In this document: one piece after another, positions 1-64,000 of the stretch
How the letters are laid out: each line of letters starts with the position of its first letter
Position numbering within the stretch: position 1 is the stretch's first letter
NCBI RefSeq assembly: GCF_003814705.1
Contig: NZ_RKRA01000001.1
Span: 620,001 to 684,000, forward strand
Direction of reading: 5' to 3'
Length of the DNA: 64,000 nucleotides
DNA from: Georgenia muralis
GTDB lineage: Bacteria > Actinomycetota > Actinomycetes > Actinomycetales > Actinomycetaceae
Notes under the pieces: generated by a model
What the model was told of the DNA's origin: nothing
Seen by the model: only the letters and a program-made list of their open reading frames with translations
The model's database searches: none
Program-made: the position numbers and the translations under genes

Positions 1-774
1 GGCATGGGCCGCCTCTTCGCCGAGCGTGCCGCGGCCGAGGGCGCCGCCGCGCTCGCCCTGTGGGGCCGGGACGCCGACGCCCTCGCCGAGGTGGCGGCGA
101 GCATCGCCCGGCCCGGTCTGCGCGTGCGCACCGACGTCGTCGACCTGGAGGACCTGGACGGCCTCGACGCCGCGGCCGAGGCGGTGCTCGCGGACCTCGG
201 CGGCCTCGACGTCCTCGTCAACAACGCCGGGGTCATCACCGGCAACCGTTACTACTGGGAGCTCGAGCCGGGCGCGGTGAGCCACACCCTGCGGGTCAAC
301 ACCCTGGCCCCCATGCACCTCGTCTCCCGGCTGCTGCCCGCGATGCTGGCCGAGCCCGGCCGGGCCAAGTGCATCCTCAACGTGGCCTCGGCCGCGGGCA
401 TCGTGCCCAACCCGCGGATGTCGGTCTACGCGGCGTCCAAGGCGGCGATGCTGAGCTGGTCCGACACGCTGAGGCTCGAGCTCGAGCAGGCCGGCCACCA
501 CCACGTCAGCGTCACGACCTTCAGCCCGTCGTACGTGGCCACCGGGATGTTCTCCGGCACCCGGCCTGTCGCGCTCACCCCGGTCCTGACGCCCGAACGG
601 GCGGTGGACCGCGCGTGGCGGGGGATGCTCGCGGGCCGGGCGCACGTGGTCACCCCCGCGATGGTCCTCGTCGCGCGGGCCGCCCGGGGCGCACTGCCGA
701 CGCGGGCCTGGGACCGGCTGGCACGGACCTTCGGGGTGCACCGGTCGATGGACGGGTTCGCCGGCCGTCACTGA
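1..774 (+). CDS. SDR-family oxidoreductase, 5'-truncated by window edge
   Basis: A short-chain dehydrogenase/reductase with a Rossmann fold, using NAD(P)H on an unknown alcohol/ketone substrate. The first codons read Gly-Met-Gly, the end of the family TGxxxGxG cofactor loop, so the true start lies upstream of the window and the first in-window ATG at position 4 is internal. Visible landmarks are the NNAG motif (about residue 73), a catalytic Ser in NVASAAG and the catalytic YxxxK as YAASK (about residue 142). The end at 774 is a clean TGA. It is convergent with the metal regulator downstream, with about 76 bp between. The family is certain; the substrate cannot be read from the sequence. Confidence 0.85.
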   Translation, partial: GMGRLFAERAAAEGAAALALWGRDADALAEVAASIARPGLRVRTDVVDLEDLDGLDAAAEAVLADLGGLDVLVNNAGVITGNRYYWELEPGAVSHTLRVNTLAPMHLVSRLLPAMLAEPGRAKCILNVASAAGIVPNPRMSVYAASKAAMLSWSDTLRLELEQAGHHHVSVTTFSPSYVATGMFSGTRPVALTPVLTPERAVDRAWRGMLAGRAHVVTPAMVLVARAARGALPTRAWDRLARTFGVHRSMDGFAGRH

Positions 775-829
775 CCTCGCCGCGGGACGCCGCCGGGTCA
801 GCCTCCCGCGCCGCCCCGCGGCCAGGGGC

Positions 830-851
830 ACCCGGGCCCGCCCGCCCGGGT
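830..851. terminator. Short hairpin between convergent genes
   Basis: ACCCGGG (830-836) pairs with CCCGGGT (845-851) around an 8-nt C-rich loop. It lies between the 3' ends of the SDR gene and the regulator gene and touches the regulator stop codon. There is no T-run, so this is only a possible bidirectional terminator. Confidence 0.35.
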
Positions 852-1528
852 CAGCCAGTTCCACGCACGCGGGTCACCCAGACGGCGCCGGCCGCGGGCA
901 GGCCGATCTCGGCGGGTTCGCCGCCGTCCACCCGGATGCTGATCGTGCCGGCGAACTCGCGGCGCTCGAGCACCTCGAGCTCGGTGTCGAGGGCGACCCC
1001 CAGATCGGCGAAGTAGCGCAGCACCTGGGGGTCGTCGTCGGAGATCCGAGCCACCCGCACCAGCGAGCCGTCGGGCGCACGGTCGAGCGGGGCGGCGGGC
1101 GGTGCGGGCACGGTGCCGTCCGCCGCCGGGATGGGATCGCCGTGCGGGTCGCGCTCGGGATGACCGAGCCGGGCGTCGAGGGCGTCGACGAGGCGGTCGG
1201 AGACGGCGTGCTCGAGCACCTCGGCCTCGTCGTGCACCTCGTCCCAGGCGTAGCCGAGCTCGGCGACGAGGAACGTCTCGAGGATTCGGTGCCGGCGCAC
1301 CATCCCCAGGGCGGCGGTCCGGCCGGCGGCGGTGAGCTCGATCGAGCCGTACCGGGCATGGGTGAGTAGGCCCTGCACCGTGAGCTTCTTGACCGCCTCC
1401 GAGACCGTGGAGGGCGAGTTGCCGAGCTTGCGGGCGAGCATGGTCGTGGTCACCGGGTCGTCGGACCACTCCTGGGCGGACCAGATGACCTTGAGGTAGT
1501 CCTCGGTGGCAGGCGTCAGCTCGGGCAC
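851..1528 (-). CDS. mntR: DtxR/MntR-family metal-dependent transcriptional regulator
   Basis: A 225-aa metal-responsive repressor. The N-terminal winged helix (about residues 1-65) carries the recognition helix region NSPSTVSEAVKKL. A dimerisation/metal-binding domain follows (about 66-140), with the family pattern RHRILETFL and WDEVHDEAEVLEHA. The C-terminal part (about 150-225) looks like a FeoA/SH3-type domain. The start is GTG at 1528. It is divergent from an Nramp Mn2+/divalent-metal importer, and the 232-bp gap contains a perfect palindrome close to the importer start, so a manganese-sensing MntR role is favoured over iron-sensing IdeR. That specificity is inferred from context, not from ligand residues. 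Confidence 0.85.
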   Translation of the reverse strand: MPELTPATEDYLKVIWSAQEWSDDPVTTTMLARKLGNSPSTVSEAVKKLTVQGLLTHARYGSIELTAAGRTAALGMVRRHRILETFLVAELGYAWDEVHDEAEVLEHAVSDRLVDALDARLGHPERDPHGDPIPAADGTVPAPPAAPLDRAPDGSLVRVARISDDDPQVLRYFADLGVALDTELEVLERREFAGTISIRVDGGEPAEIGLPAAGAVWVTRVRGTG

Positions 1529-1722
1529 GACGCCACGCTACGCGAGCCGGACACCCCCGGTCCGCGGGCCGCGGCCCCGCCGCAGCGCGCCGAGTGTGGC
1601 GTTGTTGCGCCTCCCGCGGCCGGCTCGACAGCAAGAACGTCCCAGTCGGCGGGCCGCCCCTGGCTCTCCGGGGCGCCCGCGGTCCGCGGGCCGGACCGCG
1701 CCGCGTCGTGGTTCACTAATGT

Positions 1723-1736
1723 TTCGGTCCACCGAA
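1723..1736. promoter_or_regulatory. Putative MntR operator upstream of mntH
   Basis: TTCGGT (1723-1728), CC, ACCGAA (1731-1736) is a perfect 6-bp inverted repeat 24 bp before the mntH ATG. A TTCACT hexamer occurs on each side (1712-1717 and 1738-1743). The position between the regulator and the importer it would control is the main argument. The exact family consensus was not checked. Confidence 0.55.
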
Positions 1737-1760
1737 CTTCACTGAGAGGGTGACACGAAC

Positions 1761-2990
1761 ATGGTGTCCGACGTTCGAGCCCGTCCCCGCCGGACGCTGC
1801 CACTGCTCGGGCCCGCGTTCGTCGCGGCCGTGGCGTACGTCGACCCCGGGAACGTCGCGGCCAACATCACCGCCGGTGCCCGCTACGGCTTCCTCCTCGT
1901 GTGGGTCATCGTCGTCGCGAACGCCATGGCCGTCCTCGTGCAGTACCAGTCGGCGAAGCTGGGTCTCGTCACGGGCCGGACCATGCCCGAGCTGCTCGGG
2001 GAGCGGCTGCGCCGTCCGGCCCGGCTGGCCTTCTGGGGGCAGGCCGAGCTCGTCGCGGCCGCCACCGACCTCGCGGAGATCATCGGCGGTGCCATCGCCC
2101 TGTACCTGCTGTTCGGGACGCCGCTGCTCGTCGGCGGGGTGATCGTCGGCGCGGTCTCCATGCTGCTCCTCGCCGTCCAGACCTACTTCGGCCAGCGCCG
2201 TTACGAGTTCGTCATCATCGCCTTCCTCCTCGTCATCACCGCGGGCTTCCTCTCCGGCCTGGTCGCCGAGCCGCCGTCGGCCGCCGACGTCGCCGGCGGC
2301 CTGGTCCCCCGCTTCGCCGGCACCGACTCCGTCCTCCTCGCCGCCAGCATGCTCGGGGCCACGGTCATGCCCCACGCCATCTACGTGCACTCCGACCTCG
2401 TGCGGGAGCGCCACCTCGTCGAGGGCCCGCCCACGGAGACCGTTCACCTCCTGCGCGCCACCCGGGTGGACGTCCTCGCCGCTCTCGTCCTGGCCGGCGC
2501 CGTCAACCTCGCCATGCTCCTCCTGGCCGCGACCAGCCTGCGGGGCGTGCCCGGCACGGACACCATCGAGGGCGCGCACGGCGCGATCGTCGCCGCGCTC
2601 GGGCCGGGGATCGGCCTGGTCTTCGCCATCGGGCTGCTGGCCTCAGGGCTCGCCTCGACGTCGGTGGGCAGCTACGCCGGGTCGACCATCATGGCCGGGC
2701 TGCTGCGGCGCCGGATCCCCATCGCCCTGCGCCGGGCGATCACCATGATCCCCGCGCTGGTCCTCCTCGGCCTCGACGTCGACCCGACGTGGGCGCTGGT
2801 CATCAGCCAGGTCGTCCTCAGCTTCGGCATCCCCTTCGCGCTCGTGCCGCTCCTGGGGCTGACCTCGGACCGGTCCCTCATGGGGGCCGCCGCGAACACC
2901 GCGCTCATGCGCTGGGCGATGACGGTCGTCGTCCTGCTCATCTCCGCGCTCAACGTCACCCTGGTCGTGCTCACCGTCAGGGGGTCGTGA
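1761..2990 (+). CDS. mntH: Nramp-family divalent metal (Mn2+) transporter
   Basis: A 409-aa integral membrane H+-coupled divalent metal importer of about 11 helices. The signature metal-binding region in helix 1, AYVDPGNVAAN (the family DPGN motif), is present near residue 30, and the helix 6 region reads MLGATVMPHAIYVHS, containing the conserved MPH. GAGAGGG sits 10 bp before the ATG. It is transcribed divergently from the DtxR-type regulator and carries the palindrome just upstream, which suggests repression when manganese is plentiful. Its 3' end overlaps the convergent P-type ATPase gene by 14 bp. Transport of Fe2+ or other divalent metals cannot be excluded. Confidence 0.93.
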   Translation: MVSDVRARPRRTLPLLGPAFVAAVAYVDPGNVAANITAGARYGFLLVWVIVVANAMAVLVQYQSAKLGLVTGRTMPELLGERLRRPARLAFWGQAELVAAATDLAEIIGGAIALYLLFGTPLLVGGVIVGAVSMLLLAVQTYFGQRRYEFVIIAFLLVITAGFLSGLVAEPPSAADVAGGLVPRFAGTDSVLLAASMLGATVMPHAIYVHSDLVRERHLVEGPPTETVHLLRATRVDVLAALVLAGAVNLAMLLLAATSLRGVPGTDTIEGAHGAIVAALGPGIGLVFAIGLLASGLASTSVGSYAGSTIMAGLLRRRIPIALRRAITMIPALVLLGLDVDPTWALVISQVVLSFGIPFALVPLLGLTSDRSLMGAAANTALMRWAMTVVVLLISALNVTLVVLTVRGS

Positions 2991-4986
2991 GCGCCGGTTC
3001 CCGCACGCCGGGTGCCGCGTGGTCCCCGGCGGCCAGGAAGGCCTCCTCGGCCCGCTCGGCGGCGCCCGGACGCGACGCGAGCAGCGCCCACAGGATGCAG
3101 GCGAGGTCGACCGCCTCCTGGGTCCACGCCCCGACGATCGCCGGGAGCAGCCCGACCGCGGCGACCACCATGAGCCCGACCGAGAGCGCCACCCCCAGGC
3201 CGATGGCCTGCCACGCCACCCGCATCGTGCGCCGCCCGATCTGGACCGCGCGGACGGTGCGGGCGAGGTCGTCGAGCATGATGACGACGTCGGCGGACTC
3301 GCTCGCCGCCGTCGAGCCCCGTGCCCCCATGGCCACACCGACGTCGGCGACGGCGAGCACCGGGGCGTCGTTGACGCCGTCACCGACCATCATCACCGGC
3401 CGGTCGCGCAGCCCGCGGACCGCCTCGACCTTGTGCTCGGGGAGGAGCCCGGCACGGACGTCGTCGATCCCGATCGCCGCACCGATACCCCGGGCGGTGG
3501 CCTCGGCGTCACCGGTGAGCATGACGGTCGTCCCGACGCCGGCGCGGTGCAGGGCGGCGAGGGTCGCCGGGGTCTCGGCTCGCACCCGGTCGGCGAGCCA
3601 GATCGTTCCCGCGTGACGCCCGTCGACGCCGACGTGGACCGCCGTGTGGCCGGGCGCCAGGGCGCTCTCCGGCGCGGACCCGGGACGGGCCGCGGGACCC
3701 GGACGGGCCGCGGACCCGGGGCGGGGCGCGGGACCGGGGCCGGACCCGTTCTCGGGCGCTGCGGCTGCCGTCGGAGGATCGACGACCTCAGCGGCGACGA
3801 AGCCCTCCTTGCCGACGACGACGCGCCGGCCCGCCACCGTGGCCCGGACCCCGTGGGCGGTCGTCTCCTCGACCTCGGTCGCGTGGCGCAGGGGCAGCCC
3901 CTGCTCCCGGGCCGCGTGCACGACGGCGGCCGCGAGGGGATGGGTCGAGTACTGCTCGACGGCGGCGGCGAGCCCGAGGAGCTCGTCCGGCTCCAGCCCG
4001 GGCCCGGGGAGCACGGCGGCCACCTCGGGCCTGCCGTAGGTGAGGGTGCCGGTCTTGTCGAATGCGGCCGTGCGTACCCGGGAGAGCTGCTCGAGGGTGC
4101 CGCCGTTCTTGACGATGATCCCGCCCAGCGCCGCCCGGGACATGCCCGCCATGAACGCCACGGGCGCGGCGATGATGAGCGGGCAGGGGGTGGCGACGAC
4201 GAGCACCTCGGCGAAACGCACCGGGTCCCCGGACACCGCCCACGCCGTCGCCGCGACGCCCAGGCTCACGAGGGTGAAGGGGACGGCCACCCGGTCGGCG
4301 AGGCGCACGAACGGCGCCTTCGAGCCCTGCGCCTGGCGGACCAGCTCGATGATGCGCTGGTACTGGGAGTCGGCCGCCGCGGCCGTGGCGCGCATGCGCA
4401 CCACCTCGCGCCCGTTGACCGAGCCGGACAGGAGCGAGTCGCCGCGGCCGTGCTCCACGGGCAGCGACTCGCCCGTGAGGGACGACTCGTCGAGGTACGC
4501 GCCGGCGGAGGTGAGCACGCCGTCGACAGGGACGATCTCGCCGGGCTTGACGAGCAGCTCGTCGCCGGCGTGGACCCGCGCGACGGGCACGTCGGCCACG
4601 GAGCCGTCGACGACGAGGTGGGCGATGACGGGGGCCCGCTCGAGGAGGGCGGACAGCTCCCGCTGCGCGCGGCCCGCGGCGTAGTCCTCCAGCGCCTCGC
4701 CGCCCGCGAGCATGAGGCACACGACCAGGGCCGCCCAGTGCTCCCCCACCGCGACGGTCGCGCCGATCGCGGTGACCGCCAGGACGTCGACGCCGTACGT
4801 GCCGGCGCGCAGGTCGGCCACCATCGCGCGGGCCTGCCGCAGGGCGACGGCGACCGCGAAGACGGTGAGGACCCAGCGGGCGAGAAGTGGCTGGCCGCCC
4901 AGCTCGAGCACCGCGCCGACGACACCGACAGCGATCGTCGCAGCGACGAGCGGGTAGCTCCGGAAGAACCGCACGAGCGGGCCCAT
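2977..4986 (-). CDS. Heavy-metal-translocating P1B-type ATPase (TPCPL motif)
   Basis: A 669-aa membrane ATPase probably exporting a heavy metal. The start is placed at ATG 4986 (MGPLVRFF), since the open frame to 5154 adds only a low-complexity basic stretch. Landmarks are TGES (171-174), the membrane metal site TPCPL (266-270) instead of the common CPC, the phosphorylation motif DKTGTLT (Asp310) and GDGVNDAP near the C-terminus. There is no N-terminal HMA domain. The nucleotide domain carries a Pro/Gly/Ala-rich insert encoded around 3665-3755. The 3' end overlaps mntH by 14 bp on the opposite strand, so metal import and export lie tail-to-tail. The metal could be Mn, Zn, Co or another. Confidence 0.85.
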   Translation of the reverse strand: MGPLVRFFRSYPLVAATIAVGVVGAVLELGGQPLLARWVLTVFAVAVALRQARAMVADLRAGTYGVDVLAVTAIGATVAVGEHWAALVVCLMLAGGEALEDYAAGRAQRELSALLERAPVIAHLVVDGSVADVPVARVHAGDELLVKPGEIVPVDGVLTSAGAYLDESSLTGESLPVEHGRGDSLLSGSVNGREVVRMRATAAAADSQYQRIIELVRQAQGSKAPFVRLADRVAVPFTLVSLGVAATAWAVSGDPVRFAEVLVVATPCPLIIAAPVAFMAGMSRAALGGIIVKNGGTLEQLSRVRTAAFDKTGTLTYGRPEVAAVLPGPGLEPDELLGLAAAVEQYSTHPLAAAVVHAAREQGLPLRHATEVEETTAHGVRATVAGRRVVVGKEGFVAAEVVDPPTAAAAPENGSGPGPAPRPGSAARPGPAARPGSAPESALAPGHTAVHVGVDGRHAGTIWLADRVRAETPATLAALHRAGVGTTVMLTGDAEATARGIGAAIGIDDVRAGLLPEHKVEAVRGLRDRPVMMVGDGVNDAPVLAVADVGVAMGARGSTAASESADVVIMLDDLARTVRAVQIGRRTMRVAWQAIGLGVALSVGLMVVAAVGLLPAIVGAWTQEAVDLACILWALLASRPGAAERAEEAFLAAGDHAAPGVREPALTTP

Positions 4987-5105
4987 GCCCTCAGTGTCCG
5001 GCGAGGCGGAACGGCGGTCCAGCAAGGAGAGGCTGCCCTTGGCCCGGTGCTCTCGCGGCTCCGGAGGGCTGCTCTCAGGACGGGCAGCAGGTGCCCTCGG
5101 CACAG

Positions 5106-5154
5106 CAGCGGCCCGCGCACGGCAGCGGCCCGCGCACAGCAGCGGCCCGCGCAC
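5106..5154. repeat. 17-bp tandem repeat, 3 copies
   Basis: CAGCGGCCCGCGCAC recurs at 5106, 5123 and 5140 with exact 17-bp periodicity. It lies upstream of the P-type ATPase start and downstream of the Ser/Ala repeat protein. Confidence 0.85.
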
Positions 5155-5162
5155 AGCAGGAA

Positions 5163-5194
5163 GGCGGGCCGTGAGCTCGCACTCACGGCCCGCC
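5163..5194 (-). terminator. Strong hairpin after the Ser/Ala-repeat gene
   Basis: GGCGGGCCGTGAG (5163-5175) and CTCACGGCCCGCC (5182-5194) form a perfect 13-bp stem with a 6-nt loop just past the stop of the minus-strand gene ending at 5216. There is no long T-run, as is usual in very GC-rich actinobacteria. Confidence 0.7.
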
Positions 5195-5215
5195 CTGTGG
5201 GGGTGCTGAGGTGCC

Positions 5216-5806
5216 TCAGTCGTCGCTGTCGTCAGCGGACGAGGCCGAGGCTGCGGACCTCGCCGAGGCGGCCGACTTCGCCGAGGCCGCGGACCTCGCC
5301 GAGGCCGCGGACTTCGCCGAGGCCGCGGACTGCATCGAGGCTGCGGACCGCGCGGACGGCGCAGAGACCGTGCTCGGGGCGGAGGCGGGCGACGGCCCGC
5401 TCGGGGCCGAGTGCGGCGCGGTGGTGACGGCGGCCGACGTGGCCGACGCGACGTCAGCCGTCGTTGCGGAGCCGGCGGTCGCTGCCGAGGGGGAGGTGCC
5501 CGCCGAGCCGGACGTGACCGCCGAGCCGGACGTGGTCGCCGAGCCGGACGTGGTCGCCGAGCCTGCGGTGAGGGAGGCGGGGTCGGTGGCGCGGTCGTCC
5601 ATCGCCGCGACGGAGTCGACGGGTCCGGTGACGGGCGCCTTGCCGGGGAGCACGAGCTCCTGCTTGGTCACCGGCGCCGCGAGCGCCACGGGTGCGATGG
5701 CGTCGGAGTCGTCCGTGGCGGGGTTCGCGGTGGCGACGCCGAGCCCACCGACCACCCCGAGGGCACCGAGCGTGCCGCCGGCGATCCAGAGCCTTCTCGT
5801 GTCCAT
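5216..5806 (-). CDS. Secreted or anchored Ser/Ala-rich repeat protein, unknown function
   Basis: A 196-aa protein I do not recognise. The start at 5806 (MDTRRLW) is chosen because AGGAG lies 6 bp upstream; a second ATG at 5812 would have no spacer. A single hydrophobic segment (about residues 5-25, ending in ATANP) looks like a signal peptide or membrane anchor. The rest is Ser/Ala/Thr-rich with two repeat blocks: SGSATT-like units in the middle and a six-residue SAASAK/SAASAR unit near the C-terminus, encoded by 18-bp DNA repeats around 5250-5340. It ends in the acidic tail DDSDD. A strong hairpin follows the gene and another precedes its ribosome site. Cell-surface or linker-like roles are possible. 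Confidence 0.7.
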   Translation of the reverse strand: MDTRRLWIAGGTLGALGVVGGLGVATANPATDDSDAIAPVALAAPVTKQELVLPGKAPVTGPVDSVAAMDDRATDPASLTAGSATTSGSATTSGSAVTSGSAGTSPSAATAGSATTADVASATSAAVTTAPHSAPSGPSPASAPSTVSAPSARSAASMQSAASAKSAASARSAASAKSAASARSAASASSADDSDD

Positions 5807-5823
5807 GGCCATCTCCTGATGAC

Positions 5824-5864
5824 GACCGCACCGGGCCGGCCCCCTGCGCCGGCCCGGTGCGGTC
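5824..5864 (-). promoter_or_regulatory. 16-bp perfect hairpin directly before the Ser/Ala-repeat gene
   Basis: Positions 5824-5839 are perfectly complementary to 5849-5864, with a 9-nt loop. On the minus strand the hairpin ends about 6 nt before the AGGAG of the gene starting at 5806. It could be the terminator of the upstream aldehyde dehydrogenase gene or a 5' leader structure of the repeat protein. Confidence 0.6.
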
Positions 5865-5977
5865 ATTGGTGATGGGCAAGACTCTGGAGCACGCACGTGA
5901 GAGAGGAAGGAACGCTTCATGAGGAAGTTCTCATCCGCCCCGTGCACAGGTGGCACGGCGCGGTCGTGGCGCGATCC

Positions 5978-7471
5978 TCAGACGTGGGGGTGGGCGATCC
6001 CGACGTAGACCGTCTCGAGGTACTCCTCGATGCCCTCGTGGGAGCCCTCCCGCCCCAGACCGGACTGCTTGACGCCGCCGAACGGCGCCGCGGGGTTGGA
6101 GATGACGCCGGAGTTGAGGCCGAGCATCCCGGTCTCGAGGACCTCCGCCATCCGCAGCCCGGCGTCCAGGCTGCGCGTGAAGACGAAGGAGATCAGCCCG
6201 AGCTCGGTGTCGTTGGCCATGGTCACCGCCTCCTCCTCCGTGGTGAACGTGCTGATGGAGACGACCGGCCCGAAGATCTCCTCGCGGTGCAGCCGCGCCC
6301 GCGGCCCGGCACCGGTGAGGACCGTCGGCGGGTAGAACCAGCCGGGCCCGTCGGGCACCGTGCCGCCGAGCAGCACGCGGGCACCGTGGGCGACGGCGTC
6401 GTCGACGAGCTCGGCGACCTTGCTGCGCTGCTTCTCCTCGACCAGGGCACCGAGGGTCACGCCGTCCTGCACGCCGGGGCCGACGAGGATCTCGCGCACC
6501 TTCGCCACGAGCTTCTCGGTGAACTCCTCGGCGAGGGCGCTGTGCACGAGGAACCGGTTGGCGGCGGTGCAGGCCTCGCCGCCGTTGCGGAACTTCGCCG
6601 CCATCGCCCCGGCGACCGCGGCGTCGACGTCGGCGTCCGCGAGCACGAGGAACGGGGCGTTGCCGCCGAGCTCCATCGAGGTGCGCAGCACCTGGTCGGC
6701 CGCGGCGGCGAGCAGGCCTCGCCCGACCTCCGTGGATCCGGTGAAGGACAGCTTCCGGGTGCGGGGGTCCTTCAGCAGCGGCCCGGTGGTCTCCCCAGCC
6801 TGCGAGGTCGGGATGACGTTGACGACGCCGGCCGGCACACCCGCCTCCGCGAGGATGTCGGCGAGCAGGAGGGACGTCAGCGGGGTGAGCCGCGCCGGCT
6901 TGAGCACCACCGTGCAGCCGGCCGCGAGCGCAGGGCCGATCTTGCGGGTGCCCATCGCCAGCGGGAAGTTCCAGGGCGTGATGAGGACCGACGGGCCCAC
7001 GGGCCGCTTGGTCACCAGGACCCTGGAGCGACCGTCGGGGGCGATCGAGTACCGGCCCGGGGTGCGGACCGCCTCCTCGGCGAACCAGCGGAGGAACTCC
7101 GCCCCGTACGTCGCCTCACCCCTGGCCTCGGCGAGGGGCTTGCCCATCTCGAGGGTCATGAGGAGCGCGAGGTCGTCGGCGCGGGCGGTGACCGCCTCGA
7201 ACGCCCGCCGCAGGATCTCCGAGCGCTCACGCGGGGCGGTGCGGCCCCAGGCTGCCTGGGCGCGGTGGGCGGCGTCCAGCGCCGCCATCGCGTCGTCGGC
7301 GGTGGCGTCGGCGACCGTGGTGAGCACGTCGCCCGTCGCCGGGTCCTCGACCTCGAAACGCCGTCCGCCGCTCGCGTCCCGCCAGGTGCCGTCGATGTAC
7401 AGCCCGGTGTGGAGGGACGCGAGCAGCGTCTCCTTGCGCCGGGTGATGTCCTGGGCGGTCGTCGTCGTCAT
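5978..7471 (-). CDS. NAD(P)-dependent aldehyde (succinate-semialdehyde) dehydrogenase
   Basis: A 497-aa cytosolic aldehyde dehydrogenase, of normal family length. The ATG at 7471 has AGGAG 7 bp upstream, so the longer open frame to 8155 is not used. Landmarks are the PWNFPLAMGTRKIGPAL cofactor/substrate region, the general-base Glu in MELGGNAPFLV and the catalytic Cys in NGGEACTAANR. The C-terminal FGGVKQSGLGREGSHEGIEEYLE is typical of succinate-semialdehyde dehydrogenases (GabD group), which oxidise succinate semialdehyde to succinate in GABA and related pathways. No GABA transaminase gene is adjacent, so the physiological substrate is inferred. It is divergent from the MFS gene. Confidence 0.88.
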   Translation of the reverse strand: MTTTTAQDITRRKETLLASLHTGLYIDGTWRDASGGRRFEVEDPATGDVLTTVADATADDAMAALDAAHRAQAAWGRTAPRERSEILRRAFEAVTARADDLALLMTLEMGKPLAEARGEATYGAEFLRWFAEEAVRTPGRYSIAPDGRSRVLVTKRPVGPSVLITPWNFPLAMGTRKIGPALAAGCTVVLKPARLTPLTSLLLADILAEAGVPAGVVNVIPTSQAGETTGPLLKDPRTRKLSFTGSTEVGRGLLAAAADQVLRTSMELGGNAPFLVLADADVDAAVAGAMAAKFRNGGEACTAANRFLVHSALAEEFTEKLVAKVREILVGPGVQDGVTLGALVEEKQRSKVAELVDDAVAHGARVLLGGTVPDGPGWFYPPTVLTGAGPRARLHREEIFGPVVSISTFTTEEEAVTMANDTELGLISFVFTRSLDAGLRMAEVLETGMLGLNSGVISNPAAPFGGVKQSGLGREGSHEGIEEYLETVYVGIAHPHV

Positions 7472-7748
7472 CGTGAGCTCCTCTCCGTCCTCCTCGAGGC
7501 TAGCCGCGGGCGTCGGTGCGAGCAGGACGAGGAAGGGGCATGGCGGGGACAGCCGTGGCGAAGAGCCGGGGCGAGGTGCCGCCGGCGTGGGGCCGCCAGG
7601 GGGAGGGCCGCCGGTGCGGGCGAAGGGCGCCGGCGGCGCCGCCGCGACAGATCGGCGCCGTTCCCGCGCTACCGTGACGGCGGCGGCCGTCCGGAACGCC
7701 CGACCTGTCCCGCCGGCGCCACCGGCGCGGCCCGACCCAGGAGAGGCG

Positions 7749-9038
7749 ATGTCGCGCACGAACCGTCCGCTCGGCCCGGCGATCCTGCTCGCCGGCATCG
7801 TGCTCGTCGCCGTCAACATGCGACCGGTCATCACCGCCGTCGGACCGGTGCTCCCGCAGGTCGGCGAGGACGTCGGCCTCGGCGCTGCCGCGCTCGGGAC
7901 GCTCGGTGCCGTGCCGGTCCTCGCCTTCGCCGTCGTCTCCCCGCTGGTGCACCCGCTCCTCCGGCGCTTCGGCCTGGAGCGCACCGTCCTCGCGGCGCTG
8001 CTCGTGCTCGGCCTGGGCACCGTGCTGCGCTCCCTGCCCGGTCCGGCCGCGAACCTGTGGGTGGGCACGGCGGTCATCGGGGCCACGGTCGCCGTGGGCA
8101 ACGTCGCCCTCCCCGTCGCGGTGAAACGGGACTTCCCGCTCCAGGTGCCGCGCACGACCGGGACCTACGTGGCCACCCAGACGGTCTTCGCCGCCCTCGC
8201 CTCCGGGCTGGCGGTCCCGCTCGCCGGTCTGGGCACGTGGCGGCTGTCGTTGGGCATCTGGGTCGTGGCGATCACCGCCGCGGTGGCGCTCTGGCTCCCG
8301 CGGCTGCGTCGGGGCACGTCCGACGCGCGGACCGACGCCGCCCGGGAGGACGGCCGTGCGCCCGCCGGCTCGGCAGGCGAGCCGGCGGACGGGCCGGCGG
8401 ACGGTGCCGCACGGCGCGCAGCACCCGGCGCTGCTGGCATCGGATCGGACGTCCAGCGGCACCGTTCCGTGTGGCGGGCACCGCTCGCCTGGCAGGTCGC
8501 GGCCTACATGGGCCTGCAGTCGACGCCGTTCTACGTCCTCATCACGTGGTTGCCGAGCATCGAGCAGGACCTGGGGATCGGCGCCGCCGAGGCGGGGTGG
8601 CACCTGTTCGGCTACCTGGCGGCAGCCATCGTGGCGAACCTGCTCGCCCCGTCACTCATGCGCGTCGGCGAGGACCAGCGCTTCGCCGCCGTCGCCGTCG
8701 CCGCCCTCATGGTGGTCGCCACGCTCGGCGTGACGCTGTGGCCCGGCGGCATCGTGCTGTGGGTGGTCCTCATGGGCCTGAGCAGCGGGGCGGCGCTCGT
8801 CGTCACCTTGTCGCTGGTGGGCCTGCGCTCCTACGACCACCGCACCGCGAGCCAGCTGTCCGCGATGTCGCAGTCGCTCGGCTACGCGCTCGCCGGCTCG
8901 GCCCTCGTCCTGGCCGGGCTCCTGCGCGACGCCACCGGTCCCGGGCCCCTGCTCCTGGTGTGCCTCGCCGGGGTCGCCCTCGCCCAGCTCGCGCTCGGCG
9001 TGCTCGTGGGCCGGCACCAGGTGCTGCTCAGCGACTGA
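7749..9038 (+). CDS. MFS transporter, CynX/NimT family
   Basis: A 429-aa major facilitator with about 12 membrane helices. The N-terminal stretch NMRPVITAVGPVLP is characteristic of the CynX/NimT (cyanate/nitroimidazole) branch. The start at ATG 7749 has AGGAGAGG close upstream; open frame further upstream is only the shadow of the aldehyde dehydrogenase. A Gly/Ala/Asp-rich cytoplasmic loop (about residues 195-240) separates the two six-helix halves. The substrate is unknown; this family exports or imports small organic anions and some drugs. It stands alone between a divergent dehydrogenase gene and a co-directional secreted PhoX-like gene. Confidence 0.88.
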   Translation: MSRTNRPLGPAILLAGIVLVAVNMRPVITAVGPVLPQVGEDVGLGAAALGTLGAVPVLAFAVVSPLVHPLLRRFGLERTVLAALLVLGLGTVLRSLPGPAANLWVGTAVIGATVAVGNVALPVAVKRDFPLQVPRTTGTYVATQTVFAALASGLAVPLAGLGTWRLSLGIWVVAITAAVALWLPRLRRGTSDARTDAAREDGRAPAGSAGEPADGPADGAARRAAPGAAGIGSDVQRHRSVWRAPLAWQVAAYMGLQSTPFYVLITWLPSIEQDLGIGAAEAGWHLFGYLAAAIVANLLAPSLMRVGEDQRFAAVAVAALMVVATLGVTLWPGGIVLWVVLMGLSSGAALVVTLSLVGLRSYDHRTASQLSAMSQSLGYALAGSALVLAGLLRDATGPGPLLLVCLAGVALAQLALGVLVGRHQVLLSD

Positions 9039-9168
9039 CGCGCTCCGCCGTCCGGTGTCGCGACAACCGTTCCGGCAACGTCCACACCCCTGCCGGTACG
9101 TGTTCGCCTCCCGGCCACCTGGCCTCCCTACGTTCGGGGCACACCCACCACGACCACATGGAGATGTG

Positions 9169-10398
9169 ATGCGCAAGCAGATCCTCACCGGCGCCTTCAC
9201 CGCCGGGCTCCTCGTCACCGTCGCCGCCCAGGCCGGTGCCGCCGACGGGCCGATGGCCTTCGAGCCGGTCGACGGCTCCGCGTACGACCAGCAGAGCACC
9301 GACTGGGACGTGCCGCTGGTCGCGCCCGAGGGCTTCACCCAGGAGCTCGTCGCCGACGAGACCGTCCTGGACATCTACGACGGCGGCACCGACGACCTGA
9401 CCGACATGAACACCGTGAACGAGACCGGCCCGCAGGCCGGCCGCTACCTCATCCGCACCCACGAGGTCGGCTCGAACGGCGCGGTGTCGGTCGTCGACCT
9501 CACCACCGGGGAGGTCCGCGTCGTCGCGCAGGACGCCGGCTTCCGCCGCCTCGACGGGATCGAGTGGACCCCGTGGGGCACGGTGCTCTTCGCCGAGGAG
9601 ACCGCGGGCGGCCGCCTCTTCGAGGGCACCTTCGACGCGAAGGACCCCTTCGGTGAGATGGAGTGGGTCGAGCGTCCCGAGGTCGGCATCCTCCGCCACG
9701 AGGGCATCGGCGCGAGCAACGACGCCGTGTTCGTCATCGACGAGCTCAACGGCGGCTCCATCTACAAGTTCGAGCCCACCGTGCGCGGCGACCTCGCCGA
9801 CGGCCGGCTCTACGCCCTCAAGCTCACCGGTCTCGACGACGCCGACCAGGTGTGGGGCCAGGACACCTACGAGGAGAAGGTGGGCGCCTTCGAGTGGGTC
9901 GCGCTCGACATGGAGCAGGTCGTCGTCGACACCGACGCCGCGGCGGACGCGGTCAGCGCCACGGAGTTCGGGCGCCCCGAGGACGTCGAGCTCATCGGCC
10001 AGACCCTCTACGTCGCGAACACGTCCGAGGACCGGGTCGTCGCGATCGACCTCAACGAGGAGGTCCTGACCTCCTTCGTCCACGCCGGGGACAACGTCCC
10101 CGTGGAGAACCGCTCCGCGGCCGTGACCGGCTTCAACGGTCCGGACAACCTCGCCAAGGGCCCCGACGGCCGCCTCTGGGTGGTCGAGGACAACGTCCCG
10201 TCGGACATCTGGGTCGCGGGCAAGGACGCCGATCAGGACGGCGCCGCCGACTCGGTCGAGCTGTTCGCCTCGCTCAAGGACCCCGGCGCCGAGATCTCCG
10301 GCATCTACTTCGGCAAGGACCCCAGGACACTCTTCTCCAACATCCAGCACCCCGCCAAGGCCCTGGCCGACGGCACGTGGGCGATCACGGCCCGCTGA
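9169..10398 (+). CDS. Secreted PhoX-like (DUF839) protein
   Basis: A 409-aa exported protein. Residues 1-24 form a signal peptide ending near AGAADGP. The rest resembles the PhoX/DUF839 beta-propeller family of Ca2+-dependent phosphatases: RRLDGIEWTPWGTVLFAEE, NDAVFVIDELNGGSIYKF, and GFNGPDNLAKGPDGRLWVVED are typical blade sequences. Start ATG 9169 follows GGAGATGTG. It would act outside the cell or at the envelope, releasing phosphate from organic esters if catalytically intact. A weak PHO-box-like half-site lies about 50 bp upstream. A terminator-like hairpin and tandem repeats follow the stop. Enzyme activity is inferred from the family. Confidence 0.8.
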   Translation: MRKQILTGAFTAGLLVTVAAQAGAADGPMAFEPVDGSAYDQQSTDWDVPLVAPEGFTQELVADETVLDIYDGGTDDLTDMNTVNETGPQAGRYLIRTHEVGSNGAVSVVDLTTGEVRVVAQDAGFRRLDGIEWTPWGTVLFAEETAGGRLFEGTFDAKDPFGEMEWVERPEVGILRHEGIGASNDAVFVIDELNGGSIYKFEPTVRGDLADGRLYALKLTGLDDADQVWGQDTYEEKVGAFEWVALDMEQVVVDTDAAADAVSATEFGRPEDVELIGQTLYVANTSEDRVVAIDLNEEVLTSFVHAGDNVPVENRSAAVTGFNGPDNLAKGPDGRLWVVEDNVPSDIWVAGKDADQDGAADSVELFASLKDPGAEISGIYFGKDPRTLFSNIQHPAKALADGTWAITAR

Positions 10399-10400
10399 GC

Positions 10401-10439
10401 ACGACCGCACTGCCGGGTGCACGACCGCACTGCCGGGTG
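10401..10439. repeat. 20-bp direct duplication after the PhoX-like gene
   Basis: The 19-bp sequence ACGACCGCACTGCCGGGTG occurs at 10401 and again at 10421, starting 2 bp after the stop codon. Confidence 0.85.
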
Positions 10440-10462
10440 GTGGAGCCTCGGCTCCACCACCC
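10435..10462 (+). terminator. Terminator-like hairpin downstream of the PhoX-like gene
   Basis: GGGTGGTGGAGCC (10435-10447) is perfectly complementary to GGCTCCACCACCC (10450-10462). The tight loop implies opening of the inner pairs. It lies between convergent genes and could serve both. Confidence 0.65.
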
Positions 10463-10496
10463 CACCCGCGTCACAGCCGGCTGACAGCACACGCGC

Positions 10497-10547
10497 CCGA
10501 CAAGCACAGGCACCCGACAAGCACAGGCACCCGACAAGCACAGCCGG
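10497..10547. repeat. 17-bp tandem repeat, about 3 copies
   Basis: CGACAAGCACAGGCAC recurs with 17-bp period at 10498 and 10515, with a diverging third copy at 10532. It lies in the intergenic region between the PhoX-like gene and the ABC ATPase. Confidence 0.8.
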
Positions 10548-10604
10548 CCGGCTGCACAGCCCCCGACAGGCCGGCGACCACCCCCACCGAGGGACCGCCG
10601 CGCC

Positions 10605-11651
10605 TCAGGACCCCGCGAAGAACGACACCGGGCCCGCCACGACGAGGCCGACCTCCTCCTCGGACGGCAGCGGCCCCTGCGTGCGGCACAGCACCGGGAC
10701 GTCCGCGCCGTCGGCGCCGCACACGCTCAGCCGCACCGACGCGTCGTGACCGTAGAAGGTCGTCCCGAGCACCTTGGCGGTCACTCCCCCGCGACCCGAG
10801 CGCACGATGTGCACCTGCTCGGGCCGCACCGCCACCAGCCCGTGGCCGTCGCTGACCTGGTCGCCGCGCAGCAGCGGCAGCCGCCCGAGCGCGGTCGTCG
10901 CGACCCCGCCGGCGACGTCGGCCGGCAGGATCACGGCCTCACCGACGAACGTGGCGACGTCGAGGTCGGCCGGGGCGCGGTAGAGCTGCTCGGGCGCCGC
11001 GGCCTGGACCACCTGGCCCGCCCGGACGACGGCGACGACGTCGGCGATGCTCAGCGCCTCCTCCTGGTCGTGGGTGACCAGGACGCCGGTGGCACCGGAG
11101 CTGTGCAGCGCGTCGCGCACGTCCTCGCGCACGGACGCGCGCAGTCCGGCGTCGAGCGCCGAGAACGGCTCGTCGAGCAGGACGACGTCGGGGTCCGGCG
11201 CCAGCGCCCGGGCGAGCGCCACCCGTTGCTGCTGCCCGCCGGAGAGCTCGGCGGGCATGCGGGAGCCGAGGTCCGCCAGCCCCACCAGCGCGAGCAGCTC
11301 GCGCACCCGCTCCCGCCGGCGTGCGCCCTGACGGCGCGGCATGCCGAACGCGACGTTCGCCGCGACCGTGAGGTGCGGGAAGAGCGCACCCTCCTGGGGG
11401 ACGACGGCGACCCGCCGGCGCTCGGGCGGCAGGCCCTGACGTCCGGTGGCGACGACCCTGTTGCCGATCCGGACCTGACCGGCGTCGGCGTCCTCGAATC
11501 CCGCGATGATGCGCAGGAGGGTCGTCTTGCCGCACCCCGAGGGCCCCAGGACCGCGGCGAGCGCCCCGGAGGGGACGTCGAGGTCGATCCCGCGCAGGAC
11601 CTCGGTGCTCCCGAAGGACTTGCGCAGCCCCGTGATCTGGAGTCGCTTCAC
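10605..11651 (-). CDS. Fe3+ ABC transporter ATP-binding protein (FbpC-like)
   Basis: A 348-aa cytoplasmic ATPase powering the ferric-iron importer encoded just upstream. Landmarks are Walker A GPSGCGKTT (about 38-46), the Q-loop in VVPQEGALFPHLTV, the signature LSGGQQQR, Walker B VVLLDEPFSALD and the switch His in VTHDQEEAL. The C-terminal 110 residues form the TOBE-type regulatory domain seen in FbpC/PotA-like proteins. The start is GTG at 11651, overlapping the permease TGA by 4 nt (GTGA), so translation is coupled. The whole operon lies behind an iron box, fitting control by an IdeR/DtxR-type regulator. Confidence 0.9.
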   Translation of the reverse strand: MKRLQITGLRKSFGSTEVLRGIDLDVPSGALAAVLGPSGCGKTTLLRIIAGFEDADAGQVRIGNRVVATGRQGLPPERRRVAVVPQEGALFPHLTVAANVAFGMPRRQGARRRERVRELLALVGLADLGSRMPAELSGGQQQRVALARALAPDPDVVLLDEPFSALDAGLRASVREDVRDALHSSGATGVLVTHDQEEALSIADVVAVVRAGQVVQAAAPEQLYRAPADLDVATFVGEAVILPADVAGGVATTALGRLPLLRGDQVSDGHGLVAVRPEQVHIVRSGRGGVTAKVLGTTFYGHDASVRLSVCGADGADVPVLCRTQGPLPSEEEVGLVVAGPVSFFAGS

Positions 11652-13249
11652 GTCTCCCCTCCCGTCTCCTCCACCACCCGCGTGGCGGCGTCGTCCGACA
11701 CCAGTGAAGCCTGTACACGCGAGAGAACAAAGGTGGGCACCGCCGCGAGCAGCACCAGCGCGACCGCGTAGGGCGCGGCGGCCGCGTACGCGCCGACGCC
11801 CGTCTCGGTCCACAGCCGGGTGGCGAGGGTGTCCATGCCCGTGGGCCGCAGGAGCAGCGTGGCCGGCAGCTCCTTCATCACCGTGAGCATCACCAGGGCG
11901 AACCCGGCCGCGATGCCGGGGCCGGCGAGCGGCAGGGTGACGTCGCGCAGGACCCCCAGCGGGCTGCGGCCGAGCGACCGGGCGATCTCCCCCATGCTGC
12001 GCGGGCTCTGGGCGACGGCGGCGCGCACCGACCCGATCGCCGCCGGCATGAACAGCACCGTGTAGGCCAGCACGAGGAGCGGGGTGCGCTGGTAGATCGG
12101 CTGGGCGTAGCGGGCGCCGAAGAAGACGAGCGCGAGGGCGACGACGATCCCCGGCAGGGCGTGGCCGGCGTAGGTGGCGTGCTCGATGAACCGGCCGCCG
12201 CCGCGGGGGAACCGGGCGGCGATGATGCCCACCGGCACGGCGAGCGCCGTCGCGGCCAGGGCGCCGAGCAGCGCCACCCACAGCGTGGACACGCCCGCGG
12301 GGAGGAGCCGCTCCCACTCCACGCCGGCGGAGCTGCCGCGGCTGACCCAGTAGCCGAGCACCGCCGCGGGGTAGCCCAGCGCGACGGCCGCGACCCCGCC
12401 GGTGACGAGCAGGGCGAGGGGCTTGCCCCGCCCGAGCCGGACCGTGCGCAGGGCACGGGCGCTGCCGCCGCCCACCCGGGCGTGCTCGGCCCGGCCCCGG
12501 CTGCGTGACTCCGCGACGGTGATCGCCACGGTCACCGCCACGAGGACGAGGGAGAGCACGGCCGCCGGGGTCCGGTCGAAGGATGCCTGGTAGGAGGTGT
12601 GGATGACCCGGGTGAAGACGTCGTAGCGCAGGAGGGACGGGGTGCCGAAGTCGCTGAGCGCGTACAGCGCGACCAGCAGGGCCCCGGCCGCGACGGCGGG
12701 GCGCACCTGCCGCGCGGTGACGGTGAGATGGGTCTGCCACGGGCCGCGTCCGAGGGAGCGGGAGACCTCCTCCAGCGCCGGGTCCACCCGCCGCAGGGCC
12801 GCCGCGACGGGCAGGAAGACGTACGGGTAGGTGCTCATGGTCAGCACCAGCCAGGTGCCCAGGAAGCCCGAGACCTCCGGGACCACCGAGACCCAGGCGT
12901 AGGCGGCCACGAAGCTCGGCACCGCCAGCGGCAGGGCCGCGACCACGCTCCACGCGCCGCGGCCGGGCAGGTCGGTGCGGGTGGTCAGCCAGGCGAGGGC
13001 GACGCCGACGGTGACGGCGGCCGCCGTCACCGCCGCGGCCAGGCCGAGGCTGCGCAGCACCAGCCAGAGCGTCCGGTCCCGCCACAGGGTGTCCCAGATG
13101 GCGGGTCCGCCCGCCTCCGCCGTCCGCAGGAGCAGGTAGCCGATGGGGAGCAGCGCGACCGCGGCGGCCACGGCGGCAGGGACGAGGAGCACCGCCGGCG
13201 CGCGACGGCCGGCGGTGGTCCTCGTGCGTCGTACCGGCGCTGCGGTCAT
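11648..13249 (-). CDS. Fe3+ ABC transporter permease (FbpB-like, duplicated permease)
   Basis: A 533-aa integral membrane protein with about 12 helices made of two fused binding-protein-dependent permease halves, the usual architecture of FbpB/SfuB iron permeases. Each half carries an EAA-type loop for the ATPase: EEVSRSLGRGPWQTH in the first and GEIARSLGRSPLGVLRDV in the second. ATG 13249 starts 2 nt after the stop of the binding-protein gene, and its own stop overlaps the ATPase start, so all three genes are one operon. It moves Fe3+ delivered by the lipoprotein across the membrane. Confidence 0.9.
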   Translation of the reverse strand: MTAAPVRRTRTTAGRRAPAVLLVPAAVAAAVALLPIGYLLLRTAEAGGPAIWDTLWRDRTLWLVLRSLGLAAAVTAAAVTVGVALAWLTTRTDLPGRGAWSVVAALPLAVPSFVAAYAWVSVVPEVSGFLGTWLVLTMSTYPYVFLPVAAALRRVDPALEEVSRSLGRGPWQTHLTVTARQVRPAVAAGALLVALYALSDFGTPSLLRYDVFTRVIHTSYQASFDRTPAAVLSLVLVAVTVAITVAESRSRGRAEHARVGGGSARALRTVRLGRGKPLALLVTGGVAAVALGYPAAVLGYWVSRGSSAGVEWERLLPAGVSTLWVALLGALAATALAVPVGIIAARFPRGGGRFIEHATYAGHALPGIVVALALVFFGARYAQPIYQRTPLLVLAYTVLFMPAAIGSVRAAVAQSPRSMGEIARSLGRSPLGVLRDVTLPLAGPGIAAGFALVMLTVMKELPATLLLRPTGMDTLATRLWTETGVGAYAAAAPYAVALVLLAAVPTFVLSRVQASLVSDDAATRVVEETGGET

Positions 13250-13251
13250 GC

Positions 13252-14316
13252 TCAGGTCAGCCCGACCTCGTCCAGCAGCGCCAGGGTCTCCTCGAGGGAG
13301 TCCAGCTCGTTGAGGTCGATGTTCAGGCCTTCCCCGAGCGGGGCGAGGTCGTGCTCGGTGGAGGTGACGCCCTCGACCACCGGGTACTCGGCGGTCTCGT
13401 CGGCGAAGTACTGCTGCGCCTCCTCGGACAGGAGGTACTCCACGGCCGCGATGGCCGCGTCCTCGGCGTCGGAGCCGTTCAGCACGCCGACGCCCGCGAC
13501 GTTGACGAGTGCACCCGGGTCGTCGCTGTCGAGGAAGCGGATCTCGGCCTCGACGGCGTCGGCCCCCTCCTCGGCGATGCGCTCGTACCAGTAGTAGTGG
13601 TTGATCAGACCCACGGAGACCTGACCGCCGTTGACGGCGTCGAGGACGGCGTTGTTGTTCTCGTAGGCCTGGGGCTCGAGGGCGGCGAAGTCCTCGAGCC
13701 ACTGGCGGGCACCGTCCTCACCACGGTCGACCCGCAGGGCGGTGACGAAGCTGTGGAAGGAGGCGTTCGTGGGCGCGAAGCCGATCTTGCCGCGGTAGGC
13801 CTCGTCGAGGATCTCGTCGATGCCGGTCATCTCCGCGACCTCGGGTGCCTGCTCCGGGTCGTAGGCCAGCACCCGCGCCCGGGCGGAGGTGGCGACCCAG
13901 CGGCCCTCGGCGTCCCGGTAGCCCTCGTCCACCAGGTTCAGGACGTCGTCGGGCAGCGCGGTGAGCATGTCGGCGCCCGCCAGGGCGCCGAGCGCGCCGG
14001 CGTCCTGGGAGAAGAACAGGTCGGCCTGGGTGCCGTCGCCCTCCTCCAGCAGCTGGGCGGCAAGCTCGCTCGAGCCGGCGTAACGAACCTCCACCTCGGT
14101 GCCGACGGCGGCCTCGAGGTCCTCGAGGATCGGGCCGACGAGGTTCTCGTTGCGGCCGGAGTAGATGGTGAGGGTGGTGTCGTCGACCGCGGCAGTGGCG
14201 GCGTCAGTGGCGTCACCGGCCTGCTCGGCGGGCTCCTCGGTGCTGCACGCGGCCAGGCTCAGCGCGGTGGCGAGGCCGGCGGCGACCGCGGCGGCGCGGC
14301 GGTTCGTGAGGGACAT
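13252..14316 (-). CDS. Fe3+ ABC transporter substrate-binding lipoprotein (FbpA-like)
   Basis: A 354-aa extracellular solute-binding protein of the ferric-binding (FbpA/transferrin-like) group. A signal peptide ends in the lipobox LAAC (Cys at about residue 24), so it is membrane-tethered. The mature N-terminus LTIYSGRNENLVGPILEDLE and the paired tyrosines in LINHYYWYERIAEE, which supply iron ligands in this family, support Fe3+ binding. First gene of the operon with permease and ATPase. A DtxR/IdeR-type iron box lies 63 bp upstream of the ATG, so expression is expected under iron limitation. Confidence 0.9.
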   Translation of the reverse strand: MSLTNRRAAAVAAGLATALSLAACSTEEPAEQAGDATDAATAAVDDTTLTIYSGRNENLVGPILEDLEAAVGTEVEVRYAGSSELAAQLLEEGDGTQADLFFSQDAGALGALAGADMLTALPDDVLNLVDEGYRDAEGRWVATSARARVLAYDPEQAPEVAEMTGIDEILDEAYRGKIGFAPTNASFHSFVTALRVDRGEDGARQWLEDFAALEPQAYENNNAVLDAVNGGQVSVGLINHYYWYERIAEEGADAVEAEIRFLDSDDPGALVNVAGVGVLNGSDAEDAAIAAVEYLLSEEAQQYFADETAEYPVVEGVTSTEHDLAPLGEGLNIDLNELDSLEETLALLDEVGLT

Positions 14317-14378
14317 GGGTTCTCCCGGTCGTGGGGGCGGACGGCCCTGGGGCGTCCGCGTCGTCGGAGGGAGCGTAA

Positions 14379-14397
14379 TTAGGTAAGCCTCCCCTTA
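14379..14397 (-). promoter_or_regulatory. Iron box (IdeR/DtxR operator) of the Fe3+ importer operon
   Basis: On the minus strand the 19 bp TAAGGGGAGGCTTACCTAA match the DtxR/IdeR consensus TTAGGTTAGGCTAACCTAA at 15 of 19 positions. It lies 63 bp upstream of the binding-protein ATG, the expected place for an iron-responsive operator overlapping a promoter. Confidence 0.75.
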
Positions 14398-14536
14398 GCA
14401 AATTCCGAGGGCGGCGCGACGGTCCTCTCGGCGGCCCCGACGTCACGACCGTCCCAGCTCCGCCCGCATCACGACCGCTCCCGGTCCCTCACGATCGCCC
14501 CACCGAGCCCCCCCTACGGTCGGGCCCAGGTACGAC

Positions 14537-14563
14537 AAAGGCCGAACCCTCGTGGGTCCGGCC
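14537..14563 (-). terminator. Rho-independent terminator after tRNA-Ala
   Basis: Stem 14540-14549 pairs with 14554-14563 (one A-C mismatch, 4-nt loop). On the minus strand it is followed by TTTGT, and it lies 26 nt beyond the tRNA 3' end. Confidence 0.75.
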
Positions 14564-14588
14564 CGTCGGGTGCCCTGCGGCACGTCGG

Positions 14589-14661
14589 TGGAGCTAGGGG
14601 GATTCGAACCCCCGACCTTCTCATTGCGAACGAGACGCGCTACCAACTGCGCCATAGCCCC
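14589..14661 (-). tRNA. tRNA-Ala (anticodon CGC)
   Basis: A 73-nt cloverleaf on the minus strand. The acceptor 5' strand GGGGCTA pairs with TAGCTCC (one G-T pair). The D arm contains AGTTGGTA. The anticodon stem TCTCG/TGAGA encloses loop TTCGCAA with anticodon CGC, reading GCG (Ala). The T arm is GGGGG TTCGAAT CCCCC. The 3' CCA is not encoded (discriminator A is followed by CCG), as is common in actinobacteria. A terminator follows. Confidence 0.97.
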
Positions 14662-14731
14662 ATGCTGTTGCGTGCTCTCGCGAGCAGGGACAACTCTAGC
14701 AAGACGCCCCGGTCCCGCGAAATCGGCCTCG

Positions 14732-15916
14732 TCACTCGCCGGCGGCCCGGCGGCGCGCGAGGACGGCGTCGAGGTCGAGCGCCGCCGGGCTCGCTGCCAC
14801 GACGGGTGCAGCCGGCTGCGCCGAGGCAGCCGGAGTCTGCGCGGGCTGCTCCGGCGCGGCGTAGGGCGCCACGTCACGCCGCGGCGCCGAGGGCTTGAGC
14901 GTGTAGCTCGGGGCCGGCAGCGGCACGGGAGTCCAGGACTCGCCGAACCCGTCGCCGGCGCGCTCCTGCCCATCGAGGCGCTCGTCGACGTCGGGACCCG
15001 CTTCCGTGTCGGCCTCGACCGCGACGTCGGGGCCGGCCGCGGGACCGTCCGCCGTGTGCTCCGCCTGGTCGACACTGACCGAGGTAGCCCCGTCGACGAC
15101 GGTTGCGACGTTCGCGACGGTTGCCGCGTCGGCCGGGACACCGGTGCCGTCGGTCCCCGCACCAGCCTCGACGACGTCGACGACGTCCTCGGCCCGGCGG
15201 GGCGCCGACCCGGCGCGGGTGACGGTTGCCGCGTCGGCCGTCCGCGCAGCAGTGCGCGACCCGTCCTGGACGTCGTGGCGCACACCGCTGCGTGCACCGG
15301 CGTGCCCCGAGCGGACCGCGGGCTGGCCCGACCGGCGCGGCAGCGCCCGCAGCCGGGCCTCGAGGCGGGCCATCTCGGCGCGGTCGCGCTTGTCGTGAGC
15401 GGCGGCCTTGACGGCGGTGCGGCGCCCGAGGACGAGCACCGTGGCGAGCAGCGCCGCGGGCACGGCGCCGAGCACCCAGCTGGTGCTCGCGAGGGCGAAC
15501 CCTGCCCAGCCGGCCGCCGTCGCGACGAGCAGGACGAACGTGAGCGCCAGACGTCGCCGCGCGGCGGCCGCACGGCGGGCGACGCGGGCCGCCCGGGCCG
15601 CTCGGGCCGACGCGAGGGCGCGCGCGTCGTCGGTGCGCTCGGAACGGGCTCCTGGCCTGTTCATGGGGGCCTCCGGTCGGCGGGTCGGGTCGTGCAGGAA
15701 GGGCCGGGCGGCCGGCCGGAAGTGCTGTCCGGCCTCACCTGGCCGGTTGACGGTGACCGGCCGGCTCGCGCCGGTGGCCAGGATCCGCAGATCGCCGGAG
15801 AACCGGTCCTCCACGCGGCAGTCGAGCGCGAGCTGCCTGCTGCGCACCAGGTGCGGGAGCAGGAAGCCCAGAAGGATCAGGGTCAGTCCGATGACCACGA
15901 ATCCCTGGAGCTCCAC
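14732..15916 (-). CDS. Actinobacterial membrane protein, SepX/GlpR-like (cell division)
   Basis: A 394-aa membrane protein. An N-terminal helix (about 5-25) is followed by a cytoplasmic stretch, a highly basic Ala/Arg-rich segment (about 95-120), two more hydrophobic helices (about 120-165) and a long acidic/Ala/Pro-rich disordered tail with a conserved-looking end (LDLDAVLARRRAAGE). It is placed last in a galU, moeA-like, rimJ-like order that matches M. tuberculosis Rv0993-Rv0996. There and in Corynebacterium and Streptomyces the corresponding membrane gene is known as GlpR or SepX, a divisome component. Start is GTG 15916 without a strong ribosome site. Assignment rests on synteny and topology. 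Confidence 0.6.
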   Translation of the reverse strand: MELQGFVVIGLTLILLGFLLPHLVRSRQLALDCRVEDRFSGDLRILATGASRPVTVNRPGEAGQHFRPAARPFLHDPTRRPEAPMNRPGARSERTDDARALASARAARAARVARRAAAARRRLALTFVLLVATAAGWAGFALASTSWVLGAVPAALLATVLVLGRRTAVKAAAHDKRDRAEMARLEARLRALPRRSGQPAVRSGHAGARSGVRHDVQDGSRTAARTADAATVTRAGSAPRRAEDVVDVVEAGAGTDGTGVPADAATVANVATVVDGATSVSVDQAEHTADGPAAGPDVAVEADTEAGPDVDERLDGQERAGDGFGESWTPVPLPAPSYTLKPSAPRRDVAPYAAPEQPAQTPAASAQPAAPVVAASPAALDLDAVLARRRAAGE

Positions 15917-16024
15917 GGCTCAACGCTAGGTGCGCCGGGTCGTACGGAGCCTCAGCGGCCTCGGCGTGTCTGCCGCGCGTCTTCGCTGGTGGCACCGACA
16001 CCGCCCGCGCCCGTCAGCGCCCGT

Positions 16025-16084
16025 GCCCGTCAGCGCACCGCCCCGCCCGCCCGCGCCCGTCAGCGCACCGCCCCGCCCGCCTCC
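16025..16084. repeat. 30-bp tandem duplication spanning the GNAT stop codon
   Basis: The unit beginning GCCCGTCAGCGCACCG occurs at 16025 and 16055, the second copy containing the minus-strand stop codon (16060-16062) of the acetyltransferase gene. A further partial copy starts at 16009. Confidence 0.85.
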
Positions 16085-16671
16085 AGCCACCGGCGCACGA
16101 GGCCGCCGGGCACCTCCTCCACCGTGAGGGCGAAGCTGCGGTGGTCGCGCCAGTCGCCCTGGATGTGGAGGAACCGGCGCCGCACACCCTCGTCGCGGAA
16201 CCCGAGCTTCTCCACCACCCGCAGCGAGGGCACGTTCTCGGGCCGGATGTTGATCTCGATGCGGTGCAGCCCGCCCTCGTACCAGGCGTGGTCGGTGGCC
16301 ATGGCGACGGCGAGCGGCATGACGCCGCGGCCGGCGACGTGCTCGGACACCCAGTACCCGATCGTCGCCGAGCAGAACGACCCGCGCGTGATCGAGGAGA
16401 CGTTGAGCTGGCCCACCATCTCGCCGTCGAGGTCGATGACGAACGGCAGCGACACCCCGGCGCGCGCCTGCCGGTCCAGCGCCCGCACGTAGGTGCGGTA
16501 CGACACCGGGGGGCCGCCGGTGGGTGACGTGGCCTCCCACCGCTCGAGCCAGGCGGCGTTGCGCCGGCGCAGCTCCTCCCAGGTGCCGCGGTCGCGCCGG
16601 CGCAGCGGGCGCAGGGCGACCGGTCCCTCCACGAGGGTCACGGGCCAGGCCGGGGGCAGGGTTCGGTCCAC
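16060..16671 (-). CDS. GNAT N-acetyltransferase, RimJ/RimL type
   Basis: A 203-aa acetyl-CoA-dependent acetyltransferase of the ribosomal-protein N-terminal acetyltransferase type. The opening VALRPLRRRDRGTWEELR, the strand with IGYWVSEHVAGRGVMPLAVA (containing the pyrophosphate-binding segment) and IEINIRPENVPSLRVVEKLGF are typical of RimJ/RimL. The GTG start at 16671 lies 1 nt after the moeA-like stop, indicating operon coupling. Orthologue of the gene called rimJ next to moeA1 in mycobacteria by position. The protein substrate cannot be deduced. Its C-terminal codons and stop are duplicated downstream. Confidence 0.85.
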   Translation of the reverse strand: MDRTLPPAWPVTLVEGPVALRPLRRRDRGTWEELRRRNAAWLERWEATSPTGGPPVSYRTYVRALDRQARAGVSLPFVIDLDGEMVGQLNVSSITRGSFCSATIGYWVSEHVAGRGVMPLAVAMATDHAWYEGGLHRIEINIRPENVPSLRVVEKLGFRDEGVRRRFLHIQGDWRDHRSFALTVEEVPGGLVRRWLEAGGAVR

Positions 16672-16672
16672 C

Positions 16673-17887
16673 TCAGCCGTCCAGGAGCAGGCAGTGCAGC
16701 CGGTCGCCGGGACGCACGACCGTGACGTCCTCCGGGACGACGGCGAGCGCGTTGGACCGGGCGAGCGCCGAGAGCAGGAGCGCGGCAGGGGCCCCGACGG
16801 GCTGGGCGCGGTAGCCCTCCGCCGGACCACCGGTGACCTGGACGCGGACGAACTCGCGCCGTCCGGACGGCGAGTACCACCCGCCGGTGACGGCCGCCTG
16901 GACCGAAGGCCGGTACAGCTCGGCGTACCCGGCCATCGCGCGCAGCGCGGGTCGCACGAAGGTCTCGAACGCCACCTGCACCGAGACCGGGTCGCCGGGC
17001 AGGGCGAAGATCGGTGTGCCGTCACCGATGTGTCCGACGCCGAGCTGGCGCCCGGGCCACATGGCGACGTTGTCGAAGCGCACGGTGCCGAGCGGGCCGA
17101 GGACCTCCTTGACGGTGTCGTTCGCGCCGTGGCTGAGACCACCGGTCGTGATGACGAGGTCCGCCCGCACGAGCTGGTCCTCGAGCGTCTCGCGCAGCTC
17201 GCGGTGCTCGTCGGGGACGGCGGCGACGCGGTAGGTCGCGCCGCCGGCGTCCTGGACGGCGGTGGCCAGCGCGTGCCCGTTGGCGTCGTAGACCTGGCCC
17301 GGCTCCGCCGGCCGTCCGGGCTCGACGAGCTCGTCGCCGACCGAGACGATGACGACGCGCGGGCGGGGGTGGACGCTGACCCGGCCGCGCCCCGCGGCCG
17401 CGAGCAGCGCGACCTGGCGGGCCCCGACCCGCTCCCCCGCGGGCAGGACGATCTCGCCGGCGCGCAGGTCCTCCGCCTGACGCCGGACGTTCTCGCCCGC
17501 CGCGGACGCGGTCCGCACCTCGACCCGCGCCGGGCCGAGGTCCGTCTGCTCCAGCGGCACGACCGCGTCGGCACCGACCGGCAGCGGCGCCCCGGAGGCG
17601 ATGCGCACGGCCGTGCCCGGCACCAGGTGGAGGCGGTCCGCCGCGCCGGCGCGGACCTCGTCGGTCACACGCAGGGTGACCGGCGCCGTCGGCCGGGCGC
17701 CGTCGAGGTCGGCCGAGCGGACGGCGTACCCGTCGATCCCGGCGAGGTCCGTGACCGGCAGGTCACCCTCGGCCAGGACGTCCTCGGCCAGGATGCAGCC
17801 GACGGAGTCGGGCAGCACGACGTCGAGCGGCGGGAGCGGCCCCACCGCGGCCAGGCAGGCCGCGAGGTGCTCCTGAACCGATCTCAC
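16673..17887 (-). CDS. MoeA-like (gephyrin-type) protein, possible Glp
   Basis: A 404-aa protein of the MoeA/gephyrin-E family, which inserts molybdenum into molybdopterin. Fold motifs are present: IDGYAVR near residue 52, GDELVEPG (about 213), TTGGLSHGANDTVKEVL (about 275) and LPGDPVS (about 317). Some canonical residues differ: the usual NSAMDGYAV is LAGIDGYAV, and the DYD-type segment after TTGG is AND. In Corynebacterium the MoeA-like paralogue at this locus (Glp) binds FtsZ and a membrane receptor rather than serving only in cofactor synthesis. GTG 17887 overlaps the galU stop by 4 nt. No other moa/moe gene is in the window. Confidence 0.8.
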   Translation of the reverse strand: MRSVQEHLAACLAAVGPLPPLDVVLPDSVGCILAEDVLAEGDLPVTDLAGIDGYAVRSADLDGARPTAPVTLRVTDEVRAGAADRLHLVPGTAVRIASGAPLPVGADAVVPLEQTDLGPARVEVRTASAAGENVRRQAEDLRAGEIVLPAGERVGARQVALLAAAGRGRVSVHPRPRVVIVSVGDELVEPGRPAEPGQVYDANGHALATAVQDAGGATYRVAAVPDEHRELRETLEDQLVRADLVITTGGLSHGANDTVKEVLGPLGTVRFDNVAMWPGRQLGVGHIGDGTPIFALPGDPVSVQVAFETFVRPALRAMAGYAELYRPSVQAAVTGGWYSPSGRREFVRVQVTGGPAEGYRAQPVGAPAALLLSALARSNALAVVPEDVTVVRPGDRLHCLLLDG

Positions 17888-18885
17888 CGGGCGCTCGGGC
17901 TGCCCTGCGACGACTCGGCGGCCCGGCCGGACCCGGCAGGGTCGGACCCCAGCTCGACGTGGCGCCCCGCGACGAACTGCTCGAGCCAGCCGCCGAAGTC
18001 CGGCCCGAGGTCCTCGCGGTCGACGGCCAGGCGCACGACGGCCTTGAGGTAGTCGAGCTTGTCGCCGGTGTCGTAGCGCCGGCCGCGGAAGACGACGCCG
18101 TGGACGCCGCCGCCCTCGGCGGGGTCGGTGCGCGCGAGGACCTGCAGCGCGTCGGTGAGCTGGATCTCCCCGCCTCGGCCGGGCGCCGTCTCCTCCAGGA
18201 CCCTGAAGACCGACGGGTCGAGGACGTACCGGCCGATGAGGGCGAGGTTGGACGGCGCCTCGTCCACCGGGGGCTTCTCGACGAGCTCAGTGACGCGCAC
18301 GACGTCGCCGTCGGCCAGCGTGCCCACCGGGGCGTGGTCCACCGGCTCGACGGCGGCAGCGCCGTAGAGGTTGATCTGGTCGGGGTCGACCTCGAGCAGG
18401 GCGATGACCGAGCCGCCGAGGGCCTCCCGCACGGCGATCATGTCGGTGAGGAGCGGGTCACGGGCGTCGATGAGGTCGTCACCGAGCAGGACGGCGAACG
18501 GCTCGTCACCGATGTGGTCCTTGCCCTGGAGGACGGCGTGGCCCAGGCCCTTGGGGATGCCCTGGCGGACGAAGTGGATGTGCGCCAGGTTCGTGGAGCG
18601 GCGCACGAGGTCGAGCCGTTCGGTGTCCCCCTTGTGCTCCAGGGCGGTCTCGAGCTCGCGGGTGTGGTCGAAGTGGTCCTCGATGGCGCCCTTGCCCCGG
18701 CCCGTGACGAGCAGGACGTCGGTGATCCCGGCGTCGGAGACCTCCTCGACGACGTACTCCACCGCCGGCTTGTCCACCACCGGCAGCATCTCCTTGGGCA
18801 TCGCCTTGGTGGCGGGCAGGAACCGGGTCCCGCGGCCGGCGACGGGGATGAGGGCCTTGCGCACTGACGCTTCGCTCGCAGACAT
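17884..18885 (-). CDS. galU: UTP-glucose-1-phosphate uridylyltransferase
   Basis: A 333-aa cytosolic enzyme making UDP-glucose from UTP and glucose-1-phosphate for cell-wall and exopolysaccharide synthesis. The nucleotide-binding signature GRGTRFLPATKAMPKEMLP lies near the N-terminus (residues 17-35), followed by VEKPPVDEAPSNLALIGRYVL and GRRYDTGDKLDYLKA, all typical of bacterial GalU. The ATG at 18885 (MSASEASVRKALIPV) is preferred over an upstream GTG-type extension, though its ribosome site is weak. First gene of a four-gene operon with the moeA-like, rimJ-like and SepX/GlpR-like genes; its TGA overlaps the next GTG. Divergent from the formyl-THF cyclo-ligase gene. Confidence 0.95.
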   Translation of the reverse strand: MSASEASVRKALIPVAGRGTRFLPATKAMPKEMLPVVDKPAVEYVVEEVSDAGITDVLLVTGRGKGAIEDHFDHTRELETALEHKGDTERLDLVRRSTNLAHIHFVRQGIPKGLGHAVLQGKDHIGDEPFAVLLGDDLIDARDPLLTDMIAVREALGGSVIALLEVDPDQINLYGAAAVEPVDHAPVGTLADGDVVRVTELVEKPPVDEAPSNLALIGRYVLDPSVFRVLEETAPGRGGEIQLTDALQVLARTDPAEGGGVHGVVFRGRRYDTGDKLDYLKAVVRLAVDREDLGPDFGGWLEQFVAGRHVELGSDPAGSGRAAESSQGSPSAR

Positions 18886-19001
18886 GGTCCGACGATATCG
18901 GGCGCCGCGCCGGTGCACCCGTCCGACGGCGGCGGCACGCGGCGGACCCCCGCCGCGCGCCTCGGTGGCCGCGTGTCCCCTCCGGCTGAGAGACTGGGCA
19001 C

Positions 19002-19688
19002 ATGGAGCGCCCGCACATCCCCCTGCCCCGGACGGACGGTTACGAGGCGGAGGACGCGAAGCAGATGCTCCGCCAGATCATCCGTGAGCACCGCGCCCTG
19101 CGCACCCCGCAGGAGCGGGCCGAGGTGGGGCGGTCGCTCGTGGCCCAGGTGCTCGAGGCGGTCGGCGCGGCCCGCACCGTCGCGGCCTGGGTCTCGCAGG
19201 GGACCGAGCCGAGCACCCTGGCCTCCCTGGCGGCCCTGCACGAGCAGGGGTGCACCGTGCTGCTGCCCGTGCTCGGCCCGGGGCTGAACCGGACGTGGGG
19301 CCACTACACCTCGGCGCAGGACCTCGCCGTGCGTGCGCCCGGCCGCCCGCCCGAGCCGTCGGGCCCCGTGCTGCCTGCCGAGGCCGTCGCGGACGCCGAC
19401 GTCGTCCTCATCCCCGCGCTCGCGATCGACGCGCACGGCACCCGCCTGGGCCAGGGCGGCGGGTGGTACGACCGGGTGCTCGTCCACGCCCGCCCGGGCA
19501 CACCTGTCTTCGCCGTCATCCACGCCGAGGAGCTCGTCGGCGACGTCACGCTGCCCCGGGTGGAGCACGACGTGCCCGTCGGTGCGGTCATCACCCCGGA
19601 CGAGTGGTTCCTCCTGGAGGGGTCGGCCTTCCGGGCGGAGGCGCTCGCGAACGGCGCCTCAGCGCTCGACCACCTCGCCGAGCGCTGA
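19002..19688 (+). CDS. 5-formyltetrahydrofolate cyclo-ligase family protein
   Basis: A 228-aa cytosolic enzyme that converts 5-formyl-THF to 5,10-methenyl-THF with ATP, recycling the storage folate. The family signature GTRLGQGGGWYDR (about residues 146-158) includes the ATP/Mg-binding glycine loop, and the ending VPVGAVITPDEW is conserved. Length is slightly above the usual 190-200 because of a polar N-terminal extension. Divergent from galU, the same arrangement as Rv0992c/Rv0993 in mycobacteria. The stop codon sits inside a 27-bp tandem duplication. Confidence 0.92.
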   Translation: MERPHIPLPRTDGYEAEDAKQMLRQIIREHRALRTPQERAEVGRSLVAQVLEAVGAARTVAAWVSQGTEPSTLASLAALHEQGCTVLLPVLGPGLNRTWGHYTSAQDLAVRAPGRPPEPSGPVLPAEAVADADVVLIPALAIDAHGTRLGQGGGWYDRVLVHARPGTPVFAVIHAEELVGDVTLPRVEHDVPVGAVITPDEWFLLEGSAFRAEALANGASALDHLAER

Positions 19689-19740
19689 GACCGGCTTCCC
19701 TCGCCTGAGCGCTGCGCCCGGCTTCCTTCGTCTGAGCGCT
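19680..19740. repeat. 27-bp tandem duplication spanning two convergent stop codons
   Basis: A unit starting GAGCGCTG and ending TTCG(T/C)CT occurs at 19680-19706 and 19707-19733, with a third partial GAGCGCT at 19734. It contains the cyclo-ligase stop (19686-19688) and reaches the penicillin-acylase stop (19739-19741). Confidence 0.85.
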
Positions 19741-22360
19741 ACTCCGGCGGACGCAGAGTGAGCGTCGCGCTCGCGGCCTCCTCGACCGCCTCCCTCGAGG
19801 ACGGCCAGGGGTAGGTCTCGCCCTGCGCCCAGGCGCGGAGCTGGTCGGTGTAGGCGTCGGCACCGGGGTGGCCGGAGGTGCCGGTCGAGATCACCCAGGT
19901 GGAGGCGTCGGGCTCGTCCAGGTCGGCGACCAGACGCACGGCGGGGCCGGCGGTGACGGTGTAATCGACCCGGCCCAGGTGGTCGCGGGCGGAGGCGTCG
20001 TAGTGCGTGGCGTTGACGACCGCGCCGCCCCCGGCCACCCCGATCGGCGCCGGGTTGACCAGCCGGCGCACCGCGGCGGGCACGCTCTCCCCACCGAGCA
20101 CCGGGTGCTGCGGGGCGAAACGGTGCAGGTTGCCCCACTCCCAGTCCTCGGCGTCCTTGCCCAGCGAGTTCGTGAGCTGCTGGCGGGCCGTGAACATCGC
20201 CTGGCGGAGGATCTCGTCCCGGCCCTCGACGAGGTTGACCGTCGTGCGGTCGTCCCACCAGGGGTTCGACGGGTCCTCGAGGAGGTTGGTGATCACGCGG
20301 AGCCACCGTCCACCGCCGTCGGGCGCCTGCGACGCGGGCAGGTCGTCGGAGAAGGTGAGGTCGAGGAGGTTGGCCCACACGGCGTTGAAGTACGCGGCGC
20401 CGGAGGAGTCCGCGCTCGTCGGGAAGCCAGCCGCCGACCACGTCCGGAGCTCGTCGACGGCCTCCGAGACGAAGGGGTCGTCGATGTCCACCTGGAGCAG
20501 CGCCGGTACGACGGCGGAACCGAAAGGACTGGCGTCGTCGAGCATGATCTCGTTCATCGCCGCGACGTCGAGCTGCTCGCCGGCGGCGATGCGTCCCTCG
20601 AGGATCGTGCGGATGCGCTCGGAGCGGTATCCGGCGGACCAGTCGGAGGTGAGGAAGGGCCCCTCACCGGCGGGCATGACGGCCTGGTTGGCGGCGACGA
20701 CGAAGCCCTCGCCGGGGTTGAGGACCGCGGGCATCTGCTCGGCGGGGACGAACCCCTGCCAGTCGAACCGCGAGTCCCAGCCCGGCCGTGGCCAGGAGCC
20801 GTCGGACGGCACAGGTGAGTCCGGCACGGCGGCGCGCACGGGGATGCGCCCCGGCGCCTGGTAGCCGATGTCGCCGTCGGCGGTCGCGAAGACGATGTTC
20901 TGCGAGGGCACCTCGAGCAGCGCCGCGGCGGCAGCGACCTCCTCGGCCGTGGTGGCGCGGTTGAGCGCGAAGATCGCCTCCGGCGTGCGGCCCGGCGTCA
21001 GCGCCGTCCACTGCAGGGCGACGGCGTAGCCGGAGAAGCCGGCGGGCGGCGCACCCTCGGGGACGGGCACCGAGCCCGCCGCGTCGGCGTCGGGCAGGAC
21101 CTCGGAGACGATCGGACCGTGCGCCGTCGCCGAGACGGTGATGACGCGCGAGGCACCGCCGTTGACCTCGATCGTCTCGCGCCGGGTCTCCAACGCGACC
21201 CGTTCGCCGTCGCGCAGGTACGTGCCGTCGTCGTAGAGGCGCTCGAGGGTGAGGTCGGTGACGTCGGCCGGGAGCGTGGTCAGCCCCCACGCGAGCGCGG
21301 GGTTGCGGCCGATGACGACGCCGGGCAGGCCCGAGAAGCTCACCCCGGTGACGTCGAAGGTGCACGTGGGCGACGGCTCGGTGCAGTGCAGACCCACCTG
21401 GGTCCACAGGCTCGGCGAGGGCAGCGCCATGTGCGGGTCGTTGGCGAGCAGCGGCGCGCCGGTGGTCGTGTGCTCACCCGAGACGACGAAGGAGTTCGAC
21501 CCGATGCCGCTGCCCTGCCCCAGCATGCCCGGCACCGCCCGCAGCGCGGCCGCCGCCTGGCCCAGCGCCGCCGACGCGGCGGAGACGGCGGCGTCCGACG
21601 CGTCACCCGGTGCCTCGGGGCGGTGGGCGGCGGCCTCGACGCTCTCGCCCTGGGGGGCGACGATCGGTGTGGCCTCCTCGTAGGCGTACTCGGGGTAGAG
21701 CTCCTCGACCCGCGCGACGTTCCCGGCCAGCGGCCGCAGTGCCGCCGCCCGTCCGATCTCGTCGTCGAGGTTGCCGCTGAGGTCCCACGCCATGGCCTTG
21801 AGCCAGGCGATGGAGTCCACCGGGGTCCACGGCTCGACCGGGCGCAGCTCGGTGCTCATCCCCAGGATCGTGTACTCCAGCCCCAGCTCGGAGGCCTCAC
21901 GCCGGTCGAGATAGGCGTTGACGCCCTCCGCGTAGGCCTCGTAGAGCGCCCGGGACTCCTCGCCGAGCATGTCCCACTCCTGCTCGGCGACGTTGCGCCA
22001 GCCCATCGTGCGGATCGCCGAGTCCGCGTCCAGCGCGGCGTCGTTCTCGCCGACGAGCTCCGACAGCCGCCCGGCGGTGACGTGCCGGCGGTAGTCCATC
22101 TCGAAGAACCGGTCCTGGGCGTGGACGTAGCCCTGCGCGCGCATGACGTCGGTGTCCGAGGACCCGTACAGGTGGGCGACGCCGCGCTCGTCACGGATGA
22201 TCTCCACCTCGGCGCCGAGGGCGTCCAGGGTGGCGGCACCGGCGTGGTCCGGCAGCGGGCGGCGCACGAGGACGGTCGCCAGGCCCGCGCCCACGACGAG
22301 GACGACGACGACCAGCGCGGCGACGACGATCGCCACCTTGCGCACCACAGACATCCGCAC
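19739..22360 (-). CDS. Penicillin acylase family protein (Ntn hydrolase)
   Basis: An 873-aa exported N-terminal-nucleophile amidohydrolase related to penicillin G acylase and acyl-homoserine-lactone acylases. Residues 8-32 form an uncleaved signal anchor. The alpha chain follows, with DERGVAHLYGSSDTDVMRAQGYVHAQDRFFEMDYRR typical of its N-terminus in pieces. Autoproteolysis is expected at GIG|SNSF, making Ser288 the catalytic nucleophile of the beta chain, followed by LLANDPHM. Start may be GTG 22360 or ATG 22354. It acts at the outer membrane face/cell envelope on an unknown amide. It is divergent from the CIRCE-controlled zinc-ribbon gene. Confidence 0.9.
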   Translation of the reverse strand: MRMSVVRKVAIVVAALVVVVLVVGAGLATVLVRRPLPDHAGAATLDALGAEVEIIRDERGVAHLYGSSDTDVMRAQGYVHAQDRFFEMDYRRHVTAGRLSELVGENDAALDADSAIRTMGWRNVAEQEWDMLGEESRALYEAYAEGVNAYLDRREASELGLEYTILGMSTELRPVEPWTPVDSIAWLKAMAWDLSGNLDDEIGRAAALRPLAGNVARVEELYPEYAYEEATPIVAPQGESVEAAAHRPEAPGDASDAAVSAASAALGQAAAALRAVPGMLGQGSGIGSNSFVVSGEHTTTGAPLLANDPHMALPSPSLWTQVGLHCTEPSPTCTFDVTGVSFSGLPGVVIGRNPALAWGLTTLPADVTDLTLERLYDDGTYLRDGERVALETRRETIEVNGGASRVITVSATAHGPIVSEVLPDADAAGSVPVPEGAPPAGFSGYAVALQWTALTPGRTPEAIFALNRATTAEEVAAAAALLEVPSQNIVFATADGDIGYQAPGRIPVRAAVPDSPVPSDGSWPRPGWDSRFDWQGFVPAEQMPAVLNPGEGFVVAANQAVMPAGEGPFLTSDWSAGYRSERIRTILEGRIAAGEQLDVAAMNEIMLDDASPFGSAVVPALLQVDIDDPFVSEAVDELRTWSAAGFPTSADSSGAAYFNAVWANLLDLTFSDDLPASQAPDGGGRWLRVITNLLEDPSNPWWDDRTTVNLVEGRDEILRQAMFTARQQLTNSLGKDAEDWEWGNLHRFAPQHPVLGGESVPAAVRRLVNPAPIGVAGGGAVVNATHYDASARDHLGRVDYTVTAGPAVRLVADLDEPDASTWVISTGTSGHPGADAYTDQLRAWAQGETYPWPSSREAVEEAASATLTLRPPE

Positions 22361-22432
22361 GTCGAGAGCCTAAGGGACGACACCGGTGCTGCCCGCGACC
22401 CCGCGGGCCCGAGCCGTGACGACGCGGTAGGA

Positions 22433-22459
22433 TTGGCACTCGGTGAGGTGGAGTGCCAG
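22433..22459 (+). promoter_or_regulatory. CIRCE element (HrcA operator)
   Basis: TTGGCACTC (22433-22441), nine bases, GAGTGCCAG (22451-22459). This matches the CIRCE layout TTAGCACTC-N9-GAGTGCTAA with a compensated A-to-G/T-to-C change, leaving an 8-bp perfect inverted repeat. A TAGGAT hexamer (22428-22433) just upstream may be the -10 box, so HrcA would cover the transcription start. The zinc-ribbon gene starts 30 bp downstream. Confidence 0.85.
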
Positions 22460-22488
22460 CAGCCGCCCCGAGTCCCCTGGAGATTCCC

Positions 22489-22794
22489 GTGCCTACCTAT
22501 GCCTACCGCTGCACCGTGTGCGGCCACGAGTTCGAGGCCAAGCAGTCGTTCGCCGACGACGCTCTCACGGTGTGCCCGGAGTGCGGCGGAGCGCTGCGCA
22601 AGCTGTTCTCGTCGGTGGGCGTGGTCTTCAAGGGGTCAGGCTTCTACCGCAACGACTCGCGCTCCACGAGCACCTCGACGGCACCGGCGAGCGAGCCGGC
22701 CAAGACCGCAGCACCGAAGGAGACCGCGAAGCCGGCCTCCACGACTCCGACGTCGACCGCTGCGAAGTCTACCGCGGCGAAGTCCGCGAGCTGA
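22489..22794 (+). CDS. FmdB-family zinc-ribbon protein, Ruc-like redox-regulated chaperone
   Basis: A 101-aa protein starting at GTG 22489 (GGAGA 5-6 bp upstream), not at the earlier ATG. Residues 1-50 are a four-cysteine zinc ribbon (YRCTVCGHE and TVCPECGGALRK) followed by the strongly conserved LFSSVGVVFKGSGFYRND, then a Ser/Thr/Lys/Ala-rich disordered tail. Both the sequence and the disordered tail resemble M. tuberculosis Rv0991c (Ruc), a chaperone activated when its cysteines are oxidised. The CIRCE element just upstream argues for HrcA-controlled heat-shock expression, as known for Ruc. Position next to the cyclo-ligase gene region and mscL also matches. Confidence 0.85.
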   Translation: MPTYAYRCTVCGHEFEAKQSFADDALTVCPECGGALRKLFSSVGVVFKGSGFYRNDSRSTSTSTAPASEPAKTAAPKETAKPASTTPTSTAAKSTAAKSAS

Positions 22795-22807
22795 GGCCGA
22801 CCGACGC

Positions 22808-22850
22808 GCTGGCCTGCTCCTGACGCTGGCCTGCTCCTGACGCTGGCCTC
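22808..22850. repeat. 17-bp tandem repeat after the zinc-ribbon gene
   Basis: GCTGGCCTGCTCCTGAC at 22808 and 22825, with a partial third copy at 22842. Each copy carries TGA; with the gene's own stop at 22792 this gives stops in all three forward frames. Confidence 0.85.
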
Positions 22851-23006
22851 CCCCTGGGGCTGGTCTGCTCGTGCGGCGGATCTGCTTCTCACACGCCGTC
22901 CGCGCGACCGTCCCGGCGTCCTCCACAGGTACGCCGCCCGCGGGCGGGCCCACAGAGGCCCAGGTGCGACTCGGCGGTCCAGACCCGCGCGCCTAGCGTC
23001 GCTCGG

Positions 23007-23666
23007 GTGCGCAGAGAGACCGTCCCCTCCCGCTCGGCGGCCGCGGTGCTACGTCGGACACTCTGGCGCGGACGCCACCTGCTGGCTGCCCTCTGCCTCG
23101 GTCTGGCGGTGAGCGTCATCGTCTCGACGCTCGCTCCGCCACCGCCGGCCGGGGTGCCGGTCCTGAGCCTCGCCCGCGCCGTCCCGGCCGGAACCGTTCT
23201 CACCGACGCCGACGTCACGCGTCGTACCCTGCCGGCGTCCGCCGCCCCCACCGCCCTCACTGCTCCCGCCGACGCGGTCGGCCGCACCCTCGCCGTCGGC
23301 CTGCCTGCTGGCACCGCGCTCGTGGAGAGCATGCTCGTCGGACCTGGGCTGGCCGGCGCCGCACCGGCGGGCACGGTCGTGGTGCCTGTCCCGCTGGCTG
23401 ACGCGGGCTCGGCCGCCCTGGCCGAACCAGGACGCCGGGTCACGCTCGTCGCCGCGGACTCCGATCTCTCAGGTACGGCTGGGGCCGCCCGCGTCGTGGC
23501 CCGCGACGTCGTCGTCCTGGCCGTCCACCGGCCCGAGGCAGGCGGGAACCTGCTCGACCCGGGCGCCTCCGGCGTGACGGTGATCTTCGTCGCGGCCCGT
23601 GAGGCCGACGCCACCGCACTGGTCGGCGCGGGCGCTTGGGCGCCTCTGCGGGCGGTGATCAGGTGA
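23007..23666 (+). CDS. SAF-domain membrane protein (CpaB/RcpC-like)
   Basis: A 219-aa protein starting at GTG 23007. A basic N-terminus is followed by one membrane helix (about 27-44) and a SAF domain (about 52-110; VPVLSLARAVPAGTVLTDADVTRR is characteristic in outline). The C-terminal part resembles the CpaB/RcpC Flp-pilus assembly domain. CpaB-type proteins help assemble tight-adherence pili at the envelope, but no other tad genes are in the window, so function is unproven. In several actinobacteria a SAF protein sits between the zinc-ribbon gene and mscL as here. Confidence 0.75.
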   Translation: MRRETVPSRSAAAVLRRTLWRGRHLLAALCLGLAVSVIVSTLAPPPPAGVPVLSLARAVPAGTVLTDADVTRRTLPASAAPTALTAPADAVGRTLAVGLPAGTALVESMLVGPGLAGAAPAGTVVVPVPLADAGSAALAEPGRRVTLVAADSDLSGTAGAARVVARDVVVLAVHRPEAGGNLLDPGASGVTVIFVAAREADATALVGAGAWAPLRAVIR

Positions 23667-23772
23667 CTACTGCCGCGCCGGTCTCCTGCACGTCCGCCGA
23701 GCCGCGAGGCGACATCCCCGGCCGGGTTGGGCCGAGCCTCAAACTTGCTCGATCCCCGCTGAGCGCCCCCGA

Positions 23773-24144
23773 TCAGACCTGGGGACGCTCGCGGAGCGCG
23801 TCGCGGATCTCGCGGAGCAGGGCGATCTCCTCGGCGACGGCCTCGTCCTCCACCGCGGGCTTCGTGAACCGCGTCTTCGCCGCCTCGTAGGGCTTGACGA
23901 TGAAGAAGTAGACGACGAACGCCAGGATGACGAACGCGACGAGGGCGGTGAGGAACGGCCCCACGGTCGCGAAGCCTCCAGGTGCCCACTCGTCGAAGTT
24001 CGGGGCGCCGCCGGCCTTGGCCAGCGCCTCCAGGACGATGGCGGTGAAGGCGGTGACCACCGCCGCGAACGCCGTAGCCATGATGAAGGCGACGGCGAGC
24101 TCGACGAGGTTGCCGCGCATGATGAAGTCCTTGAAGCCCTTCAC
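23773..24144 (-). CDS. mscL: Large-conductance mechanosensitive channel MscL (copy 1)
   Basis: A 123-aa small two-helix channel subunit that opens under membrane tension during osmotic downshock. N-terminal MKGFKDFIMRGNLVELAVAFIMATAF is the MscL opening with pore-lining TM1; TM2 is around residues 60-85, and the C-terminal helix (EEIALLREIRDALRER) is the cytoplasmic bundle. TM1 is atypical: LVELAVAFIMATAF replaces the common VVDLAVGVIIGAAFG. A GGATCCTGCCC-type leader with AAGGGC precedes ATG 24144. A second mscL lies 2.3 kb away on the other strand. This copy holds the position of M. tuberculosis Rv0985c. Confidence 0.92.
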   Translation of the reverse strand: MKGFKDFIMRGNLVELAVAFIMATAFAAVVTAFTAIVLEALAKAGGAPNFDEWAPGGFATVGPFLTALVAFVILAFVVYFFIVKPYEAAKTRFTKPAVEDEAVAEEIALLREIRDALRERPQV

Positions 24145-24356
24145 GGGATCCTGCCCTTCCTTGACGGGAGTGTCCGGCCGAAAGCCGGCGCGTCGCTCAC
24201 GCTAGCGCTGACGTCGGTCCTGGTCGGGACGCGAAGTTGTCGGCCCGACCATGGCGTCCGCGGTGGGCCTCGCACGGCACGGCACGGCACGGCACACAGG
24301 GCACGGCGCACCCCACGGCCCCTGGCGCGTGGCCCCTGGGGCGTGGGTTGTGCGGG

Positions 24357-25913
24357 CTAGTTGGTGCGGAAGGTGGTGGTGCCGAGGAGGGTGCCGTCGC
24401 GGCGGTGGAAGGTCCATCGGTCGGTGTGTCGTTCGATGGTGATGTGGCGGTTGTGGACGTGGTCGTGGTGGTGCCAGCACAGCAGGATGCCTGTGCGGAG
24501 GTCGGTGGGGCCGTGCTGGGCGTACCACCACAGGGAGTGGTGGATCTCGCCCTCGCCTGGTGGTGCTGAGCAGTCGGGGTACTGGCAGTGGCGGTCGCGG
24601 GCGATGATGGCGCGGGTCTGGGCGGCGGTGTAGAGGCGTTCCTCGCGGCCGACGTCCAGGGGTTGTGAGTCGGGGCCGAACACGACGCGGTGGATCCCGG
24701 AGGAGCAGGCCAGGCGGGCCAGGAGGGCGGGCGGCAGGGGGGTGCCGTCGGCCAGGGTCGCGGGGTCCGCGGCGGCCATCGCGGCGAGGTCGTAGTCGGC
24801 GCTGATGACGGCCTCGGGGTGGCCGCAGGTGCACCCGGCGGCCGCGGCGTCGGTGGTGACCGGGCCCGCGGCGTCGGTGGTGACCGCGTCTGTCGCGACA
24901 GCGGCGGGGCCGGTGAGGTCGAATGCGGCGCCGGGGCCGGTGGGGCCGAATGCGGCGCCGGGGCCGGTGGGGCCGAACGCGGCGCCGGGGCCGGTGGGGC
25001 CGAACGCGGCGCCGGGGCCGGTGGGGCGGGGGTTGGTGGCGGGGCAGGTGGGGTGGTGGGGGGTGCGGGTGGTCCGGGCGAGCAGGGCCAGGGTGGTGAA
25101 GGGGACGGTGACGCACAGGTGGGGGCGGGTCCGGGCGAAGGGTTTGAGGATGCCGGCGTCGAGGGTGAGGTGGGCCAGGGATCCCAGGGCGCCGGCGCGG
25201 CGTTGGTTGGGGGTGCGGGTATCGGTCGCGGCGGGGGTGCCGACCCGGGCGTCGAGGGCGGTCAGGAGCGCGGTGCCGGTGGTCTTGGAGAGCCAGCCGC
25301 CGGGGACGTAGCCGTCGGTGGTCTCGGCGAGGTAGAACTCCTCGCGGTCGGCGTCGGCGCGGTAGGCGCGGTCGGCGGCGTCGGGGTCGGCGCGCAGGGC
25401 CCAGTGGCGCAGGGCCAGGGTGAAGCCGTGGGCGTCCATGGTGGTGGCGTGGCCCAGGAGGAAGTCCTCGCCGAGGTCGTGGTGGCGGAGCAGGGCCTGG
25501 CGGGCCGGGGTGTCGGTGGTGTGGCGGACCAGGGCGGCGGCGTGGTCGACGCTGATCGTGCCGGTGGCCAGGGCGGTCGCGGTGGCGGGGAGGTGGTCGC
25601 GCAGGGCGCGGGCCTGGCGGACCTTGCGGGCCGCGGCGCTGTGGTGGCGGCCGGAGCGGTTCCGGTACCAGGCGGCCATGGACCGGGCACCGTCCAGGGC
25701 CCACCGGCCGTCGGCCTCGACCGCGGTCAGGGCCCGGGCGGTCAGGGCCTCGAGCTGGCGGCGCAGGGTCTCGGCCTGGTCCAGCACGTCCAGGGCGACC
25801 TGGGCGGGGTGGTCGAGCAGGTCGGTTGCCAGGACCGCCGTGAGGGCGTCCTGGACGCCGGTGAGCAGGGCGGCCGGGTCGGGGGCGGGCAGCTGCGCGG
25901 TGACCGCCATCAC
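24357..25913 (-). CDS. DUF222 / HNH endonuclease domain protein (13E12 repeat family)
   Basis: A 518-aa protein: an N-terminal helical DUF222 domain (about 1-280) and a C-terminal HNH nuclease-type domain with the zinc/catalytic elements CQYPDC, EIHHSLWW and LCWHHHDHVH (about residues 450-500). These proteins are multi-copy in actinobacteria; the mycobacterial 13E12 repeat family belongs here and can host prophage attachment sites. Function is unknown. A central Pro/Gly/Ala block repeats GPTGPGAAF four times, encoded by a 27-bp minisatellite. Start is GTG 25913 (GGAGG 6 bp upstream) or ATG 25910. Flanked by two mscL paralogues, suggesting insertion or local rearrangement. Confidence 0.88.
   Translation of the reverse strand: MMAVTAQLPAPDPAALLTGVQDALTAVLATDLLDHPAQVALDVLDQAETLRRQLEALTARALTAVEADGRWALDGARSMAAWYRNRSGRHHSAAARKVRQARALRDHLPATATALATGTISVDHAAALVRHTTDTPARQALLRHHDLGEDFLLGHATTMDAHGFTLALRHWALRADPDAADRAYRADADREEFYLAETTDGYVPGGWLSKTTGTALLTALDARVGTPAATDTRTPNQRRAGALGSLAHLTLDAGILKPFARTRPHLCVTVPFTTLALLARTTRTPHHPTCPATNPRPTGPGAAFGPTGPGAAFGPTGPGAAFGPTGPGAAFDLTGPAAVATDAVTTDAAGPVTTDAAAAGCTCGHPEAVISADYDLAAMAAADPATLADGTPLPPALLARLACSSGIHRVVFGPDSQPLDVGREERLYTAAQTRAIIARDRHCQYPDCSAPPGEGEIHHSLWWYAQHGPTDLRTGILLCWHHHDHVHNRHITIERHTDRWTFHRRDGTLLGTTTFRTN
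24906..25028. repeat. 27-bp minisatellite inside the DUF222 gene
   Basis: Four full copies (starts 24906, 24933, 24960, 24987) and a partial fifth, in frame, encoding GPTGPGAAF-type units. The last copies are nearly identical, so copy number is probably variable. Confidence 0.9.
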
Positions 25914-26443
25914 CGTTCACCTCCCTCGTCCGTGTCCACCCCCACCGTATCGAACGGACGTTCGCCAGGTCCAGGAGAACGGCGTCATTCCGCCAAATTT
26001 GTGGACACCCACGCACGAACCACACCTGTGGAGGAACAGTGAAAAAAGACGAACCCAGAGTGCCGAGGTGAGGAGCTGACCGACGCACGAGGCAAGCTGT
26101 GCTCCGGTACGCGGACCGTGGCGGCCTGAACTCCGGTACGCGGACCGTGGCGGCCTGAACTCCGGTGCGCGGACCGTGGCGGTCTGAACTCCGGTGCGCG
26201 GACCGTGGCGGTCTGAACTGGTGAGCGGATCGTGGCGGGATGCACCGGCGGAGTTGGATTCCGGAGCGAGCAGCGCCAGGATGCGCGCCGACGTCGCCCC
26301 GGGTGGCTGGCCCCGCTCACAACCGCCCGTCTCTCCGAAGCCGGGGCGCTCGAGTCGGTGACGTCGGAAGAGGCGCCGTATCATCGCCGGGCCAGCGCGG
26401 GCGCGTTCCCCGCGCGCCCTGACCGAACCGCGGAGGACGCTCG
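25914..26443. other. 530-bp gene-free region between DUF222 gene and second mscL
   Basis: No convincing gene on either strand. It contains the promoter side of both divergent neighbours, a stretch of lower GC (about 25985-26060, with runs such as AAATTTGTGG and GAAAAAAG), and the 29-bp tandem array at 26102-26240. The AT-richer stretch could hold the DUF222 promoter. Confidence 0.6.
26102..26240. repeat. 29-bp tandem repeat array, 4 full copies plus a degenerate one
   Basis: Copies start at 26102, 26131, 26160 and 26189, each beginning CTCCGGT and ending CTGAA, followed by a decayed fifth copy (26218-26240). Copies 1-2 and 3-4 are identical pairs differing at two positions, indicating duplication of a two-copy unit. 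No spacers, so not CRISPR. Confidence 0.92.
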
Positions 26444-26854
26444 ATGTTGCAGGGATTCAAGGAGTTCGTCGCGCGTGGGAACGCCGTGGACCTCGCCGTG
26501 GGCGTCGTCATCGGCGCAGCCTTCGGCGGTGTGGTCACCGCCATCGTCGAGAAGGTGCTCAACCCGCTGGTGGCGGGGATCGTGGGACAGCCGAACTTCG
26601 ACGACGTCCTCGCCTTCACCCTCGGCGACGCGACCGTCCAGCCCGGCGCCGTCGTCACCGCGCTCGTGAACTTCCTGCTCGTCGCCGGCGCGATCTACTT
26701 CCTCGTGGTCACCCCCGTGAACAGACTGGCCGCGAGGCGCCGGGACGAGGACGCCGAGCCGGCCGCCCCGGCGGACGACGTGCGGGTGCTCACGGAGATC
26801 CGGGACCTGCTGGCCGCCCAGGCGAGCGCCCCGACCGACGCCGAGCGCCGCTGA
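26444..26854 (+). CDS. mscL: Large-conductance mechanosensitive channel MscL (copy 2)
   Basis: A 136-aa MscL subunit with a canonical first helix: MLQGFKEFVARGNAVDLAVG followed by VVIGAAFGGVV. TM2 (about 65-88) reads VVTALVNFLLVAGAIYFLVVTP and the C-terminal amphipathic helix VRVLTEIRDLLAAQ follows an acidic linker. It releases solutes on osmotic downshock. GGACGCTCG precedes the ATG at 26444. It is more typical of MscL than copy 1, so this may be the main channel. Both copies share RGN and a DD(V/E)-rich C-terminal linker, and they face opposite directions around the DUF222 gene. Confidence 0.93.
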   Translation: MLQGFKEFVARGNAVDLAVGVVIGAAFGGVVTAIVEKVLNPLVAGIVGQPNFDDVLAFTLGDATVQPGAVVTALVNFLLVAGAIYFLVVTPVNRLAARRRDEDAEPAAPADDVRVLTEIRDLLAAQASAPTDAERR

Positions 26855-26954
26855 CACCGGGTTGCTTCGACCGTCACCCGGACCGGCCCAGCGCGTTCCA
26901 TCCCCGCCACACCGGCAACCCGCGCCGCCAGCTCACCACCTGCACCCGGGTCTG

Positions 26955-27170
26955 CTACTGCCGCCCCCAGTGCGGCGGCACGTCCTCGATCAGCCTGGCG
27001 TCGTTCCCGCCCGCGGCGCCGGGCGCGGCCGGACCGGCGACGGCGCCCGGGTCCCCGGTGTGCAGTGCCTCGGCCTCCCCGGCCACCTCGCCCGACGCGA
27101 GGCGGCGTCGGTCGACCTCCGAGAGCGCGATGACCCGCCGGTGCCGGCGGCGCCGAGGAGCCTCGCTCAC
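26955..27170 (-). CDS. Small basic/acidic protein coupled to the helicase-like gene
   Basis: A 71-aa protein not recognised from a named family. A basic head (MSEAPRRRRHRR) is followed by VIALSEVDRRRLASGEV, an Ala/Gly-rich middle and a tail NDARLIEDVPPHWGRQ. The ATG at 27170 overlaps the TGA of the 1604-aa helicase-like gene by 4 nt (ATGA), which argues strongly that it is real and made in ratio with that protein. A partner or regulator role is inferred from coupling only. Confidence 0.65.
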   Translation of the reverse strand: MSEAPRRRRHRRVIALSEVDRRRLASGEVAGEAEALHTGDPGAVAGPAAPGAAGGNDARLIEDVPPHWGRQ

Positions 27171-30100
27171 GGCCGCCGCCGCACCACGTGCCCGAGCACG
27201 GCGTCGACCTGGGCGCCGCGCCGCGTGAGGGCCAGCGCTCCGCGCAGCTCCTCGACGAGCTCGGCGTCGTCGCGCTCGGCGCCGTCGGAGACGACCCAGG
27301 CGAGGAGGTCGTCGAGCTGGTCGTCGCTGTACGCGGCGAGCGGCAGTCCGGCCACGACCGGCGGGCGGGCCCCGCGCTCACGAACGGGGCCGCGCCGGGC
27401 TGCTGCGTCCTCGTCGGTGCCGGGAAGAGGTCCGATCCCCGTGCCATCGGTGGGGGAGCCGCTGCCATCGGTCGCCCGGGCACCGGCTCGGGGTGCCGTC
27501 TCACGGCCGCCGGCAGCGCCGTCGTCGCTCGGCACCGGACCGTCAGGCCGCGCCGCGCCGTCGCCGGGCGCCGGCGCATCGCCCGGTCCCGCTCCGGCGT
27601 CCGCAGCCCCGGGGCTGCCCTCGCCGGTCCCGTGCGCGCCCGCTGCCGCGTACGTGTGGGGCAGCGCTGAGCGGGCAGGGGTAGCGGCAGCCAGGGCGGC
27701 CTCCGCCGCGACGCGGCGCTCCTCGACGACGGCGAGCACCTCGGCGAGGATCGCCTCGGCCTCCGCCTGCGGGTCCATGAACACCGCCGTCGAGAACGCC
27801 GTCCGGACCCGCCAGCCCCGGGCCGTGAGCCGCTCGACCCAGTGCCGGTCGCGCCGGCGCAGGCTCTCCTCGGCCACGTACTCGTCGTCGTCGGTCAGGA
27901 CGGCGACGACGAGCTCGCCGGGAAGATCGGGGTGCCCGATCGCGAGCGGGATGCGCACCCCGCCCGGCAGCCCGTAGCGCGGCACGACGGTCAGGCCGAG
28001 GCGCCACAGCCGCTCGGCGAGGTCGACGAGGAGCTGGTCGGGCTTCTCCCCCGGTGCGGCGGCGGGCGTCTCGCCCGGCAGCGCCCCGGTGGCGGCCTGG
28101 TCGAGGAGGTCGGCGAGCAGCTTCGGCCCGGCCTGACTGACCCTGCTGCGGTCGATCTCCCCCGGGCCGATGCAGCTGACGATGACGAGCTGGTGGCGCA
28201 CGGCGTCGAGGGCGTCGACGAGGCACGCGAGGCCGTCCGGGCCGGACACCGGGCCGAAGCGGTGCAGCACCCGCCCGTGCGGGGTCTTGCCGAACCCGAC
28301 CGAGAGCACGACGACGTCGCGGCGCAGCCCTGCGGCGCCGTCGACCTCGAGGACCGTGAACGGCTCGGGCCGGTCTGCGGCGAAGAAGCCGGCGACGGCG
28401 TGGCTGTCGGTGACGGCGGCGCGCACCGCCTCGCGCACCCGGTCGGCGTGGCGGGCGTTGAGGGCCACCACGGCGAGGGACTGCTCCGGGGTGGTGAGGG
28501 CGTGCTCGACGACGAGGTCGACGACCCGGTCGACCTCGCTCTGCACCGACTCCACCGCGTCGGAGCCGGGCGACGGCATACCGAAGCCCTCGACGAGGTC
28601 CAGGAGCATCCGCGAGGCGGACGGCGGCGCGGGCACGGAACGGATGACGTCGCCGTAGCCGTGGGCGGAGAGGAACGCGGCGATCCCCTCGTCCCGCTCG
28701 GCCCGGCCGGTGGGCAGGGTCACGGCAGGCAGGAGCGGGGCGAGCGCACCGACGAGACCGTCGCCGCCGCGCCGCGAGTCACCCACGAGGACGACCTGGC
28801 GGGCCCGGGCCAGCAGGGCCACGGCCTGCTCGACCGGCAGGTTCTGCACGCCGTCGAGGACGAGGAGGTCCACGCTCGGCTCCTCCGGCGCGAGCTGGGC
28901 GACGAGCATGGGGGCGACGAGCCACACCGGTCGCACGACGCCGGTCAGGCGCGGGTGGGCGGCGAGGGTCTCCCGCAGGTTGGCGCCGCGGCCCGCGCCG
29001 AGCGCGTGGTAGAGCCGGGCGGCCTCGTCGCGGTGCTCACGGACCGTCGCGCGCACGTTGGCGGCGACGGCGCGGCGCACCGGGCCGGCGAGGGAGGCGA
29101 CCTGGGCCTCGTCCAGGCTGCGGAACCGCTCCGCCAGGGCCGTCAGCGCGGGGCCGTCGTGCCCGGCGAGCGCGGGGTCGGTGCGCAGGATCTGCTCGAG
29201 GACCGAGCTCCACCAGGCCAGGTCCAGCTCGGGCCCCACGAGGGCGGTCGGCACGCGCCGCTCGGTGAGGTCGTCGACGAGCGCGCCGAGCCCGCGCGAG
29301 CGCAGCGACCCGAGCAGGGCGGTGCGCTCGGGCAGCAGACGCAGGGCGGGGGCGTCGAGCCCGAGCTCGCGCATCCGGGCCGTCAGCGCGGGGAGCTCGA
29401 GGGTGAACAGGTCCTCCCGCCCTGCGCCGGACCCGACGACGTCCTGCAGGGCGGCGAGGTCGGCGTGGGCCTGGGCGGCGGTCGTCTTGATCTCGGCCAG
29501 GCCGTCGGGGAGGCGGGGCCAGCCGCCGGCCGGGTCGTAGCGCCGCCAGATCTCGCGCTGCTCCTGCACGCGCACCAGCTCGGCGTTGAGGTCGGCGACC
29601 GGACGGCCCGGACGCAGGAGGTCCTTGGCCTGCTTGCGCAGGCGCCGGCGCACCGACCACTTCATCGACAGCCCGCGGTCCTTGCGCCAGCGGCGGGTCG
29701 CCGTCGCGACGACCATGTCCGCCGCGGAGCGCTCGAAGATCTGCGGGAGGAAGACGTCCAGGGCCTCGGCGACGCCGTCGAGCATCCCCAGCTGCTCCTC
29801 CCACTGGGTCAGGGTGGTGGCGCGCTCGATGCCGGTCTCGCGCACGACCCGGTCGACGTGGGCGGTCACCGCCGGGAGGGTGAGCTCGCCGAGCCGCTGG
29901 GTGCGCTCGAGCGCGGCGGAGGCGGCGGGCGCGTCGGACAGACGCGCGCCGTACCAGGGGGTGTCCGAGGGACGCAGCGTGAACGCCCCCAGCGCCGACG
30001 CCCGGGCGAGCTCCTCGTGCGCGGCGGCCAGGCCGCCGTCGACGAGGGAGCGCAGCGTGCGGGCGTCCAGGCGCACCCGGGTGCGCGGGCCCGGCCGGGC

Positions 30101-31981
30101 GGCGGTGAGCTCGGCGAGGGCCTGGAGGGCGTCGTAACCCGACGCGTCCCAGTCCTCGTGGCGGGCGTGCAGGCCCGCCACGTACCTGCCGAGGCGGTTG
30201 CGCACGTCCACCAGCTCGGCGCGCAGGGCGGCGTTGGCGTCGTCGTCGACGTCGACCTCGTGGGCGTCGAGTCCCGCGCGGAGCGAGGCGGCCGCCGAGG
30301 TGCGCCAGCGGCTGTCGGTGGACAGGTCGAGCACCAGCTCGCCGAGGCCGAGCTCGGAGATCCGCTGGAGCAGGGCGCGGCCGGTGCGCCGCGAGCCGGG
30401 CACGTACATGGCGGTCCGGCCCGACGCGGCGGCGTCGGCGAGGATCGCGGCGACGGTGCCGGGGACGTCGGCGCCGGGCGGGGCGTCGAGGAACACGTGC
30501 GCCCCGGAGGCGACGGCGTCGACGGCGTGAGCCTGGTCGACGTCGAGGTCGCCCGCCCCGCGCTCGGTGGCGGGGTCGCGGTCCACGGGGATGCGGCGGG
30601 GCAGCTCGACCGTGAGCTCGGCGCGGGCGTCGGCGTCCCCCGCGAGGGCGGCGACCACCGTGGCTGCGGGCAGGTGCGGGGCCATCGCGTCGAGGTCGTC
30701 GACGAGGGCCTGGCCGGGGTGGACGAAGGGGCCGACGACGATCCGCTCGGAGAGCTCGAAGCCGGGCAGGTTCTCCCGGCCGAGCTCGCCGAGGCGGGCC
30801 AGCGCCAGGCGGGGCGTGAAGCCCTGGTCGGTGTAGGCGGACCTGCCGACGGCGGTGACGTCGGCGTCGACGCCCGCCGCGCGCAGGGCTCGCACGAGCA
30901 CGGGGTTGACCTCGATGGCGGACTCGAGGTCGATGTCGAAGTCCGACTCCCCGGGGTGCGCCTCGAGGCGCACGGCCCGCAGGAGCACCGGCGCGTGGAC
31001 CGTGCGGACCCGGGTCCGGGCGGCGTCCTCGGCCGTGTCCTCGGCGGTGCGCGTCGGCGGGGTCACCGGCGCCTCGGCCGGGGCGCCGCGCTGCGGCTGG
31101 TCCGCCCCGGTAGCCGTGGCAGCCTCGTCGGTCGCCGCGACGGCGTCGTCCGGCGCGGCCGCGCCCGCGGTGCCCGGGACCGCGCTGGTGGTGGCCGCTG
31201 CGTCCACGGTGGCACCACCGTCCGTGGTGCGCGCACCGTCCGTCTCCGTCGCGTCGTCCGCCAGCACGACACCGTCCGTGGTGACGTCGCCTGGCGCTGC
31301 CTCGTCCGGGGTGCCGGCCGAGGAGCGAGCGGTGGCCTCGTGGTCGGCGTGGGCCGTGCCCGGGTCCGCGGAGACCTCCAGCACCAGCGAGCCGGTGTCC
31401 GTCAGGTCCGGTGCGACCGGGTCCGGCAGGACCGTCCAGCTGGCCACGCCGATCGCGAGGTAGGTGGGAGCGACGCCGTACCGCTGGGCGAGCTCGTCGG
31501 CCCGGGCTCGCACGGTCCGGGCGGCACGGCGGGCGGCGAGCTGAGCGCCGCCCTCGCGCACGAGGTTGTTGAGCCGGGTGGTGCGCCCGGCGTACAGCTG
31601 GGCGATGCCCGACGGGTGGGCGGCCGTGAGGTCGATGACGGCGTCACCGAGGAGGGTGATGTCGGCCAGGGTCGACGCCCCACCGAGACGGACGAGGCTC
31701 TCCCGCCAGGTCGCGGCGGCCCTCGCGACGAGCGCGGCCCGCTCGGGGTCGACGTCCCGCGGCCGCACGGGGCGGAACGGACGTGCGACCGAGCGCCGCG
31801 GCGCCCGGCCCTCGCGGCTGAACGCCGAGCCCGGCGCCGGCCCGTCGGGGACGACGGCGGCCTCGTCGGGCGAGGCGGTCGCGACGCCGCCGCCGCGGCG
31901 TCCGTCGGTGCGGTCCTGGGCGGCCCGCGCGGCGTGGCGCCGGGCCTGCCCGCCTCGGGAGAAGAGCGCAGGAGGGGTCAT
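27167..31981 (-). CDS. SF1 helicase-nuclease-like protein with degraded catalytic motifs
   Basis: A 1604-aa protein. Layout: N-terminal DUF4011-like region (about 75-400) interrupted by an Ala/Thr/Asp-rich insert (200-320), SF1-type ATPase region (about 480-1290), a PD-(D/E)xK nuclease-like domain (about 1310-1420), a low-complexity linker and a conserved C-terminal domain (about 1535-1604). The Walker A place reads DAPPGADVP (499-507) with no GKS/T. Walker B reads VLDGVQ instead of DEA/DDV. Motif VI (family VAITRAR) reads VDALDAVRH. The nuclease strand reads RIPLAIGHP and VAVLTDDDEY where relatives have D and ECDG. Surrounding text (SVGFGKTPHGRVLHRFGP) is well conserved, so it appears selected but probably non-catalytic. 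ATG 31981. Confidence 0.8.
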   Translation of the reverse strand: MTPPALFSRGGQARRHAARAAQDRTDGRRGGGVATASPDEAAVVPDGPAPGSAFSREGRAPRRSVARPFRPVRPRDVDPERAALVARAAATWRESLVRLGGASTLADITLLGDAVIDLTAAHPSGIAQLYAGRTTRLNNLVREGGAQLAARRAARTVRARADELAQRYGVAPTYLAIGVASWTVLPDPVAPDLTDTGSLVLEVSADPGTAHADHEATARSSAGTPDEAAPGDVTTDGVVLADDATETDGARTTDGGATVDAAATTSAVPGTAGAAAPDDAVAATDEAATATGADQPQRGAPAEAPVTPPTRTAEDTAEDAARTRVRTVHAPVLLRAVRLEAHPGESDFDIDLESAIEVNPVLVRALRAAGVDADVTAVGRSAYTDQGFTPRLALARLGELGRENLPGFELSERIVVGPFVHPGQALVDDLDAMAPHLPAATVVAALAGDADARAELTVELPRRIPVDRDPATERGAGDLDVDQAHAVDAVASGAHVFLDAPPGADVPGTVAAILADAAASGRTAMYVPGSRRTGRALLQRISELGLGELVLDLSTDSRWRTSAAASLRAGLDAHEVDVDDDANAALRAELVDVRNRLGRYVAGLHARHEDWDASGYDALQALAELTAARPGPRTRVRLDARTLRSLVDGGLAAAHEELARASALGAFTLRPSDTPWYGARLSDAPAASAALERTQRLGELTLPAVTAHVDRVVRETGIERATTLTQWEEQLGMLDGVAEALDVFLPQIFERSAADMVVATATRRWRKDRGLSMKWSVRRRLRKQAKDLLRPGRPVADLNAELVRVQEQREIWRRYDPAGGWPRLPDGLAEIKTTAAQAHADLAALQDVVGSGAGREDLFTLELPALTARMRELGLDAPALRLLPERTALLGSLRSRGLGALVDDLTERRVPTALVGPELDLAWWSSVLEQILRTDPALAGHDGPALTALAERFRSLDEAQVASLAGPVRRAVAANVRATVREHRDEAARLYHALGAGRGANLRETLAAHPRLTGVVRPVWLVAPMLVAQLAPEEPSVDLLVLDGVQNLPVEQAVALLARARQVVLVGDSRRGGDGLVGALAPLLPAVTLPTGRAERDEGIAAFLSAHGYGDVIRSVPAPPSASRMLLDLVEGFGMPSPGSDAVESVQSEVDRVVDLVVEHALTTPEQSLAVVALNARHADRVREAVRAAVTDSHAVAGFFAADRPEPFTVLEVDGAAGLRRDVVVLSVGFGKTPHGRVLHRFGPVSGPDGLACLVDALDAVRHQLVIVSCIGPGEIDRSRVSQAGPKLLADLLDQAATGALPGETPAAAPGEKPDQLLVDLAERLWRLGLTVVPRYGLPGGVRIPLAIGHPDLPGELVVAVLTDDDEYVAEESLRRRDRHWVERLTARGWRVRTAFSTAVFMDPQAEAEAILAEVLAVVEERRVAAEAALAAATPARSALPHTYAAAGAHGTGEGSPGAADAGAGPGDAPAPGDGAARPDGPVPSDDGAAGGRETAPRAGARATDGSGSPTDGTGIGPLPGTDEDAAARRGPVRERGARPPVVAGLPLAAYSDDQLDDLLAWVVSDGAERDDAELVEELRGALALTRRGAQVDAVLGHVVRRRP

Positions 31982-32257
31982 TCCACCACCGTAGGCAGGG
32001 CCGGGGCACGGCGCGTGGTGCCGCGCCGACGAAAGCCCGACGCCCGCCGGCGGCACCCGGGTGCGGAACTCTCCACCGGCACCGAGGCCAGGCTGCGGTA
32101 GCACCATCGACGGGGGCGGCGGGACCGCCATGTCGGTGTTCCTGGTCCACGTCCCCGGGCCGGCGCGCCCTGAACGGAGCGCGACGCGCAGGGGGGGTTC
32201 GGCATCGCGCCCCATCCACAGCCATCCTCGCTCACCCGGCGGACCCGGTCAACGGAC

Positions 32258-33130
32258 TCAGCCCAGCCAGGCCCGCACCCTGGCGCGTCCGAGCCGCAGC
32301 CGTGCGCGTGGCACCCGAGCCTCCGCCCGGTCGGCGAGGTCGCGCTCGACCAGCGCGAGCCGGGCGTGCAGCCACGTCTCGGGCTCGGTCGCCGCGGGCC
32401 GCAGCCCCTCGAGCAGCCCGCGAGCGGTGACGGCGTCCTGGTGCTCGCCGAGCACCTCCTGGAGCTCCTCCGCGGCCGCGGCGAGGCGGACCGCCGGCTT
32501 GCCGACGGCGGGCGTGACCGCCTCCGCGGCGTACCTCAGCCGCTTCGCGGCCTTCCGGGCCTCGTGCAGCAGCGGGTCGCGGACGGCGGGGTCGTCCTCC
32601 GCGAGCGCCGCCTCGAGCCGGCGCACCACCCGGCGGTGATCCTTGCGGACCCGGCGCCGCAGGTCCTTGCCGGAGGCGCCGGGGACGATCGGCGGCCCCG
32701 CACGGAACCGGTCCAGCGCGCGGGTGAGGTCGCCGGCGCGCGGGGAGTCCAGCGCCTCGACGAGCTCGGCGTGGGCGGTGCGGTGCCGCTCCTCGAGCAT
32801 GCCCGCGAGTGCGGCGACGGCGTCGTCGTCGCCGAGACCGGACGCGTGGTCGGCCAGGCGGGCGGCCATCACCTCCGCGTCACGGACCGCCCCGAGCCGC
32901 CGGCCCAGCCACCTGGCGTCGTCACGGAGCTGGTCCACCGGCTCGAGAAGCGGCCCGAAGGTCGCCAGCGCGCTGCGCAGCCGCCGCGTCGCCACCCGCA
33001 TGCGGTGCACCGCGTCGGGCTCGTCGGCCCGGACGGCGTCGACGAGGTCGGTCAGGGTGTCGACCTGCGCGCGCAGATACTGCGCCACGGCCCTCCGGCC
33101 CCGCCGTGCACCGACCTTCCCCCCGCCCAC
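32258..33130 (-). CDS. CHAD domain-containing protein
   Basis: A 290-aa all-helical protein with a CHAD domain, a conserved-histidine domain that binds polyphosphate. The signature spans AVHRMRVATRRLRSALATF near residue 40 and LHEARKAAKRLRYAAEA near residue 190, with many surface Arg/Lys. CYTH-domain partners are absent. The start is GTG at 33130, 9 nt after the dipeptidase stop, so it is likely second in a two-gene transcript. Possible role: polyphosphate granule association. Confidence in the domain is high; role is inferred. Confidence 0.88.
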   Translation of the reverse strand: MGGGKVGARRGRRAVAQYLRAQVDTLTDLVDAVRADEPDAVHRMRVATRRLRSALATFGPLLEPVDQLRDDARWLGRRLGAVRDAEVMAARLADHASGLGDDDAVAALAGMLEERHRTAHAELVEALDSPRAGDLTRALDRFRAGPPIVPGASGKDLRRRVRKDHRRVVRRLEAALAEDDPAVRDPLLHEARKAAKRLRYAAEAVTPAVGKPAVRLAAAAEELQEVLGEHQDAVTARGLLEGLRPAATEPETWLHARLALVERDLADRAEARVPRARLRLGRARVRAWLG

Positions 33131-33139
33131 GACGCCCCC

Positions 33140-34336
33140 TCAGCGCACCCGCGGCCAGAGCGTCTCCGCCGCGGCGTCGTCGGCGTCGCGCAGCACCCGC
33201 AGGACGTTGCCGCCGGCGAGCGCGGCGAGCTCCGCCCGGGACCAGCCGCGCGCGGCCAGGGCGTCGAGGAGCCGCGGGTAGCCCGAGACGTCCTCCAACC
33301 CGTCGGGGAGCCGGTCGACGCCGTCGTAGTCGCCGCCGAGGCCGATGTGGTCGACCCCGGCGACCTCGCGGGCGTGCTCGACGTGCCGCACGACGTCCTC
33401 GATCCCGACCCGGGGCCGGGGGTGGTCGGCCTCCCACCGGGCGAGCTCCTCCTCGGGCACCGCCGTGTGCAGCGCGCTGTCGTTCTCGGCCGCGGCCACG
33501 GCGGGGTCCTCCCCCGGCCGGGGAGCGCGCGGCCACGGGAAGGCGTGCTCGCCGAGGGCCTCCTGGGCCTCGCGCCACCAGCGGGCCGCCGCCGCGGAGA
33601 GGAAGGACGGGACGAAGGTCAGCTGGACGACCCCGCCGTTGCCGGCCAGCCGGGACAGGACGGCGTCGGAGACGTTGCGCGGGTGGTCGCCCTCGGCCCT
33701 GGCCGAGGAGTGGGAGAAGATCACCGGCGCGGCCGCGACGTCGAGCGCGTCGTGCTGGGTGGTCTCCGCAGTGTGCGAGAGGTCCACGAGCATCCCGATG
33801 CGGTTCATCTCCGCGACCACCGCGCGACCGGTGTCGGCCAGACCGCCGGCGACCTCGGCGCCGGTGGCCGAGTCCGCCCAGGACGTGGAGTCGTTGTGCG
33901 TGAGGGTGAGGTAGCGCACCCCCAGCCGCGCCAGCGCACGCAGCACGCCCACCGAGCCGGCGATGGCGTGGCCGCCCTCGGCGCCGAGGAGGGCGGCGAC
34001 CCGGCCGGAGCTGAAGGCGGCGAGGACGTCCGGCTCGGTGCAGGCCAGGGCGAACGTGCCCGGGTAGCGGGCGACGAGCCGGTGCACGAGGTCGATCTGC
34101 TCCAGCGTGCCCACCACCGCCTCCGGCTCGGGCAGGGTGGACGGGACGAACACCGACCAGAACTGCGCGCCGACCCGCCCGGCCCGCAGCCGCGGGATGT
34201 CGGTGTGGAAACCCGTCCTGGGCCGGTCGAGGTCCTCGACGGAGGAGCCGGCCCGTCCCCGCAGGGCGTAGGGCCAGTCGTTGTGGCCGTCGACGAGCGG
34301 CGTCTCGGCCAGGACCTGCTCGACAAGCTCGTGCAC
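33140..34336 (-). CDS. Membrane dipeptidase family (M19) metallopeptidase
   Basis: A 398-aa zinc dipeptidase of the renal-dipeptidase family. Binuclear zinc-site motifs are visible: VDGHND (HxD, about residue 16), GAEGGHAI (bridging Glu), VDLSHTAE and VIFSHSSARA (two His), and GLGGDYDGVDRLPDGLED with the catalytic Asp. The start is GTG 34336 with AGGAGG 6 bp upstream. No signal peptide is seen, so it is cytosolic despite the family name. It hydrolyses dipeptides, possibly including D-amino-acid peptides. Divergent from the tandem GNAT gene. Confidence 0.92.
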   Translation of the reverse strand: MHELVEQVLAETPLVDGHNDWPYALRGRAGSSVEDLDRPRTGFHTDIPRLRAGRVGAQFWSVFVPSTLPEPEAVVGTLEQIDLVHRLVARYPGTFALACTEPDVLAAFSSGRVAALLGAEGGHAIAGSVGVLRALARLGVRYLTLTHNDSTSWADSATGAEVAGGLADTGRAVVAEMNRIGMLVDLSHTAETTQHDALDVAAAPVIFSHSSARAEGDHPRNVSDAVLSRLAGNGGVVQLTFVPSFLSAAAARWWREAQEALGEHAFPWPRAPRPGEDPAVAAAENDSALHTAVPEEELARWEADHPRPRVGIEDVVRHVEHAREVAGVDHIGLGGDYDGVDRLPDGLEDVSGYPRLLDALAARGWSRAELAALAGGNVLRVLRDADDAAAETLWPRVR

Positions 34337-34492
34337 GGCGCTCCTCCTGACGGCGGCCGGGGGCCCGCGGGTCCGCCGGGGCGTGGTGCCCATCATCGTC
34401 GCCGGGCGACGACGGCGCTCGGGAACCGGGAGCGTGCGGTCCGGTCGCGGAAATCGATGGCGCCCGCCGTCGGGCACCGGTTCACTGACGTC

Positions 34493-35404
34493 ATGGACGT
34501 CCCCGCCCTCGAGGGCCTGCCCGCCGGGCTCACCCAGCGCCCGCTCGTCCCCGGTGACGCAGCCGCCCTCACGGCGATCATCGCCGCCGAGGAGCTCGCC
34601 GACACCGGCGAGGTCTCCATCGAGGAGGCCGACATCGTCGCGGACTGGCAGCGGCCAGGCTTCGACCTCGCCGCGTCCGCCGTCGGCGTCCTCGACGGCG
34701 GGCGCCTCGTTGCCTACGCCGAGCACTCCGGCGCCGACCGCGCGGACGCCTCGGTCCACCCGAGCCACCACGGCCAGGGCATCGGCACGGCGCTGGCGGA
34801 CTGGGTGCGCCGGACCGCCCGGGCCCGCGGTACCTCGGCCGTGGGGATGCCCGTGCCGGTCGGCTCGCCCGGCGACCGTCTGCTCGACGCGCTCGGCTGG
34901 CGCGTGCGCTGGACCAGCTGGGTGCTCAGCCTGCCCGAGGGCCGCGAGATCCGGCCGCAGCCGCTCCCGGCCGGCTACGCGCTGCGGGAGGCGGCCGCCG
35001 CCGACCACCGGGCGGTGTGGACGGTCGTCGAGGACGCCTTCCTCGAGTGGTCGGTGCGCGAGCGGCAGACCTTCGAGGACTTCGCCGCGCAGGTGATGCT
35101 CCGGCCCGGGTTCGAGCCGTGGAACCTGCGCGTGGTCACCGACCCGTCGGGTGACGTCGTCGGGGCGTCCTTCGTCGTCGTCGCGCACGGCGAGGGCTAC
35201 GTGGACCGGTTGGCGGTGCGCCGCGACCAGCGCGGCCGTGGCCTGGCGACGGCGCTGCTCGCCGACTCCTTCGCCCGCGCCCGGGAGCACGGGGCCACCC
35301 GGTCGGGCCTGAGCACCGACTCGCGCACGGGTGCGCTGGGGCTCTACGAGCGGGTCGGCATGGAGGCGACCCAGACCTGGGTCAACCGCGCGACGGAGGT
35401 CTGA
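34493..35404 (+). CDS. Tandem GNAT acetyltransferase
   Basis: A 303-aa protein with two GNAT folds. The first (about 5-145) contains HPSHHGQGIGTALADWVRRTA, and the second (about 155-300) contains VRRDQRGRGLATALLADSFARAREHG, each the Q/RxxGxG/A acetyl-CoA loop, followed by GLYERVGMEAT. The length and two-domain layout resemble mycothiol synthase MshD, but the mycothiol assignment cannot be made from what is visible. The ATG at 34493 has no clear ribosome site, so it may be leaderless. Confidence 0.82.
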   Translation: MDVPALEGLPAGLTQRPLVPGDAAALTAIIAAEELADTGEVSIEEADIVADWQRPGFDLAASAVGVLDGGRLVAYAEHSGADRADASVHPSHHGQGIGTALADWVRRTARARGTSAVGMPVPVGSPGDRLLDALGWRVRWTSWVLSLPEGREIRPQPLPAGYALREAAAADHRAVWTVVEDAFLEWSVRERQTFEDFAAQVMLRPGFEPWNLRVVTDPSGDVVGASFVVVAHGEGYVDRLAVRRDQRGRGLATALLADSFARAREHGATRSGLSTDSRTGALGLYERVGMEATQTWVNRATEV

Positions 35405-35512
35405 GCCGGAGCGACCGCCTCTCGCGCGCGTCCGTGCCCGCCGCACCCCGACCCTTCGCTAGCATCCGGCCAGGTCGGGACGTCGCGGCCACCGACGGAC
35501 CCCGGGAGCCCG

Positions 35513-36457
35513 ATGAGCCAGCTCGCCATCGAGACCACCGCCCTGCGCCGGACGTACCGCGGCCGGGGCGGGACCCGGGTGGGGGTCGAGGGCCTGGACC
35601 TACGGGTCCCGGTCGGTGGCGTCCACGGGTTCCTCGGGCCGAACGGCTCGGGGAAGACCACCACGATCCGCATGCTCCTCGGGCTCGTCCGGGCTGAGTC
35701 CGGCACGATGCGCCTGTTCGGGCAGGAGGTGCCCGAGCACCTGCCCGACGTCGTGGGCCGGGTCGGCGCGATCGTGGAGTCCCCGCGGTTCTTCCCCACA
35801 TTCACCGGCCGGCGGAACCTCGAGCTGCTCGCCGGGGCGGTCGGCGCCCCGCGCGCCCGGGTCGGTGAGGTCCTCGAGGAAACCGGCCTCGCCGGGCGCG
35901 ACCGCGACCGGTACAAGGGCTACTCCCTCGGCATGAAGCAGCGGCTCGCGATCGCCGCGACCCTGCTCAAGTCACCGGACCTGCTCATCTTCGACGAGCC
36001 GACCAACGGGCTCGACCCCGCCGGCATCCGGGACATCCGCCGCACGATGCGCCGGCTCGGGGACGAGGGGCGCACCGTGCTGGTCTCGAGCCACATCCTC
36101 GCCGAGGTCGAGCAGGTCGCCGACACGGTCTCGATCATCGGACGGGGGCGTCTGCTCGCCGAGGGACGCGTGGCCGACGTCATCGGCGACCGCGGGGTCC
36201 GGGCGGTGCGTGTGGGGGTGCCCGACCCCGGCGCGGCCGCGGCCGTCCTCACGGCGGCCGGGCTCCAGGTGCGGCCGGAGGGGCCGGCCCTGCACGTCAC
36301 CGGCGCCGATGACCCCGCCCGCATCACCGAGGTCCTGGCCCGGGCGGGCATCTTCGTCCACGAGCTCACCCCGCTGCGGGCCGACCTGGAGTCGGTCTTC
36401 CTCGACCTCACCGCGCCCGGCGGGGACGCGCAGCCGACCGGCGGTGAGCAGCGGTGA
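35513..36457 (+). CDS. ABC transporter ATP-binding protein (ABC-2 exporter pair 1)
   Basis: A 314-aa ATPase. Walker A GPNGSGKTTT (about 44-53), signature YSLGMKQRLAIA, Walker B LLIFDEPTNGLDP and switch SSHILAEVEQ are intact. The C-terminal 90 residues form the accessory domain common in drug-exporter (CcmA/DrrA-like) ATPases. Its stop overlaps the next gene's GTG by 4 nt, so it pairs with the permease downstream. The exported compound is unknown. Confidence 0.92.
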   Translation: MSQLAIETTALRRTYRGRGGTRVGVEGLDLRVPVGGVHGFLGPNGSGKTTTIRMLLGLVRAESGTMRLFGQEVPEHLPDVVGRVGAIVESPRFFPTFTGRRNLELLAGAVGAPRARVGEVLEETGLAGRDRDRYKGYSLGMKQRLAIAATLLKSPDLLIFDEPTNGLDPAGIRDIRRTMRRLGDEGRTVLVSSHILAEVEQVADTVSIIGRGRLLAEGRVADVIGDRGVRAVRVGVPDPGAAAAVLTAAGLQVRPEGPALHVTGADDPARITEVLARAGIFVHELTPLRADLESVFLDLTAPGGDAQPTGGEQR

Positions 36458-37443
36458 CGCGCCTGCTCGTCGTCGAGCTCCGCCGGCTGTTCTCCCGGCG
36501 CCTGGTGGTCCTGGCCATGGCCGGCGCCCTGGTGGCGACGGCGCTCGTCCTGGCGGGGGTGTGGCAGTCCTCCCGGCCGATGTCCGGCGACGCGCGGGCC
36601 CGGGCCGTGGCCGAGTTCGAGAGGGCGCAGGCGGACTGGGCGGAGAACGGCGACGAGAACGTCGCGCAGTGCCTGGCCGCTGAGGAGCGCGAGCGCGAGC
36701 TCTCCGGTGGGGACGTCGACTTCGGCTGCGACCAGATGGAGCCGCAGGAGGAGTGGTTCCTCGTCACCGCCCCGCCGCTCGAGGACACCCTGCCCGGGGT
36801 GCTCGCCGGGCACGCCTACCTCCTCGTCCTCCTCGCGCTGGTCGTCGGTGCGACCTTCACCGCGGCCGAGGTGAGCACCGGCTCGCTGAGCACGTGGCTG
36901 ACGTTCGAGCCCCGCCGGCTGCGGGTCTACGCCAGCAAGCTCCTCGCGGCGACCCTCGGGGTGCTGCCCGCGACCGTGGTGCTGGTGGGGGCGCTGGTCG
37001 GGGGCGCGTGGCTCGTCGCCAGGGGGTTCGCTCTCGCGGGGACCATGACGTCACGCGACTGGGGGGACGCGGGCGCGACGGCGCTGCGGGTCCTGGCCCT
37101 GACGGCGGTCGTCGCCATGGCGGGTGCCGCCCTCGGCGTCCTCGCGCGCCACACCGCCGGCGTCCTCGGGGCGGTCGTGGGGTACGTCGTCGTCGTCGAG
37201 CTCGTCCTCGCCAACCTCATCCCCCGCCTGCAGCCCTGGCTGCTCATGAAGAACGTCGAGGGCTGGGTCGCCGGCGGAACGGTGTACTTCCTCCAGACCT
37301 GCACCACCGACGCCAGGGGGACGCTCTGCGACGTGACCGACCGGGCGCTGCCCCTGAGCCACAGCGTGGCCTACCTCCTCGTCCTGGCCGCGCTCGCCGT
37401 CGCCGCCGGGGCGCTGGCCATCCGGCGCCGCGACGCCGTCTGA
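36454..37443 (+). CDS. ABC-2 type permease (pair 1)
   Basis: A 329-aa membrane protein: one N-terminal helix (about 18-36), an extracellular loop with two cysteines (AQCLAAEE and FGCDQME), then five helices. This is the usual six-helix ABC-2 layout (ABC2_membrane_5-like). The GTG start overlaps the ATPase stop. Two further Cys lie in an external loop near the C-terminus (QTCTTDARGTLCDV), possibly forming disulfides. The last about 393 nt are antisense to the open end of a frameshifted P-type ATPase. Confidence 0.85.
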   Translation: MTRLLVVELRRLFSRRLVVLAMAGALVATALVLAGVWQSSRPMSGDARARAVAEFERAQADWAENGDENVAQCLAAEERERELSGGDVDFGCDQMEPQEEWFLVTAPPLEDTLPGVLAGHAYLLVLLALVVGATFTAAEVSTGSLSTWLTFEPRRLRVYASKLLAATLGVLPATVVLVGALVGGAWLVARGFALAGTMTSRDWGDAGATALRVLALTAVVAMAGAALGVLARHTAGVLGAVVGYVVVVELVLANLIPRLQPWLLMKNVEGWVAGGTVYFLQTCTTDARGTLCDVTDRALPLSHSVAYLLVLAALAVAAGALAIRRRDAV

Positions 37444-40187
37444 GACACGGGCCCGCCGGGTCCGGGCGCCCTGGGTCGCCGCACGCGCACGCCGGGTCCG
37501 CGCACCCGACGTCCCCGCACGCAGGCGCTTGTCCGCCGCGTCGACGGCGAGGAGGACCGGTCCGGCGGCGAGCGCGACGGCCCAGCCGGCCGCCGGCGGG
37601 GCCGCGTGCCCGAGCAGCAGCGCGACCGGCGTGACGAGGAGGACGACGACGGAGAAGGCGAGCTCCGCCGTCGCGGCGGGCAGGAGGAGCCGGTTGGTCG
37701 TCCAGCCGAGGGCGCCCGGCCACCGGGTGGAGCTGCGGCAGGCGAAGGCGTTGGCGGTCTGGGCGAGCACCACCGTCATGAACGCCGCCCCGGAGGCGGC
37801 CGCGAGGTCCTGGCCCGTGGGGAGCGTCCCGCCGGGCCGCCACCCGGCGGCGACGAGGGAGACGATGAACGCGAGCATCGTCAGTGCCGCGACGAGGGGG
37901 CCGAGCAGTCCGAAGGCCCGCCGCAGGACGGTCCGGCTCAGCAGACGCCCGCGCACCGGCGGGCCGTCGAGGAGGTGCCGGGCCGGCGGCTCGGCACCCA
38001 GCGCCGTCGCCGAGAGGGTGTCGGTGCCCAGGTCGAGGGCGATGATCTGCAGGACGCCCAGCGCGAGCGGGAACCGGCCGCCGGAGAGCGCCCACACGAG
38101 GAACGGGGTGAGCTCGGCGACGTTGTCGGTGAGGTGGTAGGTGAGGAAGCGACGGACGTTGACGAACGTCGCCCGGCCCTGCTCGATGCCCGCGACGATG
38201 GAGGCGAACGCGTCGTCGAGGAGGACGAGGTCGGCGGCCTCGCGGGCGACGTCGGTGCCGGAGCGGCCCATCGCCACCCCGATGTCCGCCTCGTGCAGGG
38301 CCGGGGCGTCGTTGACGCCGTCGCCGGTCATCGCCACGACGTGGCCGCGCGAGCGCAGCGCCCGGGCGATGCGGAGCTTGTCCTCCGGCGTCACGCGGGC
38401 GACGACGACGCCGTCGTGGTCGAGCAGCGCCGCCAGGACCCGCTCCTCCGCGGGCAGGTCCGCGCCGGTGAGCAGCGGCGCCCCGGGGCGGCTCAGCCCG
38501 ACCTCGGCGGCGATCGCCGCAGCGGTGGCCGGGTGGTCCCCCGTGACCATCGCGACGGCGACGCCGGCGCGCCGGCACGCGGCGAGGGAGGCGGCGACGT
38601 CGTCGCGCGGCGGGTCCTCCAGGGCCAGCAGGCCCAGCAGGCGCAGCCCGGACCCCGCCTCCTCGGGCGTGGTCGGCAGGTCACCGGCGACCGGGGCGCC
38701 GGCGACGGCGAGCACGCGCAGCCCGCGCGCCGTGAGCGCGTCGACCTGGGCGTGGGCGGCGTCAAGTGTCCCGGCTCCCGCCGTCGTCGCGGCTTCCGCC
38801 GTGGTCGCGGCCTCCGGCGTCGTCGGGCCGGCCGGTGCGCACAGCGGCAGCACGCCGTCCGGAGCGCCCTTGACGACGGCGCCGCCGGCCACCACCACCG
38901 ACATCCGGCGGACCCGGGGGTCGAACGGGAAGCGCCGGTCCACCGTGTGCGCCCGCCGGTCGGCCTCGGTGTCCAGACCGAGGCGGTGCGCGAACGCGTC
39001 GAGGGCGGCCTCCATCGGGTCGCCGTGCGCCTCCCACACGCCGCGCACCTCGTGCGCGTACCCGGTGGAGCAGCGCACCGCGGCGAGGGCCAGCGCCGTG
39101 CAGGCACGCACGGCGTCGTCCACCGGGGTATCGGCGGCGCGGTGCGCGGCGGCGGCCCCGTCGTCCTGGCTCCGGTCGCCCGGCCGGCCGGCCCGGACCC
39201 AGGACAGTTTGGCCGTCGGCCCGTACCCGGTGCCGTCGACGACCACACCGCCCGCCGGCGTCCACGCCTCCACCACCGTCATCTCGTTGCGGTGAGCGTG
39301 CCGGTCTTGTCGGTGCACACGAAGGTGGTCGAGCCGAGCGTCTCGACGGCCTCGAGGTTGCGCACGAGGATCTGCCGCTTCGCCATCTGCTCGGCGCCCC
39401 ACGCCAGGGAGAGCGTCACGGTCGGGAGCAGCGCCTCGGGCACGAGGGCGACGGTGACGCCGACGGCGAAGACGAACCCGTCCTGCACCGGGTTGCCCAC
39501 GAGCAGGGAGATCCCCAGGAATGCCGCGCCCACGCCCACCGCGATCCCGGCGACCACCCGCACGAGGGCCCGGAGCTCGCGGGTGAGCGGGGTGTCGGGC
39601 GAGGCCGACGTCGTCAGCCGGGCGATGCCGGCGAGGCGGGTGCCCGCACCGGTGGCCCGCACGCACGCCCGCGCCTCCCCCTCGACCACGAACGTCCCGG
39701 CGAAGATGACCTCCCCGTCCGCCACGGCAGCGGCACCGCTCTCACCGGTGAGCATGGCGGTCTCGACGAGGAGGCGGTTCCCGCGCTCGACGACGGCATC
39801 GGCGGGCACCCGGTCCCCGCTCTCGAGGAGCAGGACGTCCCCGACGACGACCTCCGCGGCGTCGACGATGCGGCGCCGCCCGTCCCGCCGGACGGTGACC
39901 TGGGTGGGGAGCATGGCGCTCAGCCGGTCGGCTGCGCGGTCGGCCCGGGCCTGCTGGGCGAGGGCGAACACCGCGTTGAGGACGACGACGGCGGCGATGG
40001 CGGCGGCGAGCTCGGGCAGGCGGCCGAGCAGCGCCAGCCCCGCGGCCGCCCAGAGCATGAGGGCGAAGAAGTGGGTGAGCTCGCCGGCGAGCCGCCGGGC
40101 CGCCGAGGGACGGCGCGCGGCGGGCAGGAGGTTCGGACCGTCCCGGGCGGGCCGGGCCGCCGCCTCCGCCTGCGTCAGACCGGCCAT
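37051..40187 (-). pseudogene. P2-type cation-transporting ATPase, split by a frameshift
   Basis: One ATPase in two frames. The N-terminal part (ATG 40187, stop 39279, 302 aa) holds MLTGESG, ALVPEALLPTVTLS and DKTGTLT, then runs into TATR and stop. The other frame resumes at NEMTVVEAW (39288) and continues with KGAPDGVLPL, TGDGVNDAPALHEADIGVAMG and a cation-ATPase C-terminal domain. Adding one base near 39289-39291 restores the canonical DKTGTLTRNEMTV. No slippery heptamer is present. The second frame finds no stop until 37051, running about 393 nt antisense into the ABC permease; similarity seems to end near DAADKRLRA (about 37525). Either a real null allele or a sequencing error in a GC-rich site. 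The PEALLP motif groups it with Ca2+/Mg2+-type pumps. Confidence 0.8.
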
Positions 40188-40371
40188 GGCCCCTCCGCCT
40201 CACGGGCGGTGCACGGTCCGGTGCGGGCGCCGACGTCCGCGGTCGGCCGGCGTGCGCCGCCGCCGGGACCAGCATGCGCCGTCGTGGGCCCGCCGGGTCA
40301 GGTCCGTTGGTCCCCGCCTGACCGGGTCGGACGCGCCGAGGGCCACCTCGCGGGAGCCGGCGACCGGGCGC

Positions 40372-40427
40372 GCACGCCCTCTCAGGTGGCCGGCGGCCGC
40401 ACGCTCCCGCTCAGGTGGCCAGCGGCC
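40372..40427. repeat. Near-duplicate of about 28 bp spanning a stop codon
   Basis: GCACGC..CTCAGGTGGCC.GCGGCC occurs at 40372-40398 and again at 40399-40427. The second copy contains the minus-strand stop codon (40411-40413) of the carboxyethylornithine-synthase-like gene. Confidence 0.75.
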
Positions 40428-41556
40428 AGTGCGGGTGCTCCACCGCGCGGCCCTGGAACGACAGGATCGCCCGGTTCTGCACGATGCCGTCGCGGATCTC
40501 GACGGCGCGCGCGATCGTCCGGTTCCGCTCCCAGGCGTCGGGTCCCTCCATGACGGGGCGGAGGAAGGGCAGCAGCGCGACGGAGTTCTCCCACGTGGCG
40601 GAGTTCCACAGGTAGGACGGGCTGTGGTCGACCGCGTAGTACAGGACGTTCTCACCCACGGTGAAGGTGGGGTCCTCGAACGTCGTCGGGCGCGCCCAGC
40701 CGAACCCCATGCCCGCGTCGCAGGAGACGTCGACGACGACCGTTCCGGGGCGCAGCGACGGCAGGTCCTCGTCGGTGAGGAACATCTGCGGGGCGTCGGT
40801 GTCCTGGAGGACGCAGTTGACGATGACGTCGTGCCCCGCGAGGAACTCGGCCAGCGGGACCGGCCCGTCGTCGGTGGCGACCTCGCCGGTGTGCGGCGGT
40901 TCGTCGCTGTCGAAGTGGATGATGCGGGCGGAGTGGATGGGGGCGGCGACGGCGGCGATCTGGCGGTGGGTGAGGACGTCGACGTCGTGCACCCCGAACG
41001 CCGTCAGCGCGGTGACGGCGCCGCGGGCGGTCGCCCCGAAGCCGATGACGACGGCGCTCAGGCGCCGGCCGTAGTCACCGCTGGTCCCGGCGAGCTGCAT
41101 GGCGTGGAGGACCGAGCTGTAGCCCGCGAGCTCGTTGTTCTTGTGGAACACGTGGAGGTTGAACGAGCCGTCCGCGTTCCAGTGGTTCATCGCCTCGAAC
41201 GCGATGAGCGTGAGGGAGCGGTCGATCGCCACCTGCGTGAGCTCGTGGTCCTGGACGCAGTGCGGCCAGCCCCACAGCACCTGGCCCCTGCGCAGCCCCG
41301 CGATCTCCTCGATGAGGGGCTTGGGCTGGAGGACGACGTCGCACTCCTCGACGAGCTCGGCCCGGGTGCGGAAGCCCCCGACCACGCGCTCCAGGGCGGC
41401 GTCGGGGACGCCGAAGCGCTCGCCGTACCCGCGCTCGAGGAAGACGTGGCCCCGCAGGTCGTCGGGGATGCGCGCCAGGTGCGTGGGGTGGATGGCGAGC
41501 CGGCGCTCGTTCTCCTTGCGCGACGACCCCATGACGCCGAGGCTGAGCAGCGCCAT
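40411..41556 (-). CDS. N5-(carboxyethyl)ornithine synthase-like / alanine-dehydrogenase-fold oxidoreductase
   Basis: A 381-aa NAD(P)-dependent enzyme of the alanine dehydrogenase/PNT fold. Opening GSSRKENERRLAIHP (about residues 10-24) with the conserved RRLAIHP, then VFLERGYGERFG, WGWPHCVQDHELTQ and NHWNADGSFNLHVFHKNNELAGY match N5-(carboxyethyl)ornithine synthases, which reductively couple pyruvate with ornithine. The nucleotide loop is VVIGFGATARGAV (about 165). GAGGAGG precedes ATG 41556. It is monocistronic. Carboxyethylornithine production itself is inferred from the family; an alanine-dehydrogenase-like reaction is the alternative. Confidence 0.8.
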   Translation of the reverse strand: MALLSLGVMGSSRKENERRLAIHPTHLARIPDDLRGHVFLERGYGERFGVPDAALERVVGGFRTRAELVEECDVVLQPKPLIEEIAGLRRGQVLWGWPHCVQDHELTQVAIDRSLTLIAFEAMNHWNADGSFNLHVFHKNNELAGYSSVLHAMQLAGTSGDYGRRLSAVVIGFGATARGAVTALTAFGVHDVDVLTHRQIAAVAAPIHSARIIHFDSDEPPHTGEVATDDGPVPLAEFLAGHDVIVNCVLQDTDAPQMFLTDEDLPSLRPGTVVVDVSCDAGMGFGWARPTTFEDPTFTVGENVLYYAVDHSPSYLWNSATWENSVALLPFLRPVMEGPDAWERNRTIARAVEIRDGIVQNRAILSFQGRAVEHPHWPLAT

Positions 41557-41797
41557 CGGACCTCCTCGTGGCCGGACGTCCGTCCCGGCGGCTGCGGTGC
41601 CTCCCCCGTTCGGCCTTCCCGGCAGCGTACGCCGGGGGACCTCCGGGCGGAGCCGTTCGCCCACGGGTGGGACGCGGTCGAGCGGGAAGGCAGATCGACA
41701 CCTGTCGGGTGTAGCGTCGGCAGAACATCCCGTCCGCCGCCACGGCGGGTTGTCCGGCGATGGCACCTTGTGGCGCTCCCAGGACGGCGCTGCAACC

Positions 41798-41965
41798 ATG
41801 ACCCGAGAACGCCCGACATCTCCCGAACGCATCGACACCCACAACTCGTCGATCGACGCCGACCGGGCCGGTGAGGGCGCCTGCGCCCGGGTGCACCTGC
41901 CCACGGGCACCGTGTGCACGCTGCCGCGCGGCCACGTCGAGTCGTGCGAGTTCGTCCAGCCCTGA
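41798..41965 (+). CDS. Small Cys/His protein, hypothetical
   Basis: A 55-aa frame: a polar head (MTRERPTSPERIDTHNSS) and a compact end with pattern CARVHLPTGTVCTLPRGH then ESCEF, three Cys and two His that could hold a metal. The tail type recurs, to my recollection, in other Micrococcales small proteins. No good ribosome site precedes the ATG. Upstream, ACACC-TGTCG-GGTGT (about 41699-41713) is an imperfectly placed inverted repeat. Function unknown. Confidence 0.45.
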   Translation: MTRERPTSPERIDTHNSSIDADRAGEGACARVHLPTGTVCTLPRGHVESCEFVQP

Positions 41966-42070
41966 GCGCGGCGGCGCCCGGCCGCGTCGTCGGCCGATCG
42001 GCCGCACCCTGCCGGAACGTTAGAATCTCCTGACGGCCCATCGCGGGCAGCCGACCACCCAGGAGGACGA

Positions 42071-43660
42071 GTGAGCCAGACGGCCGAGCGCGTCGACGTC
42101 GCCACCGAGGCGGCCCGCCGGCGCACGTTCGCCGTCATCAGCCACCCCGACGCCGGCAAGTCGACCCTGACCGAGGCCCTGGCGCTGCACACCCACGCCA
42201 TCGCCGAGGCCGGGCACGTCAACGGCAAGGCCGGTCGGCGCCGCACCGTCTCGGACTGGATGGACATGGAGCAGGCCCGCGGCATCTCCATCACCTCCGC
42301 CTCGCTCCAGCTGGACTACCGCGACACCGTCCTCAACCTCCTCGACACCCCCGGCCACGCCGACTTCTCCGAGGACACCTACCGGGTGCTGGCCGCCGTC
42401 GACGCCGCCGTCATGCTCGTCGACGCCGCGAAGGGCCTCGAGCCCCAGACGATGAAGCTCTTCGCCGTCTGCAAGCACCGGGGCATCCCCATCATCACCG
42501 TCATCAACAAGTGGGACCGGCCCGGCCGTGACGCCCTCGCCCTCATGGACGAGATCGCCGAGCGCACGGGCCTGACCCCCACACCGCTCACCTGGCCGGT
42601 GGGCATCGCCGGGGACTTCCGCGGGGTCCTGGACCGCCGCACCGGGGAGTACGTGCGCTTCACCGCCACCGCCGGCGGCGCGCACATCGCCCCCGAGGAG
42701 CGTCTCGACCCCGCCACGGCCGCCGCCCGCGAGGGCGACGCCTGGGACGTCGCCGCCGAGGAGTCCGACCTCCTGCACGTCTCCGGGGCCGACCACGACG
42801 ACGCGACCTTCCTCGCAGGGATCTCCACCCCGCTGCTCTTCGCCTCCGCGGTGCGCAACTTCGGCGTCCACGCCCTCCTCGAGGTCCTCGTCGACCTCGC
42901 GCCGGCCCCGGACGCCCGGCCCGACGTCGACGGCGACCCGCGCGAGATCACGGAGCCGTTCAGCGCGTTCGTCTTCAAGATGCAGGCCGGGATGGACACC
43001 GCCCACCGCGACCGGCTGGCGTTCGTGCGGGTGTGCTCGGGCGTCTTCGAGCGCGGCAGCGTCGTGACGATCGCCCGCACCGGCCGTCCGTTCGCCACCA
43101 AGTACGCCCAGCAGGCGTTCGGCCGCGAGCGCACGGTGGTGGACCTGGCCTACCCCGGCGACGTCGTCGGCCTGGTCAACGCCACCGACCTGCGGGTCGG
43201 CGACACCCTCCACGACGGCCGCCGCGTCGAGTTCCCGCCCCTGCCGACCTTCGCCCCGGAGCACTTCGCCGTGGCCCGGGCGGTGGACCCCAGCCGGTAC
43301 AAGCAGTTCCGCCGTGGCATCGCCCAGCTCGACGCCGAGGGCGTGGTCCAGATCCTGCGCTCGGACCTGCGCGGCGAGCAGGCACCGGTCTTTGCCGCCG
43401 TCGGGCCCATGCAGTTCGAGGTGGCCCAGCACCGGATGGCCACCGAGTTCAACGCACCGATCCGGCTCGAGCAGCTCGGCTACTCCACCGCCCTGCGCAC
43501 CGAGCGCGCGTGGGTGCCCGCGATCGACGCCCAGCTCGGCGCCGAGGTCCTCGAACGCACCGACGGCCAGCTCCTCGCGCTCTTCGCCGACCGCTGGCGG
43601 CTGCAGACCTTCCGGCGCAACAATCCCGAGGTCGTCCTCACCCCGCTCGTGGCCGCGTGA
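42071..43660 (+). CDS. prfC: Peptide chain release factor 3
   Basis: A 529-aa translational GTPase that recycles RF1/RF2 after termination; its length equals E. coli RF3. G1 is SHPDAGKST (about 24-32), switch region RRRTVSDWMDMEQARGISIT, G3 DTPGHADFSEDTYR, G4 NKWDR. Domain II and the RF3 C-terminal domain (FRRNNPEVVLTPLV) follow. GTG 42071 has AGGAGG 6 bp upstream. The RNase J gene follows 73 bp later on the same strand, so co-transcription is possible. Confidence 0.96.
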   Translation: MSQTAERVDVATEAARRRTFAVISHPDAGKSTLTEALALHTHAIAEAGHVNGKAGRRRTVSDWMDMEQARGISITSASLQLDYRDTVLNLLDTPGHADFSEDTYRVLAAVDAAVMLVDAAKGLEPQTMKLFAVCKHRGIPIITVINKWDRPGRDALALMDEIAERTGLTPTPLTWPVGIAGDFRGVLDRRTGEYVRFTATAGGAHIAPEERLDPATAAAREGDAWDVAAEESDLLHVSGADHDDATFLAGISTPLLFASAVRNFGVHALLEVLVDLAPAPDARPDVDGDPREITEPFSAFVFKMQAGMDTAHRDRLAFVRVCSGVFERGSVVTIARTGRPFATKYAQQAFGRERTVVDLAYPGDVVGLVNATDLRVGDTLHDGRRVEFPPLPTFAPEHFAVARAVDPSRYKQFRRGIAQLDAEGVVQILRSDLRGEQAPVFAAVGPMQFEVAQHRMATEFNAPIRLEQLGYSTALRTERAWVPAIDAQLGAEVLERTDGQLLALFADRWRLQTFRRNNPEVVLTPLVAA

Positions 43661-43733
43661 CGACCGACCGGACCTCCGACGAGGTCCCACCCGCCCCCGG
43701 CCCGCACGGGCCGCACCCGACGAAAGACTGACG

Positions 43734-45545
43734 ATGAGCCCCGCTGCCCAGAAGAACGCCCCCGCCAAGAACAGCACCACCCAGAACGCCCCCGCCCGGA
43801 GCGCGCGCGCCCCGAGGAGCGCCCCGAAGAGCACCCAGAGGACCGCTCGCGCCCCCCGGAACGCCCCGAGGAGCGTCCCCGCCCCCGGGGCCCCCGCCCC
43901 GCTCGCCCCCGGCGGGCTCCGCGTCATGCCGCTGGGCGGCCTGGGCGAGATCGGCCGGAACATGACCGTCTTCGAGCACGCCGACAAGCTGCTCGTCGTC
44001 GACTGCGGGGTTCTCTTCCCCGAGGACCACCAGCCCGGGGTCGACGTCATCCTCCCCGACTTCACCCCCATCCGGGACCGCCTCGACGACATCGTCGCGA
44101 TCGTGCTGACCCACGGGCACGAGGACCACATCGGCGGCGTCCCGTACCTGCTCAAGGAGCGCGCGGACATCCCGCTGATCGGCTCGGAGCTGACGCTGGC
44201 GTTCATCACGGCGAAGCTCAAGGAGCACCGGATCACCCCGTCCACGGTGCACGTCGAGGCCGGTGACCGGCGCACCGCCGGCCCGTTCGACCTGGAGTTC
44301 GTGGCCGTCAACCACTCCATCCCCGACGGCCTCGCCGTCGCGATCCGCACCTCGGCCGGCATGGTCCTGCACACCGGTGACTTCAAGATGGACCAGTTCC
44401 CCCTCGACGGCCGGATCACCGACCTGCGCGCCTTCGCCCGGCTGGGCGAGGAGGGTGTGGACCTGTTCCTCACGGACTCCACCAACGCCGAGGTCCCCGG
44501 CTTCACCGTCTCCGAGCGGGACCTCACCCCCGCCATCGACCAGGTGTTCGCGACCGCGCCGCGCCGCGTGATCGTCTCCAGCTTCGCCAGCCACGTGCAC
44601 CGCATCCAGCAGGTCCTCGACGCCGCCCACGCCCACGGGCGCAAGGTCGCCTTCGTGGGCCGGTCGATGGTGCGGAACATGGGGATCGCCCGCGACCTCG
44701 GCTACCTCACGATCCCCCGCGGCCTGGTCGTCGATGCGAAGAAGCTCGAGCAGATGCCCGACGAGAAGGTCACGCTCGTGTGCACCGGCTCCCAGGGCGA
44801 GCCCCTGGCCGCCCTGTCCCGGATGGCCAACGGCGAGCACCAGATCGAGGTCGGCGACGGCGACACCGTGCTGCTGGCCTCCTCGCTCATCCCCGGCAAC
44901 GAGAACGCCATCTACGGCGTCATCAACAAGCTCACCGACCGCGGGGTCCGGGTGGTGCACAAGGGCAACGCCAAGGTCCACGTCTCCGGTCACGCCAGCG
45001 CCGGCGAGCTCGTGTACTGCTACAACATCGTCCGGCCCCGCAACGTCATGCCGGTGCACGGCGAGGCCAAGCACCTGCGCGCCAACGCCGACCTCGCCAT
45101 CCGCACCGGCGTCCCGGCGGAGGGCACCGTCGTGGCCCGCGACGGCGACGTCATCGACCTCGTCGACGGCCGCGCCCGGCTCGCCGGGCACGTGCCGGCG
45201 GAGCTGGTCTACGTCGACGGCGAGACGATCGGCCGCGCGACCGAGGGCGTCCTGGCCGAGCGCCGCCAGCTCAAGGACGGCGGCGTCGTGACCGTCCTGG
45301 CGATCCTCGACCCCGAGACCAACGCACTGGCCGAGCCGCCCGAGTACCTCACCCGCGGCTTCGTCAGCGACGGCCGGCTCCTCAAGGGGGCCACCGCCGA
45401 GATCACCACGGCCCTCGCCCGGACGGCGCCGGGGACCGACGACATCGGCAAGCTCGAGTCGGTCATCGCCGGTGCGGTCGCCCGTCATCTCGGCCGGGCC
45501 CTGCGCCGCGAGCCGGTCGTCATCGCGGTGGTCGTCGACGCCTGA
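43734..45545 (+). CDS. rnj: Ribonuclease J
   Basis: A 603-aa metallo-beta-lactamase/beta-CASP RNase with endo- and 5'-exonuclease activity in mRNA decay and rRNA processing. Zinc-site motif LTHGHEDHIGG (about 122-132), HTGDFKMDQ and the beta-CASP region are present, as are GLGEIGRNM at the N-terminal edge of the catalytic core and a C-terminal domain. The first about 58 residues are a basic Ala/Pro/Lys/Arg-rich extension, common in actinobacterial RNase J and probably disordered. ATG 43734 is the natural start (the open frame further upstream lies inside prfC). A terminator hairpin follows. Confidence 0.95.
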   Translation: MSPAAQKNAPAKNSTTQNAPARSARAPRSAPKSTQRTARAPRNAPRSVPAPGAPAPLAPGGLRVMPLGGLGEIGRNMTVFEHADKLLVVDCGVLFPEDHQPGVDVILPDFTPIRDRLDDIVAIVLTHGHEDHIGGVPYLLKERADIPLIGSELTLAFITAKLKEHRITPSTVHVEAGDRRTAGPFDLEFVAVNHSIPDGLAVAIRTSAGMVLHTGDFKMDQFPLDGRITDLRAFARLGEEGVDLFLTDSTNAEVPGFTVSERDLTPAIDQVFATAPRRVIVSSFASHVHRIQQVLDAAHAHGRKVAFVGRSMVRNMGIARDLGYLTIPRGLVVDAKKLEQMPDEKVTLVCTGSQGEPLAALSRMANGEHQIEVGDGDTVLLASSLIPGNENAIYGVINKLTDRGVRVVHKGNAKVHVSGHASAGELVYCYNIVRPRNVMPVHGEAKHLRANADLAIRTGVPAEGTVVARDGDVIDLVDGRARLAGHVPAELVYVDGETIGRATEGVLAERRQLKDGGVVTVLAILDPETNALAEPPEYLTRGFVSDGRLLKGATAEITTALARTAPGTDDIGKLESVIAGAVARHLGRALRREPVVIAVVVDA

Positions 45546-45871
45546 CCGTCCGCCGGCCGCCCGTCCCCCTGGTGACCGGCGCCGGGTGCCCGGTTCGCGG
45601 GCGCCCGGTTCGCCGGCGCCCGGCGGGCAGCGGGCAGCGGGCGGCGGGTCGGCGCCCCTGACACCGCGGTGCGAGCGAGGTCACGACCACCTGGCGGGAC
45701 CGCCGGTGACTCTTACCTCTCGTCACGTTAGGGTTCGGGCCAGCAGCCCCCGCCGGCGACGTCCCCTCGGTCCTGGTCCGACCCGGCACCGCTGCGCCAC
45801 CCAGGTGTGATGACGCGCCGCCCGACCTGACCACGCGGGCGCGGACCGCGTCCATCACCCCGGGAGTCCTC
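45546..45871 (+). other. 326-bp intergenic region before the SulP gene
   Basis: No gene seen. It holds the RNase J terminator (45582-45608), a CGGGCAG/CGGCGGG-rich simple repeat (about 45620-45650), and then about 200 bp of leader before SulP. TTAGGGTTCG near 45728 could be part of a promoter. No known riboswitch was recognised by eye. Confidence 0.5.
45582..45608 (+). terminator. Terminator-like hairpin after RNase J gene
   Basis: CCGGGTGCCCG (45582-45592) pairs with CGGGCGCCCGG (45598-45608) with one T-G pair and loop GTTCG, 37 nt past the rnj stop. Confidence 0.6.
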
Positions 45872-47416
45872 GTGACCTCACCCTTCGCTGCCCTGCGGAC
45901 CAGCCGCACGACCCCCGAGGAACGCAAGCGGGACCGCACCGACGACGTCACCTCCGTCCGGGCCGCCCTGCGCGACCCGCGCCGGCTGCGCACCGAGGTC
46001 CTCGCCGGCCTCGTCGTCGCCCTCGCCCTCGTCCCCGAGGCGATCTCCTTCTCGATCATCGCCGGGGTCGACCCGCGCATGGGCCTGTTCGCCTCGTTCA
46101 CGATGGCCGTCTCCATCGCGTTCCTCGGCGGGCGCCCGGCCATGATCTCCGCCGCGACCGGCGCCGTCGCGCTCGTCATCGCCCCGGTCGTGCGCGAGCA
46201 CGGCATCGACTACTTCCTCGCCACCGTGATCCTCGCCGGCGTCGTCCAGGTCGCGTTCGGCGTCCTGGGCGTGGCCAGGCTCATGCGCTTCATCCCCCGC
46301 AGCGTCATGGTCGGCTTCGTCAACGCCCTCGCCATCCTCATCTTCACGGCCCAGCTGCCCTACCTCACCGACGTGCCGTGGATCGTCTACCCCATGGTCG
46401 GCGTCGGCATCGCCGTCATGGTCTACCTGCCCCGGATCACCAAGGTGGTCCCGGCCCCCCTCGTGGCGATCGTCGTGCTGACGACTGCCACGGTGGCCTT
46501 CGCCCTGAACGTGCCCGACGTCGCCGACCAGGGCGACCTGCCCGACTCCCTGCCCGCGCTGCTCGTCCCCGACGTCCCGCTGACGCTGGAGACCCTGCAG
46601 ATCATCGCCCCCTACGCCGTCGCCATGGCGCTCGTCGGGCTCATGGAGTCCCTCATGACGGCCAAGCTCGTCGACGACGTCACCGACACCCACTCGGACA
46701 AGACCCGCGAGTCCTGGGGCCAGGGCGTGGCGAACGTCATCACCGGCTTCTTCGGCGGCATGGGCGGCTGCGCGATGGTCGGGCAGACCATGATCAACGT
46801 CAAGGCATCCGGCGCCCGCACCCGCATCTCGACCTTCCTCGCCGGCCTCTTCCTCCTCGTGCTCGTCGTCGGGCTGGGCGACGCCGTGGGCACGATCCCC
46901 ATGGCCGCGCTCGTCGCGGTGATGGTCATGGTCTCCGTCGCCACCTTCGACTGGCACTCCGTCCGGCCGGCCACCCTGCGCCGCATGCCGAAGTCGGAGA
47001 CCACCGTCATGGTCTCCACGGTCGCCGTCACCGTGCTCACCCACAACCTCGCCTACGGCGTCCTCACCGGCGTCGTCGTCGCCGCACTCATGTTCGTCCG
47101 GCGGGTCGCCCACCTCACCGAGGTCGTCGACGTCGCGCACCCCGACGACGACACCCGCGTCTACGCCGTGGTCGGCGAGCTCCTGTGGGCCTCGTCCAAC
47201 GACCTCGTCTACCAGTTCGACTACGCGGGCGACCCCAGGAACGTCGTCATCGACATGTCGCGCTCGCACATCTGGGACGCCTCCACCGTCGCGGCCCTCG
47301 ACGCCATCACCACGAAGTACGCGGCCCGCGGCAAGACCGCGACGATCGTCGGCCTGAACGAGGCCAGCGCCGAGCGTCACGAGCGCCTGGCCGGCCACCT
47401 CGCCGCCGGCCACTGA
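45872..47416 (+). CDS. SulP-family anion transporter with STAS domain
   Basis: A 514-aa membrane transporter of about 12-14 helices. The SulP core has EAISFSIIAGVDPRMGLFAS in outline (about 56-76), SAATGAVALV, and GGCAMVGQTMINVKASGARTR, the conserved SulP loop. A cytoplasmic STAS domain follows (about 415-505) with VIDMSRSHIWDASTVAALD. Substrate in the family is sulfate or bicarbonate; sequence alone does not decide. The absence of neighbouring sulfate-assimilation or carbonic-anhydrase genes leaves this open. GTG 45872 follows GGGAG. Confidence 0.9.
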   Translation: MTSPFAALRTSRTTPEERKRDRTDDVTSVRAALRDPRRLRTEVLAGLVVALALVPEAISFSIIAGVDPRMGLFASFTMAVSIAFLGGRPAMISAATGAVALVIAPVVREHGIDYFLATVILAGVVQVAFGVLGVARLMRFIPRSVMVGFVNALAILIFTAQLPYLTDVPWIVYPMVGVGIAVMVYLPRITKVVPAPLVAIVVLTTATVAFALNVPDVADQGDLPDSLPALLVPDVPLTLETLQIIAPYAVAMALVGLMESLMTAKLVDDVTDTHSDKTRESWGQGVANVITGFFGGMGGCAMVGQTMINVKASGARTRISTFLAGLFLLVLVVGLGDAVGTIPMAALVAVMVMVSVATFDWHSVRPATLRRMPKSETTVMVSTVAVTVLTHNLAYGVLTGVVVAALMFVRRVAHLTEVVDVAHPDDDTRVYAVVGELLWASSNDLVYQFDYAGDPRNVVIDMSRSHIWDASTVAALDAITTKYAARGKTATIVGLNEASAERHERLAGHLAAGH

Positions 47417-47447
47417 CGGCACCGACCACCGGACGCCGGCCGCCCAG

Positions 47448-47502
47448 CGGGCGTCAGGCGGGCGTCAGGCGGGCGTCAGGCGGGCGTCAGGCGGGCGTCA
47501 GG
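47448..47502. repeat. 11-bp tandem repeat, 5 copies, spanning the MerR stop codon
   Basis: CGGGCGTCAGG at 47448, 47459, 47470, 47481 and 47492. On the minus strand each copy has a TGA, the one at 47498-47500 being the MerR stop. An 11-bp period places TGA in all three frames. Confidence 0.92.
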
Positions 47503-47878
47503 CGCCCAGTGTGCGGTCCAGGTCGGCGAGGAACGCCTCGGCGGCGTCGAGCTTGGCCCGCAGACGGGTCCGCCTGGCCTCGGCCTCGGCCCGGACGCGG
47601 GTGAGGTCGGCGAGGAGGTCGGCCCGGTCCGCGGGCCCCGCCGCCTCGAGGCGGTCGAGCACGGAGAGGACCTCCCGCATCTCCTCGAGGGTGAAGTCCA
47701 GCGGCTTCATGCGCTTGACCACCTGCAGGCGCTCGACGTCGTGCTCGGTGTAGAGCCGGAACCCGCCCTCGGAGCGGCTGGAGGGGCTGACCAGATCGAC
47801 CTCGCCGTAGTAGCGGATCGTGCGCAGCGACAGACCCGTGCGCTCGGCGACCTCGCCGATCTGGAGGTGTCCCGCCAT
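47498..47878 (-). CDS. MerR-family transcriptional regulator
   Basis: A 126-aa regulator. N-terminal winged helix: LQIGEVAERTGLSLRTIRYYGEVDLV (in the usual MerR place, residues 5-30), then SRSEGGFRLYTEHDVERL. A coiled coil (about 78-122) forms the dimer interface. No cysteine or effector domain, so not a mercury-type sensor. ATG 47878 has GAGAGGG 7 bp upstream. It is divergent from the ABC exporter pair starting at 48009, so it may control that exporter, as drug-sensing MerR proteins often do. Confidence 0.9.
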   Translation of the reverse strand: MAGHLQIGEVAERTGLSLRTIRYYGEVDLVSPSSRSEGGFRLYTEHDVERLQVVKRMKPLDFTLEEMREVLSVLDRLEAAGPADRADLLADLTRVRAEAEARRTRLRAKLDAAEAFLADLDRTLGA

Positions 47879-48008
47879 CGTGAGTCCCTCTCGCCGCCCG
47901 GGTGTGGCGACGACTCTATCCGTCTGCCGCCGCGCCGCCGGAACCGCGGACCGGCGGCGCCGCGGCCGGTAGCGTCGGGGTCGCCCACCACCGACCGATC
48001 GAGGCAAC

Positions 48009-48967
<959 letters not shown>

Positions 48968-48971
<4 letters not shown>

Positions 48972-49786
48972 GGGCCGCCCTGGTCACCGAGTACCGCAAG
49001 CTCGTCACCACGCGCCTGTGGTGGGTGCTGCTCGCGTCCATGGCCGCCTACATGGCCTTCCTCGCCGGGGTGATGGCGTTCGCCCTCGCCCAGGACCCCG
49101 AGTCCATCGGCGGTCCTCCCGGCGCCGGGCCCGGCGCGCCCATGACGCCCGAGCAGGTCGCGGGCACCATCTACACGCTGGCGACCTCACTGGGCTACGT
49201 CTTCCCCGTCGTCGTCGGCGCCCTGTCGATGACCGGCGAGTTCCGCCACCAGACGATCACCCCGTCCCTCCTCGCCGAGCCGCGGCGCACGGTCCTGCTC
49301 GGCGCGAAGATGCTCTCCTCCGTCGTCGTCGGCCTGCTCTTCGGCCTGGTGGGCACCGGTGCCACGGTCGGTGCGGGCGCGGCGACCCTCGCCCTGCTCG
49401 GTGAGCCGACCTATCTCTCCGACCCCGCCGTGCTGCGCAGCGCCGGCCTGTCCGTCCTCGCCCTGGCGGTGTGGACGGTCGTCGGGGTCGGCTTCGGCAC
49501 GTGGCTGACCAACCAGGTCGTCGTCATCGTCGTGCTGCTGGCGTTCACCCAGTTCGTCGAGCCCGTGCTGCGCCTCGTGCTCGGGCAGTTCGCGTGGGCG
49601 GAGGGCATCTCGAAGTACCTGCCCGGCGCCGCCGGCGAGGCCATCACCGGCAGCTCGTTCTACGCCGACTCCGGCATGGCGGCGGGCCTGCTGCCGTCGT
49701 GGGCCGGCCTGCTCGTGCTGCTCGGCTACGCCGTGCTCTTCGCCGTCCTCGGCCGCCTCACGAGCCTGCGCCGCGACATCACCTGA
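48968..49786 (+). CDS. ABC-2 type permease (pair 2)
   Basis: A 272-aa protein with six helices, an amphipathic N-terminus (MRAALVTEYRKLVTTRLWW) and the cytosolic segment SMTGEFRHQTITPSLLAEP after TM2, characteristic of ABC-2 permeases related to BcrB/lantibiotic-type exporters. ATG 48968 overlaps the ATPase stop. It works with the upstream ATPase to export an unknown compound. Confidence 0.88.
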
Positions 49787-49895
49787 GGTCCTCGCGCGTC
49801 CGCCACAGGCCTGCGCCTCATATGGGACGAAGGGCACAGGTCGCGCATGAGGGGCGACCTACGCTGGCATTGCCGCCGCTGGACGTGAGGTTGCG

Positions 49896-50015
49896 ATGAC
49901 CGTTCGGACATCCCTCCCGCCGGGGCACGACGTCGCCGACGACGCCGCCCCGGTGCACGCGGCCGCCCGGGCGCACCACCAGCGCGCCCCTCTCCCGGAG
50001 GACGAGGAACCATGA
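49896..50015 (+). CDS. Candidate 39-aa small protein/leader overlapping the PFOR start
   Basis: ATG 49896, preceded by GTGAGG at 5-bp spacing, opens a 39-codon frame whose TGA overlaps the PFOR ATG by 4 nt. The peptide is His/Ala/acid-rich (MTVRTSLPPGHDV to HHQRAPLPEDEEP) with no recognisable domain. The overlap geometry equals that of the next two genes. A chance frame in GC-rich DNA is possible, but coupling would make it a translational leader. Confidence 0.4.
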   Translation: MTVRTSLPPGHDVADDAAPVHAAARAHHQRAPLPEDEEP

Positions 50016-53000
50016 GTGCTCAGCCGTACCCCGGCACGCCCGCCGTCATCAACGGCAACGGCGCTGTCGCCCATGTCATGCGGCACGTCTGCGGCGGGGT
50101 CATCGGCTACCCGATCACCCCGTCGACGGAGATCTCCGAGCTCTACGAGGCGGCCCGCGCCGAGGGCGGCCTCAACGTGTGGGGACGGCACCCGTTCTTC
50201 TTCGAGCCCGAGGGCGAGCACTCCGCCCAGAGCGGTGCGCTCGGCGCGGCGCTGACCGGCGGCCAGTACATCTCCAACGCCTCCTCCAGCCAGGGGATCC
50301 TCTACGCGATGGAGTCGCACTACGTCACCGTCGGCAAGAAGATCGGCGGCTTCGTGCTCCAGGTCGCCGCGCGCGTCGTCTCCAAGCACTCCCTCAACGT
50401 CATGGCCGGCCACGACGACGTCTACGCCCTCCTCCCCTCCGGCTACACGATCCTCTTCGGCTCCTCCCCGCAGGAGGCCGCCGACCTCGCCGCCATCGCC
50501 TACCGCACCTCCGCGCTCTCGCTCATCCCGGTCACCAACGCCATGGACGGCTTCACCACGAGCCACATGCTCAGCGAGGTCCTCCTGCCCGAGCCGGAGC
50601 TGCTGCGGAACTACCTCGGCGACCCCGCCGGGCGCATCCCGTGCCCGACCGTGGCGCAGGAGCTGCTCTTCGGCGCCAAGGGCCGCGTCTTCCAGCTCGG
50701 CCAGTACCTCGAGCGGCACGCCGCCGAGATCCGCGAGGACGACGACCGCGCCCTGCGCGCCTACCTCGACGCCGCCGCGGACGCCGTCGAGGCCGACGAC
50801 GACGGCGACCTCCTCGACGGCACGCTGCCCTGGCTGCCCGAGGAGCTCCACGGCCAGTGGCGGCGCCAGTGGACCGGCGCGTACGCGCGGGGCACCCGCC
50901 AGCTCGTCCCCGCGCTGGTCGACGTCCACAACCCCGGCGTGACCGGGCCGGTGCAGAACCAGCCGGACTTCCAGGCCGGCGCCGTCGACCACCGCACCCA
51001 CTTCGCCGCCGACGTCCCCGCGCTCGCGCGCCGCGCCATGGCCGAGTACGGCGACCTCACCGGCCGTCGCTACTCCCCGCTGCACACCTACGACTGCGAC
51101 GACGCCGACTACGTCATGGTCGGCCTCGGCTCCATCACCGACGACGTCCGCGCCGTCCTGCCGCACCTGCGGGCCCAGGGGCTCAAGGTCGGCGTCGTCT
51201 CCGTCAAGCTCCTCCAGCCCTTCCCCGAGGCCGAGCTCGTCGAGGCGCTGCGCGGCAGGACGGCCGTGACCGTCCTCGAGCGCTCGGACACCACCGCCCT
51301 GACCGACCTCGTCACGTCGGCGCTGTTCAAGGCCCGCGCGAACGCCGACGCCGCGGCCGGTAACGAGGGCGCCAGCGCCGACGGCGTGACGCCCGCCCTG
51401 CGCTACCCCCACCTCCCGGCGCTGGAACGCATGCCGCGCCTGACGACGGCGATCTTCGGCCTCGGCGGGCACGACGTCCAGCCCCGCCACCTCGTCGCCG
51501 CCTTCCAGAACATGGCCGACGGCGACGGCGCGCCGCTGGTCTACCTCGGCTCGCAGTTCTTCGCCGAGAACCCCGCCCCGCACATGGCCGAGGTCCAGGA
51601 CCGTCTGCGGGCGGCCTACCCCGACACCGAGCTCATGGCACTGCGCACCGGGCCCAACCCGGTCCTGCTGCCGCCGTCGGCGCTGCGCATCCGCTTCCAC
51701 TCGGTCGGCGGCTACGGCACCATCGCCACCGGCAAGCTGCTCACCGACATCCTCGCCGGCGTGCTGGGCATGCACTCCAAGTCCGCGCCGAAGTACGGCT
51801 CGGAGAAGTCCGGCGCCCCGACGAACTACTACATCACCCTCAGCCCCGAGCCGGTCCTCATCTCCAACGCCGAGCTCGAGGACGTCGAGATCGTCATCTC
51901 CCCCGACCACAAGGCCTTCGTCCACACCAACCCGCTCAAGGGCCTGGCGCGCGGCGGCACGTTCATCCTCCAGAGCGACCTCGCCCCCGCGGAGGTCTGG
52001 CGCGAGCTGCCCCGGCACGCCCGCCGCACGATCCGCGAGCGCGAGATCCGCTTCCTCGTCGTCGACGCCTTCCGCGTGGCCAAGAAGCACGCGCCGACGC
52101 CGGAGCTCGAGACCCGCATGATGGGCATCGCGTTCATCGGCGCGGTCGCCGGCCACGTCGACCGCGTCACCGGCGGCGCCGCGCCCGAGGTCATCGCCGA
52201 GAAGGTCCGCGCCCAGATCGCCAAGAAGTTCGGCGGCAAGGGCGAGGCCGTCGTCGAGGGCAACATGGCCGTCATCCGCGAGGGCATGGCCGCCACGACC
52301 CCGATCGACTACGACGCTCCCGCGTTCGTCGCCATCGACGCCGAGGCCGCCCCGCGCACGGTGCGCACCGTGGCGCTGTCCGCCGCGATGTGCCCGGCGA
52401 CGACGACGCCTCGGCCCAGCGCCCTGTTCGACCCGGCGTACTACGAGGACCTCGCCGCCCGCCCCTTCCGGGAGGGCACCATCGGGGAGTCCCCGGTGCT
52501 GCCCGGCGCCGGGCTGTTCATGCCGTCCGGGACCGGTGCGGCGAAGGACAAGGGCGTCTTCCGGCGCAGCGTGCCGGTCTTCGACCCGACGTCCTGCACG
52601 GGCTGCCTCGAGTGCGCCCTGGTGTGCCCCGACGTCGCCATCCCCAACACCGTGCACGAGATCCACGACCTGCTCCTCGCCGGCATCGCGCCGCTGGAGG
52701 TCACCGAGGCGCAGCGCGCGACCCTGCGCGCGCAGGTGCCGGGCCTGGCCGCGCGGGTGCGCGAGGCCTACCGGCAGGACCGCACCTACCGCCCCTTCCA
52801 CGAGGTCGTCGCCGAGCAGGCGGCCGGCCTCGACGTCGACCAGCCGAGCTTCGCCCGCACCGTCGGCGCCCTCGTCAGCCGTCTCGCGCTGTACCCGGTG
52901 GCGCGGCCGCGGCCCTTCTTCGACGCCATGGAGAAGGACGTCCCCGGCACCGGCGGCCTGTTCACCGCCACCATCGACCCGTGGAAGTGCACCGGCTGCC

Positions 53001-55198
53001 TGCAGTGCGTGCAGGTCTGCGGACCCGGCGCGCTGACCGAGGCCGTCCAGGACGCCGACGTCCTCGCCACGCTCGAGGACCGCTTCGAGATCATGACGAC
53101 GCTGCCCAACACCCCGCGCCGATTCGTCGAGGGCTCGACGACGCCGGACGGCGACCTCAAGCGCCTCATGCTCGACCACGAGAACTTCTACGCCACCACC
53201 GGCGGGCACGGCGCCTGCCGCGGCTGCGGCGAGGTCACCGCGATCCGGCTCGTCACCTCCATGAGCCACGCGCTGGGCGAGGAGCGCCGCCGGGCCCACC
53301 GGCGCGAGCTCGACGCCCTGGTGACCGATCTCCGGACCAAGCTCGCCTCCTTGGGCGGCGCGGGCACCGCGGGCGCGGCCGGCGACGGCGCGGCCGCCCT
53401 CGCGGCGCGGCGCGCGCGCATCACCGAGGCGGTCGACACGCTCGAGGGCCGCCTGTTCCTCTACGAGGGCGGCCCGACCGGCAACGGCCCGGCCTCGACG
53501 GTCGTGGCCAACTCGACCGGCTGCTCGAGCGTCTACTCCTCGACGATGCCGTTCAACCAGTACCTCGACCCGTGGGTCAACAGCCTCTTCCAGGACGCCC
53601 AGCCCCTCGCCAAGGGGATCTTCGAGGGCATCAGCGCCCAGGCCGTCCCGGCCGTGCGGGCCCTGCGCACCGCCCGCCTGGAGCTCGCCGACGCCTACGA
53701 CCCGGCCCGCCACGACGCCGAGCTGCGGGTGCTCAGCTGGTCCGGGTTCACCCCCGACGAGCTCGCGCTCCTGCCCACCGTGCTGACGATCGGCGGTGAC
53801 GGCGCGAGCTACGACATCGGCTTCGGCGCGATGTCTCGCGTGCTGGCCTCGGACACCCCGGTGAAGATGATGGTGCTCAACTCCGGCGCCTACTCCAACA
53901 CCGGCGGACAGGCCTCCACCGCCAGCTACACCGGCCAGGACTCCGACCTCGCCCGCTTCGGCAGCGCCCACGACGGCAAGCACGAGGGCCGCAAGGAGCT
54001 GGCCCTGCTGGCCTCCTTCCACCCGAACGTCTACGCGTGCGCCACCTCGACCGCCCTGTACGGGCACTTCCTCAAGGCCTCGATGGAGCTGCTCACCTAC
54101 GGCGACGGCCCGGCGGTCATGGACGTCTACACCCCGTGCGGCACGGAGAACGGCATCCCCGAGGACGCCTCGAACGCCCGCTCGCGCCTGGCGGTGGAGA
54201 GCCGGATGGCGCCGGTGTTCGTCCACGACCCGCGCCGCGGCTCCACCCTGCACGACTGGTTCTCCCTGGACGGCAACCCCGACGTCGACAGCACCTGGAC
54301 GACGTCGACCCTGCAGTACGTCGACGACGAGGGCCGCCCGCAGCTCATGACGACGCCGTTGACGCCGGCCGAGTTCGCCCTCGGCGAGGCCCGCTTCACG
54401 AAGCACTTCCGCCGGCTCGACCCGGCCCGCGAGGCCGACGCCGTCCCGGTCGACGAGTACGTCGAGCTGCCTCCCGACCGGCGCGCGGGCAAGGTCCCGT
54501 TCGTCCACGCCACCGACGACGACCGTCGCCTCATCAAGGTGGCCTGCTCCTCCTCGGTCGTCGCGCTCGTCGAGGACCGGCGCCGCTACTGGCAGACCCT
54601 GCAGTACCTCGCCGGACGGCACGAGGCCCAGCTCACCGCCCTGCACCGCGGCGACCTCGCGGCGCTCCAGGCGGCCTACGACGAGGCGGTCACCGCGCGC
54701 GAGACCTCCCTGGACGACATCGCCCGCGCGATGACCGAGCTCGCCACGGCGGCGCCAGGTGCGGCCGGGGCGTTCGGCCTGGGCGGCGGTCTCGGCGCCG
54801 GCGGCCTCGCCATGACGGGCGCGGGCGCGGCCGGTGCCGGCGCGGCCGGTGCCGGCGCGGCCCGTGCCGGCGCGGCCCGTGCCGGCGCGGCCCGTGCCGG
54901 CGCGGCTGGTCCCGCCGCGGCTGGTCCCGGCGCGGCCGCCGCGGCGCCGGGCGCCGTCGCCACGATGGACCTGCCCTTCTTCCTCGACCCCGCCGACCAG
55001 GCCCTGTGCAACGACTGCGGCACCTGCTACCAGGAGCTGCCCCAGTTCTTCGAGAAGACGACGGCGATCATCGACGGTGAGGTCCGCACCGTGGCCCGGA
55101 TGATCCCGGGCTCCCTCGAGGGCGTCGAGATCACCCCCGAGCTGCAGCGGCGCATCGACCGCGTCAAGGCCACCTGCGACGGGGAGATCATCCGATGA
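50012..55198 (+). CDS. nifJ: Pyruvate:ferredoxin (flavodoxin) oxidoreductase with C-terminal ferredoxin domain
   Basis: A 1728-aa oxygen-sensitive enzyme: pyruvate + CoA + oxidised ferredoxin to acetyl-CoA + CO2 + reduced ferredoxin. Order: Pyr domain (about 1-260), domain II (about 360-450), gamma/EKR domain (about 560-780; YGSEKSGAPTNYY), two-cluster Fer4 domain (CTGCLECALVCP at 862-872, CTGCLQCVQVC at 993-1003), TPP domain (about 1060-1500; GACRGCGE, GGDGASYDIG, LNSGAYSNTGGQ, CGTENG). Usual length is about 1170-1200; the excess includes inserts and a Gly/Ala/Arg linker (1583-1650) leading to a ferredoxin-like domain with Cys1666, 1669, 1672 and 1722. The stop overlaps the Nfn gene. GAGGA precedes ATG 50012. 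Confidence 0.93.
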   Translation: MSAQPYPGTPAVINGNGAVAHVMRHVCGGVIGYPITPSTEISELYEAARAEGGLNVWGRHPFFFEPEGEHSAQSGALGAALTGGQYISNASSSQGILYAMESHYVTVGKKIGGFVLQVAARVVSKHSLNVMAGHDDVYALLPSGYTILFGSSPQEAADLAAIAYRTSALSLIPVTNAMDGFTTSHMLSEVLLPEPELLRNYLGDPAGRIPCPTVAQELLFGAKGRVFQLGQYLERHAAEIREDDDRALRAYLDAAADAVEADDDGDLLDGTLPWLPEELHGQWRRQWTGAYARGTRQLVPALVDVHNPGVTGPVQNQPDFQAGAVDHRTHFAADVPALARRAMAEYGDLTGRRYSPLHTYDCDDADYVMVGLGSITDDVRAVLPHLRAQGLKVGVVSVKLLQPFPEAELVEALRGRTAVTVLERSDTTALTDLVTSALFKARANADAAAGNEGASADGVTPALRYPHLPALERMPRLTTAIFGLGGHDVQPRHLVAAFQNMADGDGAPLVYLGSQFFAENPAPHMAEVQDRLRAAYPDTELMALRTGPNPVLLPPSALRIRFHSVGGYGTIATGKLLTDILAGVLGMHSKSAPKYGSEKSGAPTNYYITLSPEPVLISNAELEDVEIVISPDHKAFVHTNPLKGLARGGTFILQSDLAPAEVWRELPRHARRTIREREIRFLVVDAFRVAKKHAPTPELETRMMGIAFIGAVAGHVDRVTGGAAPEVIAEKVRAQIAKKFGGKGEAVVEGNMAVIREGMAATTPIDYDAPAFVAIDAEAAPRTVRTVALSAAMCPATTTPRPSALFDPAYYEDLAARPFREGTIGESPVLPGAGLFMPSGTGAAKDKGVFRRSVPVFDPTSCTGCLECALVCPDVAIPNTVHEIHDLLLAGIAPLEVTEAQRATLRAQVPGLAARVREAYRQDRTYRPFHEVVAEQAAGLDVDQPSFARTVGALVSRLALYPVARPRPFFDAMEKDVPGTGGLFTATIDPWKCTGCLQCVQVCGPGALTEAVQDADVLATLEDRFEIMTTLPNTPRRFVEGSTTPDGDLKRLMLDHENFYATTGGHGACRGCGEVTAIRLVTSMSHALGEERRRAHRRELDALVTDLRTKLASLGGAGTAGAAGDGAAALAARRARITEAVDTLEGRLFLYEGGPTGNGPASTVVANSTGCSSVYSSTMPFNQYLDPWVNSLFQDAQPLAKGIFEGISAQAVPAVRALRTARLELADAYDPARHDAELRVLSWSGFTPDELALLPTVLTIGGDGASYDIGFGAMSRVLASDTPVKMMVLNSGAYSNTGGQASTASYTGQDSDLARFGSAHDGKHEGRKELALLASFHPNVYACATSTALYGHFLKASMELLTYGDGPAVMDVYTPCGTENGIPEDASNARSRLAVESRMAPVFVHDPRRGSTLHDWFSLDGNPDVDSTWTTSTLQYVDDEGRPQLMTTPLTPAEFALGEARFTKHFRRLDPAREADAVPVDEYVELPPDRRAGKVPFVHATDDDRRLIKVACSSSVVALVEDRRRYWQTLQYLAGRHEAQLTALHRGDLAALQAAYDEAVTARETSLDDIARAMTELATAAPGAAGAFGLGGGLGAGGLAMTGAGAAGAGAAGAGAARAGAARAGAARAGAAGPAAAGPGAAAAAPGAVATMDLPFFLDPADQALCNDCGTCYQELPQFFEKTTAIIDGEVRTVARMIPGSLEGVEITPELQRRIDRVKATCDGEIIR
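54833..54907 (+). repeat. 15-bp tandem repeats encoding the Gly/Ala/Arg linker
   Basis: Five in-frame copies of (G/C)GTGCCGGCGCGGC(C/T) at 54833, 54848, 54863, 54878 and 54893, encoding GAGAA/RAGAA units, with decayed copies to about 54937. The linker length is likely variable between strains. Confidence 0.9.
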
Positions 55199-58050
55199 GC
55201 ACCGTCACGCCCCCTCGTCCCGGCCCGGCGCCGGACGCCGCCGAGCTGAGCCGCTACCTCGCGGCACGCAGCGCACTCGACGCCGGCCGCGCCGAGGTCG
55301 AGGCCCTGGAGGCCTCCGCCGGGGTCGCGACCTTCAACGGCCAGGTCGAGCTCCTGCGCCGCCGCCTCCTCGCCCAGCCGCGCGCCTTCCGGGACCTGTT
55401 CGTCGCCGACGGCACGGCCGCCGTCGCCCACGCGTTCCGCCAGCCCGAGCTCGAGCCCACGTTCGTGCACACCCTGTGGCAGACCCTTCTCCGCGAGGAC
55501 GACTCCGCCACGGTCCTCATGCGGTTCCTGTGGGGCCTGCCGCTGGGCCTCAAGCGCAAGTTCATCCGCGGGATCGACCACCACCTGGCCGACCGCTACC
55601 CGATGTTCGCCGGCCTGTCCGACGGGTGGCCCGCCACCGCCAGCATCCCGCCCTACGTGCGCGACGCCGAGTCCCGCGCGCAGGACTTCGGCCTCGTCAA
55701 CCAGGGGTACCTGGGCTACATGAGCCTCGGCTACACCGCGCGCGAGGTGGACCTGTTCGTCTGGCTCGAGGCGCTGCGGGACAAGCAGTGCACCGAGAAG
55801 CCGTGCGAGCTGGGCGTGTTCCTGGCCAACCACCGCGAGCCGGTGGGCGGCTGCCCGGTCAAGATCCACATCCCGCAGATGCTCGAGCTCGTCGGCACCG
55901 GGCGGTTCCGCGAGGCCCTGGAGCTGCTCGAGTCGTGCAACCCGCTGCCCGACGTCACCGGGCGGGTCTGCCCCCAGGAGCTGCAGTGCCAGGGGGTGTG
56001 CCTGCACAAGACCCCCATCGCGATCGGCCAGGTCGAGTGGTTCCTCCCCGAGCGGGAGAAGCTGCGCGACCCCGGGGCCACCGCCCGCCGCCTCGCCGGT
56101 GTCCCCGACCCGTGGGAGCGCGCGGCCCGCCCACCGGTCGCCATCGTCGGCTCGGGCCCCTCGGGCCTCATCAACGCCTACCTCCTCGCGGCCGAGGGCT
56201 TCCCGGTCACGGTCTTCGAGGCCTTCCACGCCCTCGGCGGGGTGCTGCGCTACGGCATCCCCGAGTTCCGGCTCCCCAACACGCTCATCGACGACGTCGT
56301 CGAGAAGATCACCCTGCTCGGCGGGCGGTTCGTCACCAACTTCGTCGTCGGCAAGACCGCGTCCCTGCAGGACCTGCGGGACGCCGGGTTCTGGCGCGTC
56401 TTCGTCGGCACCGGCGCAGGGCTCCCCCGCTTCATGAACGTCCCCGGCGAGCACCTCCTCGACGTCATGAGCGCCAACGAGTTCCTCACCCGCGTCAACC
56501 TCATGCAGGCGCTGCGCCCCGACCACGAGACCCCCCTGCCGGAGACCGCGGGCAAGCAGGTCGTCGTCGTCGGCGGCGGCAACACCGCCATGGACGCCGC
56601 CCGCACCGCCCGCCGGCTCGGTGGGCACGTCACGATCGTCTACCGCCGCACCCGCGCCGAGATGCCCGCCCGCGTCGAGGAGCTCGAGCACGCGCTCGAG
56701 GAGGGCATCACCCTGCTCGCCCTGCGCTCGCCGTCGGAGTTCCTCGGCGACGACGCCACCGGCTTCGTCCGCGCCGCGACCCTGGACGTCATGGAGCTCG
56801 GCGAGCCCGACGAGTCCGGACGACGGCGCCCGGTCGCCACCGGCCGCACCGAGACCATCGACGCCGACCTCGTCATCATGGCGCTCGGCAACGCCGCCAA
56901 CCCGATCATCAAGGACTCCGAGCCGCGCCTGCACACCACCCGCTGGGGCACCATCGACCTCGACCACGACGGCTCGCAGGCGACGACCCTGCCGGGCGTC
57001 TACACCGGCGGCGACGCCGCCCGCGGCGGCTCCACCGCGATCCGTGCCGCCGGCGACGGTCAGGCTGCCGCCCGGGAGATCCTCGGCGAGGTCGACCTCA
57101 GCGAGCAGGACGTCGCCGACCGGGTCGGCCGCGCCCGGCGGTACACCGAGGAGGCCGCCGCCGCGCCGGTCATCGTCGCGAAGACCGACCTCGGCGGGGG
57201 GATCTGCGAGTTCACGGTCCGCGCTCCCGTCGTCGCCCGGGCCGCGCGGGCCGGGCAGTTCGTCCGGGTCCTCCCCCGGCCCGACGGCGAGCTCATCCCG
57301 CTCACCCTCGCCGACTGGGACGCCGACGCCGGCACGATCGTCCTCGTCGTCCAGGGCATGGGGACCTCCAGCCTGGAGATCAACGAGATGTCGGTCGGCG
57401 AGGCCTTCGCCGGCGTCGCCGGGCCGCTGGGGCGGCCGAGCGAGATCCACCTCCACGACGAGGACTCCACGGTGGTCATGACCGCGGGCGGGCTGGGCCT
57501 GCCGCCGGTCTACCCGATCATGCGCGAGCACCTGGCCGCGGGGAACCACGTCACGCTGATCTCGGGCTTCCGCAGCCGGGAGCTGATGTTCTGGACCGGC
57601 GAGGACGAGCGGGTGGGCCGCCTGCAGGCGCGGTGGGGCGACCGGCTCGACGTCGTGTGCACCACCAACGACGGCAGCTTCGGCGTCCCCGGCTTCGTCA
57701 CCGGTCCGCTGGAGGAGCTGCTCGAGGCGAACCGCCGCGGCGAGGGCCGCCCGGTGGCCGAGGTCGTCACCATCGGCCCGCCGCTGATGATGCGGGCGGT
57801 CAGCGACCTCACCGCGCCGTACGCCGTGCCGTGCGTGGCGAGCCTGAACTCGATCATGGTCGACGCCACGGGCATGTGCGGGGCGTGCATGGTCCCGGTG
57901 GTGGAGGGCGGCACGCTGGTGCGCAAGCACGCCTGCATCGACGGTCCCGAGATCGACTCGCACACCATCGACTGGGACAAGTTCCTCCCCCGGTTCCGGC
58001 TGTTCAAGGACCAGGAGCGGGCCAGCATGGTGGCGCACGGGCGCGCCTGA
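55195..58050 (+). CDS. Single-chain NfnB-NfnA fusion (ferredoxin:NADP oxidoreductase, GltD-like plus FNR-like)
   Basis: A 951-aa fusion. N-terminal about 150 residues are unassigned. Then a GltD/NfnB-type Fe-S domain (Cys199, 204, 220; Cys248, 259, 265, 269 in NPLPDVTGRVCPQELQC), FAD loop VGSGPSG (318-324), NAD(P) loop VVGGGNTAMDAAR (458-470) and GVYTGGDAARGGST (601-614). After about 655 an NfnA/PyrK-type flavoprotein: GELIPLTLADWD (698-709), AGGLGLPPVYP, and the [2Fe-2S] segment MCGACM...HACIDGPE (Cys895, 898, 914). Nfn normally has two subunits and couples reduced ferredoxin and NADH to NADPH by electron bifurcation. ATG overlaps the PFOR stop (ATGA), so the two are co-made. Confidence 0.88.
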   Translation: MSTVTPPRPGPAPDAAELSRYLAARSALDAGRAEVEALEASAGVATFNGQVELLRRRLLAQPRAFRDLFVADGTAAVAHAFRQPELEPTFVHTLWQTLLREDDSATVLMRFLWGLPLGLKRKFIRGIDHHLADRYPMFAGLSDGWPATASIPPYVRDAESRAQDFGLVNQGYLGYMSLGYTAREVDLFVWLEALRDKQCTEKPCELGVFLANHREPVGGCPVKIHIPQMLELVGTGRFREALELLESCNPLPDVTGRVCPQELQCQGVCLHKTPIAIGQVEWFLPEREKLRDPGATARRLAGVPDPWERAARPPVAIVGSGPSGLINAYLLAAEGFPVTVFEAFHALGGVLRYGIPEFRLPNTLIDDVVEKITLLGGRFVTNFVVGKTASLQDLRDAGFWRVFVGTGAGLPRFMNVPGEHLLDVMSANEFLTRVNLMQALRPDHETPLPETAGKQVVVVGGGNTAMDAARTARRLGGHVTIVYRRTRAEMPARVEELEHALEEGITLLALRSPSEFLGDDATGFVRAATLDVMELGEPDESGRRRPVATGRTETIDADLVIMALGNAANPIIKDSEPRLHTTRWGTIDLDHDGSQATTLPGVYTGGDAARGGSTAIRAAGDGQAAAREILGEVDLSEQDVADRVGRARRYTEEAAAAPVIVAKTDLGGGICEFTVRAPVVARAARAGQFVRVLPRPDGELIPLTLADWDADAGTIVLVVQGMGTSSLEINEMSVGEAFAGVAGPLGRPSEIHLHDEDSTVVMTAGGLGLPPVYPIMREHLAAGNHVTLISGFRSRELMFWTGEDERVGRLQARWGDRLDVVCTTNDGSFGVPGFVTGPLEELLEANRRGEGRPVAEVVTIGPPLMMRAVSDLTAPYAVPCVASLNSIMVDATGMCGACMVPVVEGGTLVRKHACIDGPEIDSHTIDWDKFLPRFRLFKDQERASMVAHGRA

Positions 58051-58074
58051 GGTTCCGCGGCACGGGCAGGGCCC

Positions 58075-58102
58075 GGCGCCGGCCGCGGTACGGGCCGGCG
58101 CC
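58075..58102 (+). terminator. Terminator-like hairpin after the Nfn fusion gene
   Basis: GGCGCCGGCC (58075-58084) and GGCCGGCGCC (58093-58102) form a perfect 10-bp stem with an 8-nt loop, 24 nt after the stop. Confidence 0.65.
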
Positions 58103-58197
58103 GCTCGGCCGGCCGCGCCGCCCGCCGGCCCACGGCAGACCCCGTGACCATGTCGGTGGCCGGTGCCACACTGGCCTCGACCTGAGGAGGTTCATCG

Positions 58198-58596
58198 ATG
58201 TCGAGACTTGTGCACTTCGAGATCCAGGCCGACGACCTGGAGCGCGCCAAGACGTTCTACTCCGCCGTCTTCGGGTGGACGTTCGAGGACTACGGGCAGT
58301 TCACCGGCGGCTCTCCCTACTGGGGCATCACCACCGGGCCGGAGGAGGAGCCCGGGATCAACGGTGGCCTGCTCCCCCGGCCGGTCGCCACGCCGGGTCA
58401 GGGTCAGGGGACGAACGCGTACGTGTGCACCATGGCGGTCGAGGACTACGACGCCACGGAACGGCGGATCCTCGACGCCGGCGGCCAGGTGGCGCTGCCC
58501 AAGATGGCGCTGACGGGCATGGCGTGGCAGGGCTACTACCTCGACACCGAGGGCAACACCTTCGGCATCCACCAGCCCGACCCCGAGGCTCGCTGA
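58198..58596 (+). CDS. VOC (glyoxalase/bleomycin-resistance) family protein
   Basis: A 132-aa single-fold VOC protein: VHFEIQADDLERAKTFYSAVFGWTFE at the N-terminus (as pieces) and YYLDTEGNTFGIHQPD at the end, with metal-ligand candidates His6 and Glu near 120. Consistent with a divalent-metal enzyme or binding protein with unknown substrate. GAGGAGG lies 8 bp before ATG 58198. Separated from the redox operon by a terminator. Confidence 0.88.
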   Translation: MSRLVHFEIQADDLERAKTFYSAVFGWTFEDYGQFTGGSPYWGITTGPEEEPGINGGLLPRPVATPGQGQGTNAYVCTMAVEDYDATERRILDAGGQVALPKMALTGMAWQGYYLDTEGNTFGIHQPDPEAR

Positions 58597-58824
58597 GGCA
58601 GTCGACGCGAGCGGAGCCGGCGGCCGCCGTCGTGCACCAGGTCCGCGCGGGACCGTCGCCCCTGGTGGCGCTCCTGGGGGAACGGTCGCCCCTGCGGGGA
58701 CCATCGCCCCTGGCGGCGCCCCTGCGCCGGTGCGACGGTAGGACCCACGCCGGTGCGCCGGGCCCAGGGGCCGCCACCCCGCGGCCCGGCGCACCGGCGG
58801 ACAGCGCGCCACGAGGGGGGCGTC

Positions 58825-59727
58825 ATGGACCGCAGCGGGGGGCGCGACCGCGGTGCGGCCGTCGCCACGCACGACCTCACCAAGCACTACGGCGCGGTGG
58901 TTGCGCTGGACTCCCTCGACCTGGAGGTCCGGGCCGGTGAGATCTTCGGCTTCCTCGGCCCCAACGGCGCCGGGAAGTCGACGACCATCCGGCTGCTGCT
59001 CGGCCTGGTCCGGCCCACGCGGGGTACGGCGACGATCCTCGGGGTCCCCGTCGACGACGTCGCGCGCGCCCACCGGCTCGTCGGGTACGTCCCGGGTGAC
59101 GTGGCCCTGTGGCCCCAGCTCACCGGCACCGAGACCCTCGAGCTGCTGGGGAACGTCGCCGGCGGCGTGGACGCCGCGTTCCGGGACGAGCTCCTCGAGC
59201 GACTCCAGCTCGACCCGTCGCCACGCGTGCGCTCGCTGTCCAAGGGCAACCGGCAGAAGGTCGCCCTCGTCGCGGCGATGATGACCCGGCCCGAGGTGCT
59301 CCTCCTGGACGAGCCGACCGCCGGCCTCGACCCGCTCATGGAGGCCGAGTTCCAGCTCCTCGCCCGCGAGGCCGCGGCCCGCGGGCAGACCCTCTTCCTC
59401 TCCTCGCACATCCTCGACGAGGTCCAGGACCTCTGTGACCGCGTCGGGATCCTCCGGGCCGGGCGCCTCGTCGAGGTGGCGACCCTGAACGACCTGCGCC
59501 GGATCGGCGCGACGAAGGTCGAGATCGTCGTCGACGGGCTCCTGCCCACGCTCGACGACGTGCCGGGGGTGAGCGCCGTCGAGACGGTGGCGGGCAACCC
59601 GGGCGCGGTCCGGGTCACCGTCACCGGCTCCCCGGGCCCGCTCCTCCAACGGCTCGCCGGTGTGCCGGTGGTCCGCCTGCGCACGGAGGAGCCGTCGCTG
59701 GAGGAGATCTTCCTGACCTACTACTGA
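58825..59727 (+). CDS. ABC transporter ATP-binding protein (pair 3)
   Basis: A 300-aa exporter ATPase. The start at ATG 58825 follows CGAGGGGGG; an upstream ATG/GTG frame adds only non-conserved sequence. Walker A GPNGAGKSTT, LSKGNRQKVAL signature, Walker B VLLLDEPTAGLDP, and SSHILDEVQDL are intact. The LSKGNRQK form of the signature and the C-terminal EPSLEEIFLTYY match ATPases of polyketide-antibiotic-type exporters. The permease follows 27 bp later. Confidence 0.92.
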   Translation: MDRSGGRDRGAAVATHDLTKHYGAVVALDSLDLEVRAGEIFGFLGPNGAGKSTTIRLLLGLVRPTRGTATILGVPVDDVARAHRLVGYVPGDVALWPQLTGTETLELLGNVAGGVDAAFRDELLERLQLDPSPRVRSLSKGNRQKVALVAAMMTRPEVLLLDEPTAGLDPLMEAEFQLLAREAAARGQTLFLSSHILDEVQDLCDRVGILRAGRLVEVATLNDLRRIGATKVEIVVDGLLPTLDDVPGVSAVETVAGNPGAVRVTVTGSPGPLLQRLAGVPVVRLRTEEPSLEEIFLTYY

Positions 59728-59754
59728 GCGGAGGTCGGCGACGAGGAGGTGGAG

Positions 59755-61458
59755 ATGGCGACGACGGCACCAGCCGGCGGCGGCCACCGGCACGTCGCCG
59801 TCGGGCACCATCGCAGCCCCCGGCACGTCGCCGTCCCGCGCAGCGGCTCCCCCCACGCCGCCTCACGAACCCGGCCGGCCCGCGCCGTCGCCCGGCTGAC
59901 CGCTCGGCTCCTCCGGCGCGGCACGGTCGCCATGATGCTCGGGGTCGCCCTGTACATGGCGGTCGAGGCGGTCTCCTTCACGGTCGGGTACCCCGACGCC
60001 GCCTCCCGCGCCGCCCTGGTGGCCTGGGGTCAGGACCCCACCATCCGGATCCTGGCCGGCCCGGCCACCGCGGTGGACACCCTCGGCGGCTTCGCCGTGT
60101 GGGACTCCGGCCTGATCCTCTCCCTCGTGGTGTGCGCATGGGCGGTCACGACGACGACGCGCGTCCTGCGCGGCGACGAGGCCGCCGGCCGCTCCGAGCT
60201 GGTCCTCGCCGGAGCCGTGCCCGCCGGCCGGGCGCTGCTGGCCCAGGTGGGCGTGCTGCTCGCCGCGTGCGTCGGCGTCGGTGCCGCGGTGGGCGCAGCG
60301 CTCGCCGCGGGCGGCGCGCAGGGAGAGGGCGCGCTGGCGTACGGCGCTGCCGTCGCGGCACTGGCGGCGACGACGGTCGCCGTCGCGACGGTGACCGCCC
60401 AGCTCCTCGTCTCCCGGGCCGGCGCGTCGGGGGCCGCGGCGTCCGTGGTCGTCGTCGCGGTGCTCCTGCGCGTCGTCGCCAACAGCGCCGAGTCCCGCTC
60501 CTGGCTCGCCTGGCTGACGCCGCTCGGGTGGACCGACCAGCTCCGCCCGTTCGGGGAGAACCGGTGGGGCGTCCTGCTGGTGCCGCTCGCGGTGACGACG
60601 GCGCTGGTCGGCGGCGCACTCGCCGTCCGGGCCCGGCGCGACCTCGGCGCCGGCGCGCTGTCGCGGCGCGGCGTCCCGCGGTCCCGCCGGTGGGGCCTGC
60701 GGGGTCCGGCCGGCTTCGCCTGGCGCTCGGGCCTGGGCACCCTGGCGGGCTGGGCCGCCGGGACCGCGCTGAGCGCCGGCGTCGTGGGGGCCATGGTGCC
60801 CACGATCGAGGAGTTCCTCGCCGAGGACGCCGGCTTCCAGGACATCCTCGTCGCCATCGGGATGGACACCTCCGACCTCGTGCGGGGGTTCTTCGGCATG
60901 ACGGGGACCCTCATCGCGCTGGCGATCTCCGTCCAGGTCGCGTTCCGTCTCGGCGCCGCGCGCACCGAGGAGGCCTCGGGCCGGGCCGAGCTGCTCCTGG
61001 CCCGGCCGCTCCTGCGGCGCCGGTGGCTGGCCGGGCACGTGCTCGGTGCCGCCGCAGCGGCTCTTCTCCTCGCCGGTGCCGCCGCCGCCGCGACCTGGGC
61101 CGGTGCCGCGGTCGCCGGCGCCGACGTCGCCGCCAGCGACGCCGTCCTCGCGATGTTCGGCCCGCTGCCCGCCGTGGCGGTCCTCGCCGGGACCGGCGTC
61201 CTCGTCCTCGGCGTGGCACCGCGGCTGACCGTCGTGGTCGCGGCGTCGGCGCCCCCGGTGGCCTACGTCCTCGAGCTCGTGGGCCCCCTGCTCGACTGGC
61301 CGGAGGCGGTCGTCGGGCTCTCGCCGTTCCACCACCTCGCGGCCGTCCCGGTGGAGCCCTTCGCCACGGCACCGGCCCTCGTCATGATCGCGGTCGGCAT
61401 CGCGCTGGCGACCGCGGGCGTGTGGGCGTTCGGGCGGCGCGACCTCGCCGGGGCGTGA
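59755..61458 (+). CDS. ABC-2 exporter permease (polyketide-antibiotic exporter type, pair 3)
   Basis: A 567-aa membrane protein of about 12 helices arranged as two similar halves, each with an RSELVLAGAV/RAELLLARPL coupling segment (about residues 145 and 408). A 45-residue Gly/His/Arg-rich N-terminus precedes the first helix. ATG 59755 has GAGGAGG 5 bp upstream and is preferred over GTG 59749. It resembles the TipC/polyketide-antibiotic exporter permeases. Substrate unknown. Confidence 0.87.
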   Translation: MATTAPAGGGHRHVAVGHHRSPRHVAVPRSGSPHAASRTRPARAVARLTARLLRRGTVAMMLGVALYMAVEAVSFTVGYPDAASRAALVAWGQDPTIRILAGPATAVDTLGGFAVWDSGLILSLVVCAWAVTTTTRVLRGDEAAGRSELVLAGAVPAGRALLAQVGVLLAACVGVGAAVGAALAAGGAQGEGALAYGAAVAALAATTVAVATVTAQLLVSRAGASGAAASVVVVAVLLRVVANSAESRSWLAWLTPLGWTDQLRPFGENRWGVLLVPLAVTTALVGGALAVRARRDLGAGALSRRGVPRSRRWGLRGPAGFAWRSGLGTLAGWAAGTALSAGVVGAMVPTIEEFLAEDAGFQDILVAIGMDTSDLVRGFFGMTGTLIALAISVQVAFRLGAARTEEASGRAELLLARPLLRRRWLAGHVLGAAAAALLLAGAAAAATWAGAAVAGADVAASDAVLAMFGPLPAVAVLAGTGVLVLGVAPRLTVVVAASAPPVAYVLELVGPLLDWPEAVVGLSPFHHLAAVPVEPFATAPALVMIAVGIALATAGVWAFGRRDLAGA

Positions 61459-61482
61459 CGGGGCCGCGGACGGCCCGGCCGC

Positions 61483-62514
61483 CTACACCCCGCCGAGCGA
61501 GAAGCAGACCTTGTACGACGCGCCCTGGCCGGAGCCGAGCAGCCTGGTCTCGACCTTGAACTCGACCCCGTAGTGGTGGGTGTTCGTCGTCCGCGCGGCC
61601 AGCACGACCATCTGCTTGACGGACAGCGTGACGACGTCCCGGCCGAGGTCGTCGTCGTCGGTGTCCAGCGCCGTGTTGAGGAAGTCCGCGATGGGCTCCT
61701 CGAGGTACGGCAGGATCGCCTCCGCGCCGTACGAGAGGACCGGGCCGACGAGCGGGATGTACTCCAGCCCCTTCTCGATGCCTTCCGAGGCCACCTTCAC
61801 GAACTGGACGACTCGCCCCTTGAACTTGTCCGGGTCACCGAAGTCGTGCTCCATGAGCTGGACACCGATGACCACCCCGCTCGGCCTGCCGCGGTAGAGC
61901 TCGAGCGAGTCGGGCCGGGTGTCGCCGTGGTCGACGTCGGTGTAGACCTGCGACCGCACGTCCACGGTGCCGGTCGGCGCGGCGAGCCCCAGGATGACGT
62001 ACGGCTCGTCCTCGAACGGTGTCTCGTCGCCGTCGGAGTCGGTCTCGCCGAAGCAGATGAGGCCGGAGTAGTGGAGGACGACGTCGTTGAGGTCGATGGC
62101 CCCGACGTCGGGCCACCAGTACACGGCCCCGCGCTCGAAGACGGTGACCCGCCCGCCCTCGGGGAGGTCGGCCTCGTCGGTCAGCGGCAGCCCGAGCCAG
62201 CTGGTCGCGCCGCCGAGCTCGTCGTAGCGCTGCCCGATCGCCCCGTAGACGTAGCAGATGCCGCCGTCGCGGCGCTGGTACATCGTGCCGTGCTGGTAGC
62301 GCACCCGGAGCCCGGTGCCGACCGGCTCGGGCAGGGCGGCCGGCGCCAGCGGCGCACCCGGTGCGCCGCCCAGCGCCGCGTGCTTCTCGTTGAACGGCGC
62401 CCACTGGAGCGTGTGCAGGTTGAAACCCTGACGGACGACGTCGATCACCTGCTCCGCACGCCTGGAGATCGTCCTCGTGTCGACCGTCTCGTCGAGACGA
62501 ACCTTTGCGGGCAT
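61483..62514 (-). CDS. LGFP-repeat protein, unknown function
   Basis: A 343-aa protein. Residues about 40-140 hold two LGFP-type repeats (ELGGATSWLGLPLTDE and RVTVFERGAVYWWPDVGA), found in actinobacterial cell-wall-associated proteins. The C-terminal about 200 residues (GETDSDGDETPFEDEPYVILGL to VVTLSVKQMVVLAA) form an acidic domain I cannot name. No signal peptide or anchor, which is unusual for LGFP proteins. ATG 62514 has GGAGG 6 bp upstream. Divergent from the LysR gene and convergent with the exporter permease. Confidence 0.75.
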   Translation of the reverse strand: MPAKVRLDETVDTRTISRRAEQVIDVVRQGFNLHTLQWAPFNEKHAALGGAPGAPLAPAALPEPVGTGLRVRYQHGTMYQRRDGGICYVYGAIGQRYDELGGATSWLGLPLTDEADLPEGGRVTVFERGAVYWWPDVGAIDLNDVVLHYSGLICFGETDSDGDETPFEDEPYVILGLAAPTGTVDVRSQVYTDVDHGDTRPDSLELYRGRPSGVVIGVQLMEHDFGDPDKFKGRVVQFVKVASEGIEKGLEYIPLVGPVLSYGAEAILPYLEEPIADFLNTALDTDDDDLGRDVVTLSVKQMVVLAARTTNTHHYGVEFKVETRLLGSGQGASYKVCFSLGGV

Positions 62515-62770
62515 GGTGGCCTCCGGTGCTCGGACGTCGGCAAGGTCGCCGTGCGTCAGGTGGATCGTCCGGCCGACCGGGTGAGGGACGGAAGAGGTGG
62601 TTCCTCCCTGGAACCACCTCTTGACGCGGCGGGGGTCGGCGGGCTGCGGCAGCGCGGGTCCGCAGCCTGCTCCACGAGCGAGGGTCTGCGGCACGGACCC
62701 TTCTGCCACACCCCTCCGCGGCCCTACGATCGGCATCTGCGAGCGCTCCGGCGCCGGGAAGGTGGACGAT

Positions 62771-63766
62771 GTGCACCTCGACCTCGACTGCGCCGAGAGT
62801 TTCGCGGTGCTCGCGCAGGAGCGGCACTACGGACGCGCGGCGGCCCGGCTCCACCTCACGTCACCGACGCTGACCAAGCGCATCCAGCGGCTGGAGCGCC
62901 AGCTCGGGGTCCAGCTGCTGCTGCGAGGGCCCGGCGGCGTGGTGGCCCTGACCGCCGGCGGTGCCCGGCTCGCGGCCGAGCTGGGACCGCTGCTGGCCCA
63001 CGAGGTGCGGGTGCGGCGGGCGAGCCGTGGCCGCGGCACCACGCTCGTCGTCGGCATCCCCCACGACGGCGACGACGACACGCTCGACGAGCAGCTCGCC
63101 GACGTCCAGAAGCTGGTCCGGCTCGAGAACCCCGACGTGACGATGCTCCGCCGCCGGACGCCGTTCCCGCTCATGACCACCTGGCTGCTGGACGGCCGCG
63201 TGGACGTCCAGCTCACCGCGGGGGCCGTCCGGCACGCCGCCATCCGCTCCACACCGATCGCCGCCGTGTCGCGGATCGTTGCCGTGGGGCGGCGCAGCGC
63301 CCTGGCCGAGGCCTCCTCGCTGGCGGTGGACGACGTCGTGGACCTTCCGCTCCTCTACGACCCCGGGCTCCCGGCGGACTTCATGGAACCGTTCTGGCTC
63401 GCCGACGTGCGCCCGGCCGCCCAGGCCCGGCTCGTCGGCATCGTGGCCCGCGACAGCCGGGCGGTGCTCGAGCACGTGCTCCGCGACGTGGGGGTCATGG
63501 TCCTGCTCCCCATCCAGGCGGCCGGCGTCCCGCCCGGGGTGCGCCTGCTGCCGCTGGCCGGTCTGCCACCGCTCGTCCTGCATGCCGCGACCCGGATGAG
63601 CGACCGGCGCGCCGCGGTCCACTCCGTCCTGGAGGCTCTGCGCTCGCTCCGCGGCGGCATGGCCTCGCCGCCGGAGATCGCGGACCGGCCGAGGCGGGAC
63701 CGCACACCGGTGCGCAGGACGGACCACACGACTGACGACGCCGCACCGCGCGGAACCCGCGGGTGA
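62771..63766 (+). CDS. LysR-family transcriptional regulator
   Basis: A 331-aa regulator. The winged helix lies at the N-terminus: AESFAVLAQERHYGRAAARL then SPTLTKRIQRLERQLGVQLL (residues 8-48). A periplasmic-binding-like effector domain covers about 90-295. GTG 62771 (GGAAGGTGG 5 bp upstream) is chosen over a much longer open frame. The tail after residue 300 is basic and disordered. Divergent from the LGFP gene, its likely target by position; the downstream secreted-protein gene is the alternative. Confidence 0.88.
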   Translation: MHLDLDCAESFAVLAQERHYGRAAARLHLTSPTLTKRIQRLERQLGVQLLLRGPGGVVALTAGGARLAAELGPLLAHEVRVRRASRGRGTTLVVGIPHDGDDDTLDEQLADVQKLVRLENPDVTMLRRRTPFPLMTTWLLDGRVDVQLTAGAVRHAAIRSTPIAAVSRIVAVGRRSALAEASSLAVDDVVDLPLLYDPGLPADFMEPFWLADVRPAAQARLVGIVARDSRAVLEHVLRDVGVMVLLPIQAAGVPPGVRLLPLAGLPPLVLHAATRMSDRRAAVHSVLEALRSLRGGMASPPEIADRPRRDRTPVRRTDHTTDDAAPRGTRG

Positions 63767-63887
63767 GAGCCGGTTTGGATTCGACGAAGATTCGATGTCG
63801 GGCCTGTCTGGCCGGGCACCGGGGTGCTTCGATGGTTCAGCCGGGCTCTCACCGGCTGCTCCCCCCACCTCCCAGAACGGACTCACC

Positions 63888-64000
63888 GTGAAGCTCACCC
63901 GCACAGCACTCGTCGCCGCCGCCGTCGTCGGACTCACGATCACCGCCCTTCCTGCCGGCGCGGCGGAGACGGGCACAGGTCGGGACTTCGCCGAGCACGT
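63888..64000 (+). CDS. Secreted protein, start only (truncated by window edge)
   Basis: GTG 63888 opens a frame with a classical signal peptide: MKLTRTALVAAAVV, then GLTITALPAGAAET, with likely cleavage after AGA/AAE near residue 26. Only 37 codons lie in the window, so the mature protein cannot be identified. Confidence 0.7.
   Translation, partial: MKLTRTALVAAAVVGLTITALPAGAAETGTGRDFAEH

Follow-up and report, generated by a model that had tools for sequence, protein, structure and literature searches.

The operon at positions 50012–58050 of the window (the whole 64,000-nucleotide stretch of Georgenia muralis DNA that was analysed) probably encodes a dedicated channel between pyruvate and NADP(H), in which a long pyruvate:ferredoxin oxidoreductase (PFOR) would pass electrons through a ferredoxin tethered to its own C-terminus to a fused Nfn, with NAD(H) probably as a third partner. 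An earlier note on this DNA had proposed that electrons flow from pyruvate to ferredoxin to NADP(H) within one co-translated module, and this proposal is well supported by strict co-occurrence of the two genes where examined, by their coevolution and by the built-in ferredoxin-like domain. The obligate-looking pairing, the ferredoxin tail, the N-terminal domain of the Nfn and the changes at its cofactor sites are new here.

The gene pair and its long PFOR

The ORF list of the window showed that the operon consists of two overlapping genes on the forward (+) strand:

50012–55198, +, long PFOR-like protein P0001, 1728 aa
55195–55198, +, ATGA overlap of the PFOR stop and the Nfn start
55195–58050, +, pattern-C fused Nfn P0002, 951 aa, NF009415/PRK12779
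58075–58102, +, perfect 10-bp inverted repeat (58075–58084/58093–58102) beyond the 3′ end of the operon, lacking a U tract

The ORFs, the ATGA overlap and the domains thus confirm the description in the earlier note of a giant PFOR overlapping a fused NfnB–NfnA protein. The terminator that it placed right after the Nfn gene was not recovered: only the GC-rich inverted repeat is present, the terminator scan found no intrinsic terminator 3′ of the operon, and this region folded no better than its own shuffles (z −0.65), so an intrinsic terminator was rejected. Composition gave no signal of recent foreign origin, the GC content being 73.4% in the operon and 74.7% in the window.

Profile scanning of P0001 identified POR_N, PFOR_II, POR and Fer4 domains. 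The features of this protein are as follows:

50096–50605, +, POR_N (domain I, residues 29–198), with YPITPS, GEH and AAR stretches invariant in 21/21 sequences
51104–51298, +, PFOR_II (residues 365–429)
51707–52288, +, POR gamma domain (residues 566–759), the sole PF01558 match found in the genome
52595–52627, +, first CxxCxxCxxxC of the two-cluster ferredoxin domain (C862–C872)
52628–52987, +, spacing between the two cluster motifs, 118–122 residues in the family and mostly helical in the model
52988–53020, +, second CxxCxxCxxxC (C993–C1003)
53216–53521, +, proximal-cluster CxxC (C1069, C1072) and the 84–98 aa to C1171, with two long predicted helices
53795–53911, +, TPP-binding motif region GDG...SNTGGQ (residues 1262–1300)
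54746–54970, +, low-complexity Ala/Gly/Pro linker (residues 1579–1653), predicted to be disordered
54971–55195, +, C-terminal single-[4Fe-4S] ferredoxin-like domain (residues 1654–1728; C1666, C1669, C1672, C1722)

In the alignment, the 12 core Cys residues of the three [4Fe-4S] clusters were invariant in all 21 sequences, as were YPITPS, GEH, AAR and SNTGGQ. By domain content, conserved motifs and these 12 Cys residues, P0001 belongs to the PFOR superfamily, and its substrate would, by homology, be pyruvate. Its TIGR02176 score (368.5 bits) is below the cut-off of 911.35, which places it outside this equivalog and implies that P0001 is a divergent PFOR. The single-chain PFORs of Moorella (6cin) and Desulfovibrio africanus (1b0p) share its domain order and the 12 cluster Cys residues; however, they are 1171–1232 aa long, compared to 1657–1728 aa in the long-PFOR family (L040 left out), and lack a C-terminal ferredoxin. 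The two spacings that are 118–122 and 84–98 residues in the long-PFOR family are, from the alignment, 45 and 24 residues in the Moorella enzyme. The AlphaFold models were of moderate quality (mean pLDDT 75.9 and 69.5), and the fit of the C-terminal PFOR model to PFOR structures was loose (best TM 0.39/0.31).

The four Cys residues of the tail (CxxCxxC...C) were invariant in 21/21 sequences. Across the family the preceding linker is 33–75 aa long with an AGPST content of 52–92%, and its pLDDT in the model was 25–29. The tail matched the profiles Fer4_15 and Fer4_13; with a Fer4_15 cut-off of 22.4 bits, one of the three copies scanned exceeded it (L027, 25.9 bits; window, 21.3; L043, 16.5). Sequence and predicted fold are consistent with an apparent tethered ferredoxin, which may act as an electron shuttle. 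Neither this domain nor the N-terminal domain of the Nfn was mentioned in the earlier note.

The fused Nfn and its altered cofactor sites

Profile and structure-sequence matches showed that P0002 is composed of Fer4_20, an NfnB-like flavoprotein and an NfnA-like C-terminus. It matched NF009415/PRK12779 over its full length (residues 16–949; 1659.9 bits against a cut-off of 1519). The features of P0002 are as follows:

55336–55776, +, conserved helical N-terminal domain (residues 48–194), family unassigned
55780–56055, +, Fer4_20 two-cluster region (residues 196–287), with Asp196 where pattern A/B Nfn carry Cys
56137–57081, +, NfnB-like flavoprotein/NADPH domain (residues 315–629)
57172–58029, +, NfnA-like FAD/NAD/[2Fe-2S] domain (residues 660–945)
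57292–57294, +, Leu700, replacing the NfnA flavin-motif Arg
57862–57936, +, 2Fe-2S motif of the NfnA-like domain

The protein has the pattern C layout, with NfnB first, NfnA last and about 200 aa extra. Liang et al. (2019, PMC6405883) have already described pattern C Nfn, with Mobiluncus curtisii ADI67453 as the type, as an NfnB-then-NfnA protein that exceeds other fused Nfn by about 200 aa and occurs in actinobacteria and in alpha- and gammaproteobacteria, and they called for attention to it; P0002 agrees with this description in every respect. The portion of PMC6405883 drawn on here describes neither a long PFOR as partner nor a tethered ferredoxin, nor the change from Cys to Asp or the loss of the FAD-motif Arg. 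However, the Figure 2 legend names PFOR among the neighbour genes, so the figure may already depict the adjacency.

Both halves of the two-subunit NfnAB/NfnI of Pyrococcus furiosus (5jca) and Thermotoga maritima (4ylf) align nearly full length with the single chain of P0002, at 362.2 bits to 5jca_L and 224.4 bits to 5jca_S, and the model matches both halves. NfnAB/NfnI has no counterpart to the P0002 N-terminal domain, for which searches of Pfam and the PDB gave no convincing match (the hits, with E values of 0.29 and 0.075, were regarded as chance). NfnAB/NfnI also carries the cluster Cys and the flavin-motif Arg that pattern C has lost. One NfnB cluster position is Asp in all 22 pattern C sequences (Asp196 in P0002) but Cys in all 70 other (pattern A/B) Nfn, and the remaining ligands (six Cys and Glu281), like the NADPH-site RR, are conserved in 22/22. 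In the NfnA flavin motif R-x-P-L-T, Arg is replaced by Leu (21 sequences) or Phe (one), whereas it is present in 58 of 64 pattern A/B NfnA, the other six being unmatched by the motif pattern used. The earlier note had raised the possibility that the second protein lacks the NfnA flavin and ferredoxin sites; this applies to the FAD-motif Arg, lost in 22/22, but not to the 2Fe-2S motif DxTGMCGAC, which is kept, Asp included, in 22/22. Replacement of both the Arg and one NfnB 4Fe-4S Cys in every pattern C sequence suggests that the cofactor chemistry may differ, and that bifurcation or the NAD(H) branch may operate differently than in NfnAB.

These changes bear on a rather unlikely alternative, a non-bifurcating pyruvate:NADP+ oxidoreductase similar to PNO, which would use the same channel but in which the coupling of NfnA flavin and NADH has been lost and NfnA is structural or regulatory. 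The missing Arg and the altered NfnB cluster ligand speak for such an enzyme, but the intact 2Fe-2S motif and the strong conservation of the NfnA domain within pattern C would be unexpected if the chemistry had been lost.

Pairing, coevolution and distribution

A long PFOR lies directly upstream on the same strand in all 21 full-length pattern-C loci (L023–L043) but in none of the 59 other Nfn loci kept from the same scan (L044–L102), of which 50 have at least 5 kb of upstream sequence, 56 have at least 1.5 kb and three have less than 1.5 kb. The possibility raised in the earlier note that relatives never co-occur with PFOR is thus not borne out; the recurrence of both genes, in this order, in 21/21 full-length relatives implies more than chance. 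The PFOR stop overlaps the Nfn start by 4 nt (NTGA) in 13 of the 21 loci. Among 151 family genomes, pattern-C Nfn was found in 10 and the PFOR tail in 11, including those 10; in the eleventh the contig ends inside the Nfn. In the Rhodopseudomonas family (n = 100) the Nfn and the PFOR were each found in 14 genomes, which were identical and had the two at adjacent coordinates. The distance matrices of PFOR and Nfn were correlated (r 0.94; 21 rows), a value reached in none of 5000 permutations. Taken together, the pairing looks obligate, and such co-occurrence is evidence of functional linkage, not of contact.

L040 carries the pair, but because its PFOR matched in two frames it is absent from alignment A1 (21 rows) but retained in A2 (22 rows). 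The Nfn rows of L028 and L033 begin at the match in A2, and both loci have the ATGA overlap. L015–L022 were excluded from the alignments.

Flanking ORFs of at least 110 aa were compared among 22 loci (the 21 and the window), some with short flanks, and no conserved third gene was found in at least three of them apart from two groups. One, present in 8/22 loci, resembles generic ABC-transporter ORFs; the other is a neighbour gene common to three Photobacterium. Inspection by eye of the sequences upstream of 20 relatives and the window showed no obvious shared regulator site, and a search of 72,556 records (E 1e-100) found no plasmid-borne copy matching 80% of the Nfn.

The hosts of the pair are scattered among actinobacteria (e.g. 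Cellulomonas, Kineosporia), Photobacterium and purple phototrophs (Rhodopseudomonas, Rhodopila). The pair is patchy, being present in two of nine same-genus genomes listed. An Nfn match at E 1e-50 was obtained in 114 of 296 phylum genomes drawn, and of the matches listed only the window's own Nfn was full length. In both trees a single branch separates the actinobacterial set from all other sequences, and the same holds for the gammaproteobacterial set (at 93/97 in the Nfn tree); the actinobacteria are placed among the alphaproteobacteria, with which L030 ('Proteobacteria') was counted, under midpoint rooting only.

PFORs are reversible and purple phototrophs assimilate acetate. The occurrence of the pair in Rhodopseudomonas and Rhodopila would therefore suit a pyruvate synthase, in which acetyl-CoA is reductively carboxylated while the Nfn bifurcates electrons from NADPH to NAD+ and the tethered ferredoxin. 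We regard this as quite unlikely to be the physiological direction; the pair is also found in Cellulomonas, Kineosporia and Photobacterium, where oxidation is expected, and no carbon-assimilation gene was conspicuous among the conserved neighbours in the flanks. That an ordinary PFOR and Nfn are co-transcribed by chance and linked by free soluble ferredoxin, as is usual for the canonical enzymes, with a structural tail, is improbable given the strict co-occurrence where examined, the invariant tail Cys residues and the disordered linker.

The proposed electron channel and its significance

In the dedicated channel that we favour, the PFOR core would, by homology, decarboxylate pyruvate with TPP and CoA, and electrons would cross its three [4Fe-4S] clusters. 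The tail ferredoxin on its disordered 33–75 aa arm would collect them and pass them on to the Nfn at its outer 4Fe-4S cluster. The Nfn may dock to the PFOR via its extra N-terminal domain, the helical inserts of the PFOR, or both. Within the Nfn, electrons would arrive at the NfnB flavin and NADP(H), and the NfnA half, judging by its homologues, would tie that flavin to NAD(H). The likeliest net reaction would be pyruvate + CoA + NADH + 2 NADP+ ↔ acetyl-CoA + CO2 + NAD+ + 2 NADPH. This confurcating stoichiometry is less certain than the channel itself and is offered tentatively. Such a 'pyruvate:NADP oxidoreductase' might run toward NADPH in fermenting or oxygen-limited actinobacteria, with reverse operation (pyruvate synthesis) possible in phototrophs. 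Contact between the proteins, the direction of flow, bifurcation and the low-oxygen role are all inferred.

PDH E1 and PFL are also encoded in the window's genome, which fits a facultative lifestyle. Further single-chain frames of the POR type were present in four of the six hosts checked, implying that free ferredoxin may be used there too. In its boldest form, to which we give a little less than even weight, the pair would be a self-contained converter of pyruvate, NADP(H) and NAD(H), a transferable, bifurcating two-gene megacomplex with a tethered arm, no free ferredoxin and an outer Nfn cluster retuned by Asp, bringing PFOR chemistry to facultative and oxygen-exposed bacteria.

The PNO of Euglena and Cryptosporidium, a PFOR fused to an NADP reductase, likewise couples PFOR directly to NADP reduction; however, PNO carries a cytochrome P450 reductase-like domain within a single chain, whereas here there is a separate Nfn chain and a ferredoxin arm. 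Linkage of a fused Nfn to a specific low-potential pathway also has a parallel in AadN of Rhodopseudomonas palustris, which the part of PMC9973337 drawn on here proposes to serve benzoyl-CoA reductase, although AadN is a pattern B Nfn with a domain order opposite to that of P0002.

In the portion of Poudel et al. (2018) drawn on here, the Mobiluncus Nfn diverges first in the Nfn tree. If, instead, pattern C is specialised to partner PFOR and its flavin and cluster sites have changed, this rooting deserves re-examination, and the function of pattern C becomes directly testable. For engineering, the two genes would be a compact means of supplying NADPH or pyruvate. A PFOR with a swinging ferredoxin of its own would illustrate a way in which facultative bacteria can keep low-potential electrons off free carriers, and perhaps away from oxygen.

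The long PFOR and its tail domain

The ATGA overlap of two plus-strand genes described in the earlier note was recovered, the PFOR stop codon and the Nfn start codon sharing this tetranucleotide in the window.

50012-55198, plus strand, long PFOR, ORF of 1728 aa
55195-58050, plus strand, fused Nfn, ORF of 951 aa

However, the terminator said to follow directly was not borne out: a terminator scan and folding found no intrinsic terminator with a U tract 3′ of the operon, where a GC-rich inverted repeat without such a tract lies instead. Immediately 3′ is a small glyoxalase/bleomycin-resistance-like fold protein (58198-58596), and further downstream an ORF with LGFP repeats (61483-62736, minus strand); the sole tRNA found in the window is a tRNA-Ala (anticodon cgc; 14587-14661, minus strand).

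The identification of the first gene as PFOR held, since the domain scan returned the PFOR domain series and all core regions of the Moorella and Desulfovibrio PFORs could be aligned with it, although its TIGR02176 score (368.5 bits) was below the cut-off of 911.35. The 12 cysteines expected for a three-cluster PFOR are invariant in 21/21 long PFORs, as are the YPITPS, GEH, AAR and SNTGGQ stretches, which in the Desulfovibrio enzyme contain the residues that bind TPP and pyruvate. In the copy left out of this set (L040:4963-9935, Photobacterium sanctipauli), the match to the long PFOR is divided between two frames around residues 331-341, reflecting either an assembly error or a real break.

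The ferredoxin-type motif spacing is 118-122 residues in the long PFOR, compared to 45 in Moorella PFOR, and the C1072-C1171 spacing is 84-98 in the long PFOR family, compared to 24; the model predicts two long helices in the latter stretch. The core is followed by a linker of 33-75 residues, 52-92% of them Ala/Gly/Pro/Ser/Thr across the long PFORs (pLDDT 25-29 in the model of the window copy), and then by a 75-residue domain with a C-x2-C-x2-C motif and a distant Cys, all invariant in 21/21. This tail resembles single-cluster ferredoxin families; of three copies scanned, that of locus L027 was above the Fer4_15 cut-off, that of the window just below and that of L043 weaker. When the model of residues 832-1728 was compared with the PDB, PFOR structures ranked first, with low TM scores (0.39/0.31).

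The fused Nfn

The results agreed with the reading of the second gene as a fused NfnB-NfnA: NF009415/PRK12779 scored 1659.9 bits (cut-off 1519), residues 188-629 matched the NfnI large subunit and 660-945 the small subunit, and the model matched both NfnI chains. Residues 48-194 (window 55336-55776) form a well-conserved helical N-terminal domain (31/147 columns invariant), for which no convincing relative was found in Pfam or the PDB.

In the Fer4_20 region of pattern C Nfn, the NfnB-first fused class to which the window protein belongs, six Cys and Glu281 are retained. Where the canonical R-C-x-x-C has its first Cys, however, 22/22 pattern C proteins have Asp (Asp196), the position being Cys in 70/70 pattern A/B proteins from the Nfn similarity searches. 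By analogy with dihydropyrimidine dehydrogenase, the replaced Cys is presumably a ligand of the outer, ferredoxin-facing cluster. The NfnA flavin and ferredoxin sites, on which the earlier reading depended, were found in part: the 2Fe-2S motif is present in 22/22 pattern C proteins, but in the R-x-P-L-T flavin motif Leu (21) or Phe (1) takes the place of Arg. This Arg occurs in 58/64 pattern A/B ORFs, the other six being unmatched by the motif pattern.

Pairing of the two genes

A genome-contig scan with the window Nfn kept at least 80 loci, and further relatives exist. Among the matches listed, 21 (L023-L043) are full length, with 61-78% identity to the window Nfn, and a long PFOR lies directly upstream in 21/21; the pair recurs in relatives, including other actinobacteria. 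The hosts are six Actinomycetes (including Cellulomonas chitinilytica and Kineosporia), nine Alphaproteobacteria (including Rhodopseudomonas, Rhodopila and Tropicimonas, and counting L030 by our own placement) and six Gammaproteobacteria (including Photobacterium and Chromatiaceae). The remaining 59 loci (L044-L102; about 41-51% identity in the best segment) showed no long PFOR directly upstream of Nfn (0/59; upstream DNA at least 5 kb in 50, at least 1.5 kb in 56 and too short to tell in L050, L064 and L090). At L059 and L099, POR-like matches of lower strength occur in other parts of the locus. L059 (6634-16217, a gammaproteobacterial MAG) carries two Nfn-like match sets with separate POR-like pieces flanking, on both strands, and is another POR/Nfn cluster of different build.

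PFOR stop and Nfn start overlap as NTGA in 13/21 loci; with the start codons chosen, the distance between the two genes in the rest is -1 to +90 nt. Within the family of the window, Nfn was found in 10/151 genomes and the PFOR tail in 11/151, those 10 among them; in the eleventh, the contig stops inside Nfn. In the Rhodopseudomonas family, Nfn was found in 14/100 genomes and the tail in the same 14, adjacent. The tail is carried by frames of 1657-1846 aa in both families, indicating that it sits on the long PFOR. PFOR and Nfn distances were correlated (21 rows; r 0.94), with 0/5000 permutations as high. Among flanking ORFs of at least 110 aa, with some flanks short, no conserved third gene occurred in three or more of the 22 loci beyond an apparently generic ABC-transporter group (8/22) and one common to three Photobacterium. 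Other single-chain POR-type frames (1182-1281 aa, of PFOR or indolepyruvate type) coexist with the long one in 4/6 relatives' genomes examined (G447, G448, G449 and G451).

In the accessible parts of the sources, pattern C Nfn was defined, its ~200 extra residues remarked and attention to it called for by Liang et al. 2019 (PMC6405883), whose Figure 2 legend names PFOR, so that the adjacency may already be drawn there; the Mobiluncus protein is placed as the earliest Nfn branch by Poudel et al. 2018 (PMC6085437), AadN is a pattern B enzyme (PMC9973337), and the 'C-terminal ferredoxin domain' of PMC9012536 refers to HdrA, not PFOR. Titles and abstract openings among the matches listed, from a search mostly outside subscription journals, gave no PFOR with a tethered ferredoxin or paired with pattern C Nfn.

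Proposed electron path and host metabolism

The simplest account would be a closed electron channel, in which electrons would pass from pyruvate, the putative substrate, through the PFOR clusters to the tethered ferredoxin, acting as a shuttle, and on to the outer Nfn cluster, the NfnB flavin and NADP(H), with NAD(H) joining through NfnA. Of this, gene content, pairing, motifs and linker are observed, and physical contact between PFOR and Nfn, the direction of flow and bifurcation are inferred.

The observation is real, conserved and larger than the earlier note described. The host, probably a facultative organism, also encodes PDH E1 and PFL, implying that the PFOR-Nfn pair would be a third pyruvate-to-acetyl-CoA route.
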